Shown here: positions 1 through 64,000 of the stretch, piece after piece | Layout of the letters: each line of letters starts with the position of its first letter | Numbering within the stretch: position 1 is the first letter of the stretch | NCBI GenBank assembly: GCA_016870115.1 | Contig: VGCH01000009.1 | Coordinates: 62,001-126,000, forward strand | DNA: 64,000 bases | Reading direction: 5' to 3' | Origin: Alphaproteobacteria bacterium | GTDB taxonomy: Bacteria; Pseudomonadota; Alphaproteobacteria; Reyranellales; Reyranellaceae | The notes under the pieces: generated by a model | The model's database searches: none | What the model was told of the DNA's origin: nothing | The model's input: only the letters and a program-made list of their open reading frames with translations | Made by a program: the position numbers and the translations under genes

Positions 1-145
1 TGGCGAAGTCGTTGCGCAGCATCAGCGCGACGGAGTCGTCCTCACCGACGCCCGCCGCATGCAAGGCTCCTGCCGCCCTGGCGGCGCGTTGCGCGATTTC
101 GGCCCAGCCGCGAAACTGTGCCCCGGACTGGATTCCCGGACCCAT
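1..145 (-). CDS. AMP-dependent acyl-CoA synthetase/ligase, N-terminal fragment
   Basis: Only the first 48 codons lie in the window; the gene continues past base 1. The start reads MGPGIQSGAQFRGWAEIAQR and soon reaches GVGEDDSVALMLRND, which resembles the N-terminal region of fatty-acyl or AMP-forming CoA ligases, where this segment precedes the ATP-binding core. The core motifs are outside the window, so substrate cannot be judged. The ATG follows the TAG stop of the upstream binding-protein gene by three bases, so the two are almost certainly cotranscribed and coupled. The family call rests on a short N-terminal match only. Confidence 0.6.
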   Translation of the reverse strand, partial: MGPGIQSGAQFRGWAEIAQRAARAAGALHAAGVGEDDSVALMLRNDFA

Positions 146-148
146 GGC

Positions 149-1348
149 CTACTCCTTCACGATGTCGCCGAAGAGCTGGAATCGCTGTCCGTCGAAGCGT
201 TGGAGGCGCAGAGTCTGATACGGCAAGAAATCTTCCGGCCCGGTGTCGAGCGTGACTCCTGGCAACGTGAGGGGCGTGGCGAAGCCCTTGAGCGACGCCG
301 CCTGCCTCATCAGGTTCTCGCGAGTGAGAGTGTCGCCGCACTGGCACAGGAGGTGCGCCACGATGATGCTGTAGGTGTAGCCGGCAGACACAAACGAATC
401 CTCGGGGTTCAGCTCGGGCGCCCAGCGCCTTGCCCAGGCCCGATACTCCACCATGCCGGTATCGGCATCCCACTGCGGATCGCCCGGGCTCTTGGCATTG
501 GCGGCCGTGATGACACCGGTCGCGGCCTCGGCGCCGGCGGGGCGCAGTACGCCGGGCACTGACGAGGAGCCGACAGGCAGATAGACCTGCGGCTTCCAGC
601 CGAGTTCGTGCGCTTTGCGCATCGCCTGGGTCGCGTGCTTTCCGGTCGCCACGATGAAGAAGACATCGGCATTGCTCGAGCGGAGCTGGATCACTTGCGA
701 GTCGACCGTGGGGTCGGTGGTCTCGTAGGTGACGTCGGCCACGATCTGGCTTGCGCGCGCGCCCAGCGCGTGGCGGAAACCCTCGACATAGTCTTTTCCG
801 AAATCGTCGTTCTGCCGCAGGATCGCGATCCGCGCATTGGGGCTGGCGCCCAGGATGTGTCGGGCATAGACCGCGCCCTCGGTCGAGTAGGCAATCATGC
901 CCATCATGGTCCAGGGATTGCCCTTGGGATCGTTCCAGGCGGCCGCGCCCGTCAAGATCAGGAGCTGCGGCACCTTCCTCTGATTGAGGTAGCGATGGAT
1001 CGCCTTGTTGGTCGGTGTGCCGAGGGTGTTCACGATGGCGAGTACGTTGTCGCGCTCGACCAGTGAGCGCGTGGCCTCCATCGTCTTGGGTGGGCTGTAG
1101 CCGTCGTCGAGCGAGATCAGGTTGATCTTGCGGCCGTTCACGCCGCCCTGCGTCTCGTTCAGCGACTTGAAATAGGCGCTCTGCGCCTTGCCCACGCCGG
1201 ACAGGGCCGACAGCGGACCACTGTACGGCATGGTCTGACCCAGCCGGATCTCCGCGTCCGACGCACCGGGGTCATACTTCTTCTGCGCCACAGCCGACTG
1301 CGCGGCCATCAAGCAGGTCGACGCGAGAACGAGGGCACGCAGGATCAT
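149..1348 (-). CDS. ABC transporter substrate-binding protein, branched-chain amino acid type
   Basis: The 399-residue product has a Sec signal peptide (residues 1-21, likely cleaved after SAVA) and then the periplasmic type-I binding fold of the LivJ/Peripla_BP_6 family. The segment IRLGQTMPYSGPLSALSGVG, the VNGRKINLISLDDGYSPPKT region and the RIAILRQNDDFGKDY hinge strand are typical. It should bind a small solute in the periplasm and deliver it to a Liv-type permease, but no permease or ATPase gene is in the window. Its ATG overlaps the stop of the TetR gene by four bases (ATGA), and a CoA ligase follows at once. This suggests an acid-type substrate that is then activated to its CoA ester, which is inference. 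Confidence 0.85.
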   Translation of the reverse strand: MILRALVLASTCLMAAQSAVAQKKYDPGASDAEIRLGQTMPYSGPLSALSGVGKAQSAYFKSLNETQGGVNGRKINLISLDDGYSPPKTMEATRSLVERDNVLAIVNTLGTPTNKAIHRYLNQRKVPQLLILTGAAAWNDPKGNPWTMMGMIAYSTEGAVYARHILGASPNARIAILRQNDDFGKDYVEGFRHALGARASQIVADVTYETTDPTVDSQVIQLRSSNADVFFIVATGKHATQAMRKAHELGWKPQVYLPVGSSSVPGVLRPAGAEAATGVITAANAKSPGDPQWDADTGMVEYRAWARRWAPELNPEDSFVSAGYTYSIIVAHLLCQCGDTLTRENLMRQAASLKGFATPLTLPGVTLDTGPEDFLPYQTLRLQRFDGQRFQLFGDIVKE

Positions 1349-1998
1349 CGTTTCCTCCGGGTAGAACGCTCGGCGGGCGTGGGCGTTGCATCGGACACAA
1401 CCCGCGCGCCGGCGATCATCAGACGTCCGTTATGCTGGGCGATGCTGCCCCAGTCGGGTGCGCCGTGTCTCAGCATGCCCGCCTTCGCGAGCATGACCAG
1501 CCCATGTGTTGTGGCCCACATCGACCAACCGAACAGCGCCGCGTCTCCCGCGATCAGCCCGGCTTTGGCGAGGTCTTCCGCCTGCCGCGTGACGAAGCCG
1601 CGGGCACGCAGCGCCTCGCGCGCGAGCTCGGGATGGCTCTCATCGATCGGTTGGTCGATCTCGAACATCAGCCGATAGGCGTGCGGTTCATTGAACGCGA
1701 ACGCGAAATAGGCGTCGCCCACCGCGCGCATCCGCGCGACCGGGTCGTCGCCCGCCGCGTGCGCCGCCTTCTCGAGCGCATCGGCGAAGCGCCCGAACGC
1801 CTGCGCCCGAACCGTCGCCAGGATCTCCGCCTTGTCCTTGAAGTAGCGGTACGGGGTCTTGGGGCTGCATCCCAGCGCGTCGGCGAGCTGGCGCATGGTG
1901 ACGCCCTCATAGCCCAGCCGCGCGAACCGCTCTGTCGCGACCCGACACAGCTCGGCCCGGAAGTCGGCGATGTCCTGGTCGGTAAGGTAGCGCGGCAT
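1345..1998 (-). CDS. TetR/AcrR family transcriptional regulator
   Basis: A 217-residue one-component repressor. The N-terminal helix-turn-helix is clear: MRQLADALGCSPKTPYRYFK at about residues 35-54, with the usual YRYFKDK turn. The remainder is a variable helical ligand-binding domain. It heads the unit TetR / binding protein / CoA ligase with a four-base overlap to the binding protein. A perfect 13-bp inverted repeat lies 7 bp upstream of its start (2006-2018), consistent with autorepression of the whole unit. The ligand is unknown; a CoA ester or the transported acid would fit the context. Confidence 0.88.
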   Translation of the reverse strand: MPRYLTDQDIADFRAELCRVATERFARLGYEGVTMRQLADALGCSPKTPYRYFKDKAEILATVRAQAFGRFADALEKAAHAAGDDPVARMRAVGDAYFAFAFNEPHAYRLMFEIDQPIDESHPELAREALRARGFVTRQAEDLAKAGLIAGDAALFGWSMWATTHGLVMLAKAGMLRHGAPDWGSIAQHNGRLMIAGARVVSDATPTPAERSTRRKR

Positions 1999-2005
1999 TG
2001 TTCAA

Positions 2006-2018
2006 TACACAGTGTGTA
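2006..2018. promoter_or_regulatory. Candidate TetR operator, TACACA-G-TGTGTA
   Basis: Perfect inverted repeat with 6-bp arms and a single central base. It sits in the 46-bp gap between the acyl-CoA dehydrogenase stop (2045) and the TetR start (1998). Position and symmetry fit an autoregulatory TetR operator; binding itself is inferred. Confidence 0.55.
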
Positions 2019-2044
2019 CTGACGCCCGCGGGCGCGTCAACCGC

Positions 2045-3217
2045 TCAGGCGGTCTCTTCGAAGATCTCCCGGCCAATGAGCATCCGGCGAATCTCGCTCG
2101 TTCCGGCGCCAATCTCGTAGATCTTCGCATCGCGCAGCAGTCGGCCCGTTGGATAGTCGTTGATGTATCCGTTGCCGCCCAAGAGCTGAATGGCATCAAG
2201 CGCGAGCTGCGTGGCGCGCTCGGAAGCATAGAGGATCGCGCCGGCAGCGTCCTTTCGCGTGGTACGGCCGGCGTCGCAGGCCTTTGCGACTGCGTACACA
2301 TAGGCCTTGCAGGCGTTCATGGTCGTGTACATGTCGGCGAGCTTGCCCTGGACGAGTTGGAACTGTCCGATCGGCTGGCCGAACTGGCGCCGCTCGTGAA
2401 CATAGGGAACGACGATGTCCATCGCGGCCTGCATGATGCCGATCGGTCCGGCGGCGAGCACGGCGCGTTCGTAGTCGAGGCCGCTCATCAGCACGTGAAC
2501 GCCCTTGTTCACCTCACCCAGAACGTTCTCAGCCGGCACCTCGCAATCCTCAAACACCAGCTCGCCGGTCGACGAGCCGCGCATGCCCAACTTGTCGAGC
2601 TTCTGCGCGACGCGGAAACCAGGCGTGTCGGTCGGCACGATAAACGCGGTGATACCACGCGGCCCGGCAGCAGGATCGGTCTTGGCGTAAACCACGATCA
2701 GCTGGGCGTCGGGGCTGTTGGTGATCCACATCTTGGTACCGTTCAGCACATAGCGATCGCCCTTGCGATCGGCCCGCAGCTTCATCGACACCACATCGGA
2801 GCCCGCGCCGCTCTCGCTCATCGCGAGCCCGCCGACGTGCTCGCCAGAGATCAGCTTGGGGAGAAAGCGGCGTTTCTGTTCCGGTGTGCCGTTGCGGCGC
2901 AGCTGGTTCACACAAAGGTTGGAGTGGGCGCCGTAGCTGAGACCGACGGCCGCCGAAGCCCGACTCACCTCCTCGACCGCCACGACATGCTCAAGATAAC
3001 CAAGGCCTGAGCCGCCGAACTCTTCCTCGACGGTGATGCCGTGCAAGCCAAGCGCGCCCATACGCGGCCACAGCTCGCGTGGGAAACGGTCGGTCCGGTC
3101 GATCTCGGCAGCGAGCGGGGCTACCTCGGCGTCGGCGAAGCGACGCACCTGCTCGCGCAGCGCGTCGGCGGTCTCGCCGAGATCGAAGTCGAAAGGCGCG
3201 GCGGTGTTGGGAATCAT
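2045..3217 (-). CDS. ivd: Isovaleryl-CoA dehydrogenase-type acyl-CoA dehydrogenase
   Basis: FAD flavoenzyme of 390 residues that oxidises an acyl-CoA to the 2,3-enoyl-CoA and passes electrons to ETF. Signature segments are [13 protein letters not shown] (flavin/substrate region), [11 protein letters not shown], and the C-terminal [20 protein letters not shown]. The catalytic base appears as Glu250 in [13 protein letters not shown], the loop position characteristic of isovaleryl-CoA dehydrogenase rather than the late Glu of short/medium-chain enzymes. An upstream in-frame start exists 14 codons earlier, but the internal ATG at 3217 has GGAG at 8 bp and was preferred. Divergent from a LysR gene across a 151-bp region. 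ETF genes are at 54-56 kb. Isovaleryl specificity is likely but not proven. Confidence 0.85.
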
Positions 3218-3325
3218 CGAGGCTTCTCCAAAACGACGGGATCGATCAGGCGGCACCACGCAGGGCCAAAGCGGCGGCCGCGCGCCCCCTCGGGTGGGAA
3301 GTTGCCTGCTCTATGCGTCATCGGT

Positions 3326-3337
3326 ACAATCGATTGT
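3326..3337. promoter_or_regulatory. Palindrome ACAATCGATTGT in the divergent promoter region
   Basis: A perfect 12-bp palindrome. Two further G:C matches outside a T:T mismatch extend it to an imperfect 18 bp (3323-3340). It lies between the acyl-CoA dehydrogenase and LysR starts and is a plausible recognition half-region for the LysR protein or another dimeric regulator. Confidence 0.4.
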
Positions 3338-3350
3338 TCCAGTGCTTTCC

Positions 3351-3365
3351 ATAGATACGGTCTAT
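3351..3365. promoter_or_regulatory. Candidate LysR box ATAGA-N5-TCTAT (T-N11-A)
   Basis: Inverted repeat with 5-bp arms that matches the general T-N11-A pattern of LysR-type binding sites. It ends four bases before the inferred TTG start of the LysR gene and lies about 135 bp from the divergent dehydrogenase start. This fits autoregulation together with control of the neighbour. Confidence 0.45.
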
Positions 3366-3368
3366 TCG

Positions 3369-4262
3369 TTGAATCTGGCCTTCATTCGCTACTTCCTCGC
3401 TGTCGCGGAAACCGGCTCGTTCACCCAAGCGGCGGAGCGCTGTCACGTCACCCAGCCGACACTGTCAGCGGGCATCGCGCGACTTGAGCAGGCGCTCGAG
3501 GCCACGCTAATCCGCCGCGATCGCCGCAGCGAGCTCACCGACGCCGGTCGCCGCTTCCTGCCACTGGCGCGCGGCATGGTCGAGAACTGGACCGCCGCGC
3601 GCGGCGCGACGCGAGCGCGGCCTGCGCCTCGGCTGCTGCGCATTGGTCTCGGCTCGACCGTGCCGGCGGGGCCAGCCCTGAACTGGCTCGCCGGCGCTGC
3701 CCGACGGTTGCCGTTCGATCTCGAAGTCGCCGACGGACCCGGGCCCGCACTCGAGCAGCGCCTACAGCGGGGGAGGCTCGACCTCGCGTTGGTCGCCCTG
3801 CGTGCCGCGGCGCCGCCGGAACTCTCGGAGGTGCTGCTGCGCGAGCCCTATGTGCTGGCTTCGGCGGCCGACCATCTGCTCGCGACGCGCGATCGCTGGG
3901 CCATCGCCGAGCTGCCGGAAGCACCCTTTATATATCGCGCCGCCTGCGAGGCGCACGACGAGGCGCGGCGCGCCTTCGCCGCGGCCGGGCCGACGCCGCG
4001 TGTCGCGCTCGCCACCGCCGACGAGGAGCGCGCCGGCACCGCGGTGCTGGCGGGCCTTGGCCTCTGTCTGATGCCGCTCTCGCTCCTGAGGCCCGGCATG
4101 GCGTGGGCCGAACTGCGCGACCTGGCACTCGAGCGGCGTCTGGTGCTGCTGTGGCGCGCCGGATTGGACCCCGTCGCTCTCGACGCGTTGCGCGAGGCCG
4201 CCCGGGCGACGCGCTGGACGTCGGCGGCCACCACTGCCCGCTCCACGGCATTTGCGCGTTGA
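3369..4262 (+). CDS. LysR family transcriptional regulator
   Basis: About 297 residues, the usual LysR length, when started at the TTG at 3369, which gives NLAFIRYFLAVAETGSFTQA at the N-terminus. The winged helix-turn-helix contains CHVTQPTLSAGIARLEQ (residues about 27-43); the rest is a periplasmic-binding-like effector domain. The open frame extends much further upstream but has no LysR-like sequence there. A GTG at 3342 is another possible start, but it would put the LysR box inside the gene. It diverges from the acyl-CoA dehydrogenase and probably regulates it. Confidence 0.82.
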   Translation: MNLAFIRYFLAVAETGSFTQAAERCHVTQPTLSAGIARLEQALEATLIRRDRRSELTDAGRRFLPLARGMVENWTAARGATRARPAPRLLRIGLGSTVPAGPALNWLAGAARRLPFDLEVADGPGPALEQRLQRGRLDLALVALRAAAPPELSEVLLREPYVLASAADHLLATRDRWAIAELPEAPFIYRAACEAHDEARRAFAAAGPTPRVALATADEERAGTAVLAGLGLCLMPLSLLRPGMAWAELRDLALERRLVLLWRAGLDPVALDALREAARATRWTSAATTARSTAFAR

Positions 4263-4275
4263 ACGCGTGGCCCGA

Positions 4276-4875
4276 TCACCCCGCGGCTGGCGCGACGCGC
4301 CGAAGCGCGGCGATCAGGCGATCCACGAAGCCGCGATCGATCGGCGCGTGCCCCATCAGCAAGCGGTAGAACAGCGGCCCGAACAGCAGATCGAGTAGCA
4401 GCTCGGGATCGCCCTCACCGCCCAGCGCGCCCTCACGCACGGCGCGGGCCAGGATCTCGCGGGCAGCATCACGATTGCGAGCGATGAAGTGGTTGCGAAA
4501 CGCTTTGGCCAGCTCGGTCTCGGACTGCGCGGCCGCGACCATGGCGGCAACGCTGCGTCCGCCCGGCGCGGCGAAGGCATCGGCAACCGCATGCAGTCGG
4601 GCCCGCAGGTCGGCGAGCGCACCGCCGCGACCCGCGGGCGGCAGCGCTCCCACTGCCGAGTCGAGGAACGCCTCCATCGCCACCGACGGCGCGTTGGGCC
4701 AGTAGCGGTAGACGGTCGGTCGGCTGACCCCGGCGCGATCGGCGATACCATCGACGGTCACCGCCGTCAGACCGCCACGCGCCAGCAACTCCCGCGCCGC
4801 CTTCAGGATTGCAGCCCGGGTCCGGGGGTCGCGCGGCCGGCCCCGCGGCCGTGCGGGAGAGGCTTGACGGTTCAT
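4276..4875 (-). CDS. TetR/AcrR family transcriptional regulator
   Basis: A 199-residue regulator with an unusually clear N-terminal helix-turn-helix, VDGIADRAGVSRPTVYRYW at about residues 41-59, preceded by a basic RPRGRPRDPRTR tail. The C-terminal helical domain would bind an unknown effector. It converges with the LysR gene and diverges from the VOC gene at 4922. The 46-bp gap between the divergent starts carries a 6-8-6 inverted repeat. Repression of both itself and the VOC gene is the simplest reading. Confidence 0.87.
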   Translation of the reverse strand: MNRQASPARPRGRPRDPRTRAAILKAARELLARGGLTAVTVDGIADRAGVSRPTVYRYWPNAPSVAMEAFLDSAVGALPPAGRGGALADLRARLHAVADAFAAPGGRSVAAMVAAAQSETELAKAFRNHFIARNRDAAREILARAVREGALGGEGDPELLLDLLFGPLFYRLLMGHAPIDRGFVDRLIAALRRVAPAAG

Positions 4876-4883
4876 CTATTTAG

Positions 4884-4903
4884 TTTACGATACGTCACGT
4901 AAA
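4884..4903. promoter_or_regulatory. Candidate TetR operator TTTACG-N8-CGTAAA
   Basis: Perfect 6-bp arms around an 8-bp spacer in the 46-bp region between the divergent TetR (start 4875) and VOC (start 4922) genes. The local base composition is notably AT-rich compared with its surroundings. A shared operator for both genes is inferred. Confidence 0.5.
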
Positions 4904-4921
4904 TAAGATACGGAGGCGAGC

Positions 4922-5383
4922 ATGGCGGCAAAACCGGTTCCCGACAACCAGACGCTCCGCCCGCACCTCACGGTGCGTGATGGCGCGGCCGCGATCGACT
5001 TCTACCGACGCGCCTTCGGGGCCGTGGAGCTGTTCCGACTCGTCGAGCCCAGCGGAAAGCTGGGCCATGCCGAAATCCGGATCGGCGACACGATCGTCAT
5101 GCTGAATGAAGAGTATCCCGATTTCGGCGCGTTGAGCCCCGACTCCCTCGGCGGCTCGCCGGTGGCCTTCCTGATCTACGTCGACAACGCGGATCAGGCG
5201 ATCGAGCGCGCGACCAAGGCAGGCGCAACTCTGTTGCGGCCGGTGGCTGACCAGTTCTACGGCGACCGCTCCGGCATGGTCGCCTGCCCGTTCGGCTATC
5301 GCTGGACGCTCGGCAACCGCGCCGAAGAGGTGGACCCGGCCGAAATGCAACGGCGCTTCACCAAGATGATGTCCGGCGGCTAA
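4922..5383 (+). CDS. VOC family protein, PhnB-like (glyoxalase/bleomycin-resistance fold)
   Basis: A 153-residue protein with the beta-alpha-beta-beta-beta fold. It opens with LRPHLTVRDGAAAIDFYRRA and FGAVELFRLVEPSGKLGHAE and ends with the DRSGMVACPFGYRWTLGNR strand typical of PhnB-type proteins. The members' substrates are varied and mostly unknown. The start has GGAGG seven bases upstream. The gene is divergent from a TetR regulator and convergent with mgtE, with only four bases between the ends. A resistance or detoxification role is a guess from the TetR pairing. Confidence 0.82.
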   Translation: MAAKPVPDNQTLRPHLTVRDGAAAIDFYRRAFGAVELFRLVEPSGKLGHAEIRIGDTIVMLNEEYPDFGALSPDSLGGSPVAFLIYVDNADQAIERATKAGATLLRPVADQFYGDRSGMVACPFGYRWTLGNRAEEVDPAEMQRRFTKMMSGG

Positions 5384-5387
5384 GCGG

Positions 5388-6749
5388 TCAGAGCAGGAAC
5401 CAGGTCGCGAGGCCGAGGAACGCGAGGAAGCCCACCACGTCGGTCACCGTCGTGAGGAACACCGTCGAGGAGACCGCAGGGTCAATGCCGGCGCGTTGGA
5501 GCCCGATCGGGATCAGCGTGCCCGCAAGCGCGGCGGCCACCAGATTGCAGACCATGGCCGCTGCGATCACCGCACCCAGCCGCCAGTCACCGTACCAGGC
5601 GACCACCGCCACAGCCATGATGGCGGCGAAGAGGAGGCCGTTCAACCCGCCCACCGTGGCCTCCTTGGCGACGAAGCGCAGGGCGTTGGCGGCCGTCAGT
5701 TCGCCCATCGCCAACGCCCGCACCGCGACCGTCACCGTCTGGGTTCCGGCATTGCCACCCATCGACGCGACGATGGGCATCAGCACGGCAAGCGCCACGA
5801 TCTTTTCGATCGATCCCTCGAACTGACCGATCACGAAGGAGGCCGCGATGGCGGTGGCGAGATTCACCGTCAGCCACCAGGCGCGCATCGTCGCCGTGCG
5901 CACCGGGCTGGCGTGCATGTCGTCGTGCCCGACGCCGCCCAGCTGCAAGATGTCGGCACCGGCCTCTTCGTCGATCACATCGACCACGTCGTCGATCATG
6001 ATGACGCCCATCAGGCGACGCTCGCCGTTGACCACCGGGCAGGACACGAGGTCGCGATCACGAAACAGCCGCGCCACCTCGGCCCGGGTGGCGCCGGCCG
6101 GGATCGACTGGATATCGGGGTCGACCAGATCGAGGATCGGCACCGGCCGCTTGGTCCGCAGCATGCGGCCGAGCTTGACCGTGCCCGCGAGGCGCCCATC
6201 GGCATCGACCACGAAGAGATCGTAGACGTCATCCGGCAGGTCGCTGGCCTCACGGCAGTGATCGATCACCTCGCCCACTGTCCAGCGATCCGGAACTTTC
6301 ACCAGCGAGCGCTGCATCAGACGCGCTGCGCTGTCCTCCGGATAGGCGAGCTGCGCCTCGATCTCGACCCGCTCGTCGACGGGCAGCTCGGCCAGCACCT
6401 CCCGCCGCTCCGCCTCGGGCAAGTCCTCGAGCAGCGTCGCGGCGTCGTCGGTCTCGAGCTCGTGGGCGACCGCGGCGATATCCTTGCTGTCGAGGCGCTC
6501 CAGCACCTCGTCGCGCACCGTTTCGTCCAGTTCGACGATCGCTTCGGGATCGAGCTCGCCTTTCAAGAGCGCCACAAGCGCATCGCGCTCGGGATCGGTG
6601 ACCTGCTCCAGCACCGTCGCCTGGCCGGCAGCGCTCAGGCTCGCCAGCAATGCGCGCAATTCTTCTGTACGACCCTCGGCCAGGAGCGCCTCGACGCGGC
6701 GCACCGTCTCCGGCGACACCTCGAGGAGCTGATCGGCCTCCCCGCTCAT
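5388..6749 (-). CDS. mgtE: Magnesium transporter MgtE
   Basis: A 453-residue inner-membrane Mg2+ channel. The order is typical: an acidic superhelical N-domain (MgtE_N, about residues 30-130, with the repeated LLEDLPEAERREVLAELP pattern), paired CBS domains (about 135-260), and a C-terminal block of five membrane helices (about 290-453) containing the SMGGNAGTQTVTVAVRA pore motif. The frame is open 65 codons upstream, but that part is antisense-like shadow of maeB. The ATG at 6749 overlaps the maeB stop (ATGA) and gives the family N-terminus. Cotranscribed with and downstream of maeB. Confidence 0.93.
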   Translation of the reverse strand: MSGEADQLLEVSPETVRRVEALLAEGRTEELRALLASLSAAGQATVLEQVTDPERDALVALLKGELDPEAIVELDETVRDEVLERLDSKDIAAVAHELETDDAATLLEDLPEAERREVLAELPVDERVEIEAQLAYPEDSAARLMQRSLVKVPDRWTVGEVIDHCREASDLPDDVYDLFVVDADGRLAGTVKLGRMLRTKRPVPILDLVDPDIQSIPAGATRAEVARLFRDRDLVSCPVVNGERRLMGVIMIDDVVDVIDEEAGADILQLGGVGHDDMHASPVRTATMRAWWLTVNLATAIAASFVIGQFEGSIEKIVALAVLMPIVASMGGNAGTQTVTVAVRALAMGELTAANALRFVAKEATVGGLNGLLFAAIMAVAVVAWYGDWRLGAVIAAAMVCNLVAAALAGTLIPIGLQRAGIDPAVSSTVFLTTVTDVVGFLAFLGLATWFLL

Positions 6750-9028
6750 CCGCGGCGCTCGGCGTGGCGTTGCGCGTCGACAACCGCGAGCGCGGTCATG
6801 TTGAGGATGCCGCGTGCCGTGACCGACGGCGTGAGGACGTGGGCAGGCCGCGCGGTGCCAAGCAAGATCGGGCCGACATGCAGCCCGTCGGCGGCCGTCT
6901 TCAGCAGATTGAACGCGATGTTCGCCGAGTCGAGTGACGGGCAAATCAACAGGTTGGCCGCACTCCGGAGCCGCGAGCGTGGAAAGAGGTTCTCGCGAAT
7001 CGTGTCATCGAGCGCGGCATCGCCATGCATCTCGCCCTCGACCTCGAGGTCCGGCGCGCGCGCCTGCAGAAGCGCCGTCGCCTCGGCCATCTTCCGCGCC
7101 GAGGGCAGGTCGGAACTGCCGAAATTGGAATGCGAGAGCAGCGCGACCTTCGGCACGATCCCGAACCGGCGAACCTCTTCGGCGGCTAGCAGCGCGATCT
7201 CGGCCAGCGTGCCGGCGTCGGGATCGGCGTTCACATAGGTGTCCGCGATGAACAACGAACGCGTCGGCATCACCAGCAGGCTGAGGCCGGCCATGGGCGC
7301 CCCCGCCGCGCGCAGTCCGATCACCTCTCGCACATGGTTGAGATGCGTGCGGAATCGCCCGAAGGTGCCGGCGATCATCGCGTCGCAATCGCCGAGCCGC
7401 ACGGCCAGCGCCGCGATCAGCGTCGGACTGGAGCGGACAAGATTGCGCGCCGTGGGTTCCGTGACGCCGCGTCGCTCCATCAGCTCGTGATAGGAGCGCC
7501 AGTAGCGATCGTAGCGCGGGTCGCTGTTGGGATCGACCAGCGCCACGTCGGTGCCCGGGCGGAATCGCAGTCCCAGCCGCTCGGCGCGGCGCTTCACCAC
7601 CTCGGGCCGACCGACCAGCACGGGTTCCGCAATCCGCTCGTCCAGGATCGCCTGGACGGCGCGCAACACCCGGTCATCCTCGCCCGCGCTGAAGATCACC
7701 CGCCGCGGTCCACGCCGCGCCTGTTCGAACACGGGCCGCATCACCAGGCCCGAGCGGAACACGAACTGGCCGAGCTGTTCGCGGTAGGCATCGAAGTCGG
7801 CAATCGGCCGGGTTGCGACGCCGCTCTCCATCGCGGCACGCGCCACAGCGGGCGCCAGCTCGACGATCAGGCGCGGATCGAATGGCTTGGGGATGATCTG
7901 GCGCGGTCCGAATCCGCCGCCGGCCTCGCCAAAAGCGCGGGCCACAACTTCCGAGGGCTCCTGGCGGGCGAGCTTGGCGAGCGCGCGAACGCAGGCGACC
8001 TTCATGTCGTCGTTGACGGTTCGCGCGCCCGCGTCCAGCGCGCCGCGAAAGATGTAGGGGAAACAGAGAACATTGTTCACCTGGTTCGGATAGTCGCTGC
8101 GTCCGGTGGCGACGATCGCGTCATCGCGCACCGCCGCGACTTCCTCCGGCATGATCTCGGGCGTCGGATTCGCGAGTGCCAGAATGAGCGGCCGCGCGGC
8201 CATGCGCGCCACCATCTCGCGCTTCAGGACGCCGCCGGCCGACAGACCGAGGAAGACGTCGGCACCCTCGATCACCTCGGCGAGAGAGCGCGCGGCCGTG
8301 GTCCGGGCATAGCGCGCCTTCCACGGATCCATCAGCGCGGTACGGCCCTCATAGACGACGCCCTCGATGTCGGTGACCCAGATGTTGGAGCGCGGCAGAC
8401 CGAGCTTTTCCAGAAGGCCAAGGCAGGAGAGCGCCGCGGCGCCCGCACCCGACACCACGAGCTTCACCTGGGCGATGTCCTTGCCCACGAGGTCGAGCCC
8501 GTTCAGGACGGCCGCGCCCACGATGATGGCGGTGCCGTGTTGGTCGTCGTGGAACACCGGAATCGCAAGCCGCTCGCGCAGCTTCTGCTCGACGTGGAAG
8601 CACTCCGGCGCCTTGATGTCCTCAAGGTTGATGCCGCCGAAGGTGGGCTCCATCGCGGCCACGATCTCGACCAGCCGGTCAGGGTCATTCTCGGCCAACT
8701 CAAGATCGAAGACGTCGATGCCGGCGAACTTCTTGAACAGAACCCCCTTGCCCTCCATCACCGGCTTGGCGGCCAGCGGGCCGATATTGCCCAGCCCGAG
8801 CACGGCGGTTCCGTTCGTGACGACAGCGACCAGATTGGCGCGCGCGGTCAGCTCGGCCGCGGTGCCGGCATCGCGCACGATCTCGTTGCACGCCGCAGCA
8901 ACTCCCGGCGAATAGGCGAGTGCGAGGTCGCGCTGGGTCGCCAGCGGCTTGGTGGGAACGACCTCGATCTTTCCGGGTCGGGGCAGACGATGGTAGCGAA
9001 GCGCGCCATCGGTCAGTTCGTCCGCCAT
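6746..9028 (-). CDS. maeB: NADP-dependent malic enzyme with phosphotransacetylase-like C-domain
   Basis: About 760 residues, the large bacterial form. The N-terminal malic domain and NAD(P)-binding domain run to about residue 430 ([53 protein letters not shown]). A phosphate-acetyltransferase-like domain follows (about 440-760), usually regulatory. It converts malate to pyruvate with NADPH formation in the cytosol. The ATG at 9028 has GGAGG six bases upstream and was preferred over a start seven codons earlier. Translationally coupled to mgtE. Supplies pyruvate and NADPH for growth on acids and fatty acids. Confidence 0.94.
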
Positions 9029-9058
9029 GGCCGCCTCCTGTCCGTACATACGCTGCGG

Positions 9059-9078
9059 CCGCTCCCGGACGGGAGCGG
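9059..9078 (-). other. GC-rich hairpin between tRNA-Leu and maeB
   Basis: On the minus strand CCGCTCCC-GTCC-GGGAGCGG forms a perfect 8-bp stem with a 4-base loop, 38 bases beyond the tRNA 3' end. It has no following T-run, so it is not a classical terminator. It may pause transcription or protect or process the tRNA 3' end. Confidence 0.4.
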
Positions 9079-9115
9079 CGCGCGTTCAGTCGAATGCCGA
9101 TCGGACCGGCGAGTT

Positions 9116-9200
9116 TGGTGCGGCCAAGAAGACTCGAACTTCCACGCCTCGCGGCACTAGCACCTCAAGCTAGCGCGTCTACCAATTCCGCCATGGCCGC
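9116..9200 (-). tRNA. tRNA-Leu (anticodon GAG), CCA encoded
   Basis: 85 nt. The acceptor stem pairs GCGGCCA with TGGCCGC, then A and a genomically encoded CCA. The D-arm has GAATTGGTAGA. The anticodon stem is CTAGC/GCTAG with loop TTGAGGT, so the anticodon is GAG, reading CUC and CUU. A long class-II variable arm (TGCCGCGAGGCGT) and a T-arm with TTCGAGT loop complete the leucine-type cloverleaf. It lies divergent to lipB and upstream of maeB. Confidence 0.96.
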
Positions 9201-9292
9201 GCCGGTCCGAACGCGCGGGGGATAGCAAATCGACCCCCGAGTGGCAAGGCGCGGGCCTTGCGCGTCGGGCTCGCGCGCGGCACACGGTCGAA

Positions 9293-9946
9293 ATGTCGCC
9301 GGAATGGCAGGTTTCAGCGGCGCCGGTGGCTTATGAGGTCGCGGTGGCCGCCATGGAGGCGCGGGTCGACGCGATCCGCCGCGGCGAGGCGCGCGAGCTG
9401 GTTTGGCTGCTCGAACACCCGCCTCTCTACACGGCCGGCACCAGCGCGCGCGACGCCGACCTTCTGGAGCCCGCACGCTTTCCGGTGCATCGCGCCGGGC
9501 GGGGTGGGCAGTTCACCTATCACGGGCCCGGCCAGCGCGTGGCCTACTGCCTGTTCGATCTCCGCCGCCGCAAGTCCGATGTGCGGGCCTATGTCGGGGC
9601 GCTGGAGCGCTGGACCATCGCGGCGCTGGCGCGCTTCAACGTGCGGGGCGAGTTGCGGGAAGGCCGCGTCGGCGTCTGGGTGGCACGACCGGACAAGCCG
9701 CGCCTGCCCGATGGCAGCGTACGTGACGACAAGATCGCTGCCATCGGTGTGCGCATCCGCCACTGGGTGTCGTTCCACGGCCTGTCGATCAACGTCGAGC
9801 CTGACCTGGGGCACTATGCCGGCATCGTGCCCTGCGGCATCGCCGGCCACGGCGTCACGTCGCTGGTCGATCTCGGCCTTCCGGTGACGCTCGCCGACCT
9901 CGACGAGGCCCTGCGGGCGAGCTTCGCCGAGGTTTTCGGCGACTGA
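9293..9946 (+). CDS. lipB: Octanoyl-ACP:protein N-octanoyltransferase LipB
   Basis: 217 residues. It transfers the octanoyl group from ACP to lipoyl domains, the first step of lipoate synthesis. The family signature [20 protein letters not shown] is present. The catalytic pair is the cysteine in [14 protein letters not shown] and the lysine in [20 protein letters not shown]. The product should lipoylate 2-oxo-acid dehydrogenases and the glycine cleavage system. It is a monocistronic plus-strand gene facing pccA. lipA is not in the window. Confidence 0.95.
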
Positions 9947-9967
9947 CCAGCCGGGAGTCCGCGCCGC

Positions 9968-12028
9968 CTAGGCGAACTCAAGAATCTTCTGATCGACCCT
10001 CAGGCTATCGCCGGGCTTGGCGTGCAGCGTCTTCACCGTGCCGTCACGGGTCGCGCGCAGCACGTTTTCCATCTTCATGGCCTCAACGACGGCAAGCGCT
10101 TCGCCCGCCTTCACGTCCTGGCCCTCGCTCACCGCCACGGAGGCGAGCAGCCCCGGCATCGGCGAGAGCAGGAACTTCGACGTGTCGGGCGCCGCCTTCA
10201 CCGGCATCAGCGCATAGAGTTCGGCCTGGCGCGGCGACAGCACCAGCGCCTCGGCGCGACCGCCAGCGTGCGACAGCAGCCAGCCGGCACCAGCGGGATC
10301 GGCCTGGACCACGATCGGCATCACGTCGACCTTGGCCCGCACCAACGGGTCGCCCGGCGACCAGTCGGTCTCGATCTCCATCTTGCGGCCACCCACTTCG
10401 ATCAGGAAGTCGGACCCGCCGCCGGCGATGGCAACCGCCACCGGCTCGCGGTTCAGCATCACCACGCGACGGTCGTCGACGATGCCGACGTGACCCGCCA
10501 GGCGACCTGGGGTCTGCGCCGCGCGCTGCGTCTGGACGCGGTCGAGGACGGCCGCGATCCCGGCCAGAACCGCGGGATCGCGTGGGGGCAGATGAGCCGC
10601 GCCGAAGCCGCCCTTGAACTCCTCGGCGATGAAGTTGGTGGTGAGGCGGCCCGCGACAAAGCGCGGATGTGCCATCAGCGCAGCGAGGAACGGCACATTG
10701 TGCGAGACGCCCCGGACATGGAACTCGTCAAGAGCACGGCGCATGCGCTCGATCGCGCTGTCGCGATCCTTTCCGTAGGTGCAGAGCTTGGCGATCATCG
10801 GATCGTAGAACATCGAGATCTCGCCACCCTCGTACACGCCCGTGTCGACCCGCACATCCGGACCCGGCGCAGGCTCGCGGTACTTCACCAACCGGCCGGT
10901 CGAGGGCAGGAAGTTGCGGAACGGATCCTCGGCATAGACACGGGCTTCGATCGCCCAGCCTTCGAGCTTCACGTCCTTCTGCGCGAACGGCAGCTTCGCG
11001 CCGGCAGCGACGCGGATCATTTGCTCCACCAGATCGAGGCCGGTGATCAGCTCGGTCACCGGATGCTCAACCTGCAGGCGGGTGTTCATCTCGAGGAAGT
11101 AGAACTTGCGGTTCTTGTCGACGATGAACTCGACCGTGCCGGCCGACTTGTACTTGACCGCCTTGGCAAGTGCCACCGCCTGCTCGCCCATCGCCTTGCG
11201 GGTGCGGGCGTCAAGGAACGGGCTCGGCGCCTCCTCGATCACCTTCTGATGACGCCGCTGGATCGAGCACTCGCGCTCCCACAGATAGACGCAATTGCCG
11301 TGGCCGTCAGCGATCAGCTGAATCTCGATATGGCGCGGTTCCTCGACATATTTCTCGATGAAGACGCGGTCGTCGGCGAACGAGGCCCGGGCCTCGTTGC
11401 TGGCCGACACGAAGCCCTCGCGGCACTCGCCGTCGACGAAGGCGATGCGCATGCCTTTCCCGCCGCCACCCGCCGACGCCTTGATCATCACCGGATAGCC
11501 GATCTTGCGGGCGATCTTCACCGCCTCCTCGGGTCCGGGAATGGCCTCAAGGTGGCCCGGCACCGTGCTCACGCCGGCCTTGAGCGCGAGTTTCTTCGAC
11601 TCGATCTTGTCGCCCATGGCGTGGATCGCGTGCGCGTCGGGCCCGATGAAAACGATACCGGCCTTGGCGAGGGCTTCCTGGAACTCGCGCTTCTCCGACA
11701 GGAAGCCGTAGCCCGGATGCACCGCCTCGGCGCCGGTCTTGCGACACGCCTCGACGATGCGATCGACCAGCAGGTAGCTCTCGGCAGACGCAGCCTTGCC
11801 GATCCAGACCTTTTCATCGGCCTCGCGTACATGCAGCGCGTCCGCATCGGCGTCGGAATAGACCGCCACGGTCTTGATGCCGAGCCGACGGCAGGTGCGC
11901 ATCACCCGGCAGGCGATCTCGCCACGGTTGGCGATCAGGATCTTGGAGAAGGGCGGCTTGCCCGCGACGGCGGGCGCGGCAGCCGGCTTCTTCGCGGGGG
12001 TCGGGCGGGCGGTGGCCTTCTTCTTCAC
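9968..12028 (-). CDS. pccA: Propionyl-CoA carboxylase, biotin carboxylase / biotin carrier subunit
   Basis: 686 residues from a GTG start with GGGAG seven bases upstream; the frame is open further but the GTG overlaps the previous stop (GTGA). A Lys/Pro/Ala-rich leader (residues 1-25) precedes the biotin-carboxylase fold (FSKILIANRGEIACRVMRTC, ASAGGGGKGMRI, FLEMNTRLQVEHPVTE). The C-terminus carries the biotinyl domain with the acceptor lysine in VVEAMKMENVLRA. It makes carboxybiotin with ATP and bicarbonate and hands it to PccB to form methylmalonyl-CoA. Cotranscribed with pccB and a small membrane protein. Propionyl rather than acetyl or methylcrotonyl specificity is taken from the PccB partner. 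Confidence 0.92.
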   Translation of the reverse strand: MKKKATARPTPAKKPAAAPAVAGKPPFSKILIANRGEIACRVMRTCRRLGIKTVAVYSDADADALHVREADEKVWIGKAASAESYLLVDRIVEACRKTGAEAVHPGYGFLSEKREFQEALAKAGIVFIGPDAHAIHAMGDKIESKKLALKAGVSTVPGHLEAIPGPEEAVKIARKIGYPVMIKASAGGGGKGMRIAFVDGECREGFVSASNEARASFADDRVFIEKYVEEPRHIEIQLIADGHGNCVYLWERECSIQRRHQKVIEEAPSPFLDARTRKAMGEQAVALAKAVKYKSAGTVEFIVDKNRKFYFLEMNTRLQVEHPVTELITGLDLVEQMIRVAAGAKLPFAQKDVKLEGWAIEARVYAEDPFRNFLPSTGRLVKYREPAPGPDVRVDTGVYEGGEISMFYDPMIAKLCTYGKDRDSAIERMRRALDEFHVRGVSHNVPFLAALMAHPRFVAGRLTTNFIAEEFKGGFGAAHLPPRDPAVLAGIAAVLDRVQTQRAAQTPGRLAGHVGIVDDRRVVMLNREPVAVAIAGGGSDFLIEVGGRKMEIETDWSPGDPLVRAKVDVMPIVVQADPAGAGWLLSHAGGRAEALVLSPRQAELYALMPVKAAPDTSKFLLSPMPGLLASVAVSEGQDVKAGEALAVVEAMKMENVLRATRDGTVKTLHAKPGDSLRVDQKILEFA

Positions 12029-12243
12029 GAGCGATCTCCCTTGCGGCCGAACAGGCCCATGGCCCAGCCGGTGTGTCCAGCGATCAACGGCATCCACGCC
12101 ATCAGGAGCCACAGCCACCACGGATAGCGCGGGTTGGTCGCGGCGTTGACAGCGATCGCCACCAGCAGCACGCACATCGCCGCGATGAGGTGCAGGCGAA
12201 GCCCGCGGCGACGCTCCATCTCGCGCATCCGTTCAGGGCGCAT
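12025..12243 (-). CDS. Small two-TM membrane protein between pccB and pccA
   Basis: 72 residues. A basic N-terminus (MRPERMREMERRRGLRLH) is followed by two hydrophobic helices, about residues 19-35 and 42-62, and a short basic tail, the layout of 2TM-domain proteins. Its start is nine bases after the pccB stop, and its stop overlaps the pccA GTG, so it is locked into the carboxylase operon. Function is unknown; a membrane-anchoring or regulatory link to the carboxylase is only suggested by position. An ATG 13 codons earlier would overlap pccB and was not chosen. Confidence 0.72.
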   Translation of the reverse strand: MRPERMREMERRRGLRLHLIAAMCVLLVAIAVNAATNPRYPWWLWLLMAWMPLIAGHTGWAMGLFGRKGDRS

Positions 12244-12251
12244 ATCGGCCC

Positions 12252-13784
12252 CTAGAGCGGAATGTTGCCGTGCTTGCGCCACGGATTCTCAAGCTTCTTG
12301 CCGGCGAGCGTGGCGAGCGCGCGGCAGATACGCCGCCGCGTCGTGGCCGGCCGGATCACGTCGTCGATGAAGCCACGGCCCGCCGCGACAAACGGATTGG
12401 CGAACTTCTCGCGATACTCTTCGGTGCGCGCCGCGATCTTGGCGGGATCGCCGATATCGGACCGGAAAATGATCTCGACCGCGCCCTTGGCGCCCATCAC
12501 CGCGATCTCGGCGCCGGGCCAGGCATAGTTCAGGTCGCCGCGCAGGTGCTTGGACGACATGACGTCATAGGCGCCGCCATAGGCCTTGCGGGTGATCACG
12601 GTAACCTTCGGGACCGTCGCCTCGGCATAGGCGTAGAGCAGCTTGGCGCCATGCTTGATGATGCCGCCATATTCCTGCGCGGTGCCCGGCAGGAAGCCCG
12701 GCACATCGACGAAGGTGACGATCGGGATGTTGAAGGCGTCGCAAAAGCGCACGAAGCGCGCACCCTTGCGTGAGCTGTCGATGTCGAGACAGCCGGCCAG
12801 TACCATCGGCTGGTTGGCGACAAAGCCCACGGTGCGCCCGCCCATGCGACCGAAACCCACCACCATGTTGCCGGCCCAGTCAGGTGCCAACTCAAAGAAG
12901 TCGCCCTCGTCGGCCACCTTCAGGATCAGCTCCTTGATGTCGTAGGGCTTGTTGGGGTTGTCCGGTACCAACGTATCGAGCGAGGCGTCGTCGCGATCCT
13001 CGGGATCGGGCGTGGCGCGCATCGGCGGCGCTGTGCGGTTGCTGGCCGGCAGGAAGTCCATGAAGCGCCGCAGCTGCAGGAGCGCCTCTACGTCGTTCTC
13101 GAACGCCGCGTCGGCCACGCCGGACTTCTGGGTGTGGGTGAGCGCGCCGCCGAGCTCCTCTTGCGTCACCGTCTCGTGGGTCACCGTCTTCACCACATCG
13201 GGACCGGTCACGAACATGTAGGAGCTGTCCTTCACCATGAAGATGAAGTCGGTCATGGCGGGCGAATAGACCGCGCCGCCGGCGCAGGGGCCCATGATCA
13301 TCGAGATTTGCGGGATCACGCCGGAGGACATCACATTGCGCTGAAAGACGTCGGCGTAGCCTGCGAGCGAGTCGACGCCCTCCTGGATGCGTGCGCCGCC
13401 GGAGTCGTTGAGGCCGATCAGCGGGGCGCCGACTTTCAGCGCCGCGTCCATGACCTTGCAGATCTTGGCCGCGTGCGCGCCCGACAGCGCGCCGCCGAAC
13501 ACGGTGAAATCCTGGCTGAAGACATAGACCAGCCGGCCGTTGATGGTGCCCTGCCCGGTCACGACGCCGTCGCCCGGGATCTTCTGGTTCTCCATCCCGA
13601 AGTCGGTGCTCCGGTGCTCGACGAACATGTCGTATTCCTCGAACGACCCGGCATCGAGCAGCACATCCAGGCGCTCGCGCGCCGTCAGCTTGCCCTTGCC
13701 GTGCTGCGCCTCCACGCGCCGGGCGCCACCGCCGGCTCGCGCCGCCGCGCGGCGTCGCTCCAGTTCGTCGAGGATATGCTGCAT
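12252..13784 (-). CDS. pccB: Propionyl-CoA carboxylase, carboxyltransferase subunit
   Basis: 510 residues, the normal PccB length, started at the ATG at 13784 ([20 protein letters not shown]) with GGAG six bases upstream; the frame is open 25 codons more. It has two crotonase-like halves with the oxyanion-hole segments [20 protein letters not shown] and the later [20 protein letters not shown] and [17 protein letters not shown]. It transfers carboxyl from biotin to propionyl-CoA, giving methylmalonyl-CoA. It is the first gene of pccB / 2TM / pccA. It feeds odd-chain and branched-chain acid breakdown into the B12-dependent methylmalonyl-CoA mutase route. Confidence 0.93.
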
Positions 13785-13901
13785 GCGGCTCTCCGGGCGG
13801 TCCATTTCCGGCCGGCGAACCCCTCTCGGGTCCGGCGGCGCGGCCCTGCGCCATAGCACCGCCCCCGGGCCCTGAAAAGCGGGTCGCGCTGCCGCTCCGC
13901 C

Positions 13902-14774
13902 TCAGCGCAGGAAGCGCGTCTCCTTGTCCTTCACGCCCGCCATGTCCTGAAGATCGAACAGGTCCTGAACGGAGGCGATCGAGCCCTCCGTGCCGCCCAC
14001 TCCGCCGTCGCGGCGGATACGCGCGAAGGTCTCGCGCATTGCTCGTGTCGCGGCGCGCAGCGCGTGATTGCCCCAGATGACCAGCCCGACCTTGCCGAGC
14101 GCGCGGACCCGCGCGACATCCATCTGCGGGTAGGCCGTCGGCACCAGCACCAACGGCACCTTGCCGTCCCACGCGGCAATGAAGGCCTCGATCTCGGCCG
14201 GCGTCTTCTGTTTGGAGTGGACCAGCACCATGTCGGCGCCGGCTGCCTCGTAGGCATGCGCGCGGGCCAAAGCCTCGGCTTGGCCCAGCCCCGCGATCAG
14301 CGCTTCGGTGCGCGCCACGATCAGGAACTGCGGATCGCGCCGCGCCGCCCGTGCCGCCTCGATCTTGCCCTGAAACTCCGGCGCGCGGACCAGCTCCTGA
14401 CGACCTTCCGCCACCAGACTCGTCACCTTGGGAAAGCTCTTGTCCTCGATCACCACCGCAGCGGCGCCGGCGCGCTCATACTGCTCGACTGCGTAGTGGA
14501 CATTGAGCGCATTCCCGAAACCCGTGTCGATGTCGGCAACAACCGGAAGACCGGAACGCTCCGCGATCACTCGCGTGCTCTCCAGATGCTGGGTCATGCT
14601 GACCAGGCTGATATCCGGCAAGCCGAGCGAGGCGGACAGTTCGAAGCCGCTCGACCAGATCGCTTCGAAACCGGCTTCGGCCACGAGCATGGCCGACAGC
14701 GGATTGTGCGCCGCCATGGCCTGGGCGGGCGCCGCCTGAGCGATGGTGGCGCGCAGTCTTGCTCCCGGACTCAT
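13902..14774 (-). CDS. Phosphonopyruvate hydrolase-like enzyme (isocitrate lyase/PEP mutase superfamily)
   Basis: 290 residues with the PEP mutase-type barrel: AHNPLSAMLVAEAGFEAIWS, then GLPDISLVSMTQHLE, metal ligands Asp81 and Asp83 in ADIDTGFG, and Glu110 in EDKSFPKVTSL. In PEP mutase the gating loop carries Asn where this protein has Thr118. Threonine there is the feature recalled for Variovorax phosphonopyruvate hydrolase, and the following RQELVRAPEFQGKIEAA and HSKQKTPAEIEAF segments also look like that enzyme. It would cleave phosphonopyruvate to pyruvate and phosphate. No other phosphonate gene is nearby. It overlaps the ATP12 gene by four bases. A carboxy-phosphonate or 2-methylisocitrate-type lyase is the alternative. 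Confidence 0.7.
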   Translation of the reverse strand: MSPGARLRATIAQAAPAQAMAAHNPLSAMLVAEAGFEAIWSSGFELSASLGLPDISLVSMTQHLESTRVIAERSGLPVVADIDTGFGNALNVHYAVEQYERAGAAAVVIEDKSFPKVTSLVAEGRQELVRAPEFQGKIEAARAARRDPQFLIVARTEALIAGLGQAEALARAHAYEAAGADMVLVHSKQKTPAEIEAFIAAWDGKVPLVLVPTAYPQMDVARVRALGKVGLVIWGNHALRAATRAMRETFARIRRDGGVGGTEGSIASVQDLFDLQDMAGVKDKETRFLR

Positions 14775-15499
14775 GGTGTCTCCCTCGGAATCAGACGAGC
14801 CGAACCCAGCAGCTCAAGGAACAGCGCAGTGGCGGCGATGTCGGTACGTACCCCATCCAGTCGTGCCTGTGCCGTTGGATCCTCGCCCCACCGCTCGATC
14901 TGGTACAACGCATCGAGCTCGGCGGCGGCATAGGCGCCTGCCGCGTCGAGGGCACGCTCCGAAACCGCGAGCGCCAATACGACGGACCCCGCGATGTGGG
15001 TGAGATTGTAGAGGGCCGCGAGCGCAAGATCGGAGTGCCGCGCGACGGCGTCCGCGAGCGGCGCCGTGGCCGACGGGGGCTGATCGGCGAAGCTCGTGCC
15101 CGACGTCACGACGAGCCGCGCGCCATAGCGGTCGGCGGCCCAATCGAGCCAAGGCTGCCACAGCGTCTGCTGCCGCTCGACCAGAGAGACCGGATCGGTG
15201 GCGCGATAACAGAGAAGGTCGGAGCCGGCGTACTTCGCCGTATCGGCAATCACGCGGGAGCGCTGGCTTGTCACGCGGTCCGTCCCCGTGGCGCCGAGCC
15301 GCGTGAGCGGCAGGCGTCCGGTCTTGATCTCGGCCTTGTCCGGCACCGCGTCCCACTCGGCCGCGATCGCACGCGCAAGCGCCTCGGTCGGCAGCACCAG
15401 TCCAGCCCCCGCAGGCGTGCGCATCGGCTTGCCGTCCAGCAGCACCTGCCAGCCCGCCTCCGCCTGCCCCGCCGTCGCGTGTTTGTAGAACCGTCGCAC
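14771..15499 (-). CDS. ATP12 family F1-ATPase assembly chaperone
   Basis: 242 residues. The N-terminus MRRFYKHATAGQAEAGWQVL and the LDGKPMRTPAGAGLVLPTEA / AIAAEWDA segments are diagnostic for ATP12 proteins, which bind the F1 alpha subunit during ATP synthase assembly in alphaproteobacteria and mitochondria. The C-terminal half has the conserved ALYNLTHIAGSVVLALAV region. It has GGGAGG seven bases before the ATG. Translationally coupled to the phosphonopyruvate hydrolase-like gene, which seems metabolically unrelated. Confidence 0.9.
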   Translation of the reverse strand: MRRFYKHATAGQAEAGWQVLLDGKPMRTPAGAGLVLPTEALARAIAAEWDAVPDKAEIKTGRLPLTRLGATGTDRVTSQRSRVIADTAKYAGSDLLCYRATDPVSLVERQQTLWQPWLDWAADRYGARLVVTSGTSFADQPPSATAPLADAVARHSDLALAALYNLTHIAGSVVLALAVSERALDAAGAYAAAELDALYQIERWGEDPTAQARLDGVRTDIAATALFLELLGSARLIPRETP

Positions 15500-15530
15500 C
15501 GCGCCTCCCTCAGCGCTTCCCTACCGCAAC

Positions 15531-15575
15531 TTGCTCGGATCGTGGAAGAACCCTCGCTGACGCTCACGATGACAC
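15531..15575. repeat. Degenerate dispersed-repeat-like element with ATCGTG/CACGAT arms
   Basis: In the 116-bp gap between AsmA and ATP12, the minus strand carries a segment resembling the common bacterial intergenic repeat of the TCATCCTGAGCGAAGCGAAGG type, in altered form. Its ends form an inverted repeat (ATCGTG at 15539-15544, CACGAT at 15565-15570). The relation to that repeat family is from memory and would need genome-wide comparison. Confidence 0.3.
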
Positions 15576-15615
15576 CCACGCAGGGGGCACGCATCATCCG
15601 GCGCCGGGCGTGTGG

Positions 15616-17628
15616 TCACCGCTGCGGCTGTGGAGTTGGGCGACGAGGCCCGCGATCGCGCAGGTCGGCCGACGGCGTCGGCATCTGCGCGCGCAGGCCC
15701 GGTCGGAATCCGTCGACGCGCGGGGCGAGGTTGGCGCAGGCATTGACGCCCGTTTGCCGCCCCGCCTGTGCGATCGCGGCGGTCAGGCTCGGCACAACAC
15801 CGGCAGGGATGATCAGGCGAGAGACGTTGGCGTCGGGCGTCCCCTGCGCCACGCGGTTCTGGCCACCGCGGACTCGTACGGGCACCGCGAGTGCCAGGTC
15901 GCGGTTGTCCCGCGCCTCGGGCACGAGCAGGAACTCCCACGCTTCAGCGCGCAGGTGGACGAAACCGCCACCGACCAGTGTCGCCTTGGGCGTATCGATC
16001 GCCAGACGTCGCAGCCACGCGACGCCGCCTGTCACCTCGAAGCGTCCGGCGACACAATTTATCGGTGCCCCTGCTTCGTCTCCGCCCAACAAACGGCGCT
16101 GTTCCGCCGGCAGGCCTTGCAGGGCATCGGCGGGCCAGATCGCCTTGCCCATCGAGATGTCGATCGTCCCCGATGCGGCGTTCAACGCATCGCGGCTGTT
16201 GCGACCCGATCCGCGCAGCCGCAGTTCGACGTCGCCGACGCTCTCGCCGAGCCCAAGATCGACGCCCAGCGCCAGACCGAGCTCCTGAAGCGACACGCGA
16301 TTCGCGGTCGCCGTCAGCGTAGCCTGACCCAGTCGACCTGACGCGTCGTAGACCAGATCGAATCCTGCCGAACCGCCGCCCACCGTCGCCGCGCCGCGGA
16401 AGGCGAATCGTTGTTCGCTGGATGCCAGCGTCAGCGAGCCGCTCTGGACCTTGCTGGGAAGTCCGGCCAGTTCGCCCACCCGGAGATTGACGGTGAGGTT
16501 CTGTCGGCCGAGCCAGCTCGCGGCAAAAGGCACGGCCGGCACCCAGCGCCGGTCGGCTGGAGCTGGCACGGGCCCGCCCGCGCCGGGAGTCGGCGGCGGC
16601 GCCGGTGGCGCGCGCAGATCGGCGAGATCCAGACGCGTCGCCTCGATCGCCACCACCGCGGTCGGCTGCCCGGAGCGGTCCGGCCGGAACGTCGCCTCGC
16701 CCACAAGCTCGCTGCTACCGATCTTGAGCTGCGGCACCTCGACCTTGAGGCCGTTGCGATGCGTGAGGACCTTGGCCTGGAACGCGTAGGGTCCACCCGA
16801 CGGCAGCGCCGCCGACAGATAGGGACCGAACGCGCCGAAATCCGGACCTTCGGATGCGATGGCGAGGCTGGTGCCCTTGGCGCCGATTGTCCCCTTGATC
16901 GAGATCGTGCCGGTCCCGAAACCGCCTTGCAGGTCGATGTTGCCCGGCAAACCACGCATCCAGCCGTCGAACGAGCCCGCGCTGCCGGTGAGCCGCAGCG
17001 GCACGGCCTGCGGCGCACGAAGTCGCGCATCGATGTTCAGCGCTTGGGCGGGTGACGGCGCCCGCAGACTCGCGGCGGCGACCTCGAGCACGACCGGCGG
17101 TCGAGCGTGCTCGCGGACGGTCAGCAAAGAATCGCGCAGCTCGATCTGGTCCACCCAGGGAAATGCCGGGTTGGCACGCAGGCGCAACGACCGGCTTTCG
17201 CCGGGATGTGGGCCGGAACCGTCCGGCGGCGGGAGCATCTCGAGGTTGCTGTCGCCGCTCTCGGTGCGCTCGACCAGAATGTCGGCGCCCTCCAACAGCA
17301 TCCGCCCGATCTTGACCTCTCCCAACAGCAGCGAGACCGGGTCAAGAAAGAGCGTGATTTTCCGGACCCGCGCGAGCTCCGGCCGGCTGCCCCACGACGC
17401 GTTGGTGAGGACCACGCCCTCTGCGACCATCGATGGCTGGGTGCCGAGCTTTACCTTGAGCGGCACGCGCATGGTGAGGTCGCGCCCGGTCACCTTGCGC
17501 ACCTGCTCGGTGATCCGCGTCTGGTAACGCGACAGGTCGCGGGTGGCGAGATAGCCAACCACAGCGATGGCCGCGACCGGCGTCACCGCCGCCGCGATCC
17601 AGAGAAGCCGTCGCCAGGAAGTCCGCAT
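15616..17628 (-). CDS. AsmA family protein
   Basis: 670 residues. A single N-terminal membrane anchor (about residues 8-28, LLWIAAAVTPVAAIAVVGYL) is followed by a long periplasmic region with the AsmA pattern: early GRDLTMRVPLKVKLGTQPSM and VLTNASWGSRPELARVRKI, and a C-terminal repetitive beta-rich part with LRLRGSGRNSRDALNAASGT. AsmA-like proteins are thought to work in outer-membrane lipid traffic or assembly. The C-terminal tail is Pro/Arg-rich. It sits 15 bases after the pseudouridine synthase stop, so the two may be cotranscribed. Confidence 0.85.
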   Translation of the reverse strand: MRTSWRRLLWIAAAVTPVAAIAVVGYLATRDLSRYQTRITEQVRKVTGRDLTMRVPLKVKLGTQPSMVAEGVVLTNASWGSRPELARVRKITLFLDPVSLLLGEVKIGRMLLEGADILVERTESGDSNLEMLPPPDGSGPHPGESRSLRLRANPAFPWVDQIELRDSLLTVREHARPPVVLEVAAASLRAPSPAQALNIDARLRAPQAVPLRLTGSAGSFDGWMRGLPGNIDLQGGFGTGTISIKGTIGAKGTSLAIASEGPDFGAFGPYLSAALPSGGPYAFQAKVLTHRNGLKVEVPQLKIGSSELVGEATFRPDRSGQPTAVVAIEATRLDLADLRAPPAPPPTPGAGGPVPAPADRRWVPAVPFAASWLGRQNLTVNLRVGELAGLPSKVQSGSLTLASSEQRFAFRGAATVGGGSAGFDLVYDASGRLGQATLTATANRVSLQELGLALGVDLGLGESVGDVELRLRGSGRNSRDALNAASGTIDISMGKAIWPADALQGLPAEQRRLLGGDEAGAPINCVAGRFEVTGGVAWLRRLAIDTPKATLVGGGFVHLRAEAWEFLLVPEARDNRDLALAVPVRVRGGQNRVAQGTPDANVSRLIIPAGVVPSLTAAIAQAGRQTGVNACANLAPRVDGFRPGLRAQMPTPSADLRDRGPRRPTPQPQR

Positions 17629-17643
17629 GCCGTCCGGGCCTGC

Positions 17644-18636
17644 TCAGTCGCCGTCGGTCGAGAAGCCGAATGCCTCGACCGTGCGGCGGAAGTGAGGCGG
17701 CGGCTCGGCCACGATGTCGAGCGTGCCACCACCGGGATGCGGCAACGTCAGTCGCCGGGCGTGGAGATGCAGTCGCCGCGCATCGGTCATCGCGGACAGA
17801 GTCGCGGCCTCGCCTCCATACTTGCGATCGCCCAGAATGGGACAGCCGATGGCTGCGCAATGGACACGGAGCTGGTGCGTGCGACCGGTGCGCGGCCACA
17901 AATGCAGGAACGCGGCTTGCGTGCCTGCGCGATCGGCGACCGTGAAATCGGTGATGGCGCGCTGACCCGCTTCCTCATCCACCCGCATCGTCTCGCGGTC
18001 GTCGGCACCCGGCCGCTTGGCGAGCGCGAGATCGATCCGGCCCCGCGCATGCGGCGGTCGGCCGACCACGACCGCCCAATAGAGCTTGTCGGTATCGCGG
18101 TCGCGGAATGACGAGGAGAGATGCCGAGCCGCCGCCCCGGTGCGCGCGACCAGCAGCAGGCCGCTGGTATCCTTGTCGAGCCGATGAACGAGCTTGGGTC
18201 GGTCCGCGAACTCGAAGCGCAATGCATCAAGCAATCCGTCGATGTGACGGTCGGTGCCACTGCCGCCCTGGACCGCGAGACCCGGCGGTTTGTTGAGCGC
18301 AATCACATGGTCATCGCGATGAATCACCAGGGCCTGGATCTCGCGCGCCTCTCGCTCCGTCGGCATGCGCCGCACCGGCCCGGCCGTGGTACGCTCCACC
18401 ACCGGCGCGTGGGTGACGCCCGGGGGCAGTCGCACGGTCTGCCCCGTCGCGACGCGGTCCGCCGCATCGGCCCGTTTGCCGTCAAGCCGCACCTGGCCGG
18501 TGCGCAGCAGCTTGCGCAGCGCACCGTGTCCCAGATCGGGGAAGTGCCGGCCGAACCACCGATCCAGTCGCGAGCCGGCGTCGCCGGCCGCCACGACCAT
18601 CGTGCGTACCCCGGGCCGCTCCGCGCCTTGCGTCAT
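17644..18636 (-). CDS. RluA family pseudouridine synthase (RluC/RluD-like)
   Basis: About 330 residues. An N-terminal S4-type RNA-binding domain (SRLDRWFGRHFPDLGHGALR, then LRTGQVRLDGKRAD) precedes the pseudouridine synthase domain with the catalytic Asp in HRLDKDTSGLLLVAR. It isomerises uridines in 23S rRNA. The frame is open 63 codons further upstream without family similarity, so the ATG at 18636 was chosen; an internal ATG at 18600 is nearly as good. It is divergent from the dienelactone hydrolase gene across 94 bases. Which uridines it modifies cannot be told. Confidence 0.9.
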   Translation of the reverse strand: MTQGAERPGVRTMVVAAGDAGSRLDRWFGRHFPDLGHGALRKLLRTGQVRLDGKRADAADRVATGQTVRLPPGVTHAPVVERTTAGPVRRMPTEREAREIQALVIHRDDHVIALNKPPGLAVQGGSGTDRHIDGLLDALRFEFADRPKLVHRLDKDTSGLLLVARTGAAARHLSSSFRDRDTDKLYWAVVVGRPPHARGRIDLALAKRPGADDRETMRVDEEAGQRAITDFTVADRAGTQAAFLHLWPRTGRTHQLRVHCAAIGCPILGDRKYGGEAATLSAMTDARRLHLHARRLTLPHPGGGTLDIVAEPPPHFRRTVEAFGFSTDGD

Positions 18637-18730
18637 GCGGCGCAACCTAATGGGCTTTGCGGGTATGCGAAACCGCCGACGATCCACCGGTCGGGGGACC
18701 TTTCTCTCGCCGCACGCTACAAGGTTGGCG

Positions 18731-19612
18731 ATGGAACGCTGGTCGTTCGACACGCTCACCTTCGAACACCCGACGGCGTCCCGACCGGCGCAGGTCGAGG
18801 GATTGCTCACGCTGCCCGCCGCCACCCCCGCGCCGGCGATGGTGCTGCTGACCAGCAGCGCGGGCGTGCAACGGCATCGCGAACACTACTACGCCGCTTC
18901 GCTGGCCCAGGCCGGGGTGGCAAGCCTGATCGTGGACAGCTTCACTGGGCGCGGCGTTCGACGCACCGTGGCCAACCAATCGCTGGTCTCGGCCGCCCAG
19001 ATGGAAGGCGACGCCTTCGCTGCACTCGCCCGCTTGCGCGCCGATCCCCGAATCGACCCGGCGCGGGTCGGCGTGATGGGCGTGTCCAAGGGCGGCGTGG
19101 CGACAGTCAACGCCGCGATCGCGGTGCGCCAGACCTGGCGGCGCGGCTTCGACGAGCGGTTCGATGCCCATGTCGCGATCTGCCCCGGCGCCGCCGCCCA
19201 GCACCGCACGGCCGCGACGCTCGGCCGGCCGATGTTCCTGATGCTCGGCCGGCACGACGACTACACGCCGGCCGAACTCGCGATCGGCTATGCCCAGCGC
19301 ATGCGCGCCGCCGCGCCAGCCGACATCCGGATCAAGGTCTACGGCGCGCACCATGGTTGGGAGTCGCTGGGGCCGGTGGTCGCCATTCGCGATGCCGAGA
19401 ACTGGTCCGCCTGCGTGCATTTCATCGAGGATGACGGAAGTCACTTCGTGCCGGCGCTGGGCCGCGCGCTGCCCGAGCCCGAGTTCCAGACCTGGGCGCG
19501 CGCCCATTGCGTGCGGCGCGGCGCACACGCGGGTGGCGGGACGCCGGAACTGCGCGAACGCGCGACCGCCGATCTGCTGGGCTTCCTGCGCGATATCGGC
19601 TTCGCGAGGTGA
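18731..19612 (+). CDS. Dienelactone hydrolase family alpha/beta hydrolase
   Basis: 293 residues from the ATG at 18731, which has AAGG six bases upstream; the frame is open far upstream without similarity. The nucleophile elbow reads GVMGVSKGGVATVNAA, so Ser replaces the Cys of classical dienelactone hydrolases. The acid and histidine are likely in MLGRHDDYTPAE and YGAHHGWE. There is no signal peptide, so it is probably cytosolic. The substrate is unknown. It converges with rarA, with eight bases between the ends. Confidence 0.8.
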   Translation: MERWSFDTLTFEHPTASRPAQVEGLLTLPAATPAPAMVLLTSSAGVQRHREHYYAASLAQAGVASLIVDSFTGRGVRRTVANQSLVSAAQMEGDAFAALARLRADPRIDPARVGVMGVSKGGVATVNAAIAVRQTWRRGFDERFDAHVAICPGAAAQHRTAATLGRPMFLMLGRHDDYTPAELAIGYAQRMRAAAPADIRIKVYGAHHGWESLGPVVAIRDAENWSACVHFIEDDGSHFVPALGRALPEPEFQTWARAHCVRRGAHAGGGTPELRERATADLLGFLRDIGFAR

Positions 19613-19619
19613 CCGCCCC

Positions 19620-20909
19620 TCAACCGCGACGGTCGCGCAGCTTCTTCCAGTACTCGAGTCGCTTCAGGACCTCGCGCTCGAAGCCGCGTTCGACGGGGCG
19701 ATAGAACTCCTCCCGCGCCATGCCGTCGGGAAAGTAGTTCTGGCCCGAGAAGGCGTCCTCCGCGTCATGGTCGTAGGCGTAGCCCTTGCCGTAGCCCAGC
19801 TCCTTCATGAGCCGGGTGGGCGCATTCAGGATATGCATCGGCGGCGCGAGCGATCCGTGCGTGCGCGCGGCACGACGCGCCGCGGAAAGTGCGGTGTAGG
19901 CGGCGTTCGATTTGGGCGCGGTCGCGAGATAGATGACGGCCTGCGCGATCGCGAGCTCGCCCTCTGGCGAGCCCAGCCGGTCGTAGGTCTCCCAGGCCGC
20001 CAGCGTCTGCGGTAGCGCCTGCGGATCGGCCATGCCGATATCCTCGGCGGCGAAGCGCACCAGCCGGCGGGCGACATACTTGGGGTCCTCACCCCCCTCC
20101 AGCATGCGTGCGAGCCAGTAGAGCGCGGCATCGACGTCGGAACCGCGCAGCGACTTGTGCAGCGCGCTGATGAGATTGTAGTGCGCCTCCTGCGCCTTGT
20201 CGTAGAGCGGCGCGCGCTTCTGCAGGAGGCGCGTCAGCATCTCGGACGCGAGCGGCGCCGTCTCGCCGCTCTGCGCCAACTGTTCGGCAAGACCGATCAG
20301 ATAGCGGCCATCACCATCGGCCATGGCGAAGAGCGCCGTGCGGCCCGTCTCGTCGAGCGGCAGCGCCCGGCCAAGTGTCGCCTCGACCCGTCCCAGCAGC
20401 GTCGCCAACGCCGCTTCGTCGAGCCGTCGCAGCACCATCACCTGGCAACGCGACAGGAGCGCGGCGTTCAGTTCGAAGGACGGATTTTCCGTGGTCGCGC
20501 CGACCAGCGTGACCGTGCCGTCCTCGACAAAGGGCAGGAAGCCGTCCTGCTGGGCGCGATTGAAGCGGTGGATCTCATCCACGAACAGAAGCGTGCCGCG
20601 TCCATCGCGGCGGCGCTGACGGGCCGCCTCGAAGATCTTGCGCAGATCCGCGACGCCGGAAAACACCGCCGACAGCGGTTCGAAATGCAGGCCCACGGCC
20701 TCGGCAAGCAGCCGCGCGATGGTGGTCTTGCCGCAGCCGGGCGGCCCCCACAGCACGAGGGATCCCAGCCGCCGCGCCGCCAACATGCGGCCGAGCGGCC
20801 CGTCGGCGCCCAGGAGGTGGGCCTGTCCCAAGATGTCGCCCAGCGTCCGCGGCCGCAGTCGCTCGGCGAGCGGCACGGGGGCAAGCGACGAGAACAGCTC
20901 GGCGGGCAT
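19620..20909 (-). CDS. rarA: Replication-associated recombination protein RarA/MgsA (AAA ATPase)
   Basis: 429 residues. Clamp-loader-like AAA+ protein that acts at stalled forks. Walker A is GPPGCGKTT (residues 55-63) and Walker B is LLFVDEIHRFNRAQQD. Sensor 1 (VGATTENPSFELNAALLSRC) and the C-terminal tetramerisation part with SLRGSDVDAALYWLARMLEG and EDIGMADPQAL are all present. The start is the only reasonable ATG. The upstream neighbour on the same strand is the HtrA protease, 54 bases away. Confidence 0.95.
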   Translation of the reverse strand: MPAELFSSLAPVPLAERLRPRTLGDILGQAHLLGADGPLGRMLAARRLGSLVLWGPPGCGKTTIARLLAEAVGLHFEPLSAVFSGVADLRKIFEAARQRRRDGRGTLLFVDEIHRFNRAQQDGFLPFVEDGTVTLVGATTENPSFELNAALLSRCQVMVLRRLDEAALATLLGRVEATLGRALPLDETGRTALFAMADGDGRYLIGLAEQLAQSGETAPLASEMLTRLLQKRAPLYDKAQEAHYNLISALHKSLRGSDVDAALYWLARMLEGGEDPKYVARRLVRFAAEDIGMADPQALPQTLAAWETYDRLGSPEGELAIAQAVIYLATAPKSNAAYTALSAARRAARTHGSLAPPMHILNAPTRLMKELGYGKGYAYDHDAEDAFSGQNYFPDGMAREEFYRPVERGFEREVLKRLEYWKKLRDRRG

Positions 20910-20963
20910 GCCGCGACGGTACGGCTGAATGCGCCGGAAGGGAACCGGCGCGGGCCGTGTTCC

Positions 20964-22328
20964 TCACCTGAACTGGATGGTCGAGATCATCTCGCCGCGC
21001 GCGATGCGGGCGTTGGCGAGACCCTCGGTCGCCCGTTGGCGCAGTTCGGCGACCGAGCGCACGTCCTGGCCGTTGACGCCCACCACCATGTCGCCGGGCC
21101 GCAGGAAGCGCGCGGCGAAGGAGCCAGGTCGCACGTCCATCACCACGATGCCGGGCCGCCAGTCCGCAAGGCCCATCTCCTCGGCAACAGCCGCCGACAT
21201 GTTGGCGACGGTCGCGCCGCCGAACGGCTGACGGCCGTCCAGCGTGGTGCGATCGCGTGGCGGGTCCTCCGGCGGCGCCGCGAGCGGCACCCGAAGGGTC
21301 GCTTCCCGGCCCTCGCGAATGACCTTGAGCGGCACGGTCTGGCCGACCGAGACCGTCGCGAGACGGAAGCGCAGACCGCCGGCGTCATCCACGGGTTGGT
21401 CGTTCAGACCCACGATCACGTCGCCCCGGCGCACGCCGCCGCGCGCGGCCGGGCCGCCCGGGAACACGTCCTTCACGATGAGACCCGCCGGTCGCGGCAA
21501 GCCGAGGCCCTGGGCGAGATCGGCGGTCACGGGCTGCATGGAGATGCCGAGCCAGGGTCGCACGATGCGGCCGCCCTGTTCACCGGTCGAGATCATGCGG
21601 TTCACGATATTGGTCGGCACCGCGAAGCCGATGCCGATCGAGCCGCCGGACTGCGAGTAGATCGCGGTGTTGATGCCGATCAATCGACCATCCAGCGACA
21701 CCAGCGCGCCGCCGGAGTTGCCCGGATTGATCGCCGCGTCGGTCTGGATGAAGAAGCTCGCGTCGCCAATGCCGCCGGCACTGCGGGCGAGCGCCGAGAC
21801 GATGCCCGACGTCACGGTCTGGCTGAGGCCGAACGGATTGCCGATCGCGAGCACGATGTCGCCGACCTCGATCGAGTCGGAGTCGCGCAGTTCCATCGCC
21901 GGAAAGCGCTGGCCCTCGCCGTCGATGCGCAGGAGCGCGAGGTCGTAACGCTCATCCATCGCCACCAGTCGCGCCTCGAACTCGCGGCGGTCGGCCAGCA
22001 CGACCTTGATCTCGTCGGCACCCTTCACGACATGCGCGTTCGTTACGATCAGCCCGTCGACCTTTACCAAGACGCCTGAGCCCAGCGAATTCTGCCCGCG
22101 ATCGCCCGGCATGGGCATGCCCGGGATCAGCATGCGGCGCTGCTGCGGCGCGGCCTTGGAGGTGTAGATGTTCACCACCGCCGGCGAGGCGCGCTTCACG
22201 ACGGAAGCGTAGGAATACGCAAGATCGGCCCGCGCGCTGGGCAGGGGCTGGGCCTGCGCCGGCGCGACCAGCGCCACCGCCAGCAAGGCCGCTGCCGTCA
22301 GGATCGTCATCGCCGTCTGCCGTCTCAT
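20964..22328 (-). CDS. HtrA/DegP-type periplasmic serine protease with two PDZ domains
   Basis: 454 residues from the ATG at 22328; the open frame upstream is not family-like. The signal peptide spans residues 1-26 (ends PAQAQA-type). The trypsin-like domain has the triad His in TNAHVVKGAD, Asp in YDLALLRIDG and Ser in NPGNSGGALVS. Two PDZ domains follow (about 255-345 and 365-450). It is a periplasmic quality-control protease/chaperone, shorter than E. coli DegP and closer to the alphaproteobacterial Do-like form. Divergent from the TctC gene. Confidence 0.9.
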   Translation of the reverse strand: MRRQTAMTILTAAALLAVALVAPAQAQPLPSARADLAYSYASVVKRASPAVVNIYTSKAAPQQRRMLIPGMPMPGDRGQNSLGSGVLVKVDGLIVTNAHVVKGADEIKVVLADRREFEARLVAMDERYDLALLRIDGEGQRFPAMELRDSDSIEVGDIVLAIGNPFGLSQTVTSGIVSALARSAGGIGDASFFIQTDAAINPGNSGGALVSLDGRLIGINTAIYSQSGGSIGIGFAVPTNIVNRMISTGEQGGRIVRPWLGISMQPVTADLAQGLGLPRPAGLIVKDVFPGGPAARGGVRRGDVIVGLNDQPVDDAGGLRFRLATVSVGQTVPLKVIREGREATLRVPLAAPPEDPPRDRTTLDGRQPFGGATVANMSAAVAEEMGLADWRPGIVVMDVRPGSFAARFLRPGDMVVGVNGQDVRSVAELRQRATEGLANARIARGEMISTIQFR

Positions 22329-22465
22329 GGTCCGCGAGCTCCCCGATGCGGGCGGAATGTGTCGATACAACCCCGGCAATTCAAGGGCCACCGCAACACT
22401 GGCATGGCGGTTGCACGTATCCGGCCGTCGCGCCCCGTTCTTGGGGCAGCCCCGCGGAGTGCCCG

Positions 22466-23467
22466 ATGAAGAAACTGTCCCGTCGTTCCGTCCTCGCCGG
22501 CGCCTCGATCGCCGCCACCGGGCTGGCCGCACCCGCCGTTCAGGCGAGCCCCGGCTGGCCGGGACGAGGCCCGATCCGTCTGATCGCGACCTTCCCGCCG
22601 GGCGGCACCGCCGACACCATCTCGCGTATCCTCGCCCCCAAGCTGACGGCCGGTTTGGGCCAGCAGATCCTGGTCGAGAACCGGCCGGGTGCGGGCGGCA
22701 CGATCGGCACCGACATGGCCGCCAAGGCGCCCGGCGACGGCTATACGCTCGTGATGTCCCATGCCTCGCCGATGGGCATCGCGCCCGGAATCTATCCAAA
22801 GCTCCCCTACGATGTGAGCCGCGACTTCACCCACATCACGCTGATCGGGCACACCCCGAACATCCTGATTGTGCCCGCCGACTCGCCCTACAAGACTCTC
22901 GCCGACTACGTCGCCGCGGCCAAGGCGAAGCCCGACAGCATCGCCTTCGGCAGCTCCGGCGTCGGCTCCAACACCCACCTGATGGGCGAGCTGCTGTCCA
23001 GCCTGGCCGGCGTCAAGCTGAAGCATGTGCCCTATCGCGGGTCGGCACCGTCGCTGCAGGACATGCTGGCGGGCGCCATCCCCTCGATGTTCGATCCGAT
23101 CACCACGAACGTGCCGCACATCAACTCGAACAAGGTCCGCATGCTGGCGATCAGCTCGGAGAAGCGGATCGCGATGTACCCCGACACCCCGACCTTCGCC
23201 GAGCAGGACTTCCCGCAGCTGATCACGTCCACCTGGGTCGGCATCTCCGGCCCGAAGGGCATGGCGCCCGAGGTCGTGACGCGCCTGTTCGACGAACTGC
23301 ACAAGGCCTTCAAGGCGCCGGAAGTGATGGAGCGCTTCAAGGAGGTCGTGCTGCTGCCCACCGACAAGCCGATGTCGTCCGCCGACTACGGCAAGTTCAT
23401 CGCCGAGTTCGCCGCGCGATGGGCCGCCGTCAGCAAGGGCGCCGGTATCTCGCTCGAGCTCGGCTGA
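22466..23467 (+). CDS. Tripartite tricarboxylate transporter substrate-binding protein (TctC/Bug)
   Basis: 333 residues. A twin-arginine-like signal (KKLSRRSVLAGASIAATGLA) is followed by the Bug fold: PIRLIATFPPGGTADTISRI, VENRPGAGGTIGTDMAAKAP, and SGVGSNTHLMGELLSSLAGV. It binds a carboxylate or similar solute in the periplasm. No TctA or TctB membrane gene is in the window; such orphan Bug genes are common in this kind of genome. The ATG at 22466 was chosen because it begins the signal peptide. Confidence 0.9.
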   Translation: MKKLSRRSVLAGASIAATGLAAPAVQASPGWPGRGPIRLIATFPPGGTADTISRILAPKLTAGLGQQILVENRPGAGGTIGTDMAAKAPGDGYTLVMSHASPMGIAPGIYPKLPYDVSRDFTHITLIGHTPNILIVPADSPYKTLADYVAAAKAKPDSIAFGSSGVGSNTHLMGELLSSLAGVKLKHVPYRGSAPSLQDMLAGAIPSMFDPITTNVPHINSNKVRMLAISSEKRIAMYPDTPTFAEQDFPQLITSTWVGISGPKGMAPEVVTRLFDELHKAFKAPEVMERFKEVVLLPTDKPMSSADYGKFIAEFAARWAAVSKGAGISLELG

Positions 23468-23468
23468 C

Positions 23469-23487
23469 GGGACCGCCCGCGGTTCCC
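23469..23487. terminator. GC hairpin between convergent tctC-type and nrdJ genes
   Basis: GGGACCG-CCCG-CGGTTCCC can form a 7-bp stem with one bulged T in the 37-bp gap between the two convergent stops. It lacks a T-run on either side, so it is at best a weak or Rho-assisted bidirectional stop. Confidence 0.3.
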
Positions 23488-23504
23488 GCTCAACCCGGTC
23501 CGCT

Positions 23505-25829
23505 CTAGCCGCACCTCGAGTAGCCGCAGCTCAGGCAGACGTCACACCCTTCCTGGCGCGACAGCGCCGGCTGGCCGCACTGCGGACACTGGCCGGGCAG
23601 CGGCCCCTCGCCGACCGCGACGCGACACGCCAGCGCCTTGGGCGACGCCGTGTCGACCTTCGTCAGGAATCCGATCTCGACCAGGTGCCGCTCGATCACG
23701 TCGCCGATCGCGGCCAGCAGCGAGGGCACATAGCGGCCCCCCATCCAGTGGCCGCCGCGCGGATCGAACACCGCCTTCAACTCCTCGACCACGAATGAGA
23801 CATCGCCGCCGCGCCGGAACACGGCCGAGATCATGCGTGTGAGCGCCACCGTCCAGGCGTAGTGCTCCATGTTCTTGGAATTGATGAAGATCTCGAACGG
23901 GCGGCGGCGGCCATCCTGCAGGATGTCGTTGATGGTGATGTAGATCGCGTGGTCGCTGCCCGGCCACTTGGTCTTGTAGGTGCGCCCGGGCAGATCGAGC
24001 GGGCGATCGAGCGGCTGGGCGATATAGACGACCTCCGCCTCGCGCGGTGCCGCCACGGGTGCGAGCTTGGCCGGCGCGGTGACGGCGGGTGTCGCCACCG
24101 GCTCCAGCACCGCGCCGGTGACGTCGTTCGGCCGATAGGTCGTGCAGCCCTTGCAGCCCAGCCGATAGGCCTCGGTGTAGACGCTCTTGAAATCCTCGAA
24201 GGAGATGTCGCGCGGCAGGTTGATCGTCTTGGAGATCGAACTGTCGACGAATGCCTGCGCCGCCGCCTGGATCGCGAGGTGGTCGGCGGGCGCCAGAGCC
24301 TGGGCATCGACGAACAGCTCGGCGGGCGGCGTCGCCTCTCCCCGCAACGACTTCCAGCGACGCAGCGCCTGGCTCTCGACCAGCTCCTCGCTGCGCGTGC
24401 CGTCGGGCTGCAACACATGACGGCGATGGGCGAACGCGAAGACCGGTTCGATGCCGGAGGAGACATTGTCGGCGAGCAGCGAGATGGTGCCGGTCGGCGC
24501 GATCGAGTTCAGCAGCGCATTGCGCAGGCCGTAGCGGCCGATCGCGGCACGCACTTCCTCCGGCAGACCGCGCACCGTCTCGCCGCCGAGGAACGGCCCG
24601 CGTCGGAACTCCGGGAAACTCCCCTTCTCCGCCGCGAGATCCGCCGAGGCGAGATAGGACAGGCGCTGCACCTCGCCGAGCCAGGTCCGTGTCAGCGCGA
24701 CCGACTCCGGAGAGCCATAGCGGGTGTTGCAGTAGAGCAGCGCATCGGCGAGCCCGGTGACGCCGAGCCCGATTCGACGCTTGGCCTTGGCCTCGCTCTC
24801 CTGCTGCGGCAGCGGAAAGCGCGAGACGTCGATCACGTTGTCGAGCATGCGCACGGCCAGCGGCACCAGCCGTTCCAGCGCGTCGCTGTCGAGCCGCGCT
24901 TGGGGCGTGAAGGGATCGCGCACCAGCGACGCGAGATTGATCGAGCCCAGCAGGCACGCGCCGTAGGGCGGCAGGGGTTGCTCGCCGCACGGATTGGTCG
25001 CGTGGATCGTCTCGCAGTAGGCGAGGTTGTTCGCGGCGTTCACACGGTCGATGAAGATGACGCCCGGTTCCGCGCAGTCGTAGGTCGCGCGCATCAGCCG
25101 GTCCCACAGGGCGCGGGCGCGCATGGTCTTGTAGGTGCGGCCGGCGAACACGAGCGGCCACTCGGCGTCGTCCTTCACCGCCGCCATGAACTCATCGGTC
25201 GCCAGCACCGACAGGTTGAAGTTGCGCAGCCGGCCCGGTTCGCGCTTGGCGTCGATGAAGTCCTCGATGTCGGGATGATCGCAGCGCAGCGTCGCCATCA
25301 TGGCGCCGCGACGCGAGCCCGCGCTCATGATGGTGCGGCACATGGCGTCCCACACATCCATGAAGGAGAGCGGGCCCGAGGCGTCGGCGCCGACGCCGCG
25401 CACCGGTGCGCCCTTGGGCCGGAGCGTCGAGAAATCGTGTCCGATGCCGCCGCCCTGCTGCATCGTGAGCGCGGCCTCGCGCAGCCCCTGGAAGATGCCC
25501 GACATGTCGTCGGGGATGGCGCCCATCACGAAGCAGTTGAACAGCGTCACGCTGCGGCCGGTGCCGGCGCCCGCGATCACCCGCCCGGCCGGCAGGAACT
25601 TGAACCCGGCCAGCGCCTCCTCGAAGCGACCCGCCCATAGCGCCGGCTCCCGCTCGGGCGCCGCGAGGGCGCGCGCCACCCGCGCCCAGGTGGCCCTGAG
25701 GTCGGCGTCCTCCGACCCCGACTCGCTCCGGTAGCGATACTTCATGTCCCAGATGCGCTGGGAAAGCGGCGACCATTCCATGGTCGAGAAGTATGCCCCT
25801 GCGGACGCGATATCAACAGGTTTGTTCAC
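23505..25829 (-). CDS. nrdJ: Adenosylcobalamin-dependent (class II) ribonucleotide reductase
   Basis: 774 residues from a GTG (25829); an ATG at 25781 (MEWSPLSQRIWDMKYRY) is the alternative. The ten-stranded barrel has the active-site segments TLFNCFVMGA and NPCGEQPLPPYGACLLGSIN, with the radical-site Cys and catalytic Glu, plus LLNSIAPTGTISLLADNVSS. The C-terminus has GCKGCTTYRPND and a zinc-ribbon-like tail (CPQCGQPA and CDVCLSCGYSRCG) with the dithiol for re-reduction. It makes deoxyribonucleotides with or without oxygen, and needs adenosylcobalamin; a PduO-type adenosyltransferase is at 56.9 kb. Tandem repeats lie just upstream. Confidence 0.95.
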   Translation of the reverse strand: MNKPVDIASAGAYFSTMEWSPLSQRIWDMKYRYRSESGSEDADLRATWARVARALAAPEREPALWAGRFEEALAGFKFLPAGRVIAGAGTGRSVTLFNCFVMGAIPDDMSGIFQGLREAALTMQQGGGIGHDFSTLRPKGAPVRGVGADASGPLSFMDVWDAMCRTIMSAGSRRGAMMATLRCDHPDIEDFIDAKREPGRLRNFNLSVLATDEFMAAVKDDAEWPLVFAGRTYKTMRARALWDRLMRATYDCAEPGVIFIDRVNAANNLAYCETIHATNPCGEQPLPPYGACLLGSINLASLVRDPFTPQARLDSDALERLVPLAVRMLDNVIDVSRFPLPQQESEAKAKRRIGLGVTGLADALLYCNTRYGSPESVALTRTWLGEVQRLSYLASADLAAEKGSFPEFRRGPFLGGETVRGLPEEVRAAIGRYGLRNALLNSIAPTGTISLLADNVSSGIEPVFAFAHRRHVLQPDGTRSEELVESQALRRWKSLRGEATPPAELFVDAQALAPADHLAIQAAAQAFVDSSISKTINLPRDISFEDFKSVYTEAYRLGCKGCTTYRPNDVTGAVLEPVATPAVTAPAKLAPVAAPREAEVVYIAQPLDRPLDLPGRTYKTKWPGSDHAIYITINDILQDGRRRPFEIFINSKNMEHYAWTVALTRMISAVFRRGGDVSFVVEELKAVFDPRGGHWMGGRYVPSLLAAIGDVIERHLVEIGFLTKVDTASPKALACRVAVGEGPLPGQCPQCGQPALSRQEGCDVCLSCGYSRCG

Positions 25830-25861
25830 AGTCTGTTCCGCTCATAGACAGGCGTCTCAAA

Positions 25862-25880
25862 GTGTCGATCTGGTGTCGAT
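25862..25880. promoter_or_regulatory. Direct repeat GTGTCGAT-CTG-GTGTCGAT upstream of nrdJ
   Basis: Two perfect 8-bp copies spaced 11 bp centre to centre, one helical turn, 33 bases upstream of the nrdJ GTG. More GTGTCG-type copies follow towards 25990, inside the end of the next gene. Could be a binding array for a regulator of nrdJ. No NrdR box or B12 riboswitch was recognised here. Confidence 0.4.
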
Positions 25881-25929
25881 TTCAACACATACCCCTCGAC
25901 AGGCTTAAGTTCTTGAAAAGGAATGGAAT

Positions 25930-26313
25930 TCACCCATTCGGTGTCGCGATTTCTGTCGAAAAGTCGCGCTCTCCGCGGTGTCGAAAACGGTCGCGGTCGC
26001 GCTCGATCTCGCGATCGAGCAGGTCCAGTTGATGCACAATGCGGCGGTCGTTGATGGTCGGGCCGGCCCAGATCGCGGACCGCTGCCGGCCACGCGCCCG
26101 CGCGATCAAGACGGCGTCGGTGCAGGCCTGGGCAAAGCCCGGCACGGTGCGTCGCCAGTAGTAGGGTGTTATCCGATCAACGCCCACAATCGCCGCCGCC
26201 TCGTTGGCGAATCCCGATCGGGCCAGCGCCACGATGTAGGCCTGATATTGCTCTCTCTTTGAGCGAAACCGCCGCTTGATGTAGCGAAGTGCGTCGGGGT
26301 CGGGGCGGGTCAT
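25930..26313 (-). CDS. Hypothetical HTH protein, terminase-small-subunit/transposase-like
   Basis: 127 residues from the ATG at 26313 (GGAG seven bases upstream). The middle, NEAAAIVGVDRITPYYWRRT followed by PGFAQACTDAVL, looks like the helix-turn-helix and adjacent helix found in phage terminase small subunits and some transposase-type HTH proteins. The N-terminus (RYIKRRFRSKREQYQAY) and C-terminus are basic and charged. No other phage gene is nearby. Base composition is lower in GC than its neighbours, which suggests transfer. Codirectional with and upstream of nrdJ, but a functional link is not evident. Confidence 0.55.
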   Translation of the reverse strand: MTRPDPDALRYIKRRFRSKREQYQAYIVALARSGFANEAAAIVGVDRITPYYWRRTVPGFAQACTDAVLIARARGRQRSAIWAGPTINDRRIVHQLDLLDREIERDRDRFRHRGERDFSTEIATPNG

Positions 26314-26343
26314 CAGTGATCTCCAGTTGCGACCGTCTCCTAT

Positions 26344-26358
26344 CATATTTCCTATATG
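26344..26358. promoter_or_regulatory. AT-rich inverted repeat CATAT-N5-ATATG
   Basis: Perfect 5-5-5 inverted repeat 31 bases upstream of the HTH protein start, in a very AT-rich patch with TGATAG repeats on both sides. A promoter/operator for the HTH gene is plausible. Confidence 0.35.
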
Positions 26359-26467
26359 ACTATCAAGCAACGCACCCCTGGTACGATGAGGGTACGGCGG
26401 TGGCGCGGCGCGCTCCCCGCGAGCTTCGGTCGAGACGGCAAGCCCGCCGCCGCGCTACCAAGGGCGC

Positions 26468-27364
26468 ATGAGCTCCGCCCCCACCGCCTCGTTCGGCCGC
26501 GTCACCGTCTTTTTCGGCGACAAGAACGGCAAGTATCCCGACGGCAACCAGGTGATCGTCGCCGGCAGCGACAGCCGCGCGGCGTTCGACACGCCGCTGG
26601 TCGCCAATCGCATTGGGCCGGACTTCACCGCCACGGACCTGGTGGTGATGGGGCATGTGCACGAGGACCACATGGCGGGGCTGCACCTCGTGCCCCGGGC
26701 GGAAGTGCATGTGCACCGGGGCGATCTCGCGGCGGCGCGCAGCTGGGAGGGAATGGCGGCGCATTTCGGCGTCCGACCCGAGCGGCTGCCCGCGATGCAC
26801 GCCAACATCGCCAAGAAGTTCCACTACGCGCCGCGGCCGGACGCGATCGGCTACGACGATGGCGCGGTGTTCGAGTTGGGCGGCAGTCGCATCCGGGCGA
26901 TCCACATGCCCGGCCACACGCGCGGCCATTGCGTGCTGCTGGTCGAGCCCGAGGGCGTGGCGTTCATCGGCGATATCGATCTCACCGGCTTCGGCCCCTA
27001 CTACGGCGACGCCACGTCAGACTTGGGCGATTTCCGCCGCAGCCTCGCGCGACTGCCCGATATCGAGGCCAAGGTGTGGGTCACCTCGCACCACCGCGGC
27101 GCCTATGTCGAGCGCGAACACTTCCTGCGCGACCTCGCGGCCTTCGCCGCCAAGATCGACGAGCGCGAGCGCACATTGCTGGGGTGGCTGAAGGAGCGTC
27201 CGATGACGCTCGACGAGATGGTCGCGCGCCGACTGCTCTATCCCGCGCACATCCAGGAGGTCTGGGTCGACGACGCCGAACAGCGCACGATCGAGCTGCA
27301 TCTGGCGGAGATGGCGGCAGCAGGCTCCGTCGCCATCGATCAAGGGATGTGGCGCGCCACCTGA
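26468..27364 (+). CDS. MBL-fold metallo-hydrolase
   Basis: 298 residues with the metallo-beta-lactamase zinc motif in VMGHVHEDHMAGLHL, a further His in MPGHTRGHCVLL, an Asp in FIGDIDLTGFGPYYGD and a distal His in VTSHHRGAY. The C-terminal helical domain (LKERPMTLDEMVARRLLYP onward) resembles the extension of glyoxalase II-like/lactonase-type members. There is no signal peptide. It probably hydrolyses a thioester or lactone; the substrate is not known. The start ATG follows AAGGGCGC. Monocistronic by position. Confidence 0.85.
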   Translation: MSSAPTASFGRVTVFFGDKNGKYPDGNQVIVAGSDSRAAFDTPLVANRIGPDFTATDLVVMGHVHEDHMAGLHLVPRAEVHVHRGDLAAARSWEGMAAHFGVRPERLPAMHANIAKKFHYAPRPDAIGYDDGAVFELGGSRIRAIHMPGHTRGHCVLLVEPEGVAFIGDIDLTGFGPYYGDATSDLGDFRRSLARLPDIEAKVWVTSHHRGAYVEREHFLRDLAAFAAKIDERERTLLGWLKERPMTLDEMVARRLLYPAHIQEVWVDDAEQRTIELHLAEMAAAGSVAIDQGMWRAT

Positions 27365-27522
27365 CAGGGCGGGCGTGGCCAGGACCGGTGCCCGGGGATT
27401 TCTGATAGAGCCGGCACGGTAGGCCGATGAGCGAGGCATCGACGCGATCGCCTGCCCACCAGACGCTGGACTTGGTGCGGCGGGAGCGTCATCGATGCAG
27501 CGCAGTCCGGAGAGCAGCCATC

Positions 27523-28536
27523 GTGGTCAGGTGCACCCCGATCCACCCGACGCGCCCGACAACGGCGAGCCTGGTTGCCGTTGTCGCCCTCGCCGCGATC
27601 TTGGCGCTTGTCTTGGTGTCGACAGGCGCGCGAGCCCAGGGCGGCACCTGGTTCCAGGAGGATCAGTGCGCACGCGCCGGTTGGCGGCCCGCCGAGGTCG
27701 AGGCGGCCGGGTTGCGGCGGCGTCTGCTGTGGCGCGGTCCGGGCGGCCCGTGGACCCAGGGTGCGCTGCTCGTGCTGCATGGCGGCGGCGGGCATCACTT
27801 CCAGTATTGCGTCGCCAACGCCGCGATCGTGGAGCCGCAGGTCCGCTTCGCCGAGGCGGCGGTGGCGGCAGGCTTCGGCGTGTTGCTGCTTGAGTCGTCG
27901 GACCGCGTCACCGACCGCGAGGGCCGCGCCTGTGGCAAGGTCTGGGACGATGAGGTGCGCGACCGACCCAATCTCGACCTGCCCTTCCTTGCGGCGGTGA
28001 TCGGCACGGTCGTTCCCGGGCTGCGGCCCGCCGGCAGCCGGCGGGCGGTGTTCCTCGCGGGCCATTCCTCGGGCGGCTACATGACGGTTCGGACCGCCAC
28101 CCACTTCGGCGACCGGATCGCCGCCTTCGCGCCGGTCGCGAGCGGCGATCCCTATGGCTGGCACCGCGTCTGCGTCGCGGGGATGACTCGACGCACGACG
28201 GTACATGGAGCGGGCTTCGACAACGAGACGCTGAAGCGTATCGATGAACCCGACGCCTGCGCGGCGCCGGCCTATCCCAACGGCAAGCCGTGGGACGACG
28301 CGGGGTCCGCGCGCAAACCGGCCTTCCGGGCGTTTCGCCACCGGCAAGATGCGATCAACGACGTCTCGTGCAGCCGCAAGGTCGAGGCGCAGTTGCGCAC
28401 ACGCGGCTATCCGGCGGCGCCGTCCTTCGAGCTGGACGACAACGACCGGCGCAGCTTCGCCAACCATCTGTGGCTGGATGCCTACACGCGCCCGCTCCTC
28501 GAGTTCTTCGCCGAGCGACGGCACGACAGGCCTTAG
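27523..28536 (+). CDS. Secreted alpha/beta hydrolase (polyhydroxybutyrate depolymerase/feruloyl esterase-like)
   Basis: About 337 residues from a GTG with GGAGAG eight bases upstream, chosen because it places a signal peptide (ending GARAQG) at the N-terminus. An ATG at 27427 would add 32 residues. The fold is an alpha/beta hydrolase: oxyanion region LLVLHGGGGHHFQY, nucleophile elbow AGHSSGGYMTVRTA. Cysteines in the mature part may form disulfides. Likely periplasmic or exported esterase, substrate unknown. It ends two bases before a convergent membrane-protein gene. Confidence 0.7.
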   Translation: MVRCTPIHPTRPTTASLVAVVALAAILALVLVSTGARAQGGTWFQEDQCARAGWRPAEVEAAGLRRRLLWRGPGGPWTQGALLVLHGGGGHHFQYCVANAAIVEPQVRFAEAAVAAGFGVLLLESSDRVTDREGRACGKVWDDEVRDRPNLDLPFLAAVIGTVVPGLRPAGSRRAVFLAGHSSGGYMTVRTATHFGDRIAAFAPVASGDPYGWHRVCVAGMTRRTTVHGAGFDNETLKRIDEPDACAAPAYPNGKPWDDAGSARKPAFRAFRHRQDAINDVSCSRKVEAQLRTRGYPAAPSFELDDNDRRSFANHLWLDAYTRPLLEFFAERRHDRP

Positions 28537-28538
28537 CG

Positions 28539-29027
28539 CTACGCGAACCCGACCGTTCGACCCGCCGCCAAGACCGCGAGCCAGAGAAACGCCGATACCG
28601 CCGCGCCGAGGCGCACGCCGGGCGAGATCTCGCCGCCGCCGAGCGCGCGGGCGAAGGCGGCGCTGCGCTGCAGGAGCAGGACGTTCGCGAGCGCGGCCGC
28701 CAGCAGAACGAGCTTGGTCTGGAAGGCGGGGTTGGCGAGATACTCGGCGGGCTTGGCGCTCAGCATCAGGACACCGGTCGCGGCCGCGAGGCCCAGGCCA
28801 CAGGCGGCCACGCGGCGGAGGAAGGGTCCGAGATCGGCCAGAGGCAGGCTGCGCGCGACACCCATCAGCCGCAGATCGAGCGGCACGATGGCCCCCACCA
28901 GCAGGGCGAGCCCCAGCACATGGCAGGCATTGGCGATCAGCCAGGCGAGCGCGGACTCGCGCACGAGGCGCCCGCCGGGCCAGTCAGCAAACGTCGCCAG
29001 CACCGCGTTCCAGTCGGCCGCCGACAT
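28539..29027 (-). CDS. Integral membrane protein, DUF2214/DUF6644-like
   Basis: 162 residues with about four hydrophobic helices (roughly residues 26-50, 65-90, 100-120 and 138-158). The first helix contains NACHVLGLALLVGAIVPLDL, a His-bearing pattern seen in small CopD/cytochrome-b561-like membrane proteins. It follows a DUF6152 protein by 16 bases on the same strand, a common pairing that suggests a shared, uncharacterised role. Function unknown; haem or copper handling is speculation. Confidence 0.65.
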   Translation of the reverse strand: MSAADWNAVLATFADWPGGRLVRESALAWLIANACHVLGLALLVGAIVPLDLRLMGVARSLPLADLGPFLRRVAACGLGLAAATGVLMLSAKPAEYLANPAFQTKLVLLAAALANVLLLQRSAAFARALGGGEISPGVRLGAAVSAFLWLAVLAAGRTVGFA

Positions 29028-29043
29028 CGCCAGTGCCTGGCGC

Positions 29044-29442
29044 TCAGTTCGAGCGGATGCGCTCGGGATAGAGATCGTAGGTGCGACCGGCGACCGTGAC
29101 CCGGACGGCCTTCATGTGCAGCTTGGTCTTGTCGAGATGACGGTTACCCAGCGCCACGATGGTGTCGCCAGCCTTGGCCGAAGCCTGCGTGAAGCCAGAG
29201 CGTTCGGTCTGGAAGGGATTGCCGAGCTCGACAAACCAGACGCCGTCGGTCGCCTGGACATGCATCGAGGGATGCGGCGGCGCCATCGATAGCGATTGCA
29301 CGGTGCCGGTCAGCGTCGCCTGCTCGCCCTCGGCCCACGCCCAGCCGTGATGGGCGCGGGCGGATGACGCGAGCGCGGTGGAAGCGGCGGCGCCACTGAA
29401 CGCAAGCTGTGCGGCGCGACGGCGGGTGAGTCGGATCGGCAT
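29044..29442 (-). CDS. DUF6152 family exported protein
   Basis: 132 residues from the ATG at 29442. A twin-arginine-like signal (RLTRRRAAQLAFSGAAAS) ends at ASSARA, and the mature protein starts HHGWAWAEGEQATLTGTV, the characteristic HHG-W start of this family. The body is a small beta-rich domain with SMAPPHPSMHVQ and KAGDTIVALGNRHLD. The frame stays open another 85 codons upstream without similarity. Likely periplasmic. Paired with the downstream membrane protein; function unknown. Confidence 0.75.
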   Translation of the reverse strand: MPIRLTRRRAAQLAFSGAAASTALASSARAHHGWAWAEGEQATLTGTVQSLSMAPPHPSMHVQATDGVWFVELGNPFQTERSGFTQASAKAGDTIVALGNRHLDKTKLHMKAVRVTVAGRTYDLYPERIRSN

Positions 29443-29623
29443 GGGCGGCTCCGGACGGTGTGGCGTGGTCGCGGAGTCTGGACCCAGGCCACGGGAATTG
29501 TCGAGGGTGGGATTCCCCACGCTGTCACGCGGGGGCGCAGCCCGAGGTCCTTCGCTGAAACTCTGGAAGACAGCCGGGCTTGTCCCGGCGCACGAAACGC
29601 CTCGCCCGGCCCGCCGAGGCCCA

Positions 29624-30085
29624 TCACGCGTCGTCGGCGTCGGGGCGATTCTCGGGTTCGTTTTCCTCGCGGGCCCAATCGAACATCTCCCGCGCAACCT
29701 TGCGACATCCCTCCAGGTCCATCCAGCCGCCCTCCTCCGGATCGTAGACCAGCACGTCGCAACGCCGGATCAAGGCGGCGGCGATCGCGTAGGCCGCGCC
29801 GCCTTCCTGCGCCAAGCTGCTCCACCAGAAGAGAACGTGGCGGTCGCGCCCGCCCAGCCGGCCGAGAATCTCCGGATCATCGGCCAACGCCCCCTCGACG
29901 GTGTCGGAAATCACCATCTGCACGCCGCAGTGGCGCTCGGCGAACTCAACGGGCCAGTACCCGTCCGCCTCGCTGAGTTCGTGGGGCACGACCGCCGGAA
30001 ATCCGACGGCGGCGAGCGCCTCTGCGAGGTCTGCGCGACTGACATCGACGGGCGACTTCAGGAAGGCATAGAGGTTGAGTGACAT
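29624..30085 (-). CDS. Hypothetical cytosolic protein
   Basis: 153 residues, acidic, with no signal peptide or membrane helix. It begins MSLNLYAFLKSPVDVSRADL and has FAERHCGVQMVISDTV and an acidic C-terminus (REENEPENRPDADDA). I do not recognise a family. GAGGTG precedes the ATG by four bases, and an inverted repeat lies upstream. A 181-bp spacer with a CCGGG-CTTGT-CCCGG hairpin but no gene separates it from the DUF6152 gene. Single-gene unit by position. Confidence 0.65.
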   Translation of the reverse strand: MSLNLYAFLKSPVDVSRADLAEALAAVGFPAVVPHELSEADGYWPVEFAERHCGVQMVISDTVEGALADDPEILGRLGGRDRHVLFWWSSLAQEGGAAYAIAAALIRRCDVLVYDPEEGGWMDLEGCRKVAREMFDWAREENEPENRPDADDA

Positions 30086-30098
30086 GAAACACCTCGCA

Positions 30099-30114
30099 AC
30101 GAGATGATACTCGT
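30099..30114. promoter_or_regulatory. Inverted repeat ACGAG-N6-CTCGT upstream of hypothetical gene
   Basis: 5-bp arms around a 6-base spacer, 14 bases upstream of the ATG at 30085, in an AT-rich patch (30086-30170). It may be an operator or a 5'-leader hairpin of that gene. Confidence 0.3.
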
Positions 30115-30142
30115 ATGACGTGTTTTTTGCTTTGGAAACGTA

Positions 30143-30871
30143 TCAATGGTTGTATTTTGAGGGGGCCTCGGCGACGAGGCGCGCGGTGGCGGTCTCGATG
30201 CGCTCGCGCAGCGTCGCCATGAAGGTGTCGCGATCGAGGCCCGGCGGGATGGGATCGAGGATCTCGACGTGATGCGGCCCGGCGCGCTTCAGGAACTTGC
30301 GGCGCGGCCAAAAGAGGCCAGAGTTGAGCGCGACCGGCACGACCGGCACGCCAAGCTGGCGATAGAGCGCCACGATTCCTGCATGGTAGGGCAGCGTGCC
30401 GCCGACCGGCGTGCGCGTGCCCTCGGGGAAGATGAGAATCGGCCGTCCATCGGCGACGGCGGCCTTGGCGTCGCGCACCATGCCGCGAAGGGCGCTGGCG
30501 CCGGCCGAGCGTGCAACGGCAATGCTGCCGGCGCGCGCCATCGCCTGCCCGACGATCGGGATGTAGAGCAGTTCGCGCTTCAGCACGATCGCGGCGCCCG
30601 GAAAGATGCCGACGAAGGCGAGCGTCTCCCATGTCGACTGGTGCTTGGCCGCGATCAGCACCGGGCCCGCAGGCAGACGCTCGCGGCCGCGTACCCGCCA
30701 GGTGATGCCACAGGCGAGCGTCGCCCAGCCCACGGTGAAGTCGCCCCACAGCCGCGCCCAGGCGAGCACCCAACGGCGCGGCGCCAGCAGCAGCGGCAGG
30801 CCGAGGATCGCGATGGTGGCGCTGCCGACATAGAAGCCGACATTGAACAGGAGCGAACGCAGGAACGTCAT
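30143..30871 (-). CDS. plsC: 1-acyl-sn-glycerol-3-phosphate acyltransferase
   Basis: 242 residues. It acylates lysophosphatidic acid to phosphatidic acid at the inner membrane. One or two N-terminal hydrophobic helices are followed by the acyltransferase blocks: AAKHQSTWETLAF (the HxxxxD-type motif appears as HQSTWE, with Glu in place of Asp), FPEGTRTPVGG (motif III) and the VPVVPVALNSG strand. The Glu-for-Asp change is seen in some alphaproteobacterial PlsC proteins. Last codons are AT-rich. Divergent from the MJ0042 gene across 218 bp. Confidence 0.88.
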   Translation of the reverse strand: MTFLRSLLFNVGFYVGSATIAILGLPLLLAPRRWVLAWARLWGDFTVGWATLACGITWRVRGRERLPAGPVLIAAKHQSTWETLAFVGIFPGAAIVLKRELLYIPIVGQAMARAGSIAVARSAGASALRGMVRDAKAAVADGRPILIFPEGTRTPVGGTLPYHAGIVALYRQLGVPVVPVALNSGLFWPRRKFLKRAGPHHVEILDPIPPGLDRDTFMATLRERIETATARLVAEAPSKYNH

Positions 30872-31089
30872 GGCGCAGATTCACGGGATTGCCCCACGCC
30901 CGCCGCGTTCGGCGGTTCGCGGCAGCCGCCAGACGAGAGGCAGCGGGAATGACAAGCGGCCCGCAGGAGCGTCCGGTCGACGGGACGGGCGGTCATTGTG
31001 GACAGGTCATCGTGTGCATTGCTTGTGCGGCTATTCTTGGTGTCCTAAGGTGTCCACGCAAGCACATCTAGTGGGGACAGCCCCGCTCC
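30872..31089. promoter_or_regulatory. Divergent promoter region plsC / MJ0042 gene
   Basis: 218 bp without a gene. Near the plus-strand gene it contains a direct repeat GGTGTCC-TAA-GGTGTCC (31039-31055), and GTGGACA / TGTCCAC arms lie farther apart. Clear -10/-35 boxes could not be assigned. Confidence 0.3.
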
Positions 31090-31863
31090 ATGCAGATCGA
31101 ATATCCTAACTGCCAGGCCCGCTACACGGTGGAGCCGGCGGCGCTCGGCCCTGAGGGCCGGACGGTACAGTGTTTCCGCTGCAACCACCGTTGGTTCCAG
31201 GCGGTCGAGCCGCCGCCGTTCGCGGAGCCGGAGGAGTATGCGCCGGAGGAGCGTCCGGTGCCGGACTTCGTTATCCGTCCGCAGAGCTATGGCGCGTCGG
31301 TGCCGGCGATCGCCGAGCGGCGCGAGATGCCAAGCTGGCTGAAGGTGCTGGTGGGGCTCTTGCTGCTGGTTGGCGCCGTCGGCGGCGGCGTCTGGGCGTT
31401 CAAGGACGACATCGCACCGTTCCTGCCGCCCGAGGTCGCCTCGATGCTGGGCGTCGACGTGAAGCCCGCCGCGCCACCGGCGCCGCCGCGCGCCGCGCCG
31501 CCCCCCACTCCGGCTCCTCCGCCGCAGGCCCGGCCGCAGCCGGCGCCGGTTCAGCCGGCACCGGCACCGGCCCCGACGCAGGCTGAACCGTCGCGCGGCC
31601 GGCTCGAGGTCGACATGGCGGCGAGCAAGATCGACGTGCTGGACGGCCGCTATGTGGTCCGCGGCGAGATCGTCAATCGAGGCGGCGCGCCGGCCATGAC
31701 ACGCACCTTGCGGATCGTGTTCAAGAAGGACGCCGATGTGCTGGGCGAGCGCGCCTATCCGCTGATCGAAGGACCGATCCCGCCGGGCGCGCGGCGCCCC
31801 TTCAGTCAGGTGCTGGACGATCCGCCGGCGGGCACGACCGACATCGTGCCGGCGATCGAGTAG
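31090..31863 (+). CDS. MJ0042-type zinc-ribbon membrane protein with degenerate ribbon
   Basis: 257 residues. The N-terminal MJ0042 zinc ribbon is recognisable (YPNCQARYTVEPAALGPEGR, then CFRCNHRW), but the first Cys of the usual CPxC pair is Tyr5 (codon TAT, one base from TGT), leaving Cys8, Cys28 and Cys31. A transmembrane helix (about 84-104) is followed by a long Pro/Ala/Gln linker and a C-terminal DUF3426-like beta domain (RLEVDMAASKIDVLDGRYVV). Such proteins are typical of alphaproteobacteria; the role is unclear. It is followed by hpt after ten bases. Confidence 0.85.
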   Translation: MQIEYPNCQARYTVEPAALGPEGRTVQCFRCNHRWFQAVEPPPFAEPEEYAPEERPVPDFVIRPQSYGASVPAIAERREMPSWLKVLVGLLLLVGAVGGGVWAFKDDIAPFLPPEVASMLGVDVKPAAPPAPPRAAPPPTPAPPPQARPQPAPVQPAPAPAPTQAEPSRGRLEVDMAASKIDVLDGRYVVRGEIVNRGGAPAMTRTLRIVFKKDADVLGERAYPLIEGPIPPGARRPFSQVLDDPPAGTTDIVPAIE

Positions 31864-31873
31864 GCTGTCAGCC

Positions 31874-32407
31874 ATGCCCGACCGTCCCAGCGTTGCCGTC
31901 CGCTTTTCCGCCGCCGAGATCGCCGCCCGCGTCGAGGAGATGGCCGAGGAGATGTCGGGCAAGCTGCCGCCTGAGACTCTGGTGGTCTCGGTCCTGAAGG
32001 GCAGCTTCGTCTTTGCCGCCGACCTGATCCGCGCGCTGTCGCGGCGCGGCGCCAATTGGTCGATGGATTTCCTCACGCTGTCGAGCTACGGCAGCGGCAC
32101 CGAAAGCTCGGGCAAGGTGCGCATCGTTCGTGACATCGTGGACGAGGTGCGGGGTCGCGAGCTGTTGCTGGTCGACGATATCCTGGAGTCGGGGCTGACG
32201 CTGTCCTTCGCGCGCGACCTGCTGCTGGAGCGCGGCGCCTCGCGGGTGTCGATCTGTGCCCTGCTCGACAAGCGCGGCAAGCGGCGTACGAAGATCGAGG
32301 CCGACTGGGTCGGCTTCCAGGTCGGCGACGAGTTCGTCGTCGGCTATGGCCTCGACTGGGCCCACAAGTTCCGCGGCTTGCCCTACATCGGCACGATCGA
32401 GAAGTAG
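31874..32407 (+). CDS. hpt: Hypoxanthine phosphoribosyltransferase
   Basis: 177 residues. Purine salvage enzyme that joins hypoxanthine or guanine to PRPP. The PRPP-binding loop reads ELLLVDDILESGLTLSFARD, the flexible-loop region is DFLTLSSYGSGTESSGKVR, and the C-terminal GYGLDWAHKFRGLPYIG is typical. Codirectional with the MJ0042 gene upstream. A GC-rich 96-bp spacer with long complementary arms (GCCGC and GCGGC, CTCCCC and GGGGAG) follows before the fadB-like gene. Confidence 0.93.
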   Translation: MPDRPSVAVRFSAAEIAARVEEMAEEMSGKLPPETLVVSVLKGSFVFAADLIRALSRRGANWSMDFLTLSSYGSGTESSGKVRIVRDIVDEVRGRELLLVDDILESGLTLSFARDLLLERGASRVSICALLDKRGKRRTKIEADWVGFQVGDEFVVGYGLDWAHKFRGLPYIGTIEK

Positions 32408-32503
32408 CGGCAGCGCCGCCCCTCCCCGGCAAATTCGGAGAGAGGGGTGTGAAGGGGAGCGGCTGTGGTAAGACGGGGTGTCAATGAACCCCGAGGAAAC
32501 ACC

Positions 32504-34612
32504 ATGAGCGACGCCGTTCTTCGTTCCAGCCAGGGCCGCATCGGCATCCTGACGATCAACAATCCGCCGGTGAATGCGCTCGCCGCGGCGGTGCGCGACG
32601 GCATCAAGGCCGGCATCGAGGCGATGGGCGCCGATCCCGCCATCGAGGCGATCGTGCTGATCGGCGGTGGCCGGACCTTCATCGCCGGCGCCGACATCCG
32701 CGAGTTCGGCAAGCCGCCGTCGGGCGCCAATCTGAACGACGTGATCGCGACCATCGAGAATTGCCCCAAGATCGTCGTGGCCGCGCTGCACGGAACGCCG
32801 CTGGGCGGCGGGCTGGAGACTGCGCTGGGCGCGCACTACCGCGTGTCGCTGAAGTCCACGCGCGTGGGCCTGCCGGAAGTGCATCTCGGGCTGCTGCCGG
32901 GCGCCGGCGGGACCCAGCGCCTGCCGCGTCTGGCCGGCGCCAAATACGCGCTCGACGCCATGATCTCGGGCCGCCACATCCCCGCTCCGGAGGCGCAGAG
33001 CAAGGGCATCATCGACGCCCTCGTCGACGGCGCCTCGCAGGAGGAGCTGCTGAAGGGCGCGATCGCCCATGCCGAGATGCTGGTGGCGCAGAAGGCGCCG
33101 CGGGTGCGGGTGCAGGACCGCAAGGTGACGCTGGAGTCGCCGGACCTGTTCGAGACCACGAAGAAGGACATCGCGCGACGGGCGCGCGGCTTCAAGGCGC
33201 CGTGGAGCATCATCGAGTGCGTGCGCGCCGCCGCCGAGGCCAAGAGCTTCGACGAGGGCATCAAGCGCGAACGCGAGCTGTTCGTCGAGCTGCTGACCTC
33301 CTCGGAGTCGGCGGCGCAGCGGCACTATTTCTTCGCCGAGCGCGAGGCGGCCAAGGTGAAGGACGTCCCGGCCGAGACCAAACAGGGCGAGATCAAGAGC
33401 GCCGGCATCATCGGCGCCGGCACGATGGGCGGCGGCATCGCCATGAACTTCGCCAATGCGGGCATCCCGGTCACCATCCTGGAAGCCGAACAGGCGGCTC
33501 TCGATCGCGGACTGAAGACCATCCGCACCAACTACGAGAACACCGCCAAGCGGGGCGGCATGAAGGCCGAGGATGTCGAGAAACGCATGGCGCTCATCAC
33601 GCCGACGCTGTCCTACGACGGGCTGAAGGATTGCGACGTCGTGATCGAGGCGGTGTTCGAGACGATGGAGGTGAAGGAGGCGGTGTTCAAGAAGCTGGAC
33701 GCCGTCGCCAAGCCGGGCGCGATCCTCGCCACCAACACCTCGGGTCTCGACGTCAACCAGATCGCCTCCTACACCAAGCGGCCGCAGGACGTGATCGGTA
33801 TGCACTTCTTCTCGCCGGCCAACGTGATGAAACTGCTGGAGAACGTGCGCGGAAAGGCGACCTCGAAGGAGACGATCGCCACCGTCATGTCGCTCTCCAA
33901 GCGGATCGGGAAGATCCCGGTGCTGGTCGGCGTCTGCGAGGGCTTTGTCGGCAACCGCATGCTTCGCATGCGCGGCATCCAGGCGGCCTACATGCTCGAG
34001 GAAGGTGCGCTGCCGCAGCAGATCGACAAGGTGGTGTTCGACTACGGCTTCCCGATGGGCCCCTTCGCGATGAGCGACCTCGCCGGCAACGACGTGGGCT
34101 GGCGCATCCGGCAGGGCAAGAAGGAGAAGGAAAAGCGCAACGTGCGCTACACCGGCTACATCGCCGACGCGATATGCGAGCTCGGCCGCTTCGGCCAGAA
34201 AACCGGCGCGGGCTACTACAAGTACAATCTGCCCGACCGCACGCCGGTGCCCGATCCCGAGGTCGAGAAGATCATCGAGGAGACGTCGAAGAAGCTCGGC
34301 ATCACCCGTCGCGCCTTCACCGACCAGGAGATCCTGGAGCGCTGCTTCTATCCGATGGTGAACGAGGGCGCGAAGATCCTGGAAGAAGGAATGGCGCAGC
34401 GCGCGCTCGACATCGACGTGATCTGGGTGAACGGCTACGGCTGGCCGGTCTATCGCGGCGGGCCGATGTGGTGGGCCGACAACGTGGTTGGCCTCAAGAC
34501 CATCCACGACGCGCTGCTGAAGTACCGCGACCTCACCGGCGACCCGTTCTGGGAGCCGGCGGCCCTGCTGAAGCGCCTGGTCGCCGAAGGCAAGAAATTC
34601 GCCTCGGTATAG
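32504..34612 (+). CDS. Bifunctional enoyl-CoA hydratase / 3-hydroxyacyl-CoA dehydrogenase (FadB/FadJ-like)
   Basis: 702 residues from the ATG at 32504 (GAGGAA upstream); 13 extra open codons were dropped. The N-terminal crotonase domain (about 1-190) has [14 protein letters not shown] and [17 protein letters not shown] with the catalytic Glu in [20 protein letters not shown]. The NAD domain starts near 300 ([20 protein letters not shown]), and the dehydrogenase His is in [16 protein letters not shown] second dehydrogenase C-domain follows. It performs two beta-oxidation steps. The thiolase gene follows after 108 bp, so the pair would complete the cycle. Confidence 0.92.
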
Positions 34613-34720
34613 CCAACGCGCCGGGGCGCGCCTGTGGAGAGGCGCGCTCCCCTGCGGCGCCCGGATGACACCGTCCGGGAAAAGCCCTAGGTTCCGCCGT
34701 CTGAATTGGAGGAGAAGAAA

Positions 34721-35908
34721 ATGGCCGATGCCGTCATCGTTTCAACCGCCCGCACGCCGATCGGCAAGGCGTTCCGCGGCGTCTTCAACGACACCCATGG
34801 CGCCGAGATGGGCGCCCATGTGATCAAGCACGCCGCCGAGCGCGCCAAGGTCGATCTGGCCGAGATCGAGGACGTGATCATGGGCTGCGCGGCGCCGGAA
34901 GGCACCACCGGCTCGAACGTCGCGCGTGTCTCGGCGATGCGCGCCGGCGCGCCGGTCTCGGTGTCGGGCGTGACGGTGAACCGCTTCTGCTCGTCGGGTC
35001 TGCAGACGATCTCGATGGCCGCCCAGCGCGTGCTGGTCGACAAGGCGACCGTAGTGATCGGCGGCGGCCTCGAGTCGGTGTCGCTGGTCCAGGGTGGCGG
35101 CGGCAACAAGCACCGGCTGGTGAATCCCTGGGTGCAGCAGCACGTGCCCGGCATCTATCACGCCATGATCACCACCGCCGATACGGTGGCGGGCCGCTAC
35201 AACATCAGCCGCCAGTACCAGGACGAGTATTCGCTGCAGAGCCAGCTGCGCACCGCGGCGGCCCAGCAGGCCGGCAAGTTCGACGACGAGATCGTGCCGA
35301 TGGAAACCGAGATGGTGGTGACCGACAAGGCCACCGGCGAGACCTCGAAGAAGAAGACCAAGCTCACCAAGGACGAAGGCAACCGCGCCGACACCACGAT
35401 GGAGGGTCTCTCCAAGCTTGTGCCGGTGATGGGTCCCGACAAGTGGATCACCGCCGGCAACGCGAGCCAGCTGTCCGACGGCGCATCGGCCGCCGTGGTG
35501 ATGAGCGACGCCGAGGCCGCGCGCCGCAACCTGAAGCCGCTCGGCATCTACAAGGGCCTCGTGGTGGCGGGCTGCGAGCCCGACGAGATGGGCATCGGCC
35601 CGGTCTATGCCATCCCGAAGCTGCTCAAGCGCTTCAACCTCAAGATGGACGACATCGACCTGTGGGAGCTGAACGAGGCCTTCGCGGTGCAGGTGCTCTA
35701 CTGCCGCGACAAGCTCGGCATTCCCAACGACAAGCTGAACGTCAATGGCGGGTCGATCTCGATCGGCCATCCCTTCGGCATGACCGGCGCGCGTTGCGTC
35801 GGCCACGCCCTGATCGAGGGCCGCCGGCGCAAGGCCAAGAACGTCGTCGTCACGATGTGCATCGGCGGCGGCATGGGCGCGGCCGGCCTGTTCGAGGTCG
35901 TGCACTGA
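34721..35908 (+). CDS. Acetyl-CoA C-acyltransferase (3-ketoacyl-CoA thiolase)
   Basis: 395 residues from the ATG with GGAGG eight bases upstream. It cleaves 3-ketoacyl-CoA to acetyl-CoA and a shortened acyl-CoA. The nucleophilic Cys is in [14 protein letters not shown], His is in [17 protein letters not shown], and the second Cys is in [12 protein letters not shown]. The central charged insert ([18 protein letters not shown]) is common in this subgroup. It lies downstream of the hydratase/dehydrogenase gene and ends in a strong terminator, so the two probably form one beta-oxidation operon. Confidence 0.93.
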
Positions 35909-35938
35909 ACGAACGCGCGCTGCGCGGGATCGACACGA

Positions 35939-35967
35939 GGGCGGGGCCGCAAGGTCCCGCCCTTTTT
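35939..35967 (+). terminator. Intrinsic terminator after thiolase gene
   Basis: A 10-bp stem (one G:T pair) with a GCAA loop, followed immediately by five T residues: GGGCGGGGCC-GCAA-GGTCCCGCCC then TTTTT. It is 31 bases after the thiolase stop, and the clearest rho-independent terminator in the window. Confidence 0.9.
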
Positions 35968-36026
35968 CGTTGCACGGCGGCGCGCGGCCCAGAGAGCTCG
36001 CCGTCGCGACCTGCTACACTGGTTGG

Positions 36027-36419
36027 ATGTTCAGCCATGTCTTCGTCGGTACCAACGATTTCCCGCGCGCCTGGGCGTTCTACACCGCTGTGCTGCCCGA
36101 GCTCGGTCTTGAGGTGCGCGGCTACGACCCGGCCAAGCCGTGGGGCGGGTTCCAGAAGCCGGGGGGCGGCAGGCCGTTCTTCTGGATCGCGCGGCCGTTC
36201 GACGGCGAAGCGGCAGCGCCCGGCAACGGCACGATGACCTCGTTCCTGGCGGCCGACCGCGCGACGGTGGATCGGGTCCACGCCGCGGCATTGGCCGCCG
36301 GCGGAACCTGCGAGGGCAAGCCGGGACTGCGCCCGCACTATCACGCGAACTACTACGGCGCCTATTTCCGCGATCCCGACGGCAACAAGCTCAGCGTCGC
36401 CTGCCACGATCCGGCATGA
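36027..36419 (+). CDS. VOC family protein (glyoxalase-like)
   Basis: 130 residues from the ATG at 36027; 19 upstream open codons lack similarity. The glyoxalase-type fold shows in MFSHVFVGTNDFPRAWAFYT at the start, SFLAADRATVDRVHAAALAA in the middle and NYYGAYFRDPDGNKLSVACH at the end. The last segment carries the conserved metal-ligand Glu/His-type strand, here without an obvious Glu. Substrate unknown. It converges with the selenoprotein-like gene, 42 bases between stops. Confidence 0.82.
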   Translation: MFSHVFVGTNDFPRAWAFYTAVLPELGLEVRGYDPAKPWGGFQKPGGGRPFFWIARPFDGEAAAPGNGTMTSFLAADRATVDRVHAAALAAGGTCEGKPGLRPHYHANYYGAYFRDPDGNKLSVACHDPA

Positions 36420-36461
36420 GACGGCCGCGCCGGGGCGATCCCGGCGCGGCGCGATCCCTCC

Positions 36462-37109
36462 TCACGTGATCGAGCGCACGATCGCGAGCGTGGCGTCGGG
36501 CTCAGGCCTGACCGTGTAGTCCGGATCGGCCTCGACCGAGCGAACAATGCCCGCCTTGTCGATCACGAAGCGCGACGGCACGGGCAGTTCCCAAGCCGCG
36601 TGGCCGGTGTTCTTCGGCAGGTCGATGCCAAAGCTGGCATAGGCGCCGATCAGATCGGTGGGCAGCTCGAACACGAGCCCGAAGGCGCGCGCGATGGCGA
36701 GACCCGTGTCCTGGACGATCGGGAACCCAAGCTTGTGCTTCCCGGCAAGACCCGCCGAGAGCGACGCGTTTTCAGGCGAGAACACCACGAGCTCACCGCC
36801 CGCATTGCGAATCTCGCTATAGATGGTCTGCAGAGCCTCCAGCTCCGTACGGCAGTAGGGTCACCAATGCCCGCGGAAGAAGGACAGCACCAGAGGACCG
36901 CGCCCCAGCAGGTCGCCCGAGGCGATCGCCCGGCCGTCATGTGAGAGGCCCGCGAAGGCAGGCATCATCTGGCCGACCTTGACGATCCGGCCGAGGATCC
37001 CCGACGCGCGCAGGTCGGCGGTCGCCCGCTCCATGATCGCCTTGCGCTCGGGGGGAATGCGCGCCGCCGATGCCGCGCGAATGGCATCCAGTTTTTCTTT
37101 CAGCGCCAT
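36462..37109 (-). CDS. Putative selenoprotein: peroxiredoxin-like (AhpC/TSA) with in-frame TGA as Sec83
   Basis: One continuous frame of 215 residues if TGA (36863-36861) is read as selenocysteine. Before it runs MALKEKLDAIRAASAARIPP up to LVLSFFRGHW; after it PYCRTELEALQTIYSEIRNA, then VVFSPENASL. In this peroxiredoxin-like family the segment is normally RGxWCPYC with the peroxidatic Cys first, so the TGA falls exactly on the catalytic residue and gives a Sec-x-x-Cys (83/86) pair. The thioredoxin-fold sequence continues unbroken after the TGA with normal codon use. AGGAGG precedes the ATG by five bases, and a SECIS-like hairpin follows the TGA. Reduction of hydroperoxides is the likely role. 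The alternative is a Cys-to-stop mutation or base-call error; selA, selB and selC are not in the window. Confidence 0.78.
36828..36863 (-). promoter_or_regulatory. Candidate bacterial SECIS element
   Basis: Directly downstream of the TGA, the transcript can fold CUGC-(CGUAC bulge)-GGAGC-[UGGAG loop]-GCUCU-GCAG: an upper 5-bp stem (one G:U) and a lower 4-bp stem. The apical loop starts 19 nt after UGA and has G at its second position. Both agree with the known bacterial SECIS rule (loop 16-37 nt downstream, G in the first two loop bases). The fold was made by eye, not computed. Confidence 0.55.
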
Positions 37110-37191
37110 CGGCGCCTCCTTGACTGCGGGCCACGCGAAAAGGGAAGCGCCGCCGGGCCGCGGCCCGGACTCCCGGCAACGCTGTCGTGCG

Positions 37192-37356
37192 TCAATCCGC
37201 GATCGCCCACCGCATGTTGAACGCCTTGCGGCGCCGCGCGGCGGAGCCCTCGACCGGCGCGATCCCGCGACGGACCGCAACCTCCTCGGGCCGCAGTGCC
37301 ACCTCGTGGTCGCCGCGTGCGAATTGGCTGGGCAACAAGAAGGTCCGAACGCTCAT
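37192..37356 (-). CDS. Small hypothetical protein (54 aa)
   Basis: 54 residues: begins MSVRTFLLPSQFARGDHEVA and ends basic (GSAARRRKAFNMRWAIAD). AGAGG lies eight bases before the ATG, which is the main support. It is transcribed away from the LysR gene at 37445 and towards the selenoprotein-like gene. There is no recognised family and no signal or membrane helix. It could be a regulated target of the neighbouring LysR protein or a chance frame in GC-rich DNA. Confidence 0.4.
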   Translation of the reverse strand: MSVRTFLLPSQFARGDHEVALRPEEVAVRRGIAPVEGSAARRRKAFNMRWAIAD

Positions 37357-37414
37357 GGTGCGAGCCTCTGCCTGCGCACGGGCTTGGGGAAGCCCTTGCT
37401 GCCGGCATATGATC

Positions 37415-37431
37415 CATACGGTTTTCGTATG
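37415..37431. promoter_or_regulatory. Candidate LysR box CATACG-GTTTT-CGTATG
   Basis: Perfect 6-bp arms around a 5-bp spacer, containing the T-N11-A pattern of LysR sites. It ends 13 bases before the LysR ATG and lies 58 bases upstream of the divergent 54-aa gene. An autoregulatory or divergent operator is likely. Confidence 0.5.
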
Positions 37432-37444
37432 AATGGAGGCTCCG

Positions 37445-38368
37445 ATGGACTTGCTGGCACCGATGCGGACCTTCGTGCGGGTGGTCGAGACCGGCAGCTT
37501 CACCGCGGTGGCGCGCGAGGCCTCGACCAGTCAGCCGACGATCAGTCGCCAGATCGCGGCCTTGGAAGCGCATCTCGGCGCGCGGCTGCTGACGCGCAGC
37601 ACCCGGGCGCTCACGCCGACCCAGGACGGCCGCGCCTTCTACGAGCACGCGCGGCGCGCGCTGGAGGCGGTCGGCGAGGCCGAGAACGCAGTCGGCCGGC
37701 GCCGGGGACGGCCGAGCGGCACGCTGAAGCTCTCGATCCCAGTCGTGTTCGGCCGCCTGCATGTCGTGCCGCGACTCGGCCGGTTTCTCGCGCGCTATCC
37801 CGAGCTCTCCATCGAATTGGCGATGGGCGACGGCTTCGCTGACCTTGTGGAACAGGGCATCGATCTCGCGATCCGGGTTGGCGTCGTCCAGGACCAGGGG
37901 CTGGTCGCGCGGCGGATCGGCACGGTGCGACGGTTGGCGGTGGCCGCGCCCTCGTACCTGCGCCGTCGCGGCGCGCCCGATAGCCCGGCCGCCCTGGCGA
38001 GCCACGACTGCATTGCCTACACGCGGCTCGCGACCGGCAATCGTTGGCACTTCCAGGGCCGCGACGGGCCGATCGCCGTGGACATCACGGGGCGCTTCGC
38101 CACCGACAGCTCGGAGGGCGTACGCGAAGCGGTGCGCGTCGGTCTCGGTGTGGCACTGATCCCCGCCTTTGCGATCTCCGACGAAGTGCGGCGCGGTCGG
38201 GTGCGCGTCTTGCTGCGCGACTACGAGCCGACGCCGCTGCCGCTCAGCTTGGTCTATCCCTCGCGCCGATTGGTGCCGCTCAAAGTCCGCGCCATGGCCG
38301 ACTTCCTCGCTCGTGAGTTCGCGCCGGACGGTCCTGGCAAGGCCCCGCCGACCGAGTCCGGAGGTTAG
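37445..38368 (+). CDS. LysR family transcriptional regulator
   Basis: 307 residues from the ATG at 37445, which has GGAGG six bases upstream. The N-terminal winged HTH is LLAPMRTFVRVVETGSFTAV with STSQPTISRQIAALEAHLGA; the C-terminal effector domain follows after a basic linker (GRRRGRPSGTLKLSIP). It resembles the CrgA-like LysR subgroup that acts on nearby stress or oxidoreductase genes. Its end overlaps the stop of the convergent DUF2235 gene by four bases. Possible targets are the divergent small gene and the selenoprotein-like gene. Confidence 0.9.
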   Translation: MDLLAPMRTFVRVVETGSFTAVAREASTSQPTISRQIAALEAHLGARLLTRSTRALTPTQDGRAFYEHARRALEAVGEAENAVGRRRGRPSGTLKLSIPVVFGRLHVVPRLGRFLARYPELSIELAMGDGFADLVEQGIDLAIRVGVVQDQGLVARRIGTVRRLAVAAPSYLRRRGAPDSPAALASHDCIAYTRLATGNRWHFQGRDGPIAVDITGRFATDSSEGVREAVRVGLGVALIPAFAISDEVRRGRVRVLLRDYEPTPLPLSLVYPSRRLVPLKVRAMADFLAREFAPDGPGKAPPTESGG

Positions 38369-39597
38369 GGCTCAATAATGAAGAGCGATTGCAGGTTGGC
38401 GGGGTCGGTTGATGGCAGATTGATGGGGCGATAGTCGCGGCGGCCCTTCATCCGCTCAACAACAGAGCGATGAAGTCGCGCCCCAAGACTCCCTGACGCA
38501 ACTGGGTTGATGAAACGCGGCTCGGCCATCGGCAGGTAGCATCCGAGGACGACACGCCGGTCGACCCATTCGCGCAGACCGGCCCACTTGGGAATCACTT
38601 CCAGCGGCCACCATCCCCAGGTGAGCGAGTCGTGCTGATCGGCGCTCGGGTCGGGCGCGACGTATCGTCCCGCGGCGCTGGCGGAACCTCGCCCGTCAAC
38701 GAGCGCGCGCCGGCGCCCGTCACGAACCCGCAAGCCGCACGCCGTCGCCTCGTCGATCATCCACGCGAGCGGCAGCTTGGCCAGGCCGCTCTCCGCTTCG
38801 CGGTATCCCCCGCCGATGTCGGAGTGCACGCCCGCAAACCAAACCTGCTTTATGTCCTGCGGTACGCGTTCCTCCGGTGGCGCGAGGGGGCGCGGCAGGT
38901 GCTGCTGCGGTTCCACCCAGCCGTTCAGGCGAAACATGCGGCGTCGCTCGTCGATCGCCATGGCGTGTCGAAAGTGGCGGACCGACGGATTGGTCCGCGT
39001 GTAGGGAAGCTGCCGCAAACCTGGGAACGGACCGTACCTCCAGGGCACGATGACCGAGGCGACGGTGTCCCAGCACCCGAGAAAGTGAATGGGGGCGGGT
39101 CGGGCGCGCGCCATCCGGCGAAATCCCCAGCCCTCCTCCAAAGCACCCTCCGAGCCACGCTTGAAGGCCGTGAGCGCCGCGCCGGCAAGGTTGAGTTGGT
39201 CGGGATGGAGGAGACCGACGTGGTGGATCAGGCCCGCCAAAGCGCGGACGGTGTACGCGCCGCGCGAGAAACCGAACAGATAGAGCCGGGCCTCGGGGCG
39301 ATAGTGGGTACAAACGAAGCGATAGGCCTCAAGGATGTTCTCGTCCAAGCCCCATGCTGTGGCGAGACCCAGCACCTCGAGCGCCTTCTGGCGCCACGGT
39401 GCCCAGCTGCTGGAAAAACCGATCGTCCCCACGCCCTGATCGTAAAAGACCCTCTGGTCATCATCCTGATGGACGATCCGGAACAGCTTCAGCACATTGG
39501 AACTGTCGCGCTCGACCTGATTGCCCGTGCCATCGCAGCACACGACGATGTTGAACGGGCGCGGGGTCTCGCTGGACGGATTCTGAGTTGTGTCCAT
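38365..39597 (-). CDS. DUF2235 alpha/beta hydrolase (T6SS lipase-effector-like)
   Basis: 410 residues. DUF2235 signatures: FNIVVCCDGTGNQVERDSSN (residues 15-34), nucleophile elbow LYLFGFSRGAYTVRALAG (Ser111), and WFAGVHSDIGGGYRE with likely acid and His. The same fold occurs in Tle1-type phospholipase effectors of type VI secretion. No signal peptide, VgrG or immunity gene is seen, so a secreted-effector role is unsupported. It starts two bases after the KAP NTPase stop and is the last gene of a lower-GC cassette. A membrane-lipid-cleaving effector controlled by its neighbours is inference. Confidence 0.85.
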   Translation of the reverse strand: MDTTQNPSSETPRPFNIVVCCDGTGNQVERDSSNVLKLFRIVHQDDDQRVFYDQGVGTIGFSSSWAPWRQKALEVLGLATAWGLDENILEAYRFVCTHYRPEARLYLFGFSRGAYTVRALAGLIHHVGLLHPDQLNLAGAALTAFKRGSEGALEEGWGFRRMARARPAPIHFLGCWDTVASVIVPWRYGPFPGLRQLPYTRTNPSVRHFRHAMAIDERRRMFRLNGWVEPQQHLPRPLAPPEERVPQDIKQVWFAGVHSDIGGGYREAESGLAKLPLAWMIDEATACGLRVRDGRRRALVDGRGSASAAGRYVAPDPSADQHDSLTWGWWPLEVIPKWAGLREWVDRRVVLGCYLPMAEPRFINPVASGSLGARLHRSVVERMKGRRDYRPINLPSTDPANLQSLFIIEP

Positions 39598-39599
39598 GG

Positions 39600-41087
39600 T
39601 TACCCCACAGGCCGGGGCTGCCGGCCCAACAGGTTGAATAGCGGATCGAGCACGCCGCGGTCCTCGCCCAGCATCTCGCCAAGGCGCCTCGCGAGCACGG
39701 TAGCAGCGGCAATCCTGCTCCCGGAGGGTGCGGGAGCGCCGCCCACGCGGGCATCGAGCCAGTCCGGATTCAATCGCTCGGCGAGGACGAATGCCGCGAC
39801 CCGGCGTGCCGCGTTCTCGTCGGTAGTTCCCGCAACACGAAGATAAAGCTTCATCGCGTTATTGATCGCCTTGGCCTGCCGGACATTGAGCCCGAGCGGC
39901 TCGACGGCCATGGCGAGGAGCTCGCCGGCGATCTCGCTCAGACGCGCAGTGTCGATCGCAGGGGCGGCGCGCTGTCGGTCCCCGATCATAGGGTCGGCGG
40001 TTGCGGGCGCGCCGCCACCCTGCACTACCGGATTCAAGATGCCCGCATTGCCTTCAGGCAGCGCTACGGGCCGCTTTGCCAATCCGAGTTCATAGACTCC
40101 CTCACCGCGCAGCAGTGGCAGCCGCACCACAATCTGGACGATCTTCTCAAGGTAGCGCTCGCCGAAGCTCGGCCGGCCCGGGTAGGCGCGGGAGATCCGC
40201 TCATAGTGCGCGTCGAGGGCGGCGACGACATACTGCTCATCGCAGGCGATGAATACGACGCAACCCGCTGCCGTGAGGCTGTGCACTGACTCTAGCACCA
40301 TCGCCACACGCTCCGGTGCACAACGGTCGAGATCGTCGATGAAGAAGACAAACGGCTTGAAGAGTGCGCCGCGGCGGGCCGACAGTCTTGCGACGTCCGC
40401 GTAGGTGCTCGAAAGCCCGTCAGCACCGAGTTTCGCTGGCAACGCTGTCAGAAATCTCTTCTCAAAGGATGCGACCAATGGCGACACAAAGACCCGCTGC
40501 AGGAACTGAAGAAGAACGCCCGCCAGAGGAACCAGCGCCGTCAGACCGAGCCCTCGCAGGACATCCGCGGCCCCAGCCTGGGCGTTGGGGCCGAAGAGGC
40601 TACCCAACACCGACCACATCTGTGGTCCAGCAAGAATGAGGGCGACGATGGCGACCAGAGTCCACCACAACCGAGCGCCATGGATGCGATACACCTGCAG
40701 CCAACGCAAGCGAAGCAGGAGCCAAAATGCACCCCCGGCCTTTGATGTCTGGTCAAGAACGACTTCGCGAACATGGTCGTGGAGGTCGCCCTTCCCGTCC
40801 CACTTCCACGGGTTGAAGGCGTAGAGTCGATGACCGCGCCTTCGAAACTCCGCTCGCAAGGCATTGATCAGTGTAGACTTGCCAGCTCCCCAAGGCGCGA
40901 AGACGCCGATGGTTAGCCGCGCCTCCGCTGCCGACAGCCAATCCAAGTCCGGCGCCGGATCGGGACCGCGTCCTGCCGCCGCCTCCGGCTTCGACGCAGC
41001 GCTCTGCACGACCTCCGCGATCGCCGTCGCGAGTCGGGGAAAGCCCAGCACCGGTTTCGTGGCCGCGCCCTCGACCGACGTCTGCAC
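39600..41087 (-). CDS. KAP family P-loop NTPase with membrane insertion
   Basis: 495 residues. Walker A is FAPWGAGKST (63-72) and Walker B is FVFFIDDLDRCAPERV (from 246). Between them lie two membrane helices (about 140-162 and 178-200), the hallmark of the KAP family, whose known members include F-plasmid PifA (T7 exclusion) and Kidins220. The assigned GTG start has no obvious ribosome site, and the frame runs back without interruption to the TAG that ends the macro-like gene, so the two may be one damaged gene. It precedes the DUF2235 gene by two bases. GC is below the window average. A role in conflict or phage defence is inference. Confidence 0.83.
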   Translation of the reverse strand: MQTSVEGAATKPVLGFPRLATAIAEVVQSAASKPEAAAGRGPDPAPDLDWLSAAEARLTIGVFAPWGAGKSTLINALRAEFRRRGHRLYAFNPWKWDGKGDLHDHVREVVLDQTSKAGGAFWLLLRLRWLQVYRIHGARLWWTLVAIVALILAGPQMWSVLGSLFGPNAQAGAADVLRGLGLTALVPLAGVLLQFLQRVFVSPLVASFEKRFLTALPAKLGADGLSSTYADVARLSARRGALFKPFVFFIDDLDRCAPERVAMVLESVHSLTAAGCVVFIACDEQYVVAALDAHYERISRAYPGRPSFGERYLEKIVQIVVRLPLLRGEGVYELGLAKRPVALPEGNAGILNPVVQGGGAPATADPMIGDRQRAAPAIDTARLSEIAGELLAMAVEPLGLNVRQAKAINNAMKLYLRVAGTTDENAARRVAAFVLAERLNPDWLDARVGGAPAPSGSRIAAATVLARRLGEMLGEDRGVLDPLFNLLGRQPRPVG

Positions 41088-41126
41088 GTCGTCAACGACG
41101 GGGCGAACCGCAGGAGCCTTCGTCCC

Positions 41127-41699
41127 CTACGGAGACAGAGAAACAGCCTCAATCTTCCAATCCAACCCGGACTCACGAACCTGGTGCGTCAGGACTGCCG
41201 TCAGATCGTCAAGTGTCCTCCCATCGGCTGGGCGGCCAACTGAAAGGTCCAGTTGATCGAACCGTAAGCCAAACTCATAAAACGCTTGGATCAGCCCCGA
41301 TACAGAAAGGCGGGCGCTTTCGGCGAACTCCATCCTGCCAGCACCCGTTCCCATCAATGGCAGCCAAACACGGTTCACCGAACGGCCTTCACTTCGTACC
41401 GCGATCGACTTGAGCGCACTTTGAAGATTCTGCGTCAAACTGACGGCAGTGGGTGCCAGGCTCACGGTTACGATGAAGACCACCAATGTCTGCCCATGCT
41501 CGAACACGGCGTACCCGTGCTCGCGCAAGACTTCGCGTTGGTCAGACAGCACTGACTTACCCAGTCCCAGTTGCTCAAGAACGTGTACGTTCAGCGCGCC
41601 TGGCGTGCCCACATCGTCCGTTGATACGAAGACGGCATCGTGATTCCTGATCGGCAGTTCGATCCCGATCCTAACGGTCGTAGCGCCCGCCATACCCAT
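41127..41699 (-). CDS. Macro-domain-like protein upstream of KAP NTPase
   Basis: 190 residues. The second half has TLVVFIVTVSLAP and VWLPLMGTGAGRMEFAESAR (residues 111-130), which match the strand-loop-helix of macro domains (a GTGxG loop that cradles ADP-ribose). The first half (FVSTDDVGTPGALNVHVLEQ) is compatible with the first macro loop but unusual. Macro domains bind ADP-ribose or related NAD products. It ends in TAG, and the same frame continues 13 codons into the KAP start, so this could be the N-terminal part of a macro-KAP protein. The family call is tentative. Confidence 0.55.
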   Translation of the reverse strand: MGMAGATTVRIGIELPIRNHDAVFVSTDDVGTPGALNVHVLEQLGLGKSVLSDQREVLREHGYAVFEHGQTLVVFIVTVSLAPTAVSLTQNLQSALKSIAVRSEGRSVNRVWLPLMGTGAGRMEFAESARLSVSGLIQAFYEFGLRFDQLDLSVGRPADGRTLDDLTAVLTHQVRESGLDWKIEAVSLSP

Positions 41700-41775
41700 C
41701 CCGACACCGCCCGATTCTCCATCCCTGGGACAATCATAGGCGGTATCGCTGGGTTGTCGAGGATCGCTATCGCGC

Positions 41776-42945
41776 CTAACGACGGTTGCGGCGGAGGTCT
41801 TCCTCGTCCTCCCACATCAGGAACTGCGGGCCGAGGTCGGCGATGGTCGGCGCGCCCATCTGGGCCATGCAGAGATCGATCTCGCGCTTGAAGATGCCAA
41901 GCGCGTGGGTGGCGCCGGCCGTGCCGCCCGCGGCCACACCGTAGAGCGTCGGCCGCCCCACAAAGACGAACTTGGCGCCGCGGCAGAGCGCCACCAGCAC
42001 GTCGGCGCCGCGCCGGATGCCGCCGTCGAACATCACCGTCAGCCGGTCGCCCACCGCGTCGCGGATCGCGGGCAGCACCTCGAGCGGCGCGGGCGCGAGA
42101 TCGAGCTGGCGCGCGCCATGGTTGGAGACCATCAGGCCGTCGACGCCGAGCGTCGCCGCGCGACGGGCGTCGTCGGGATGCATGATGCCCTTCAGCACGA
42201 GGTTGCCCTTCCAGAGCTTGCGGAAGGTCTCGACGTGCTTCCATGTCATCGGCGCGCGGTTCTGCGTCGACATGTAGATGGCGGTCGCCTCCGGCGTGGC
42301 GTCGGCGCCGGCGTACTTCCGCCAATTGGCGAAAAGCGGCGTGCCCGTGCGCAGATACTCCAACAGCCAGCCGGGATGGCGCAGGGCTTCGAGCTTGGTC
42401 GCCAGACTCATGTTGAGCGGCCAGCCCCAGCCGTTGCGCAGGTTGCGCTCGCGGTTCGAGCCCACCGGCACATCGACTGTGAACACCAGGGTGCGCAGAC
42501 CCGCATCCCCGGCCCGCGCGATCAGGTCGGCCGAGATCGCGTCGTCCTTGGCCGAGTAGAGCTGATACCAGCCGTGATCGGGCGCGATCCGGCCAAGATC
42601 CTCGATCGAGCCGGTGGCCGCACCCGACATGATGAAGGGCACATTGGCGTCGCGCGCCGCCTCAGCCAGCATCAGGTCTGCACCGGGGCGGAACAGACCC
42701 GCGATACCGGTCGGCGCGATGCCGATGGGGCTGGCATAGGTGCGCCCGAACAACGTCGTGGACTGGTCCCGCACCGTGACATCCACCAGATAGCGCGGGA
42801 CCAGGCGCGCGCGGCGGAAGGATTGCTCGTTAGTGACCAGCCCCACCTCGTCGTCGACGCCGCCCTCGATGAAATCGTAGGCGATCTTCGGCAGCCGCTT
42901 CTTGGCGAGCTTGCGCAAATCCTCGATGTTGATGGCGCCCTGCAT
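41776..42945 (-). CDS. FMN-dependent alpha-hydroxy-acid dehydrogenase (L-lactate dehydrogenase type)
   Basis: 389 residues. The TIM barrel starts INIEDLRKLAKKRLPKIAYD and FIEGGVDDEVGL. Catalytic and FMN residues are seen in PIGIAPTGIAGLFRPGADL, TVDVPVGSNRERNLRNG, LKGIMHPDDARRA, and the active-site His in VSNHGARQLDLAPAPLE; then DGGIRRGADVLVAL binds the FMN phosphate. It oxidises L-lactate, mandelate or a similar 2-hydroxy acid to the keto acid. The Ala in NHGARQ, where most members have Gly, is a mild variation. It borders the KAP cassette on the upstream side. Confidence 0.9.
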   Translation of the reverse strand: MQGAINIEDLRKLAKKRLPKIAYDFIEGGVDDEVGLVTNEQSFRRARLVPRYLVDVTVRDQSTTLFGRTYASPIGIAPTGIAGLFRPGADLMLAEAARDANVPFIMSGAATGSIEDLGRIAPDHGWYQLYSAKDDAISADLIARAGDAGLRTLVFTVDVPVGSNRERNLRNGWGWPLNMSLATKLEALRHPGWLLEYLRTGTPLFANWRKYAGADATPEATAIYMSTQNRAPMTWKHVETFRKLWKGNLVLKGIMHPDDARRAATLGVDGLMVSNHGARQLDLAPAPLEVLPAIRDAVGDRLTVMFDGGIRRGADVLVALCRGAKFVFVGRPTLYGVAAGGTAGATHALGIFKREIDLCMAQMGAPTIADLGPQFLMWEDEEDLRRNRR

Positions 42946-43025
42946 CCCGTCGTTTCCCCCGGCTTTATTGCCGAGGATATTGGCGGGTTTTGCCGGCCCA
43001 TGCCAGCGATGTTAGATCGCCGCAC

Positions 43026-43475
43026 ATGCAAACCAGACCGGCACGGACAACGGACGAGGCGGCGCTCGCGGCGCTCCTTGAGGAGCACGAGCGGCACTAT
43101 GACAACCCGCTGCCCGAGGGCGCGGGCCGCCCGGGGGCGGCGCTGCTGGTCTCGGGGCGGGCCGGCGGGCCGTTCTGTCTGGTGGCCGAATACGCCGGCG
43201 GTCTGGCGGGCTTTGCCATCCTCAATCCGTTCTTCCCGGCGGCTAACCTGAGCGAGGGCCTGTTCCTGAAGGAGCTCTATGTCGCGGCGCGCGCCCGCGA
43301 TCAGGGCGTTGGCGAGAAACTGATGGCGGCGATCGGCGCCTTTGCCCGCGAGCGCGGCTATAGCCGCGTGATCTGGACGACCGGCACCGCCAACCGCGAC
43401 GCCCAGCGCTTCTACGACCGGCTCGGCATGCGCCGCGAGGACAAGGTCTACTACGTCATGGATGGCTGGGCGTGA
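43026..43475 (+). CDS. GNAT family N-acetyltransferase
   Basis: 149 residues from the ATG at 43026. The acetyl-CoA-binding motif is LKELYVAARARDQGVGEKLM, and the C-terminus has FARERGYSRVIWTTGTANRD then AQRFYDRLGM, typical of GNAT enzymes of the diamine or spermidine acetyltransferase kind. Substrate unknown. Its stop overlaps the GTG start of the next gene by four bases, so it is coupled with the GST-like gene. Confidence 0.88.
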   Translation: MQTRPARTTDEAALAALLEEHERHYDNPLPEGAGRPGAALLVSGRAGGPFCLVAEYAGGLAGFAILNPFFPAANLSEGLFLKELYVAARARDQGVGEKLMAAIGAFARERGYSRVIWTTGTANRDAQRFYDRLGMRREDKVYYVMDGWA

Positions 43476-44398
43476 GCGATCTCCTGCTGCACCACTACCA
43501 TTTCTCGAACTTCGCCGAAAAGGCGCGGGCGATGCTGGGATTCAAGCGCCTCGCCTGGGGCTCGGTGGTGCAGCCGCCAATCCTGCCCAAGCCCGACCTG
43601 GTGCCGCTGACCGGCGGCTATCGCCGCATTCCCGTACTGCAGGACGGCGCGGACCTGTGGTGCGACACGCGGCTGATCGCGCTTGAGCTGGAACGCCGCC
43701 ACCCCGACCCGCCGCTGTTCCCGGCCGAGACGCGGGGCGCCGCCGAGGCGATCGCCTGGTGGGCCGAGCACCAGCTGATGCGCCCGATGGCGCTGTTCGT
43801 GAGCGGCATCAATGCGCTGCACATGCCCGAAGGGCTGCACGAGGATCGCGCGCGCCTGCACGGCTTGCCCGCGCCCTCGATCGAGGCGGTGAAGGCGGCA
43901 GGCGAGCGGAACCGGCATCTGGTGCGACCGCAACTCGCCTGGCTCGCCGCCATGCTGGCCGATGGGCGGCCCTATCTTCTGGGAACGCGGCCCTGCATCG
44001 CCGACTTCGCGGCCTACCACGTCGTGTGGTTCCTGCGCGGGCGCAAGATCGACTGCCGCGCGGAGCTCGACCCCTACCCCGCGCTGATCGCGTGGCGCGA
44101 CCGGATGAGCGCCATCGGACACGGCGCCCGCCGCGAGACGACCCCGGCCGAGGCGCTCGCGATCGCACGCGCCGCGCGGCCGGCGCCGGCGCGGCCGAGC
44201 GACCCGCAGACCGGCGACCCGCGGCCCGGCCAGCGCGCGCGGGTGCGGCCCGGCGACAATGCGCGCGACTGGGTGGAGGGCGTCGTGCACTTCGTCGACG
44301 CCGGCGAGATCGCGCTCCTGCGCGAGGACCCGGCGGTCGGTCAGGTTGCCGTCCACTTCCCGCGCCTGGGATACGATTGGCGCGTGGCGCGGGACTGA
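43472..44398 (+). CDS. Glutathione S-transferase family protein
   Basis: 308 residues from a GTG overlapping the GNAT stop. The N-terminal thioredoxin-like domain reads LLLHHYHFSNFAEKARAMLG (catalytic position Ser/Asn rather than Cys) with the cis-Pro segment GYRRIPVLQDGADLWCDTRL. The helical C-domain follows (LLGTRPCIADFAAYHVVWFL). An extra C-terminal part of about 80 residues (PARPSDPQTGDPRPGQRARV onward) is longer than ordinary GSTs. Function unknown; detoxification or a dehalogenase-like role is possible. Confidence 0.83.
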   Translation: MSDLLLHHYHFSNFAEKARAMLGFKRLAWGSVVQPPILPKPDLVPLTGGYRRIPVLQDGADLWCDTRLIALELERRHPDPPLFPAETRGAAEAIAWWAEHQLMRPMALFVSGINALHMPEGLHEDRARLHGLPAPSIEAVKAAGERNRHLVRPQLAWLAAMLADGRPYLLGTRPCIADFAAYHVVWFLRGRKIDCRAELDPYPALIAWRDRMSAIGHGARRETTPAEALAIARAARPAPARPSDPQTGDPRPGQRARVRPGDNARDWVEGVVHFVDAGEIALLREDPAVGQVAVHFPRLGYDWRVARD

Positions 44399-44410
44399 GG
44401 GATCAACCCG

Positions 44411-45313
44411 TCAGGAAATGAACAGCGTCAGCTCGTGCTTGTTGTGGTGCAGGTGGTGGAGCCGCGCGCCGGGCAGCGCGGCAAAGGCTTCGGCCGTCGC
44501 GTGATCCGTCGCCCCCTGGAACTTCAGCGTGCAAACGAAGCGCCGCACCGTGCCCGCCGCGCGCCAGCGCTCCACCAGCGTGAGGAGCCGCGCGGGATAG
44601 CAGGCGATGTCGCACACCAGCCAATCGAACGTGGCGAGGGTCGCGGGATCGAGCGCGAACGCGCTCTCGCCGCGCCAGGTGACGTTGGGCAGCGCCGCGA
44701 CGCGGGGATCGAGCGGCGCCTTGTCGACGGCGACCACGCTCGCGCCCAGACGGGCCAGCGACCAGCTCCAGCCGCCGGGTGACGCGCCGAGATCGAGGCA
44801 ACGCGCGCCGGGGCCCGGCGCCGCGCGCGCGACGGCCAGCGCCTCCCACAGCTTGAGATAGGCGCGGTTGGGCGGACCCGCGCGATCCTCGACGAAGCGC
44901 GCCTCGCCATTGGGGAATGGGCTCGTGCAGTCGGCCGACAGCAGCAGCCGATCCGTCGCAAGCAGTGTCCATGAGCCAAGCGGCGCGGTTGGCGCGGGCG
45001 CCCCCAACGCCAGCGCCTTTGCGGACACATGCGGCAAGCGTTCGGCGATCAGCTTGGCGCGACCGGCATGCAGAGGCGCGTAGACCGCCCAGTTGCGCCC
45101 GCGCGCGCGCAACGCGCTGGCCGCCGCGCCGATCGAGGCGATGGGCACCTCTTCGACATCGCGCCAGATGTTGACAGCCCAGGCGGCGGCGATGGCCGGC
45201 GCATCACTCACCAACAGCCGGCCATGCAACTCGCCTTGCGCGACGCCGGCCCGCGCGAGTTCCTCAACGAGTTGGCGCTCGAAGCCCTCGGCGGCGAGAT
45301 AGGCGGTGGGCAT
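44411..45313 (-). CDS. FtsJ/RlmM-like SAM-dependent rRNA 2'-O-methyltransferase
   Basis: 300 residues from the ATG at 45313; the frame is open much further upstream, antisense to the DUF4175 gene. The SAM-binding motif is CLDLGASPGGWSWSLARLGA. The K-D-K-E tetrad of 2'-O-methyltransferases can be placed at YLKLWEAL, VCDIACYP, CTLKFQG and NKHELTLF. An N-terminal domain of about 90 residues (YLAAEGFERQLVEELARAG) resembles THUMP-like substrate-recognition parts of RlmM. It would methylate 23S rRNA. Convergent with the GST gene. Confidence 0.82.
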   Translation of the reverse strand: MPTAYLAAEGFERQLVEELARAGVAQGELHGRLLVSDAPAIAAAWAVNIWRDVEEVPIASIGAAASALRARGRNWAVYAPLHAGRAKLIAERLPHVSAKALALGAPAPTAPLGSWTLLATDRLLLSADCTSPFPNGEARFVEDRAGPPNRAYLKLWEALAVARAAPGPGARCLDLGASPGGWSWSLARLGASVVAVDKAPLDPRVAALPNVTWRGESAFALDPATLATFDWLVCDIACYPARLLTLVERWRAAGTVRRFVCTLKFQGATDHATAEAFAALPGARLHHLHHNKHELTLFIS

Positions 45314-45401
45314 GGCGGGGGTGATAGCACCGCTGCCCCCGCCGCGTCCCGGTGCGGCGTCCCCTCGACTGGTCTCTCCCCCGGCGCGTCGGGGGCGGCG
45401 A

Positions 45402-48017
45402 TCAGTAGGTGCGCAGCAGGCGGTCGATGTAGTCGAGCTCGTGCTTGGGGCGGTCCTGCTCGCCGGCACGGCGGCGCAGCTCGTCCAGGATCTCGCGGCT
45501 CTTCTGGCGGTCGATCTCGGCCGGCACCTTTTCCTGGCCGCTCTCGACCGCGTCGCCGAAATTGCCGTCGGAGCGGCCGAGCGGATCGCGGTCGTCGGCG
45601 CGGCGCTGGTTCTCCTCGATTTCGGCGATGTCCTGGCCGTTGCCGGGACCGCGCTGACGCATCTGCTCGGCGAGATCACCCATGCCCTGTTGCAGATTGT
45701 CCAAGGCGCGGCGCTGGGCGCGCGAGGCGTCGCGCGGATCGCCGCGACGCAACGCCTCCTCGGCCTCACGCATGTTTCGTTCGGCGCGACCGAGCGAGTC
45801 GGGCATGCCCTGGCCGTTCTCGTCGAGCCGGCGCATGAACTCGCCGAGCTGCCGGCGGAGACTCTCCTGCTGGTTGCGCAGCTGGTCTCCCCACTGACCC
45901 TGACTGTGCTGCTGGCCCTGGCCTTGCTGGCCCTGCTGGCCTTGTTGTCCCTGCTGACCCTGTTGGCCTTGCTGGCCGCGCGGCTGCTGGCCTTGCTGAC
46001 CCTGGCGACCCTGTTGCTGTTGCTGACGGCCTTCGCGCTCGCTCTCGCCCAGAAGCTGGTTCTGGCGCCGCGCGAAGCGGTCGAGCTGGTTCATCATCTC
46101 GCGGCCCTGCTGGCCTTGCTGACCCTGCTGCTGCCCGCGCTGCTGGCCTTGCTGCTGCCCCTGCTGCTGGCCGCGTTGCTGGCCCGGCTGGGCGAGCATG
46201 GGCTGGGCGTTCTCCATCATCTTGCGCAGTTCCTCGAGCAGGCGCTTGGCCTCCTCGCGCTGGCCGTTCTTGGCCATCTCGCGGATCCGATCGAGCATCT
46301 TCTGCAGGTCGTCGCCAGTGACGGCCTGGTCGGGATCCATCTTCTCCGCCTGCTCCATCATGCGGCGGCGTTCCTCGGGATCCTGCATGCGCTCGGCCAT
46401 CTCGCGCTGCCAGCGCGCCATGGCGTCATAGAGCTGCTGGATCAGCCGTTCGATCTCCTCGTCGCCGGCCTGACGCTGGACAGCGTCGCGCAGTTCCTGC
46501 CGCGCCTGCTCCAGCGCGCGCTCGGCGTCGGTGACGGCACCGCCCTCCAGCCGCATGGCGAGGTCCCAAAGAAGCTTCTGGGTCTCGGTCGTCGTGTCCT
46601 TCGTCTTGCTGGTCGCGAGCCGCGTGGCGCCGATGCGCAGGCCGAGCTGCACCACCGGATCGGCGCGATAGCTCTCCGGCCGCGCCATCACCATGCGCAT
46701 GCCCTGCGCCACGTCGGCGCGGAAGCCCAGCGGATCGCGGGTCAGCGCCTTGCGCAGCTGGATCAGCGCGCGGGCCGTCGGGTCGTTGAAGACGCGCTCG
46801 GGCAACAGGAAGGTCTCGACCGCGCTGCGGCCCTTCTGGTCCAGCGCGTCGGTGGCAAACAGCATCACCGTGACCTTGAGCCCCGCCCAAGGATGCGCGG
46901 TGAGGTCGCGCACAAAGGAGTCAGCGAGTTTCTTGGCGCCCGGCGCGACCGGCAGGTCGATGCGCAGAACCTCCGGCTCGTCGTCCTGCGCCAGCACCTC
47001 GTCGCCGAGCACGCTGCCATGCAGGCGGATCTGCAGCTGGACGGCGGTGATGCCGAAATCGTCGCCGGCGATGTATTCGATCTTCGTCGACCAGCGATCG
47101 ACGCCGATGGCGCGGCTGAAGTCGATGGTCGGCGCGAGGTCCGGCACGACATGCAGCTTCCAGGCGCCCTGCTCGACGCCGCGCGCGAACAGTGTCAGCC
47201 GCTTGCCCTCGGTGACGACCGTGTCGAGCTGGTACTTGCCCTTGGCGACAGGTGCGAAGACGGTGCCCTTGCCGTCGATGGTGAGCTGCGGCGGCTCGCG
47301 TCCCCGGACGTCGTCGACGAAGCCCGCGATCTTGCTGCCGACCGGCACGCGCAACAGCTTGTCGCGGTCGGCGAGGTCGAGATAGACCGGCGCGCGGCCG
47401 GTATAGGCGGGCGGCGCGATCCAGAGATTGGCGACCACCGGCGGTGGCGGCGGGAAGGCGGGCGTAACCGCGGCTGCCATACGATCGGGCCGGAAGCCGC
47501 CAGCCCAAGCTATCGCGACCACAAGCGCGAGCGCGGGTGCGAGGCGCAGCGCCCAGCGATCGAGCCGCGCTACCCCTGGACGCGGCGCCTTGTTGCGCAA
47601 CAGCGCCAGACGCTCGGCCTCGCGTTGACGATGGGCGGCCCACAATGCCTGCGACATCGCATCGGCGGTGCCGCCCGCGAGACTGTCCTCGACGGCGACC
47701 AGCGGGCGGTGCGGCACATCGCTGTCGCGCTCCAGCCGGCGGATCGCGGCGCCGCGATCGGGCCACGCGATACCACGGAGCGGCAACCACACCAGGAGCG
47801 CGGCCACGGCCAGAAGCGCCACGAGCAGTCCGACATGGACCCAGGGCACGATGCCAGAGAAAAGATCGAGATGGGCAGCCGCGACGAACAGGGCGGCAAA
47901 GGCCACGACCGGCACGAGGCGCGGCCACAGGAGTTCCCAGATCAGCCCCGCCCAAGCCACGCCGATCCGGCGCCGAAGCGGCGCGGTCTCGGTCGGGGTC
48001 GTGGGCGTTGCGTCCAT
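45402..48017 (-). CDS. TIGR02302/DUF4175 family membrane protein with Gln/Gly-rich repeat
   Basis: 871 residues. Two N-terminal membrane helices (about 24-48, 55-80) and a third near 155-175 are followed by a large periplasmic region (FPPPPPVVANLWIAPPAYTG, TIDFSRAIGVDRWSTKIEYI). A charged coiled-coil part comes next, then a Gln/Gly-rich stretch at about residues 611-707 made of GQQGQQ-type repeats, and a conserved tail ending DRPKHELDYIDRLLRTY. The family is alphaproteobacterial and uncharacterised. The ATG at 48017 shares a base with the lysA stop (TGATG) and has AAGGGAAG upstream; longer starts run in a non-coding frame of lysA. Confidence 0.88.
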   Translation of the reverse strand: MDATPTTPTETAPLRRRIGVAWAGLIWELLWPRLVPVVAFAALFVAAAHLDLFSGIVPWVHVGLLVALLAVAALLVWLPLRGIAWPDRGAAIRRLERDSDVPHRPLVAVEDSLAGGTADAMSQALWAAHRQREAERLALLRNKAPRPGVARLDRWALRLAPALALVVAIAWAGGFRPDRMAAAVTPAFPPPPPVVANLWIAPPAYTGRAPVYLDLADRDKLLRVPVGSKIAGFVDDVRGREPPQLTIDGKGTVFAPVAKGKYQLDTVVTEGKRLTLFARGVEQGAWKLHVVPDLAPTIDFSRAIGVDRWSTKIEYIAGDDFGITAVQLQIRLHGSVLGDEVLAQDDEPEVLRIDLPVAPGAKKLADSFVRDLTAHPWAGLKVTVMLFATDALDQKGRSAVETFLLPERVFNDPTARALIQLRKALTRDPLGFRADVAQGMRMVMARPESYRADPVVQLGLRIGATRLATSKTKDTTTETQKLLWDLAMRLEGGAVTDAERALEQARQELRDAVQRQAGDEEIERLIQQLYDAMARWQREMAERMQDPEERRRMMEQAEKMDPDQAVTGDDLQKMLDRIREMAKNGQREEAKRLLEELRKMMENAQPMLAQPGQQRGQQQGQQQGQQRGQQQGQQGQQGREMMNQLDRFARRQNQLLGESEREGRQQQQQGRQGQQGQQPRGQQGQQGQQGQQGQQGQQGQGQQHSQGQWGDQLRNQQESLRRQLGEFMRRLDENGQGMPDSLGRAERNMREAEEALRRGDPRDASRAQRRALDNLQQGMGDLAEQMRQRGPGNGQDIAEIEENQRRADDRDPLGRSDGNFGDAVESGQEKVPAEIDRQKSREILDELRRRAGEQDRPKHELDYIDRLLRTY
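45895..46185 (-). repeat. Gln/Gly-coding low-complexity tandem repeat inside the DUF4175 gene
   Basis: About 290 bp of imperfect repeats based on the 9-base unit reading CAGCAAGGC (Gln-Gln-Gly), interrupted near the middle by a unique segment (residues REMMNQLDRFARRQNQLLGE). It stays in frame throughout. Such repeats vary in copy number by slippage. Confidence 0.8.
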
Positions 48018-49294
48018 CAACTTCCCTTCAGCGGCTCCATCCAGGGCGGCAGCCATTCCGCCGCCAGCATCGCCTCGATCGAGGGACGCGGACGGGTCAC
48101 AGCAAAGCGCGTGCCGTCGACCATCACCTCCGGCACCAGCGGCCGGGTATTGTAGGTCGAGGCCATCACGGCCCCATAGGCTCCGGCCGAGCGTACCACG
48201 ATCAAATCCCCGGCAGATAGCGGGCTCAAGTCCCTGTCCTGTGCGAGAAAATCGCCGGATTCGCAGACCGGACCGACAATGTCGCAGCGGATTTTGGCGG
48301 CTTCGGGGCGCGCTTCCCGGACCGGCTGGATCTCGTGCCAGGCCTCGTACAGGGTCGGGCGGATGAGGTCGTTCATGGCCGCATCGACGATCACAAAGGT
48401 CTTGGCGGCGCCGGGCTTCACCAGGATCACCTCGCCCACCAGGATGCCGGCCTCGCCCACCACCCGCCGGCCGGGCTCGAACGTGAGTTCGCAATCGAGG
48501 CCGTCGGTCTCGCGCCGAACGGTCGCCATGAAGTCGGCGACCGAGGGCGGGGTCTCGTCGCGATAGACAATGCCCAGCCCGCCGCCGATGTCGAACCGCT
48601 CGATCCGGTGGCCGTCTTCCCGCAGCGCGCCGATCAGCTCCCGCACGCGCGCGATCGAGCCCCGGTAGGGATCGAGCGAGGTGAGCTGCGAGCCGATATG
48701 CATCGCCACGCCCGCCACCTTGAGATGCGGCAGGCGTCCGGCCAGCGCGAAGGCCTCGCGCGCGAGATCGATGTCGATCCCGAACTTGTCTCCCTTGCGA
48801 CCGGTCGTGATCTTGGCGTGGGTGCCCGCGTCGACATCCGGGTTCACCCGGATCGCGATTTCGGCCTTGAGCCCGAGCTGTCCCGCGACCGCGTTCAGGG
48901 TCTCCAGCTCGGCGGCACTCTCGACATTGAACTGCCCGACCCCCGCCTGCAGCGCGGCCGCCAACTCGCTCGGCTTCTTGCCGACGCCAGAATAGACGAT
49001 GCGGCCGGCCGGGATGCCGGCGGCCAGCGCCACCCGCATCTCGCCTTCCGAGACAATATCCGCCCCCGCCCCCATCCCGCCCAGCAGGCGAACGACAGCA
49101 AGGCTGGAGTTCGCCTTCATGGCGTAGCAGACGCGGGCATTCATGCCGGCGGTCGCGTCGGCGAACTCGCGCCACGCCGCGCGCAGCGCCGCCGCCGAAT
49201 AGCAATAGAACGGTGTGCCGACTTGCGTGGCCATCGCGGGAATGGCCACGCCCTCGACGTGCATCACGCCGTCGCGATAGGTGAAGACGCTCAT
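48017..49294 (-). CDS. lysA: Diaminopimelate decarboxylase
   Basis: 425 residues. PLP enzyme for the last step of lysine synthesis. The PLP-lysine lies in [32 protein letters not shown] and [13 protein letters not shown] hold the phosphate, [14 protein letters not shown] carries the active-site Cys-Glu, and [20 protein letters not shown] closes the site. The start overlaps the argH stop (ATGA), and its stop overlaps the DUF4175 start, giving the tightly coupled order argH-lysA-DUF4175. Confidence 0.96.
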
Positions 49295-50724
49295 CGCCGC
49301 CGCCGCGCCGGCAGGAACCGCCGCCGCGCCTCGCCGACCGCGCGCGCGACATTGGCCGGCGCGGTGCCGCCGGGGCTCTTGCGGGCGGCGACCGACGCCT
49401 CGACGGTGAGGACGCGGTAGACGCCCCGATCGATCTTGGGTTCGACCGCGCGCATGTCGGCAAGCGGCAGCTCGTGCAGATCGATCCCGCGCTCATGCGC
49501 GATCCCGACCAGACGGCCGGTCACGTGATGGGCCTGCCGGAACGGCAGTCCCGCCTTGCGGACCAGCCAGTCGGCGAGATCGGTGGCGACGGAGTAGTCG
49601 GCCGACGCGACCGCGCGCATGCGTGTCTTGTTGGCCTTGAGATCGCGCACCATGCCGGCCATCGCCGCGATTCCGAGCTCCAGCGAGTCGGCGGCGTCGA
49701 ACAGCGGCTCCTTGTCCTCCTGCATGTCCTTGCCGTAGGTGAGCGGTAGGCCCTTCAGCATGGTGCAGAGCGCCACGAACGCGCCGAGAATGCGGCCGGT
49801 CTTGCCGCGCGCGAGCTCGGCGGCGTCGGGATTGCGCTTCTGCGGCATGATCGAGCTGCCGGTCGTGAAGGCGTCCGACAGCGCGATGAAGCGGAACGGC
49901 GCGGAGCACCAGATCACGATCTCCTCGGCGAGCCGCGAAAGGTGCACCGCGCAGAGCGACGCCGCGCCCAGGAACTCCACGACATAGTCGCGGTCAGAAA
50001 CGGCATCGAGCGAGTTGGCCATCGGCCGGTCGAAGCCGAGCGCCCGCGCGGTCATGCGCGGATCGATCGGATGCGGCGAGCCCGCGAGCGCCGCGGCGCC
50101 CAGCGGCGACTCGTTCAGCCGCGCCCGGCAATCGGCGAGGCGGCCGCGGTCGCGACCGAACATCTCGACATAGGCGAGCAGATGGTGGCCGAACGTCACC
50201 GGCTGGGCGGTCTGCAGGTGGGTGAAGCCCGGCATGATGGTGGCGGCATGCTCCTCCGCCCGGTCGATCAACGCGGTTTGCAGATCGAGCAGCATCGCAT
50301 CGAAACGATCGAGCGCATCGCGCACCCACAACCGCACATCGAGCGCCACCTGGTCGTTGCGCGAGCGCGCGGTATGCAGCCGTCCGCCGGCCGGGCCGAT
50401 CAGCTCGGTGAGCCGCGCCTCGACGTGGAAATGGATATCCTCAAGCTTGGTCGAGAAGCGGAACTTGCCGCTCTCGATCTCGGCCTGCACCTGCGCGAGG
50501 CCCCGCCGGATCGCACGCCCGTCGGCGGCCGAGATGATCCGCCGCGCCACCAGCATTTCGGCGTGCGCCATCGAGCCCGCGATGTCCTGGGCATAGAGCC
50601 GCTTGTCGAAGCCGATGGACGCGTTGATGCGCTCCATGATCTCCGCCGGACCGAGCTTGTAGCGACCGCCCCACATCGCGTTCGACCGGCTCGCGCCTCG
50701 CTTGTTCGTGATCTTCCGTGCCAT
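49291..50724 (-). CDS. argH: Argininosuccinate lyase
   Basis: 477 residues. It splits argininosuccinate to arginine and fumarate. The signature loop [20 protein letters not shown] carries the catalytic Ser. [20 protein letters not shown] and [20 protein letters not shown] supply the other active-site blocks. The N-terminus ([20 protein letters not shown]) is slightly longer and more basic than average; an internal ATG at codon 17 is the alternative. First gene of argH-lysA-DUF4175, divergent from a TlpA-like gene with 35 bp between starts. Confidence 0.96.
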
Positions 50725-50759
50725 GTCCGACTTCGCAAAAACTGTTAGGAACGGGGCTT

Positions 50760-51305
50760 ATGGCATATCCCCTCCCCCCGCCCAAGCGCCGCGCCGTGCT
50801 GGGCGCCGCGCTCGCGGCGAGCGCGCTCGCCGCCGTGCCGGCGCGCGCGGCGGGTCTTGCGAACCTGCAGCGCCACGCCGCCCCGCGTCCCGTACCGGCC
50901 CTCGAATGGATCGACGCCGACGACAACCTGCGAACGCTGGCGCCGCTCGCCGACCGAGTCATCGTGATCAATTTCTGGGCGACTTGGTGTGTTCCCTGCG
51001 TGAAGGAGATGCCGAGCCTCGACCGGCTGCAGGGCGCGTTCCCGGTGGAGAAGCTGGTCGTCTTGCCGCTGTCCGTGGACGGTCCGTCACGCCCGCGCGT
51101 AGCACCATTCTATCGCGACCGCGGGCTCAGGCACCTCGGTATCTTCTTCGATCGCGGACGCAAGACCATGCAGGCGCTCGGCGTCACCGTGCTGCCGACC
51201 ACACTGGTGATCGACCGCGACGGGCATGAGGTGGCACGGCTGGAGGGCGAAGCCGAATGGGATTCCCCCGACGCCCTCGCCTACTTTCGCGGGCTGGTCG
51301 CCTAG
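50760..51305 (+). CDS. TlpA-like exported thiol:disulfide oxidoreductase
   Basis: 181 residues from the ATG at 50760. An N-terminal Tat/Sec signal (PPPKRRAVLGAALAASALAA, cleavage near ARAA) precedes a thioredoxin fold with INFWATWCVPCVKEMPSLDR (redox pair C-V-P-C) and cis-Pro in GVTVLPTTLVIDRDGH. It would reduce or isomerise disulfides in the periplasm, for example during cytochrome c maturation. The argH-tlpA divergent arrangement is common in alphaproteobacteria. Confidence 0.9.
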   Translation: MAYPLPPPKRRAVLGAALAASALAAVPARAAGLANLQRHAAPRPVPALEWIDADDNLRTLAPLADRVIVINFWATWCVPCVKEMPSLDRLQGAFPVEKLVVLPLSVDGPSRPRVAPFYRDRGLRHLGIFFDRGRKTMQALGVTVLPTTLVIDRDGHEVARLEGEAEWDSPDALAYFRGLVA

Positions 51306-51383
51306 GACCAAGCCGACCACACCGCGTTGCCTGACACGTCCATCCCCTCTACTCTCCGCGCGGGGAACTTGGGGGAGCTGGAG

Positions 51384-51898
51384 ATGGGGAAGTTCGGGAT
51401 CGCAACCTTAGCTGCGTTGCTGGCGCTGTCGATTGCGCCTATCGCGGTCGCGCAAACCAGCACGATCGCATCGGCGGGGTACTGGAAGGCATTTGGCGGG
51501 CGGTCGAACGACGGCACGCCGGTGTGCGGCATGTCGGCGTCCGGGAAGGGCCTGTTCTTCTCGATCAAGCTCTACAAGAACGACGACCGATGACCGTCCA
51601 GCTCGGCTCAGACCGCTGGAAGCTCAAGGACGGCGCCAAGCAGAAGATCGTGATGCGCTTCGATCGCCATTCGCCGTGGAACGCGGTCGGCACCGGCTTC
51701 CACTTCAAGGACGGCGATGCCGGGCTCGAGCTCTCGGTCGGTGTGAAGAACCTGGAGACCTTCCTGACCGAGTTCGCACGCAGCCGCTCACTGCGCATCG
51801 AGTTCGATGGCTCGAATGTCGAAGGCTGGACGGCCGATCTCACCGGCACCGCCGCGGTGACCGAGGCGTTCGCCAATTGCGTCCAGAGGCGGTTGTAG
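51384..51898 (+). pseudogene. Secreted hypothetical protein interrupted by a -1 frameshift
   Basis: The first frame (51384-51593) encodes a signal peptide (MGKFGIATLAALLALSIAPI, cleaved near AVAQ) and YWKAFGGRSNDGTPVCGMSA, ending FSIKLYKNDDR-TGA. The second frame (51590-51898, 102 residues) continues MTVQLGSDRWKLKDGAKQK to TAAVTEAFANCVQ. The two join naturally if one base is restored at about 51590; stop and start overlap as ATGA. Good GGGGGAG precedes the first ATG. Either a recent frameshift or sequencing error, or two coupled genes. The single-domain look favours a broken gene. I do not recognise the function. Confidence 0.7.
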
Positions 51899-51933
51899 TC
51901 CGACCGCGCTGAGCGCGCGCGGCGACGCCCGCG

Positions 51934-51956
51934 GGGAGCCGTTCGCGGTTCCCTTT
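51934..51956 (+). terminator. Hairpin with TTCG loop after the frameshifted gene
   Basis: GGGAGCCG-TTCG-CGGTTCCC: an 8-bp stem with one G:T pair and a TTCG tetraloop, followed by TTTA. It is 36 bases past the second frame's stop. A short T-run makes it a moderate intrinsic terminator. Confidence 0.6.
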
Positions 51957-51985
51957 ACCGGCCCGCCGCTCTAGGCTCGCGGCCG

Positions 51986-53167
51986 ATGGCGCGCGTGCTG
52001 CTCACTTGGGAATACGGGCTCGGCATCGGCTATGTGGACCGGCTGGTCCAGGTCGCCGAAGCGCTGGAGCGCGAGGGCCACGAACCCGCCTTCGTGCTGC
52101 GCGATCTGGTCTCCACCGCCGATTTCCTGCGCGGCCGGTCGTGGCTCGTACTGCAGTGCCCGCTGTCGATCGGCGTCCTGCATCCGACGCAGCCCAGCTT
52201 CTCGCCCGGGAGCTACGCCGACCTGTTGGCGGTCAACAATTTCGCCGACGAGGAGCAGCTCTTCCGTCTGGTCGCGGCCTGGCACGTGCTGTTCCAGGCA
52301 CTGCAGCCCGCGGCGATCGTCGGCGAATACGCGCCCGTCTCGGCGCTCGCCGCCATGGGGCGCGTCCCCTACATCGCCATGGGCCACGGCTATATCCTGC
52401 CGCCGCCGGACCGCGCCGAGTTCCCGATCTTCAATCCGGCGCTGCAACGCGCCGCGCCGCAGGAAACGCTGCTTGAGACCGTGCGCGCCGTGCAGCGGCG
52501 CCTCGGCGGCCCGGAGCCCGCCAGTGTGCCGTAGGCGGTGGGCGGCCTCGCACACTTCGTGACGGCGTTCCGCGAGACCGATCCCTACGCCGATCTGCGC
52601 GCCCAGGCGCATGCCGGTCCGCTGGAGGCGATCGATCCGCCGTCGCCGTTCCCGGAGCGGGCCAACTTCTATGCGTACCTCTCGGCAACGCATCCGCAGA
52701 TCGCCTCCTACGTGCAGGCGCTGGCCGACAGCGGGCTGCCGGGCTCGGTCTATGTGAAGCGGCTGACGCCGGAGCTACGGCAATATCTGCTGGAGCGCGG
52801 CGTCGCCGTCTATGACCGGCCGCCGCCGCTTCATCCCACGGTGCGGGCCGCGTCGGTCATCGTGCATCACGGCGGCATGGCCACCCTCACCACCGCGATG
52901 GGCGCGGGCCGGCCGCAGCTCCTGCTGCCCGAGCTCGCCGATCAGGCGATCAGCGCACAGACGATCGACAAGTTCGGCCTGTCGGTGAACGGGCGACGCC
53001 GGCTCGGCAACACCGCGCAGATCGCCCGCGCGATCCGCGAACTGGCCGACCCGGCCGGCGAAGCCGCCCGCTACGCCCAGACGGTCGCCGAAGCGATCCA
53101 AGCGCAGCGCGAGTACGGCAGTCTCGACCTGATGATGGCAACGCTTCGCAGCCTGATCGGCGCCTGA
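51986..53167 (+). pseudogene. GT-B glycosyltransferase (UGT/MGT-like) with in-frame TAG
   Basis: A single frame of 394 codons is broken by TAG at 52532-52534 (codon 183). The N-half (MARVLLTWEYGLGIGYVDRL, HEPAFVLRDLVSTADFLRG) is the acceptor domain. The C-half has the nucleotide-sugar site RAASVIVHHGGMATLTTAMG and RPQLLLPELADQAISAQTI. Both sides are intact and in the same frame, so one point mutation explains the break. A GTG two codons after the TAG could allow re-initiation, giving a split enzyme. TAG is used as an ordinary stop elsewhere in the window. Probably a recently lost gene next to another damaged gene. Confidence 0.78.
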
Positions 53168-53228
53168 CGCCGCCTAAGCGTTCGCCCAGAAAGGCAGCGT
53201 TGAAGTGGTGCGCGCCGCTAGCGCCGCG

Positions 53229-54101
53229 TCACCTGGTCGGGACGGGCCGGTCGCCGGTGTAGTCGTAGAAGCCGCGCTTGACCTTGCGGCCGAGCCAGCC
53301 GGCCTCGACATACTTCACGAGGAGCGGACAGGGCCGGTACTTGGAGTCGGCCAGCCCTTCGTGCAGCACCTGCATCACCGAGAGGCAGGTATCGAGCCCG
53401 ATGAAATCGGCGAGCCCGAGCGGGCCCATCGGATGGTTGGCACCCAGCTTCATGCCGGTGTCGATCGCCTCGACATTGCCCACGCCCTCATAGAGCGCGT
53501 AGACCGCCTCGTTGATCATCGGCAGGAGAATGCGGTTCACGATGAAGGCCGGGAAATCCTCGGCATTGACCGGCTTCTTCTCCAGTCGCACGACAACTTC
53601 GCGCACGGTGCGGAAGGTCTCTTCCTCGGTCGCGATGCCACGGATCAGCTCGACGAGCCCCATCAGCGGCACAGGGTTCATGAAGTGCATGCCCATGAAC
53701 TTGCCGGGCCGGTCGGTGACCGAAGCCAGACGCGTCACCGAGATCGACGATGTGTTGGTCGCAACCAGGGTGTTGGGCGGAAGCTCGGGGCAGAGCTTCT
53801 TGAAAATCTCGCGCTTCACCGCCTCATTCTCGGTGGCCGCCTCGACGACCAGATCGCAATCGGCGAAGGCCTTGTAGTCCAGCGTTCCCTGGATGCGAGC
53901 CATCGCCGCATCCTTGTCCTCGGGCCGGATCATGCCGCGGCCGATCTGGCGATCCAGATTGCGGCCGATCTGGTCCATGCCCTTGTCGAGCCGGCCTTGG
54001 TCGACGTCGGCGATACGGATGTCGTAGCCCTTCAGCGCGCACACATGGGCAATGCCGCCGCCCATCTGGCCGGCGCCGATGACCCCAATTCGCTTGATCA
54101 T
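53229..54101 (-). CDS. 3-hydroxybutyryl-CoA dehydrogenase
   Basis: 290 residues, the typical single-function length. The NAD-binding motif is IGVIGAGQMGGGIAHVCALK. The catalytic His is in FMGMHFMNPVPLMGLVEL, with Asn in ANHPMGPLGLADFIGLDTCL. It interconverts acetoacetyl-CoA and 3-hydroxybutyryl-CoA, for butyrate or PHB metabolism. It follows etfA by 25 bases on the same strand, so the operon is etfB-etfA-hbd. This ties beta-oxidation electron flow to this step. Confidence 0.94.
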   Translation of the reverse strand: MIKRIGVIGAGQMGGGIAHVCALKGYDIRIADVDQGRLDKGMDQIGRNLDRQIGRGMIRPEDKDAAMARIQGTLDYKAFADCDLVVEAATENEAVKREIFKKLCPELPPNTLVATNTSSISVTRLASVTDRPGKFMGMHFMNPVPLMGLVELIRGIATEEETFRTVREVVVRLEKKPVNAEDFPAFIVNRILLPMINEAVYALYEGVGNVEAIDTGMKLGANHPMGPLGLADFIGLDTCLSVMQVLHEGLADSKYRPCPLLVKYVEAGWLGRKVKRGFYDYTGDRPVPTR

Positions 54102-54126
54102 CGCTCGCTCCTCGATACGCGGAACG

Positions 54127-55062
54127 TCACTTCTTCTCGATCGCCTGGGTAAGCTCGGGAACGATCTGGAACAGATCGCCCACGATGCCGTAGTCGGCGA
54201 CCTGGAAGATCGGCGCTTCCTCGTCCTTGTTGATCGCCACGATGGTCTTGCTGTCCTTCATGCCGGCGAGATGCTGGATCGCGCCGGAGATGCCGATAGC
54301 GATATAGAGATCGGGCGCCACCACCTTGCCGGTCTGGCCGACCTGGTAGTCGTTGGGCACGTAGCCGGCGTCCACCGCCGCGCGGCTGGCACCGAGCCCG
54401 GCGCCCAGCTTGTCGGCCAGCGCCTCAAGCATCTTGAAGTTCTCGCCGCTCTGCAGGCCACGTCCGCCCGAGACGACGATCTTGGCCGAGGTGAGTTCCG
54501 GCCGCTCGCTCTTGGAGAGCTCCGCGCCGACGTACGTGGAAAGGCCCGCCGCGCCGGCACCGCCGATCTTCTCGATCGCGGCCGATCTGCCCGCGCCCAC
54601 CGCCTTGAAGTTGGTCGGACGCACCGTGACGATCTTGATCTTGTCGGTCGATTGCACAGTCGCCATGGCGTTGCCGGCATAGATCGGCCGAACAAACGTG
54701 TCGGGGGACACGATATCGACGGCTTCCGAAATCTGCGCCACGTCGAGCAACGCCGCGACACGCGGCATCACGTTCTTGCCGACGGAATCGGCGGCCATCA
54801 CGACGTGGCCGTAGCCCGCCGCCAACTTAACGACCAGCGGCGCCACGTCCTCGGCGAGCCAGTTGGTATAGGCCGCATCTTCGGCCTGAAGAACCTTCGT
54901 CACGCCTTGGAGGGCAGCGGCGGACGCGGCGGCACCGCCGGCGTTGTTGCCAGCGACCAGCACATGGACATCCCCACCGATCCGGCCGGCGGCCGCGACG
55001 GCGTTGGCAACGTTGGCGCGGACGGCGTTTCCGTCATGCGCGGCGACGACGAGAACGGCCAT
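54127..55062 (-). CDS. etfA: Electron transfer flavoprotein, alpha subunit
   Basis: 311 residues. The FAD-binding C-domain shows [60 protein letters not shown] and [20 protein letters not shown], all standard for EtfA. The N-domain begins [20 protein letters not shown]. It takes electrons from acyl-CoA dehydrogenases and passes them to ETF:ubiquinone oxidoreductase. One base separates it from etfB. Confidence 0.96.
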
Positions 55063-55063
55063 G

Positions 55064-55813
55064 TCAGATCACTCCCGCTTCGTTGCGCAGTTTCTCGACC
55101 AGCTCGGCCACGGTCTTCACCTTGATGCCCGACTTGCGCTTGGCCGGTTCCTCGACATTCAGGGTCTTGAGCCGCGGCGCCACATCGACGCCCAACGCTT
55201 CAGGCGTGAGGCTGTCGATCGGCTTCTTCTTGGCCTTCATGATGTTGGGCAGCGAGGCGTAGCGCGGCTCGTTGAGGCGCAGGTCGGTGGTGATGACCGC
55301 CGGCAGCTTCAGCTTGATGTTCTCGAGGCCGCCATCGACTTCGCGCTTCACCTCGACGGTGCCGTCGGCGACGTTCAGCTTGTTGGCAAAGGTGCCCTGC
55401 GACCAGCCGAGCAGCGCCGCCAGCATCTGGCCAGTCTGGTTGGAGTCGTCGTCGATCGCCTGCTTGCCCACGATCACGAGGCCCGGCTGTTCCTTGTCCA
55501 CGGCCGCCTTCAGGAGCTTGGCGACGGCGAGCGGCTGAAGGTCGGCATCGGTGGTCACGAGGATTCCGCGATCGGCGCCCATGGCGAGCGCGGTGCGGAT
55601 CGTCTCCTGGCACTGGGCCGGCCCGGCCGAGAACGCGATGACCTCGGTCGCCTTGCCGGCCTCGCGCATGCGCAACGCCTCTTCGACCGCGATTTCGTCG
55701 AAGGGGTTCATCGACATCTTGACGTTCGCCGTCTCGACGCCGCTGTTGTCGCCCTTGACCCGAATTTTGACGTTGTAGTCGATGACCCGCTTGACCGCGA
55801 CCAGGACCTTCAT
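55064..55813 (-). CDS. etfB: Electron transfer flavoprotein, beta subunit
   Basis: 249 residues. It begins [20 protein letters not shown] and contains [20 protein letters not shown], the AMP-binding region [20 protein letters not shown], and the docking segment with [20 protein letters not shown], in which the conserved leucine recognition loop contacts dehydrogenases. First gene of etfB-etfA-hbd. The upstream 161-bp gap is AT-rich near 55930-55970 and carries a TTGACC hexamer on this strand. Confidence 0.96.
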
Positions 55814-55936
55814 TGCTGCGCGCCTGTCTCTTGGAAGGGCCCGGCTCCGGCCGGGCGAAGGCGCTCCCTTAGAGCCCGCTTGGCCGCGCTGTCAAGGCGA
55901 TGCCGCAGTGCACAACACCGCGTTGCGAAAGAAATA

Positions 55937-55942
55937 GGTCAA
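55937..55942 (-). promoter_or_regulatory. Possible -35 hexamer TTGACC of the etfB operon
   Basis: TTGACC on the minus strand, 124 bases upstream of the etfB ATG, inside the only AT-rich patch of the divergent gap. No convincing -10 box was found at 17 bp, so this is a weak call. The same patch must also hold the promoter of the divergent hydrolase. Confidence 0.25.
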
Positions 55943-55974
55943 CTTTTTCAATAGCTTAGAGATAGAGTACGGAA

Positions 55975-56844
55975 ATGCATCGATCCCTTCGCCGTGCCCT
56001 CGCGAGCCTCGCCCTCTGCGGTCTGTCCGTGCCCGCGGCGGCGGTCGATCTGGAGAAGGTGACCTTCGCGAGCGCGCCGATCCTCCCGACCCAGGTCGAG
56101 CAGCAACTCGCGCGCGAGCGCGGACTCACCGCCGCCGCCCAACCGGGCGATCCGGTCGACGGCTTCCTCGCCCGTCCGGCGGGTCCCGGTCCCTTCTCGG
56201 CGGTGGTCGCGCTGCATGGCTGCAACGGGCTCACCGAGCTCTACAGGAAACGCTGGGCCGAACGCATCGTGGGCTGGGGCCATGTCGCGCTGATCGTCGA
56301 CAGCTTCGCGCATCATCCGGTGAAACAGGCCTGCAACGCCAACCGGGCGGCGAGCCGCGCCGCTCGCCGGCCACTCGACGCCCAGGGCGCGTTGACGTTT
56401 CTGGCGACGCAACCTTTCGTCGATCCGCGACGAGTGGGGCTAGTTGGCCACTCGCAAGGTGGATGGGCAGCGCTCGATCTCGTGCAGACGCGCGCTTCAC
56501 CGATTGTCGACCCGGCGACAGCGCATCGCTACGCCGCGATCGTCGCCTGGTATCCCGGATGCGCCTCGTATTTCGATGCGGTGAACGCGCCGACGCTGAT
56601 CCTGATCGGCGAGGCCGACGACTGGACGCGGGCCTCGCTGTGCCGCGCGATGGTTGAAAGTCGGGCCGGACGCGGCGCGGCGTTGGACCTTGTCACCTAT
56701 CCGGACGCGCACCACGGCTTCGACTGGCCGGAGTTGGACCCGCCGCGGACGTTGGACGGCTTCACCTTGAAGTACGACGCCGCCGCGGCCGCCGATTCGA
56801 TGCGCCGCGCCGAGTCGTTCTTCGCGCGCCATCTCGCGAGGTAG
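55975..56844 (+). CDS. Exported dienelactone hydrolase family protein
   Basis: 289 residues. A signal peptide (HRSLRRALASLALCGLSVPA, cleavage near PAAA) is followed by an alpha/beta hydrolase domain. The oxyanion strand is AVVALHGCNGLTELYRKRWA, the nucleophile elbow VGLVGHSQGGWAAL, the acid probably in IGEADDWTRASL, and His in YPDAHHGFDWPEL. Likely periplasmic hydrolase of unknown substrate. Divergent from etfB and convergent with the adenosyltransferase gene. Confidence 0.83.
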   Translation: MHRSLRRALASLALCGLSVPAAAVDLEKVTFASAPILPTQVEQQLARERGLTAAAQPGDPVDGFLARPAGPGPFSAVVALHGCNGLTELYRKRWAERIVGWGHVALIVDSFAHHPVKQACNANRAASRAARRPLDAQGALTFLATQPFVDPRRVGLVGHSQGGWAALDLVQTRASPIVDPATAHRYAAIVAWYPGCASYFDAVNAPTLILIGEADDWTRASLCRAMVESRAGRGAALDLVTYPDAHHGFDWPELDPPRTLDGFTLKYDAAAAADSMRRAESFFARHLAR

Positions 56845-56900
56845 GTACTCGCCCGTCGGCGTGGCGTTGCGCTTTCGAGCCCGCTCGATACCGGGTCGCT

Positions 56901-57491
56901 TCAGCGATTCGTGCCGGGAATCCAGAGCACGTCGCGCGCGCCATTGTCGTTGAGGCGGCGGGCCAGCACGAACAGGTGATCGCTGAGGCGGTTCATGTAC
57001 TTGATGGCCTCGGGATTGACCGGCTGCGACACCGCCAGCGCCGTCATCAGCCGCTCGGCGCGCCGCGCGACGGTGCGGCCGAGATGCAGCCAGGCGGCCG
57101 CCTCGCTGCCGCCCGGCAGCACGAAAGACTTCAGCGGCGCCAGTTCGGCATTCATCGCGTCGATTTCGCGCTCCAGCCGATCGGTCTGCGCCGCCACGAC
57201 GCGCAATGGCTCCCACTCGCGCTTCTTGCCATCGTCGGGCGTGCAGAGATCGGCGCCAAGATCGAACAGATCGTTCTGGATGCGCTTCAGCATGGCGTCG
57301 GCCTCGACGAGGCGGGCGTCCGCAACGTCGCGTCCGGTCGCCAGGCGCGCGAGCCCCAGCACCGAGTTCGCCTCGTCCACTGTCCCGTAGGCATCGACGC
57401 GCGGATCGTGCTTCGCCACGCGCTCGCCGTCGCCCAGCGACGTCATGCCCTTGTCGCCGCCACGGGTGTAGATGCGGGTGAGCGTCACCAT
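56901..57491 (-). CDS. Cob(I)alamin adenosyltransferase, PduO type
   Basis: 196 residues. It transfers adenosyl from ATP to cob(I)alamin. The N-terminal ATP-binding sequence TRIYTRGGDKGMTSLGDGER and the DPRVDAYGTVDEANSVLGLA helix are diagnostic. The active-site helix is HLGRTVARRAERLMTALAVS, with KYMNRLSDHLFVLARRLND near the end. Product coenzyme B12 is needed by NrdJ (23.5 kb) and by methylmalonyl-CoA mutase downstream of PccAB. One base separates it from the preceding small membrane-protein gene. Confidence 0.93.
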   Translation of the reverse strand: MVTLTRIYTRGGDKGMTSLGDGERVAKHDPRVDAYGTVDEANSVLGLARLATGRDVADARLVEADAMLKRIQNDLFDLGADLCTPDDGKKREWEPLRVVAAQTDRLEREIDAMNAELAPLKSFVLPGGSEAAAWLHLGRTVARRAERLMTALAVSQPVNPEAIKYMNRLSDHLFVLARRLNDNGARDVLWIPGTNR

Positions 57492-57492
57492 C

Positions 57493-57702
57493 TCAGGCGC
57501 GGCTCGCGAGATACCAGAGCCCGATCAAGACCAGCGTTAGGATCTGCAGTCGCACGCGCCACCACATTAGGCGATTGCTGCGGCGTGCGCCCTCGACGCC
57601 GCCCTCGGCGTTTCGCGCCATCCCGACCAGGCCGGCAAACAACGCCCCGAGCGTGGCGAGGCCCGAGAGGATCACCAAGACGAAGAGAATCTTTGCCGCC
57701 AT
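57493..57702 (-). CDS. Twin-transmembrane (HIG1-like) small protein
   Basis: 69 residues with two membrane helices (about 4-26 and 50-67) and a polar loop containing GGVEGARRSNRLMWWRVRLQ. This is the HIG1-type layout common in alphaproteobacteria, where such proteins often lie next to the PduO adenosyltransferase. HIG1 proteins in mitochondria modulate respiratory complexes; a similar role here is unproven. Cotranscribed with the adenosyltransferase. Confidence 0.82.
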   Translation of the reverse strand: MAAKILFVLVILSGLATLGALFAGLVGMARNAEGGVEGARRSNRLMWWRVRLQILTLVLIGLWYLASRA

Positions 57703-57723
57703 GTCCCGATCTTCTGGCGCAAA

Positions 57724-59148
57724 TCAGCTCCCGGCGCCAGTGCGCGCGGCGGCCCACGGCCTGCGGGCGCGGGACGGCGCGGGCCCGCCGGCGGCGCGCC
57801 AGACTGCCTCAGCTGCCTGCTCCCCCGACCAGAGCGCGGCGTGGATGGTGCCGTACTCCACGGGCTCACTCGCCTCGCCGGCAAAGAACACTCGCCCGCC
57901 AAGCGGCCGGCGGTGCAGGGCCCGATCTCCGGGCCGCTCACCGATGGCAGGATAGGTGTAGGCGCCGCGCGAGAAGGGATCGGATAGCCAGCGCGGAAAC
58001 AGAACGCCGGTGGGCTCGGGGACGGTGTCGCCAAACATAAAGCGCAGCGAGCGCATGGCCAGCGACGCTACCTCCGCGTCGCTTGCGGCGCGATCCAGCG
58101 CCACTGCCGTCGCGCCATTGGTAAAGCCGAGGAGAACCGGAGCGCCCGCCTCGCGATCGAGCGGCACGAAGGTGTTGAAGCTGCCGCGACGAGCGGGACC
58201 CTCCGGCAAGCGGCCGAACCATTTGTCGGGTTCGGGCCAGAAGCTCTTGCCGAAGCGCAGGAACAGCTTCCCGAACACGCCCTCACCGTAGCCGATGCGG
58301 GCAAGCGCTGCCGACTGGTCGTCAGGCAAGGGCGGATCGAATGAGAGCCCGTCGCGCAAGACGCCGATGGGCAGGGTCACAATCGCGCGTTCGGCCTCGA
58401 AGCGCCGGCCATCGCGTGCGTGCGCGACGACGCCGGCCGGGGTCCAGACCAGGCGCACGATCTCCGTCCCGGTCCGCAGCGCGAGTGGCGCAGCGGCGTC
58501 GGCGATCAGGGCCGCGAAGCCGCCGACGGGCTGGGCGTTGCGCTCCAGTCCTTCGGTCGGGAACCATTCCTCGACGGCGATGCGATCCCAGACCGCACCC
58601 TGCACGCCCTCGCTCATCTCGATGTATTGCGCGACCACCAGCCGGTCGATTTCGGGCAACCAGCCCTGCCGCAGAACGGGCTCCAGCGCGCGGCGCACCG
58701 AGATCGAGCGCGGACCCGCGATCGGTGCGAGCGTCCGGCTTTGCCATTGCGCGGCCTGCAGGGCGGCGTTGAAGGCGGCGCGGCCGAGCGCGGCGGCGGC
58801 CTGCTGGCGGGTGCGGGTCGGCGCGGTGGCGCGCGGATCGAGCAGAAGCCGATCGCCCTGCGACTCGATCAGCTCGATACCCAGCGCTTCGCACCACAAG
58901 GTGAGCGGATTGCCCTCGACGCCATGAACCCACGAACCGCCGATGTCGAGAGGCACGCCGAGTGAGAAATCGGTATGGACGCGCCCGCCTGGCCGATCTC
59001 GCGCCTCCAGCACTTCAACGGCGTGGCCGCTGTCGGCCAGCAACCGTGCCGCGACCAGGCCGGCCATGCCGGCGCCGATCACCAGCACGCGCTCACGCGG
59101 AGACGCGGCACCCGCCGGCGCCATCGACCAGGAGGGCGTGCCGCTCAT
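57724..59148 (-). CDS. FAD-dependent amine oxidase (polyamine oxidase/LSD1-like)
   Basis: 474 residues from the ATG at 59148 that overlaps the next stop (ATGA). The dinucleotide fold is RVLVIGAGMAGLVAARLLAD, followed by VEVLEARDRPGGRVHTDFSL. The substrate domain contains DIGGSWVHGVEGNPLT, and the C-terminal flavin motif is GRVFFAGEASEPVEYGTIHA. Fold and residues fit flavin amine oxidases that oxidise secondary amines or polyamines. Fifth of a coupled minus-strand run with an HcnABC/OoxAB-like dehydrogenase, so it may act on the same nitrogenous substrate. Confidence 0.86.
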   Translation of the reverse strand: MSGTPSWSMAPAGAASPRERVLVIGAGMAGLVAARLLADSGHAVEVLEARDRPGGRVHTDFSLGVPLDIGGSWVHGVEGNPLTLWCEALGIELIESQGDRLLLDPRATAPTRTRQQAAAALGRAAFNAALQAAQWQSRTLAPIAGPRSISVRRALEPVLRQGWLPEIDRLVVAQYIEMSEGVQGAVWDRIAVEEWFPTEGLERNAQPVGGFAALIADAAAPLALRTGTEIVRLVWTPAGVVAHARDGRRFEAERAIVTLPIGVLRDGLSFDPPLPDDQSAALARIGYGEGVFGKLFLRFGKSFWPEPDKWFGRLPEGPARRGSFNTFVPLDREAGAPVLLGFTNGATAVALDRAASDAEVASLAMRSLRFMFGDTVPEPTGVLFPRWLSDPFSRGAYTYPAIGERPGDRALHRRPLGGRVFFAGEASEPVEYGTIHAALWSGEQAAEAVWRAAGGPAPSRARRPWAAARTGAGS

Positions 59149-60533
59149 CGCTCGACGGCGCGCCGTTCGTCGTCGGTGGCCGGCATGGCGGCAAGCGCGG
59201 CAAGCGGCAACGGCTTCACCGGCACGCGCGCGCGATAGCGCCCGACCTGAGCCGGCGTCCGGCCTGAGTGATGCGCGAGCGCTTCCGTGACCGTCAATCC
59301 GCAGAGCCTTCCCTGGCACGGCCCCATGCCGCAGCGCAGGAAGGCCTTCAGCTGGTTGGGTCCCGGCACGCCAAGGGCGGCGGCCTCCCCGAGCGCGCGC
59401 GCCGTCACCTCCTCGCAACGACAAGCAAGCGTCTCGCCCGCGGGCACGCGAAAGGCGGGCGCGGGCTGATAGAGAAGGTCCAAGAAGCGTCGACCGCGGA
59501 GCCAGCGCGCGCGCTGGGCGAGCAGCCCGCTGACACGCCCGCCCTCCGATGTGCCGAGGATCGCGTGCGCGGCCAACTCGCCCGAGAGCGCGGCCGCTTC
59601 CGCGCCCGCGATGCCCGTGCCGTCGCCGGCGAGATAGAGCCCGGCGAGCGGCGTGCGGCCCATGGCGTCGACTTCGGGATGCCAGCAGAGCTGATCGCGA
59701 TCCCAGCGCTGGCGAATGCCGGCACTCGCGGCGAGCTCGATCGCGGGAACCACGCCCTGATGCAGCAGGAGCGTATCGACGCCCATCTCAACCCACGCGC
59801 CCGCACCTACGCGATAGCGCAGCGCACTGACGCGATCCTCGCCCACCGCTTCGAGCGCCGACACGCCCCGCACGACCCGCACTGAGCGCCGCACAGCGCG
59901 GAGGAGCTCTAGTCCTTTCACCGGATAGGGTGAGGCGAGAAAGCCCGCGAGATGCGGCGCCGCGCGCCAGCGATTGCCGGCAGGCGTCGAGTCGAGAATC
60001 GCGTCGACGGTGAGGCCGCAGCGCAGATACTGCCACGCCAGTAGCCAGACCAGCGGCCCGCTGCCGGCGATCACGGTGCGGCCCTCGGGCACCAATCCCG
60101 AGGCCTTCAAGAGAGTCTGCGCGCCGCCACCGCTCAGCACGCCGGGCAAGGTCCAGCCTGGAATCGGAAACGGTCGTTCGTAGGCGCCAGTGGCGAGCAC
60201 GACCGCGTCGCCCTCGACCAGATGCGCGACGCCACCGACGGTCACGCCAACACGGCCAGGCGCGGCGCTCCACACGCTCGCCTGACCGATGTGATGCGCG
60301 CCGCTTGCGAGAAACGCCTCGACCGCTTCCCGCCCCCGCGCATAGTCGGGGCCCAGCAGGGCACGTCGACTCTCGGGCACGGCGGCGACCGCGCGATGCA
60401 CCTGGCCGCCCGGTGTCGGCTGCTCGTCGAACACCGCGACGGAGCGGCCGGCGCGCGCGAGCGTCGTCGCGGCCGCGAGACCGGCGGGGCCTGCCCCCAC
60501 CACCAGCGCGTCGTAGCGGCGTTCCGGACTCAT
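59145..60533 (-). CDS. FAD/[2Fe-2S] oxidoreductase, HcnB/OoxA/LhpE-like subunit
   Basis: 462 residues. The N-terminal FAD motif is YDALVVGAGPAGLAAATTLA and the second is GRTVIAGSGPLVWLLAWQYL. The C-terminus has a BFD-like cluster-binding segment, CRCEEVTARALGEAAALG then FLRCGMGPCQGRLCG. This is the alpha subunit pattern of cyanide synthase HcnB, opine oxidase OoxA and D-hydroxyproline dehydrogenase. It shuttles electrons between the DAAO-like subunit and an acceptor. Coupled by ATGA overlaps to both neighbours. The absence of other hcn features argues against cyanide formation. Confidence 0.87.
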   Translation of the reverse strand: MSPERRYDALVVGAGPAGLAAATTLARAGRSVAVFDEQPTPGGQVHRAVAAVPESRRALLGPDYARGREAVEAFLASGAHHIGQASVWSAAPGRVGVTVGGVAHLVEGDAVVLATGAYERPFPIPGWTLPGVLSGGGAQTLLKASGLVPEGRTVIAGSGPLVWLLAWQYLRCGLTVDAILDSTPAGNRWRAAPHLAGFLASPYPVKGLELLRAVRRSVRVVRGVSALEAVGEDRVSALRYRVGAGAWVEMGVDTLLLHQGVVPAIELAASAGIRQRWDRDQLCWHPEVDAMGRTPLAGLYLAGDGTGIAGAEAAALSGELAAHAILGTSEGGRVSGLLAQRARWLRGRRFLDLLYQPAPAFRVPAGETLACRCEEVTARALGEAAALGVPGPNQLKAFLRCGMGPCQGRLCGLTVTEALAHHSGRTPAQVGRYRARVPVKPLPLAALAAMPATDDERRAVER

Positions 60534-60826
60534 GGCCCGAGACCGCGCGCGCCGGATTGCGTCTCGATCCTCAAGCCATCACGGACAAGCACGAGACAGG
60601 TCTGGCGATTGGGCTCGCCATCGATAGTGGCGAGGCATTCGAAGCACACGCCCATCAGGCAATAGGGTCCGCGTGCGGCGCCGCTCACCGGCGTCGTGCG
60701 ACAGGCGACGATGCCGTTGGCGAGCAGCGCGGCTGCCACGCTCTCGCCTGGCACGGCGCGCACGGCGCGGCCATCGACCAGGATCGTCGCCGTCGCCGGC
60801 GGTGCGTCAGGCAGCCTGCGGAACAT
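60530..60826 (-). CDS. (2Fe-2S)-binding small subunit, HcnA/LhpF-like
   Basis: 98 residues. Ferredoxin-like protein with TATILVDGRAVRAVPGESVA, and cysteines in GIVACRTTPVSGAARGPYCL and GVCFECLATIDGEPNRQTC. It forms the gamma subunit of HcnABC-type dehydrogenases. The ATG at 60826 was taken as start; it overlaps the end of the DAAO-like gene by 20 bases. A longer frame upstream lacks similarity. Coupled by ATGA to the HcnB-like gene. Confidence 0.84.
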   Translation of the reverse strand: MFRRLPDAPPATATILVDGRAVRAVPGESVAAALLANGIVACRTTPVSGAARGPYCLMGVCFECLATIDGEPNRQTCLVLVRDGLRIETQSGARGLGP

Positions 60827-61934
60827 CGAACCGTCTTGCGGAGAAGGGCGCGAAGGTCTCGGCCGGCAAACGACCTGCCGCGATGGTCGGCCCAACCAGG
60901 CGGGCGTGGTTGGCCGCGAGCGTGACGCCGCTGTGACAGGTCGCGACAAACGCGCCGGGATGCGACGTCGACTCCTCGTAGATGGGGAAGCCGTCGGGCG
61001 TCATGACGCGCAACGCCGCCCACGTGCGCACGACGTTGACGCGGGCGAGACGCGGGAAGAGCCGCACGGCGCGGTTCGCGATCGTGCCGGTGACGCCGAG
61101 TCCGGTCGCAGTATCGAACCCCGTTTCCTCGAGCGAATCGCCCAGCATCACCGAGCCCTCGTCGGTCTGCCGTACTGTCACCACCGGATGATGCAGGAAG
61201 GGCTGTACCCGCTCGGTCACGACGATCTGCCCACGCTGAGGCCGCACCGGCACACTCAATCCCAGCATCGGCGCGAGACGTGCGTTGCCGTTGCCGGCGC
61301 AGAGCGCCACGCGCGCCGCCTCGATAGTGCCGCCCGACGAAAGCAGCCGGAACCCGCCCCCACCGCGCGGCAGGATCGTCTCGACCGCGTGGCGCGCGAG
61401 ATAGGGAGTGCCGGCACGCGCGAGCGCCGTGTGCAGCGCGCGCAGCAGCTTCAGCGAATTAGTGTGACCGTCGAGCGGACAGAAGCTGCCGCCGACAACC
61501 TCCGGCCCGATTTCGGGCAGCATGCCGCGCACCCGCTCGCGGTCCAGGATCTCATAGGGGTAGCGCTGCATTGCCGGCTGATTGTGCAGGCGCTTCAAGT
61601 TGTCAGCGCGCGCCTGCAGCTCCGCGTCTGACAGAGCCAGGTGAAAACCGCCCGGACGGCGATGCGCGACGTCTATGCCACTCTCGCGGCCGAGCTCGTC
61701 GGCGAAACCGGCCCAGGCCTCCGACGAGGCCACGGTCCAGGCCGCGTACTCCGGCATGCCCATGCCTTTGCTCTGCACCCACACCAGCGCGAAGTTGCCG
61801 CGCGAGGCGCGGAACGCGATGTCGCCTTCGTCCAGCACCACAACGCGGGCGCCGGTTCGTGCGGCGCCCCACGCCACGGCGGCGCCGACCAATCCGCCGC
61901 CCACGACCGCGAGGTCGAATGAGCGTGCGGTCAT
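60807..61934 (-). CDS. DAAO-type FAD oxidoreductase, HcnC/OoxB/LhpB-like subunit
   Basis: 375 residues from the ATG at 61934 (ATGA overlap). FAD motif FDLAVVGGGLVGAAVAWGAA, then VVVLDEGDIAFRASRGNFAL. Substrate-domain and C-terminal flavin segments include VPVRPQRGQIVVTERVQPFL and TWAALRVMTPDGFPIYEEST, then ATCHSGVTLAANHARLVGPT. It is the catalytic beta subunit that would oxidise a D-amino acid, proline derivative, glycine or opine. With the next two genes it makes a complete alpha-beta-gamma set. The actual substrate cannot be read from sequence. Confidence 0.87.
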   Translation of the reverse strand: MTARSFDLAVVGGGLVGAAVAWGAARTGARVVVLDEGDIAFRASRGNFALVWVQSKGMGMPEYAAWTVASSEAWAGFADELGRESGIDVAHRRPGGFHLALSDAELQARADNLKRLHNQPAMQRYPYEILDRERVRGMLPEIGPEVVGGSFCPLDGHTNSLKLLRALHTALARAGTPYLARHAVETILPRGGGGFRLLSSGGTIEAARVALCAGNGNARLAPMLGLSVPVRPQRGQIVVTERVQPFLHHPVVTVRQTDEGSVMLGDSLEETGFDTATGLGVTGTIANRAVRLFPRLARVNVVRTWAALRVMTPDGFPIYEESTSHPGAFVATCHSGVTLAANHARLVGPTIAAGRLPAETFAPFSARRFDVPQAA

Positions 61935-62575
61935 GCGAGAAGCGCCGGCAGGCGGCGCATGTCGTCGAACAACTCGGCGCCCGCTGCGGCAAGCCCTTCC
62001 GGATCGGTGAAGGGGCCGGCATAGCCCAGCACGCGCATGCCCGCGGCGACTCCGGCCTGAACGCCGGGCACCGAGTCCTCGATCACGACGCATTCCATGG
62101 GCGCCGCGCCCATCGTGGCGGCCGCGTGAAGGAAAAGATCGGGCGCCGGCTTGCCACGTTTCACCATCGCAGCGACGAAGATGTGGGCGGGGTCGAAGAA
62201 GCCGCCGAGGCCGGTCGTCGCCAGCGACTCGCGAACCTTGTCCTCCCAGTTCGACGATGCAACGCAGCGCGGACCGCGCAAAGCGCCCAACGCCTCGGCG
62301 ACGCCGTCGACCGCCTGCAACGGCCGCTTGGCAAACTCGGCCTGCACCTCGGTCCAGACGATGCTCTCGAAGTCGGCCGGCACCTTGCGTCCCAGCGCGC
62401 GCTCGACGATCGCGACCGCGTCGGCCCAGGGTCGTCCCATCAGGTGACGCCGCTCATCCTCTACAGTCCAGGGCAGGCCCATGCGATTCAACACCGCGGT
62501 CCAGGCGATATTGTAGAACGGCTCGGTATCGACCAGCGTGCCATCGCAGTCGAAGATCAGCAGCGCTGCGCTCAT
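61931..62575 (-). CDS. HAD family hydrolase (beta-phosphoglucomutase/phosphoglycolate phosphatase-like)
   Basis: 214 residues. Motif I ALLIFDCDGTLVDTEPF, motif II CVASSNWEDKVRESL, motif III lysine in KRGKPAPDLF and motif IV CVVIEDSVPGVQAGVAAGM are all present, with the helical cap typical of subclass I. Likely a small sugar- or acid-phosphatase. It is about half identical by eye to the next gene, its paralogue, and the two overlap by four bases. The substrate may be linked to the oxidoreductase operon. Confidence 0.88.
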   Translation of the reverse strand: MSAALLIFDCDGTLVDTEPFYNIAWTAVLNRMGLPWTVEDERRHLMGRPWADAVAIVERALGRKVPADFESIVWTEVQAEFAKRPLQAVDGVAEALGALRGPRCVASSNWEDKVRESLATTGLGGFFDPAHIFVAAMVKRGKPAPDLFLHAAATMGAAPMECVVIEDSVPGVQAGVAAGMRVLGYAGPFTDPEGLAAAGAELFDDMRRLPALLA

Positions 62576-63231
62576 GCCTGCACCACGAGGCCGAGCAGCT
62601 GCGGAAGCGCGCGCATGTCGTCGAAGAGTTCGCCGCCCTCGGCCTGCAGCGCCGCGCGATCGGTCCAGGGCGCACCGACATAGGCCAGCGCGCGCATGCC
62701 GGCCGCGCGCGCCGCGACGATGCCGGGCGCGGAGTCCTCAATCACGATGCAGGCATCGGGTGCGGCCCCCATGCGGCGCGCGGCATGGAGAAACAGGTCC
62801 GGTGCGGGTTTGCCCCGCGCGACCTCGGAGGCGCTGAAGATGCGACCCTCCAAGCGTGACCACAGCCCGGTCAGACCGAGTGTCAGGCGCATCTTGTCAT
62901 GGCCGCCCGAGCTCGCGACGCAGTGCGGCACACCGGCCGCCGCGATCGCGTCGAGCGCCGCGCCGATTCCCACGACGGCCCGCACCGGTGCCGCGCGGAA
63001 GGCGGCGAAGGTGTCTACGTTCAGCCGGTCGATGAAATCGTCCGGCAGCGCGCGCCCCAGCTCGGCTTCGACGATCGGCAGGCAGGCTTTGAGCGAGCGC
63101 CCCATCAGGCGGCGCATCGTCTCCTCGACCGTCCAATCGAGCCCCTCGCGCCGCAGCGCGTCGGCGAAGCACCGGTTGGCCAGCGGTTCGCTATCGACCA
63201 GCACGCCATCGCAATCGAAAATCACCAGCAT
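62572..63231 (-). CDS. HAD family hydrolase, paralogue of the adjacent gene
   Basis: 219 residues. Motifs: MLVIFDCDGVLVDSEPLANR (I), CVASSGGHDKMRLTL (II), ARGKPAPDLFLHAARRM (III) and CIVIEDSAPGIVAARAAGMR (IV). The family closely matches the neighbour at 61931, including the shared tail pattern GxELFDDMRxLPxLL, which points to tandem duplication. Cytosolic phosphatase of unknown substrate. Three bases separate it from the TauD-type gene upstream. Confidence 0.88.
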   Translation of the reverse strand: MLVIFDCDGVLVDSEPLANRCFADALRREGLDWTVEETMRRLMGRSLKACLPIVEAELGRALPDDFIDRLNVDTFAAFRAAPVRAVVGIGAALDAIAAAGVPHCVASSGGHDKMRLTLGLTGLWSRLEGRIFSASEVARGKPAPDLFLHAARRMGAAPDACIVIEDSAPGIVAARAAGMRALAYVGAPWTDRAALQAEGGELFDDMRALPQLLGLVVQA

Positions 63232-63234
63232 CGG

Positions 63235-64000
63235 TCAGAAAGGCTTGTCGCCCGCCACGGTGACGCGGTTGCCCGACCGGGTGTGGGGCCAGTAGTCCCA
63301 CATCGCACGATGCTGGGCGCAGCGATTGTCCCAGAAGGCGAGCGAGTTTGCGCGCCAGCGGAAGCGGCATTGGAAGAGCGGGTTCTCCATGTGCTCGTAG
63401 AGATAGCGCAGGATGCCCTCGCTCTCGTCGCGCGGCACACCGACCAGGCCGCGGGTGAAGCCGCGATTGACATAGAGCCCCTTGCGACCGGTCACCGGAT
63501 GGGTGCGCACGACCGGATGCTCGGCGCGCGGATAGCTCGCCTTGTCGACAACGCCATGGTTGGCATAGAGGCCGCGATAGACCTGCTCGCCGTCGTGGAT
63601 CGCGGTGAGCCCTTCAAGATAGGCCTTCATGCGGTCCGACAGCGCCTCGTAGGCGGCATACATGCTGGCGAACAGCGTGTCGCCACCCTTGGGTGGGCAG
63701 GTCTTGATGTAGAGGATGCTGCCCATCGGCGGCTCGACATCGCAGCTGACGTCGGTGTGCCAGCCCTCGCCGTTGGCGCGCGGGCTGTCCTTGTCGGCGT
63801 GGATGATCATGAGCTCCGGTCGACCCGGCTCGTGGGGCGCCGCCGGGTGGACGTGCAAATCGCCGAACAGGCGACCGAAGGCGACATGCTGATCCGGCGT
63901 GATCGCCTGGTCGCGAAAGAAGATCACCAGATTCTCGGCGAGCGCGCGGTGCAACTCATCCTGCTGGCGGTTGGTCAGCGGGCGGGACAAGTCGATCCCG
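63235..64000 (-). CDS. TauD/TfdA family dioxygenase (5' end beyond window)
   Basis: About 255 codons visible; the frame is still open at base 64000 with GIDLSRPLTNRQQDELHRAL, a typical early TauD sequence, so some 20-30 residues are missing. Fe(II) ligands: His and Asp in EGWHTDVSCDVEPPMGSILY and the distal His in FWDNRCAQHRAMWDYWPHTR, where the Arg for 2-oxoglutarate follows (RSGNRV). It hydroxylates a substrate with 2-oxoglutarate and oxygen. It leads the minus-strand run containing the HAD and HcnABC-like genes, so it may release or modify the amine or opine substrate. Confidence 0.9.
   Translation of the reverse strand, partial: GIDLSRPLTNRQQDELHRALAENLVIFFRDQAITPDQHVAFGRLFGDLHVHPAAPHEPGRPELMIIHADKDSPRANGEGWHTDVSCDVEPPMGSILYIKTCPPKGGDTLFASMYAAYEALSDRMKAYLEGLTAIHDGEQVYRGLYANHGVVDKASYPRAEHPVVRTHPVTGRKGLYVNRGFTRGLVGVPRDESEGILRYLYEHMENPLFQCRFRWRANSLAFWDNRCAQHRAMWDYWPHTRSGNRVTVAGDKPF

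Follow-up and report, generated by a model that had tools for sequence, protein, structure and literature searches.

Within the stretch of DNA analysed here (64,000 nucleotides at full length, referred to below as the window), a peroxiredoxin-like (Prx-like) reading frame is interrupted by a single TGA that falls inside its active site. This raises the question of whether the codon ends a broken gene or is read as selenocysteine (Sec), and, in the latter case, which reaction the resulting selenoenzyme would carry out.

The frame and its product

The frame runs on the minus strand from 37109 to 36462 and contains exactly one internal TGA, in the context RGHW-U-PYC. The first-pass annotation had located it by the same coordinates but left the minus strand unstated; the ribosome site that it called excellent was found again, with AAGGAGG placed 5 nt before the ATG. 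The features of the gene are as follows:

36462 to 37109, minus strand: predicted Prx-like selenoprotein gene of 215 aa, with Sec as residue 83 (ATG at 37109-37107, terminal TGA at 36464-36462)
37115 to 37121, minus strand: Shine-Dalgarno sequence AAGGAGG, 5 nt upstream of the ATG, read directly
36861 to 36863, minus strand: in-frame TGA, predicted Sec codon (codon 83, first position of UPYC)
36852 to 36854, minus strand: Cys86 codon (TGC), the final residue of UPYC, unchanged across 43 aligned homologues

When the protein is read through the TGA, it matches the Pfam family AhpC-TSA with 81.5 bits (cut-off 26), in a match that spans the TGA (residues 45-191), and the family Redoxin with 58.9 bits (cut-off 26.6), which bears out the earlier observation that the frame stays family-like beyond the TGA. 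A PF00578 domain and a UxxC active site are thus both present, and no export signal was seen in the 215-aa protein. A LysR-type regulator gene, recognized by eye, lies divergently from the gene at 37433-38368 of the window (plus strand); such a neighbor is not evident beside the Prx-like gene of the nearest relative (L110). The window also holds a second gene with an AhpC-TSA domain (50718-51305, plus strand), which has a WCVPC motif and no internal stop, and whose product is of the ordinary TlpA/ResA-like sort and may carry an export signal at its N-terminus.

The TGA and its hairpin among homologous genes

Scanning some 85,000 species genomes turned up 80 homologous loci. Codon 83 is TGA in 10 of these, which are the ten closest (45-71% identity), and TGC or TGT in the other 70, a distribution that argues against both chance and sequencing error. 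The proposed check of aligning homologues at residue 83 thus returned Cys codons in the more distant relatives. Among 75 genomes of the Reyranellaceae, an orthologue was found in 38, and all 38 carry exactly one TGA; the remaining matches in this family (~29-39% identity) are more distant copies and nearly all free of stops. In an even sample of 385 alphaproteobacterial genomes, the TGA form is present in 16. One genome (G369) contains a tandem pair of Sec copies of the gene on contig 11 (4727-6281; L173).

Downstream of the TGA, the dN/dS values of 14 pairs of Sec forms lie between 0.05 and 0.27, so that this region evolves as coding sequence under strong purifying selection. A pseudogene, in which a premature stop would end a truncated and non-functional protein, has nothing but the TGA itself to recommend it, and is refuted by the comparative data: 50 Sec forms of distinct sequence share the TGA at this codon, none of the 38 Reyranellaceae orthologues has acquired a second stop, and selection continues past the codon. 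An error of sequencing or assembly at 36861-36863 can be set aside just as firmly: the same TGA recurs in isolates and metagenome assemblies that were sequenced independently, among them the isolate genome of Enhydrobacter aerosaccus ATCC 27094, which refutes an error for the entire family.

The first-pass annotation had also pointed to a SECIS-like hairpin after the TGA. Its elements were delineated as follows:

36828 to 36855, minus strand: predicted bacterial SECIS hairpin, from conservation and folding
36845-36842 paired with 36836-36833, minus strand: apical stem GAGC/GCUC, the core of 4 bp
36841-36837, minus strand: 5-nt loop UGGAG, which starts 19-20 nt after the UGA
36855-36852 paired with 36831-36828, minus strand: outer stem, from the minimum free energy (MFE) fold of the window sequence

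The 42 nt from the UGA onward fold at -10.4 kcal/mol, which is not unusual for their composition (z = -0.14), and folding energy was accordingly dropped as uninformative evidence for a SECIS element. Conservation is more telling, in that 33 of 36 distinct Sec forms can make all four core pairs of GAGC/GCUC, as opposed to none of 74 Cys forms, and that the first two loop positions are both G in all 36. Beneath the core, the pairing is straight in 17 forms and proceeds with a bulged U18 in 19, so that a 7-bp stem kept in a single register throughout, whose lower pairs fail in these 19 of the 36 forms, was rejected as a description of the element. A bulged U of the U18 kind is a feature of the fdhF element of E. 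coli.

The strongest synonymous constraint among the Sec forms falls on codons 90, 88, 89 and 92, the top four of 146 scored, and these coincide exactly with the apical stem-loop. Of the 50 Sec forms, 49 spell Ala92 as GCT, a codon that none of the 84 Cys forms uses there and that is rare in the window, where it makes up only 5% of the Ala codons of eight genes. The stem shows weak covariation, with a single double change, because it encodes near-invariant residues. The published rules for bacterial SECIS elements (bSECIS) ask for a loop of 3-9 nt, a stem of at least 4 bp, a spacing of 16-37 nt from the UGA, G at the first two loop positions and an MFE of at most -7.5 (PMC13188914), and the hairpin, with a spacing of 19 nt and an MFE of -10.4, satisfies them. 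Rfam gave no relevant match. As judged by conservation, the SECIS-like hairpin is real, and the earlier suggestion is upheld by the core pairs, the synonymous constraint and the bSECIS rules together.

Selenocysteine machinery in the host and its relatives

The host genome (3.56 Mb in 59 contigs, completeness 100) was searched for the sel genes, as had been proposed, and all of them are present. The genes for tRNA-Sec (anticodon TCA), SelB and SelA lie on contig 19, where they adjoin a formate dehydrogenase operon, and selD lies on contig 34 (3705-4631; L170) behind a fused N-terminal FAD/NADH oxidoreductase domain. This fusion is a 792-residue open frame, counted from stop to stop, and resembles the Ndh-SelD fusions recorded in the GOS survey.

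Besides the Prx-like gene, two further redox genes of the host are interrupted by TGA. The host FdhA (contig 19, L169) has its own TGA within a UHGP motif, beside selA, selB and tRNA-Sec. A TlpA/ResA-like redox gene on contig 39 (17111-18163; L003, L202) has an in-frame TGA in an SWUGCR motif; it is matched in 71 of the 75 Reyranellaceae genomes, nearly always with the TGA, and fits the "UGC-containing TlpA disulfide reductase" selenoprotein (PMC13188914).

The Prx-like TGA form and the Sec machinery also occur together across genomes. Among the 385 Alphaproteobacteria, selA was found in 16 of the 16 genomes with the TGA form and in 40 of the 369 others (Fisher p = 5e-15); where the comparison is made with genomes that have only non-TGA homologues, selA is present in 8 of 34 (p = 1.5e-7). 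In one genome (G164), the Prx-like gene adjoins selD-selA-selB; apart from this case, no conserved gene neighborhood was found, and the flanks vary between relatives. Four Sec-carrying Reyranellaceae genomes (G005, G016, G042 and G051) lack a match to selA, possibly through gaps in their assemblies.

Given these conserved parts, SelA and SelD would make Sec-tRNA-Sec, and SelB would deliver it while bound to the hairpin, which follows the UGA at a distance of 19 nt; with SelB bound there, the UGA would be read as selenocysteine. Were TGA instead read as some other amino acid, by a general reassignment or by suppression with Trp, an open frame would result too, but the Prx-like gene and its neighbors terminate normally at TGA, the relatives have Cys rather than Trp at the site, and a complete Sec system and a SECIS element are at hand, which leaves this explanation with next to no probability. 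The gene is therefore very probably a selenoprotein gene in which the TGA of codon 83 is read as Sec, a reading of the sequence data that agrees with the first-pass annotation and draws on the Sec machinery, the conserved TGA, the Cys homologues, the SECIS element and the purifying selection past the TGA.

Active site, known relatives and descent

An AlphaFold2 model of the protein, of very high confidence (mean pLDDT 95.9, pTM 0.92), is nearest to the Bcp/PrxQ/AhpE peroxiredoxins, with a TM-score of 0.90 by target length to Bcp4, and then to ResA. In the alignment with the peroxiredoxins 2ywn and 2cx3, and also 3drn, residue 83 occupies the Thr/Ser position of the motif PxxxT/SxxC and Cys86 that of the peroxidatic Cys. 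The TGA had earlier been placed at the codon of the peroxidatic Cys, which these alignments do not support, Sec83 standing at the Thr and Cys86 in the peroxidatic position. In the comparison with ResA, residues 83 and 86 correspond to both Cys of the CxxC motif, residue 83 lying on the first. The catalytic Pro of the peroxiredoxins (at 79) is replaced by the invariant Arg79, and their catalytic Arg (at 178) by the near-invariant Pro178, which aligns with the Pro of PLPTTF in ResA. Among 43 homologues, R79, W82, P84 and C86 never vary, and residue 83 is always either Sec or Cys. Of the peroxiredoxin signature, PxxxT/SxxC plus the catalytic Arg, the position of the Cys alone is kept. CPYC is the classic glutaredoxin motif. 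The placing of Sec83 on the first Cys of CxxC, together with the replacement of the peroxiredoxin Pro and Arg, therefore marks the site as thioredoxin/glutaredoxin-like within a peroxiredoxin fold.

Since the Pro, Thr and Arg of the peroxiredoxins have given way to Arg, Sec and a thioredoxin-type Pro, the protein is most likely a thiol:disulfide oxidoreductase, which on the sequence comparisons is a probable assignment rather than a secure one. Sec83 would be the attacking nucleophile and Cys86 the resolving residue; a Se-S bond would form between the two, and thioredoxin or glutathione would reduce it. A variant would be a thioredoxin-type peroxide reductase, likewise attacking via Sec83. The chief competitor is a true peroxiredoxin selenoenzyme, which would reduce peroxide in the Prx pocket with Cys86 (or Sec83) as the peroxidatic residue and the other as the resolving one. 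The overall fold and the alignment of Cys86 with the peroxidatic Cys speak for it, but the residues that activate the peroxide are all replaced (Arg79, Sec83 and Pro178) and the site corresponds to that of ResA, with its CxxC and Pro, so that we regard it as unlikely, though deserving of some weight.

UxxC Prx-like selenoproteins have been recorded repeatedly, with 22 sequences from the Sargasso Sea (PMC1088965) and 225 of "Prx-like 1" in the GOS survey (PMC2398784), and reviews list a "Prx-like thiol:disulfide oxidoreductase" selenoprotein (PMC9312934, PMC13188914). A stop-codon survey of 2007 distinguished TxxU from UxxC Prx-like proteins, which place Sec at different columns (PMC1914089). 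The thiol:disulfide oxidoreductase kind (PF00578, UxxC or UxxU; WP_010940744.1) shares its Pfam domain and its CxxC Cys homologues with the window protein, which likewise has Sec first in a thioredoxin-like UxxC; the window protein differs from the catalogued UxxC kind in its alphaproteobacterial host, its UPYC motif and an N-terminal extension of ~40 residues. The Sec-peroxiredoxins (PF00578, TxxU) have the same fold and Pfam family, but there Sec replaces the peroxidatic Cys, whereas Sec83 stands at the Thr position three residues upstream. Oxidoreductases of the ResA/TlpA type (PDB 4nmu, 3c71) gave the best single-sequence matches in the PDB, with WCxxC and the later Pro aligned; unlike these, the window protein has no export signal that could be seen, a model nearer to Bcp/PrxQ and Sec in place of Cys. 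The AhpC/TSA selenoprotein of the cd02970/PF13911 type (PMC9312934, PMC13188914) belongs to the same AhpC/TSA superfamily but has UxxS instead of UxxC, and PF13911 gave no match to the window protein at E 0.001. The model for SelL-related redox proteins (NF040769) scored 28.4 bits, under its curated cut-off of 120 bits.

The window gene thus probably belongs to the UxxC Prx-like selenoproteins already known, as part of an alphaproteobacterial branch, the Geobacter representative WP_010940744.1 having been compared by domain and motif. Among the papers searched, none was found that names UPYC, selenoproteins of Reyranella or Enhydrobacter, or an alphaproteobacterial Prx-like branch, and the main text of the deep-Sep paper (PMC12013277) does not mention Prx-like proteins. 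The earlier remark that the UPYC form deserves confirmation was fair as regards the branch, but the UxxC Prx-like family itself has stood in the catalogues since 2005. The present analysis contributes a well-supported alphaproteobacterial clade of an already known kind of selenoprotein.

A likelihood tree, for which the active-site residue was masked, unites every one of the 50 Sec rows with a single Cys row (L038) in one clade (SH-aLRT 97), which fits a history in which Sec arose once and reverted once. The genome assembly with this Cys form has no match to selA; the Sec-carrying genomes tested beside it have selA, except one (G459, the record of L029). The Cys form has thus probably reverted from Sec once the machinery was lost. 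Among 399 genomes sampled across the phylum, no Sec forms were found outside the Alphaproteobacteria. It may be, and we put this forward tentatively, that these proteins constitute a distinct alphaproteobacterial selenoenzyme subfamily that has not been catalogued separately, in which a peroxiredoxin fold was refitted with a glutaredoxin-type UPYC, with a single origin, a spread over about ten families together with selA, and a reversion to Cys upon loss of the Sec machinery.

In a Sec survey of 2006, FdhA was the only selenoprotein family recorded in Alphaproteobacteria (PMC1794560), and these bacteria were once thought to use selenoproteins almost only for formate oxidation. By contrast, the present gene would encode a thiol-redox selenoprotein in about half of the Reyranellaceae genomes and in several further families of the class, so that a widespread gene is hidden wherever annotation ends at the TGA. 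With its one Cys form in a genome without a selA match, the clade offers a clean case for studying the retention of Sec, and the predicted selenoprotein can be put to the test in cultured hosts, Enhydrobacter aerosaccus among them.

Follow-up and report, generated by a model that had tools for sequence, protein, structure and literature searches.

The stretch of DNA analysed here (the window, 64,000 nucleotides) comes from a draft genome of an alphaproteobacterium of the family Reyranellaceae and contains a glycosyltransferase (GT) gene whose reading frame is interrupted, in frame, by a single TAG at codon 183. The remainder of the frame is open, giving 393 codons in total when the stop is read as X. 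An earlier sequence-only reading had described two intact halves of one gene, in the same frame around this codon, with a GTG two codons further on, and both statements hold, the coordinates being exact. The locus, in order, comprises the following features.

50760–51305, forward strand: TlpA/AhpC-TSA-type thiol-disulfide protein, normally encoded just upstream of GT (PF00578, 53.4 bits, searched from 50718)
51306–51985, forward strand: spacer of 680 bp between TlpA and GT (gap comparison with relatives)
51384–51593, forward strand: 5' part of an intervening gene, closed by a TGA that a one-base deletion brings into frame (frame continuous in L108 and L109)
51590–51898, forward strand: 3' part of the intervening gene in another frame, its ATG overlapping the TGA as ATGA (relatives' frames, DNA comparison)
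51929–51948, forward strand: terminator-like hairpin 5' of GT (hairpin count versus shuffles)
51986–53167, forward strand: GT gene, from ATG at 51986 to TGA at 53165–53167 (open-frame reading)
51986–52531, forward strand: N half of GT, 182 codons, open (aligns with orthologues in G001, G004, G007 and G037)
52532–52534, forward strand: in-frame TAG, codon 183 (sense codon in all spanning homologues)
52535–53167, forward strand: C half of GT, donor-site motif HHGG...GRPQLLLPE...Q intact (PF06722)
52538–52540, forward strand: GTG where translation might restart; G001 has it as an ordinary Val codon (alignment, anti-Shine–Dalgarno comparison)
53229–54101, reverse strand: 3-hydroxyacyl-CoA dehydrogenase (hbd), conserved downstream neighbour, intact (domain search, synteny)

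Terminator-like hairpins are in no clear excess in this region (two found, against a shuffle mean of 1.2, sd 1.2).

The C half of the GT matches the Pfam family PF06722 (EryCIII-like_C) at 45 bits, over the curated cut-off of 31.7, and its donor-site motif aligns with that of solved enzymes such as 9ke1 and CalG3. In this Pfam match and in its HHGG and PQLLLP motifs it resembles GT1-like glycosyltransferases with an EryCIII-like C domain, from which it differs in being interrupted and in lying far under the cut-offs of the NCBIfam subfamilies that it matches, including TIGR01426, the MGT macrolide glycosyltransferase model (28.5 bits versus 260). The solved relatives found by sequence, 9ke1 (a rhamnosyltransferase), CalG3 and YjiC, which we take to be GT1-like GT-B enzymes, match significantly over the donor-binding C half only. 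As the best Pfam match of the N half is below threshold (PF13579, 17.7 bits versus a cut-off of 29.7), the assignment of that half rests on its alignment with homologues. The window's own genome (G000) contains no second PF06722 copy, and a search for a redundant paralogue found none; the second DNA match covers just 35 bases of the opposite strand, 1.2 kb further downstream.

Homologues were drawn from 75 genomes of the family, 76 of the order and a class sample of 385. Every homologue that spans codon 183, the window excluded, is a single uninterrupted frame with a sense codon at that position (19 of 19 in the class search and 13 of 13 in the order search, or 32 of 32); two pieces from G025 and a second piece from G001, which do not span the codon, were left out of this count. 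Relatives carrying two separately conserved genes, the arrangement that would have told against the sequence-only reading of one broken gene, were sought and are absent, and an origin from two ancestral genes is rejected for lack of any split homologue. With X in place of the stop, the window gene can be aligned over its full length with two orthologues that have no interruption (62–63% identity). By these alignments the frame is not a product of chance, as homologues can be matched to it before and after the TAG, with no gap at that point.

The residues aligned at codon 183 in the 32 homologues (E 10, Q 7, D 7, A 4, S 3, R 1) indicate that the column is variable and hydrophilic, hence tolerant. 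G004 and G007 have alanine here and G001 a glutamine codon that is one transition from TAG, which bears out the earlier statement that a single-base change suffices. In the window GT, a single step would make a stop of 75 of the 393 codons, so that a nonsense change at this one is nothing special. The G001 gene itself runs off the end of its contig and continues at the beginning of another, the two overlapping by 15 nt; on this evidence it is cut by the assembly and not shown to be broken.

The gene has a patchy distribution in the family. Orthologues of at least 58% identity were found in only five of the 75 family genomes (G000, G001, G004, G007 and G025) and none in the other 70; TlpA-type matches were found in all 75. 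Genus g3 has the gene in one of its 65 genomes (G025), and the window's genus, g1, is represented by its own genome. This distribution makes the GT look dispensable to members of the family. Two of the five carriers have a broken gene, with different lesions: the TAG in the window and a foreign stretch in G025.

Where the gene occurs, its neighbourhood is conserved. The order argH–TlpA–GT is found in G001, G004 and G007; in the last two, whose contigs extend far enough, it is followed by hbd and etfA. All five genes (argH–TlpA–GT–hbd–etfA), with an uninterrupted GT, also occur in G037, which belongs to a different family of the same order, and because the arrangement is intact there we take it to be ancestral. 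The gap between TlpA and GT is 3 nt in G001, 9 nt in G004, 13 nt in G007 and 11 nt in G025, versus 680 bp in the window; spacing of only 3–13 nt in four relatives suggests that the two genes are probably co-transcribed. We also looked for traces of the gene in GT-less members of g3. Among the 23 TlpA–hbd intervals searched out of 29 fetched (L077, L083, L084, L085, L088 and L090 were left out), none held a GT remnant (tblastn to E 10; the best E, 0.31, is noise), and the GT slot was occupied by other genes or short spacers. The TlpA–hbd interval (L062–L089) is variable within this genus: the shortest measures 193 bp (L068), the longest exceed 1.2 kb, and gene content differs. A mobile-element or plasmid origin was considered and rejected, there being no DNA-level plasmid match, no viral-contig relative and conserved chromosomal synteny.

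The spacer between TlpA and GT in the window holds a gene that is itself damaged. Its frame changes after 'GACGAC', where it has one base fewer than its relatives L108–L110 (L108 being from G007), and the ATG that overlaps the resulting stop is a conserved internal Met in relatives. The product is a probable secreted protein; Pfam returned no family either for this gene or for its intact relative in L108. Among the relatives compared, only the window genome has the gene between TlpA and GT. The frameshift was found by eye and then confirmed by DNA comparison. The sequence-only reading had mentioned neither this frameshifted gene nor the separation of GT from TlpA, nor the differently broken GT in a related genome.

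A scan for lesions in 25 conserved blocks (22.7 kb, about one-third of the window, some of it at low identity), which compared them with relatives' frames and was filtered for shadow frames, found an in-gene stop in the GT only; the frameshifted gene lies outside these blocks. One other stop was flagged, upstream of the etfA start codon. An apparent further frameshift near 31.8 kb was rejected as a shadow frame over two adjacent genes.

In the second broken copy, in G025 (contig CAMDQJ010000053.1, L041 2863–6339), codons 1 to 117 precede some 2.8 kb of foreign DNA, beyond which the gene resumes at codon ~277 and runs to codon 392; about 160 codons have thus given way to the foreign stretch. 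The stretch begins with a transposase fragment (PF01527) and also carries a histidine-kinase/response-regulator frame and a radical-SAM gene. The missing codons were not found elsewhere in the G025 genome, which has two GT places only. The two GT pieces keep their order and strand, with TlpA ahead of them and hbd behind, which fits a real insertion accompanied by a deletion, although a chimeric assembly of this metagenome-derived genome is possible. The contig record is titled Asaia bogorensis, yet G025 is placed in a genus of the window's family, and the title may be wrong.

To judge the age of the stop, we compared selection on the two halves of the GT, a coarse measure here with synonymous sites near saturation. 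Against G025, the nearest sequence, the window's dN/dS was 0.21 for the N half (117 codons) and 0.23 for the C half (113 codons); for N and C halves respectively it was 0.26 and 0.37 against G001, 0.40 and 0.45 against G004, and 0.48 and 0.63 against G007, and the comparison of G001 with G004 gave 0.32 and 0.29. At sites conserved in the other three sequences, private replacements in the window numbered 18 of 121 in the N half and 29 of 127 in the C half, a difference that is not significant (Fisher p 0.14); the corresponding counts for G001 were 13 of 116 and 13 of 111. GC3 is 0.90 and 0.87 in the two halves, similar to argH and hbd. Similar selection on both halves points to a young stop with no long relaxation after it: selection appears to have acted on the C half during most, or almost all, of the divergence. 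The mild C-half excess in the window lineage would fit either a short relaxation or a faster C domain throughout the clade.

Taken together, these data make it probable that the GT is a young nonsense pseudogene, and of the three readings offered from the sequence this is the best supported, given the uninterrupted homologues and the decaying slot. In a GT1-like glycosyltransferase of GT-B fold, a sense codon at position 183 (Gln in G001) would have become TAG by a single substitution. Translation would then end at residue 182, leaving an N fragment that lacks the nucleotide-sugar-binding C domain, and no enzyme would be made. The loss would be part of a wider decay of the slot, in which a gene that originally lay right after TlpA, between argH and hbd, has become absent from nearly all family members examined, has been broken otherwise in G025 and has been split from TlpA here. 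Of its elements, the analysis shows the TAG itself, homologues that are uninterrupted, the conserved gene order, a frameshift next door and a genome with no second PF06722 gene; we infer the reality of the base, the lack of a functional product and the succession of events. Two points count against it, the modest excess of private replacements in the C half over the N half and the restart codon 3 nt past the TAG, and one lesion alone, in the sequence of one genome, is no proof of lost function.

The other two readings put forward earlier, and two more, need to be weighed against the pseudogene. If the TAG were a base-call or assembly error, the gene would be intact in the organism; one substitution would account for everything, both halves are conserved, and the genome is a draft in 59 contigs. 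We nevertheless think an error unlikely, given the independent and unlike lesion in the adjacent gene, the cleanness of the other conserved blocks compared and the apparent dispensability of a gene with no orthologue found in most of the family. Accidental substitution errors are also rare relative to natural pseudogenes. On the other hand, the frameshift next door could itself be an error, which would make a sequencing artefact at the TAG more credible. Read-through or recoding, with the TAG decoded as an amino acid and a full-length enzyme made, would suit the conserved C half and the tolerant position, but TAG terminates five of the 14 window genes inspected, TlpA among them, and no CTA anticodon occurs among the 39 tRNA genes detected in the genome, a list that is incomplete since no Tyr or Ile tRNA was seen; we give it almost no credence. 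The Tyr and Ile tRNA genes probably lie in assembly gaps or were missed by this first look.

A split enzyme, assembled from two halves of which ribosomes would make the second by restarting at GTG 52538 after ending at the TAG, is in our view very unlikely, and the earlier suggestion to this effect found no positive support beyond the short distance from stop to start. That distance makes restart physically possible, as a 2-nt distance still allows it in three E. coli gene pairs, with 5, 20 and 70% loss, in the work of Huber et al. (2023; PMC10666635), and the neighbouring broken gene likewise has a start overlapping its stop. The window GT is like the pairs described there in having a start codon very close to the stop, and unlike them in having no overlap, no conserved two-gene arrangement (none of the 32 homologues is split) and no Shine–Dalgarno support: the duplex energy of the GTG with the anti-Shine–Dalgarno sequence, −2.6, is within the range of the 21 in-frame start-like codons of the gene (−6.6 to +1.9). 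G001, whose frame has no stop, carries the same GTG, and 41 of the 390 GT codon positions tested (10.5%) have an ATG, GTG or TTG within the next two codons, so that its place two codons past the TAG is unremarkable by this count. In addition, the alignment suggests that the break falls some 25–30 residues before the apparent interdomain linker, and a restarted C product would thus carry a piece of the N domain. A broader version, in which the intervening gene and the GT, each cut where a pre-existing start follows, are expressed as coupled split proteins that still assemble, is a shade more doubtful again; if it were true, decay would be buffered by re-initiation.

For the young pseudogene, the closest comparison that we have is aaxB of Chlamydia trachomatis L2, a recent nonsense pseudogene for which Giles et al. 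(2009; PMC2720952) report loss both biochemically and across strains. On that account the two cases are alike in that a single stop interrupts a gene that is intact elsewhere along its length, the gene has been inactivated independently, in parallel, in relatives, and selection shows no sign of having relaxed, owing to how recent the loss is. They differ in that the loss proposed for the window comes from the sequence of one genome, and from an alphaproteobacterium rather than Chlamydia.

For annotation, the locus is a hazard, since two proteins would be called here where relatives make one. For the family, the interrupted glycosyltransferase would be an ordinary event, of small significance alone: a gene loss caught early. 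The gene keeps its ancestral place in the sister family and is missing from most of this one, and two of the five genomes that still have it carry dissimilar lesions.
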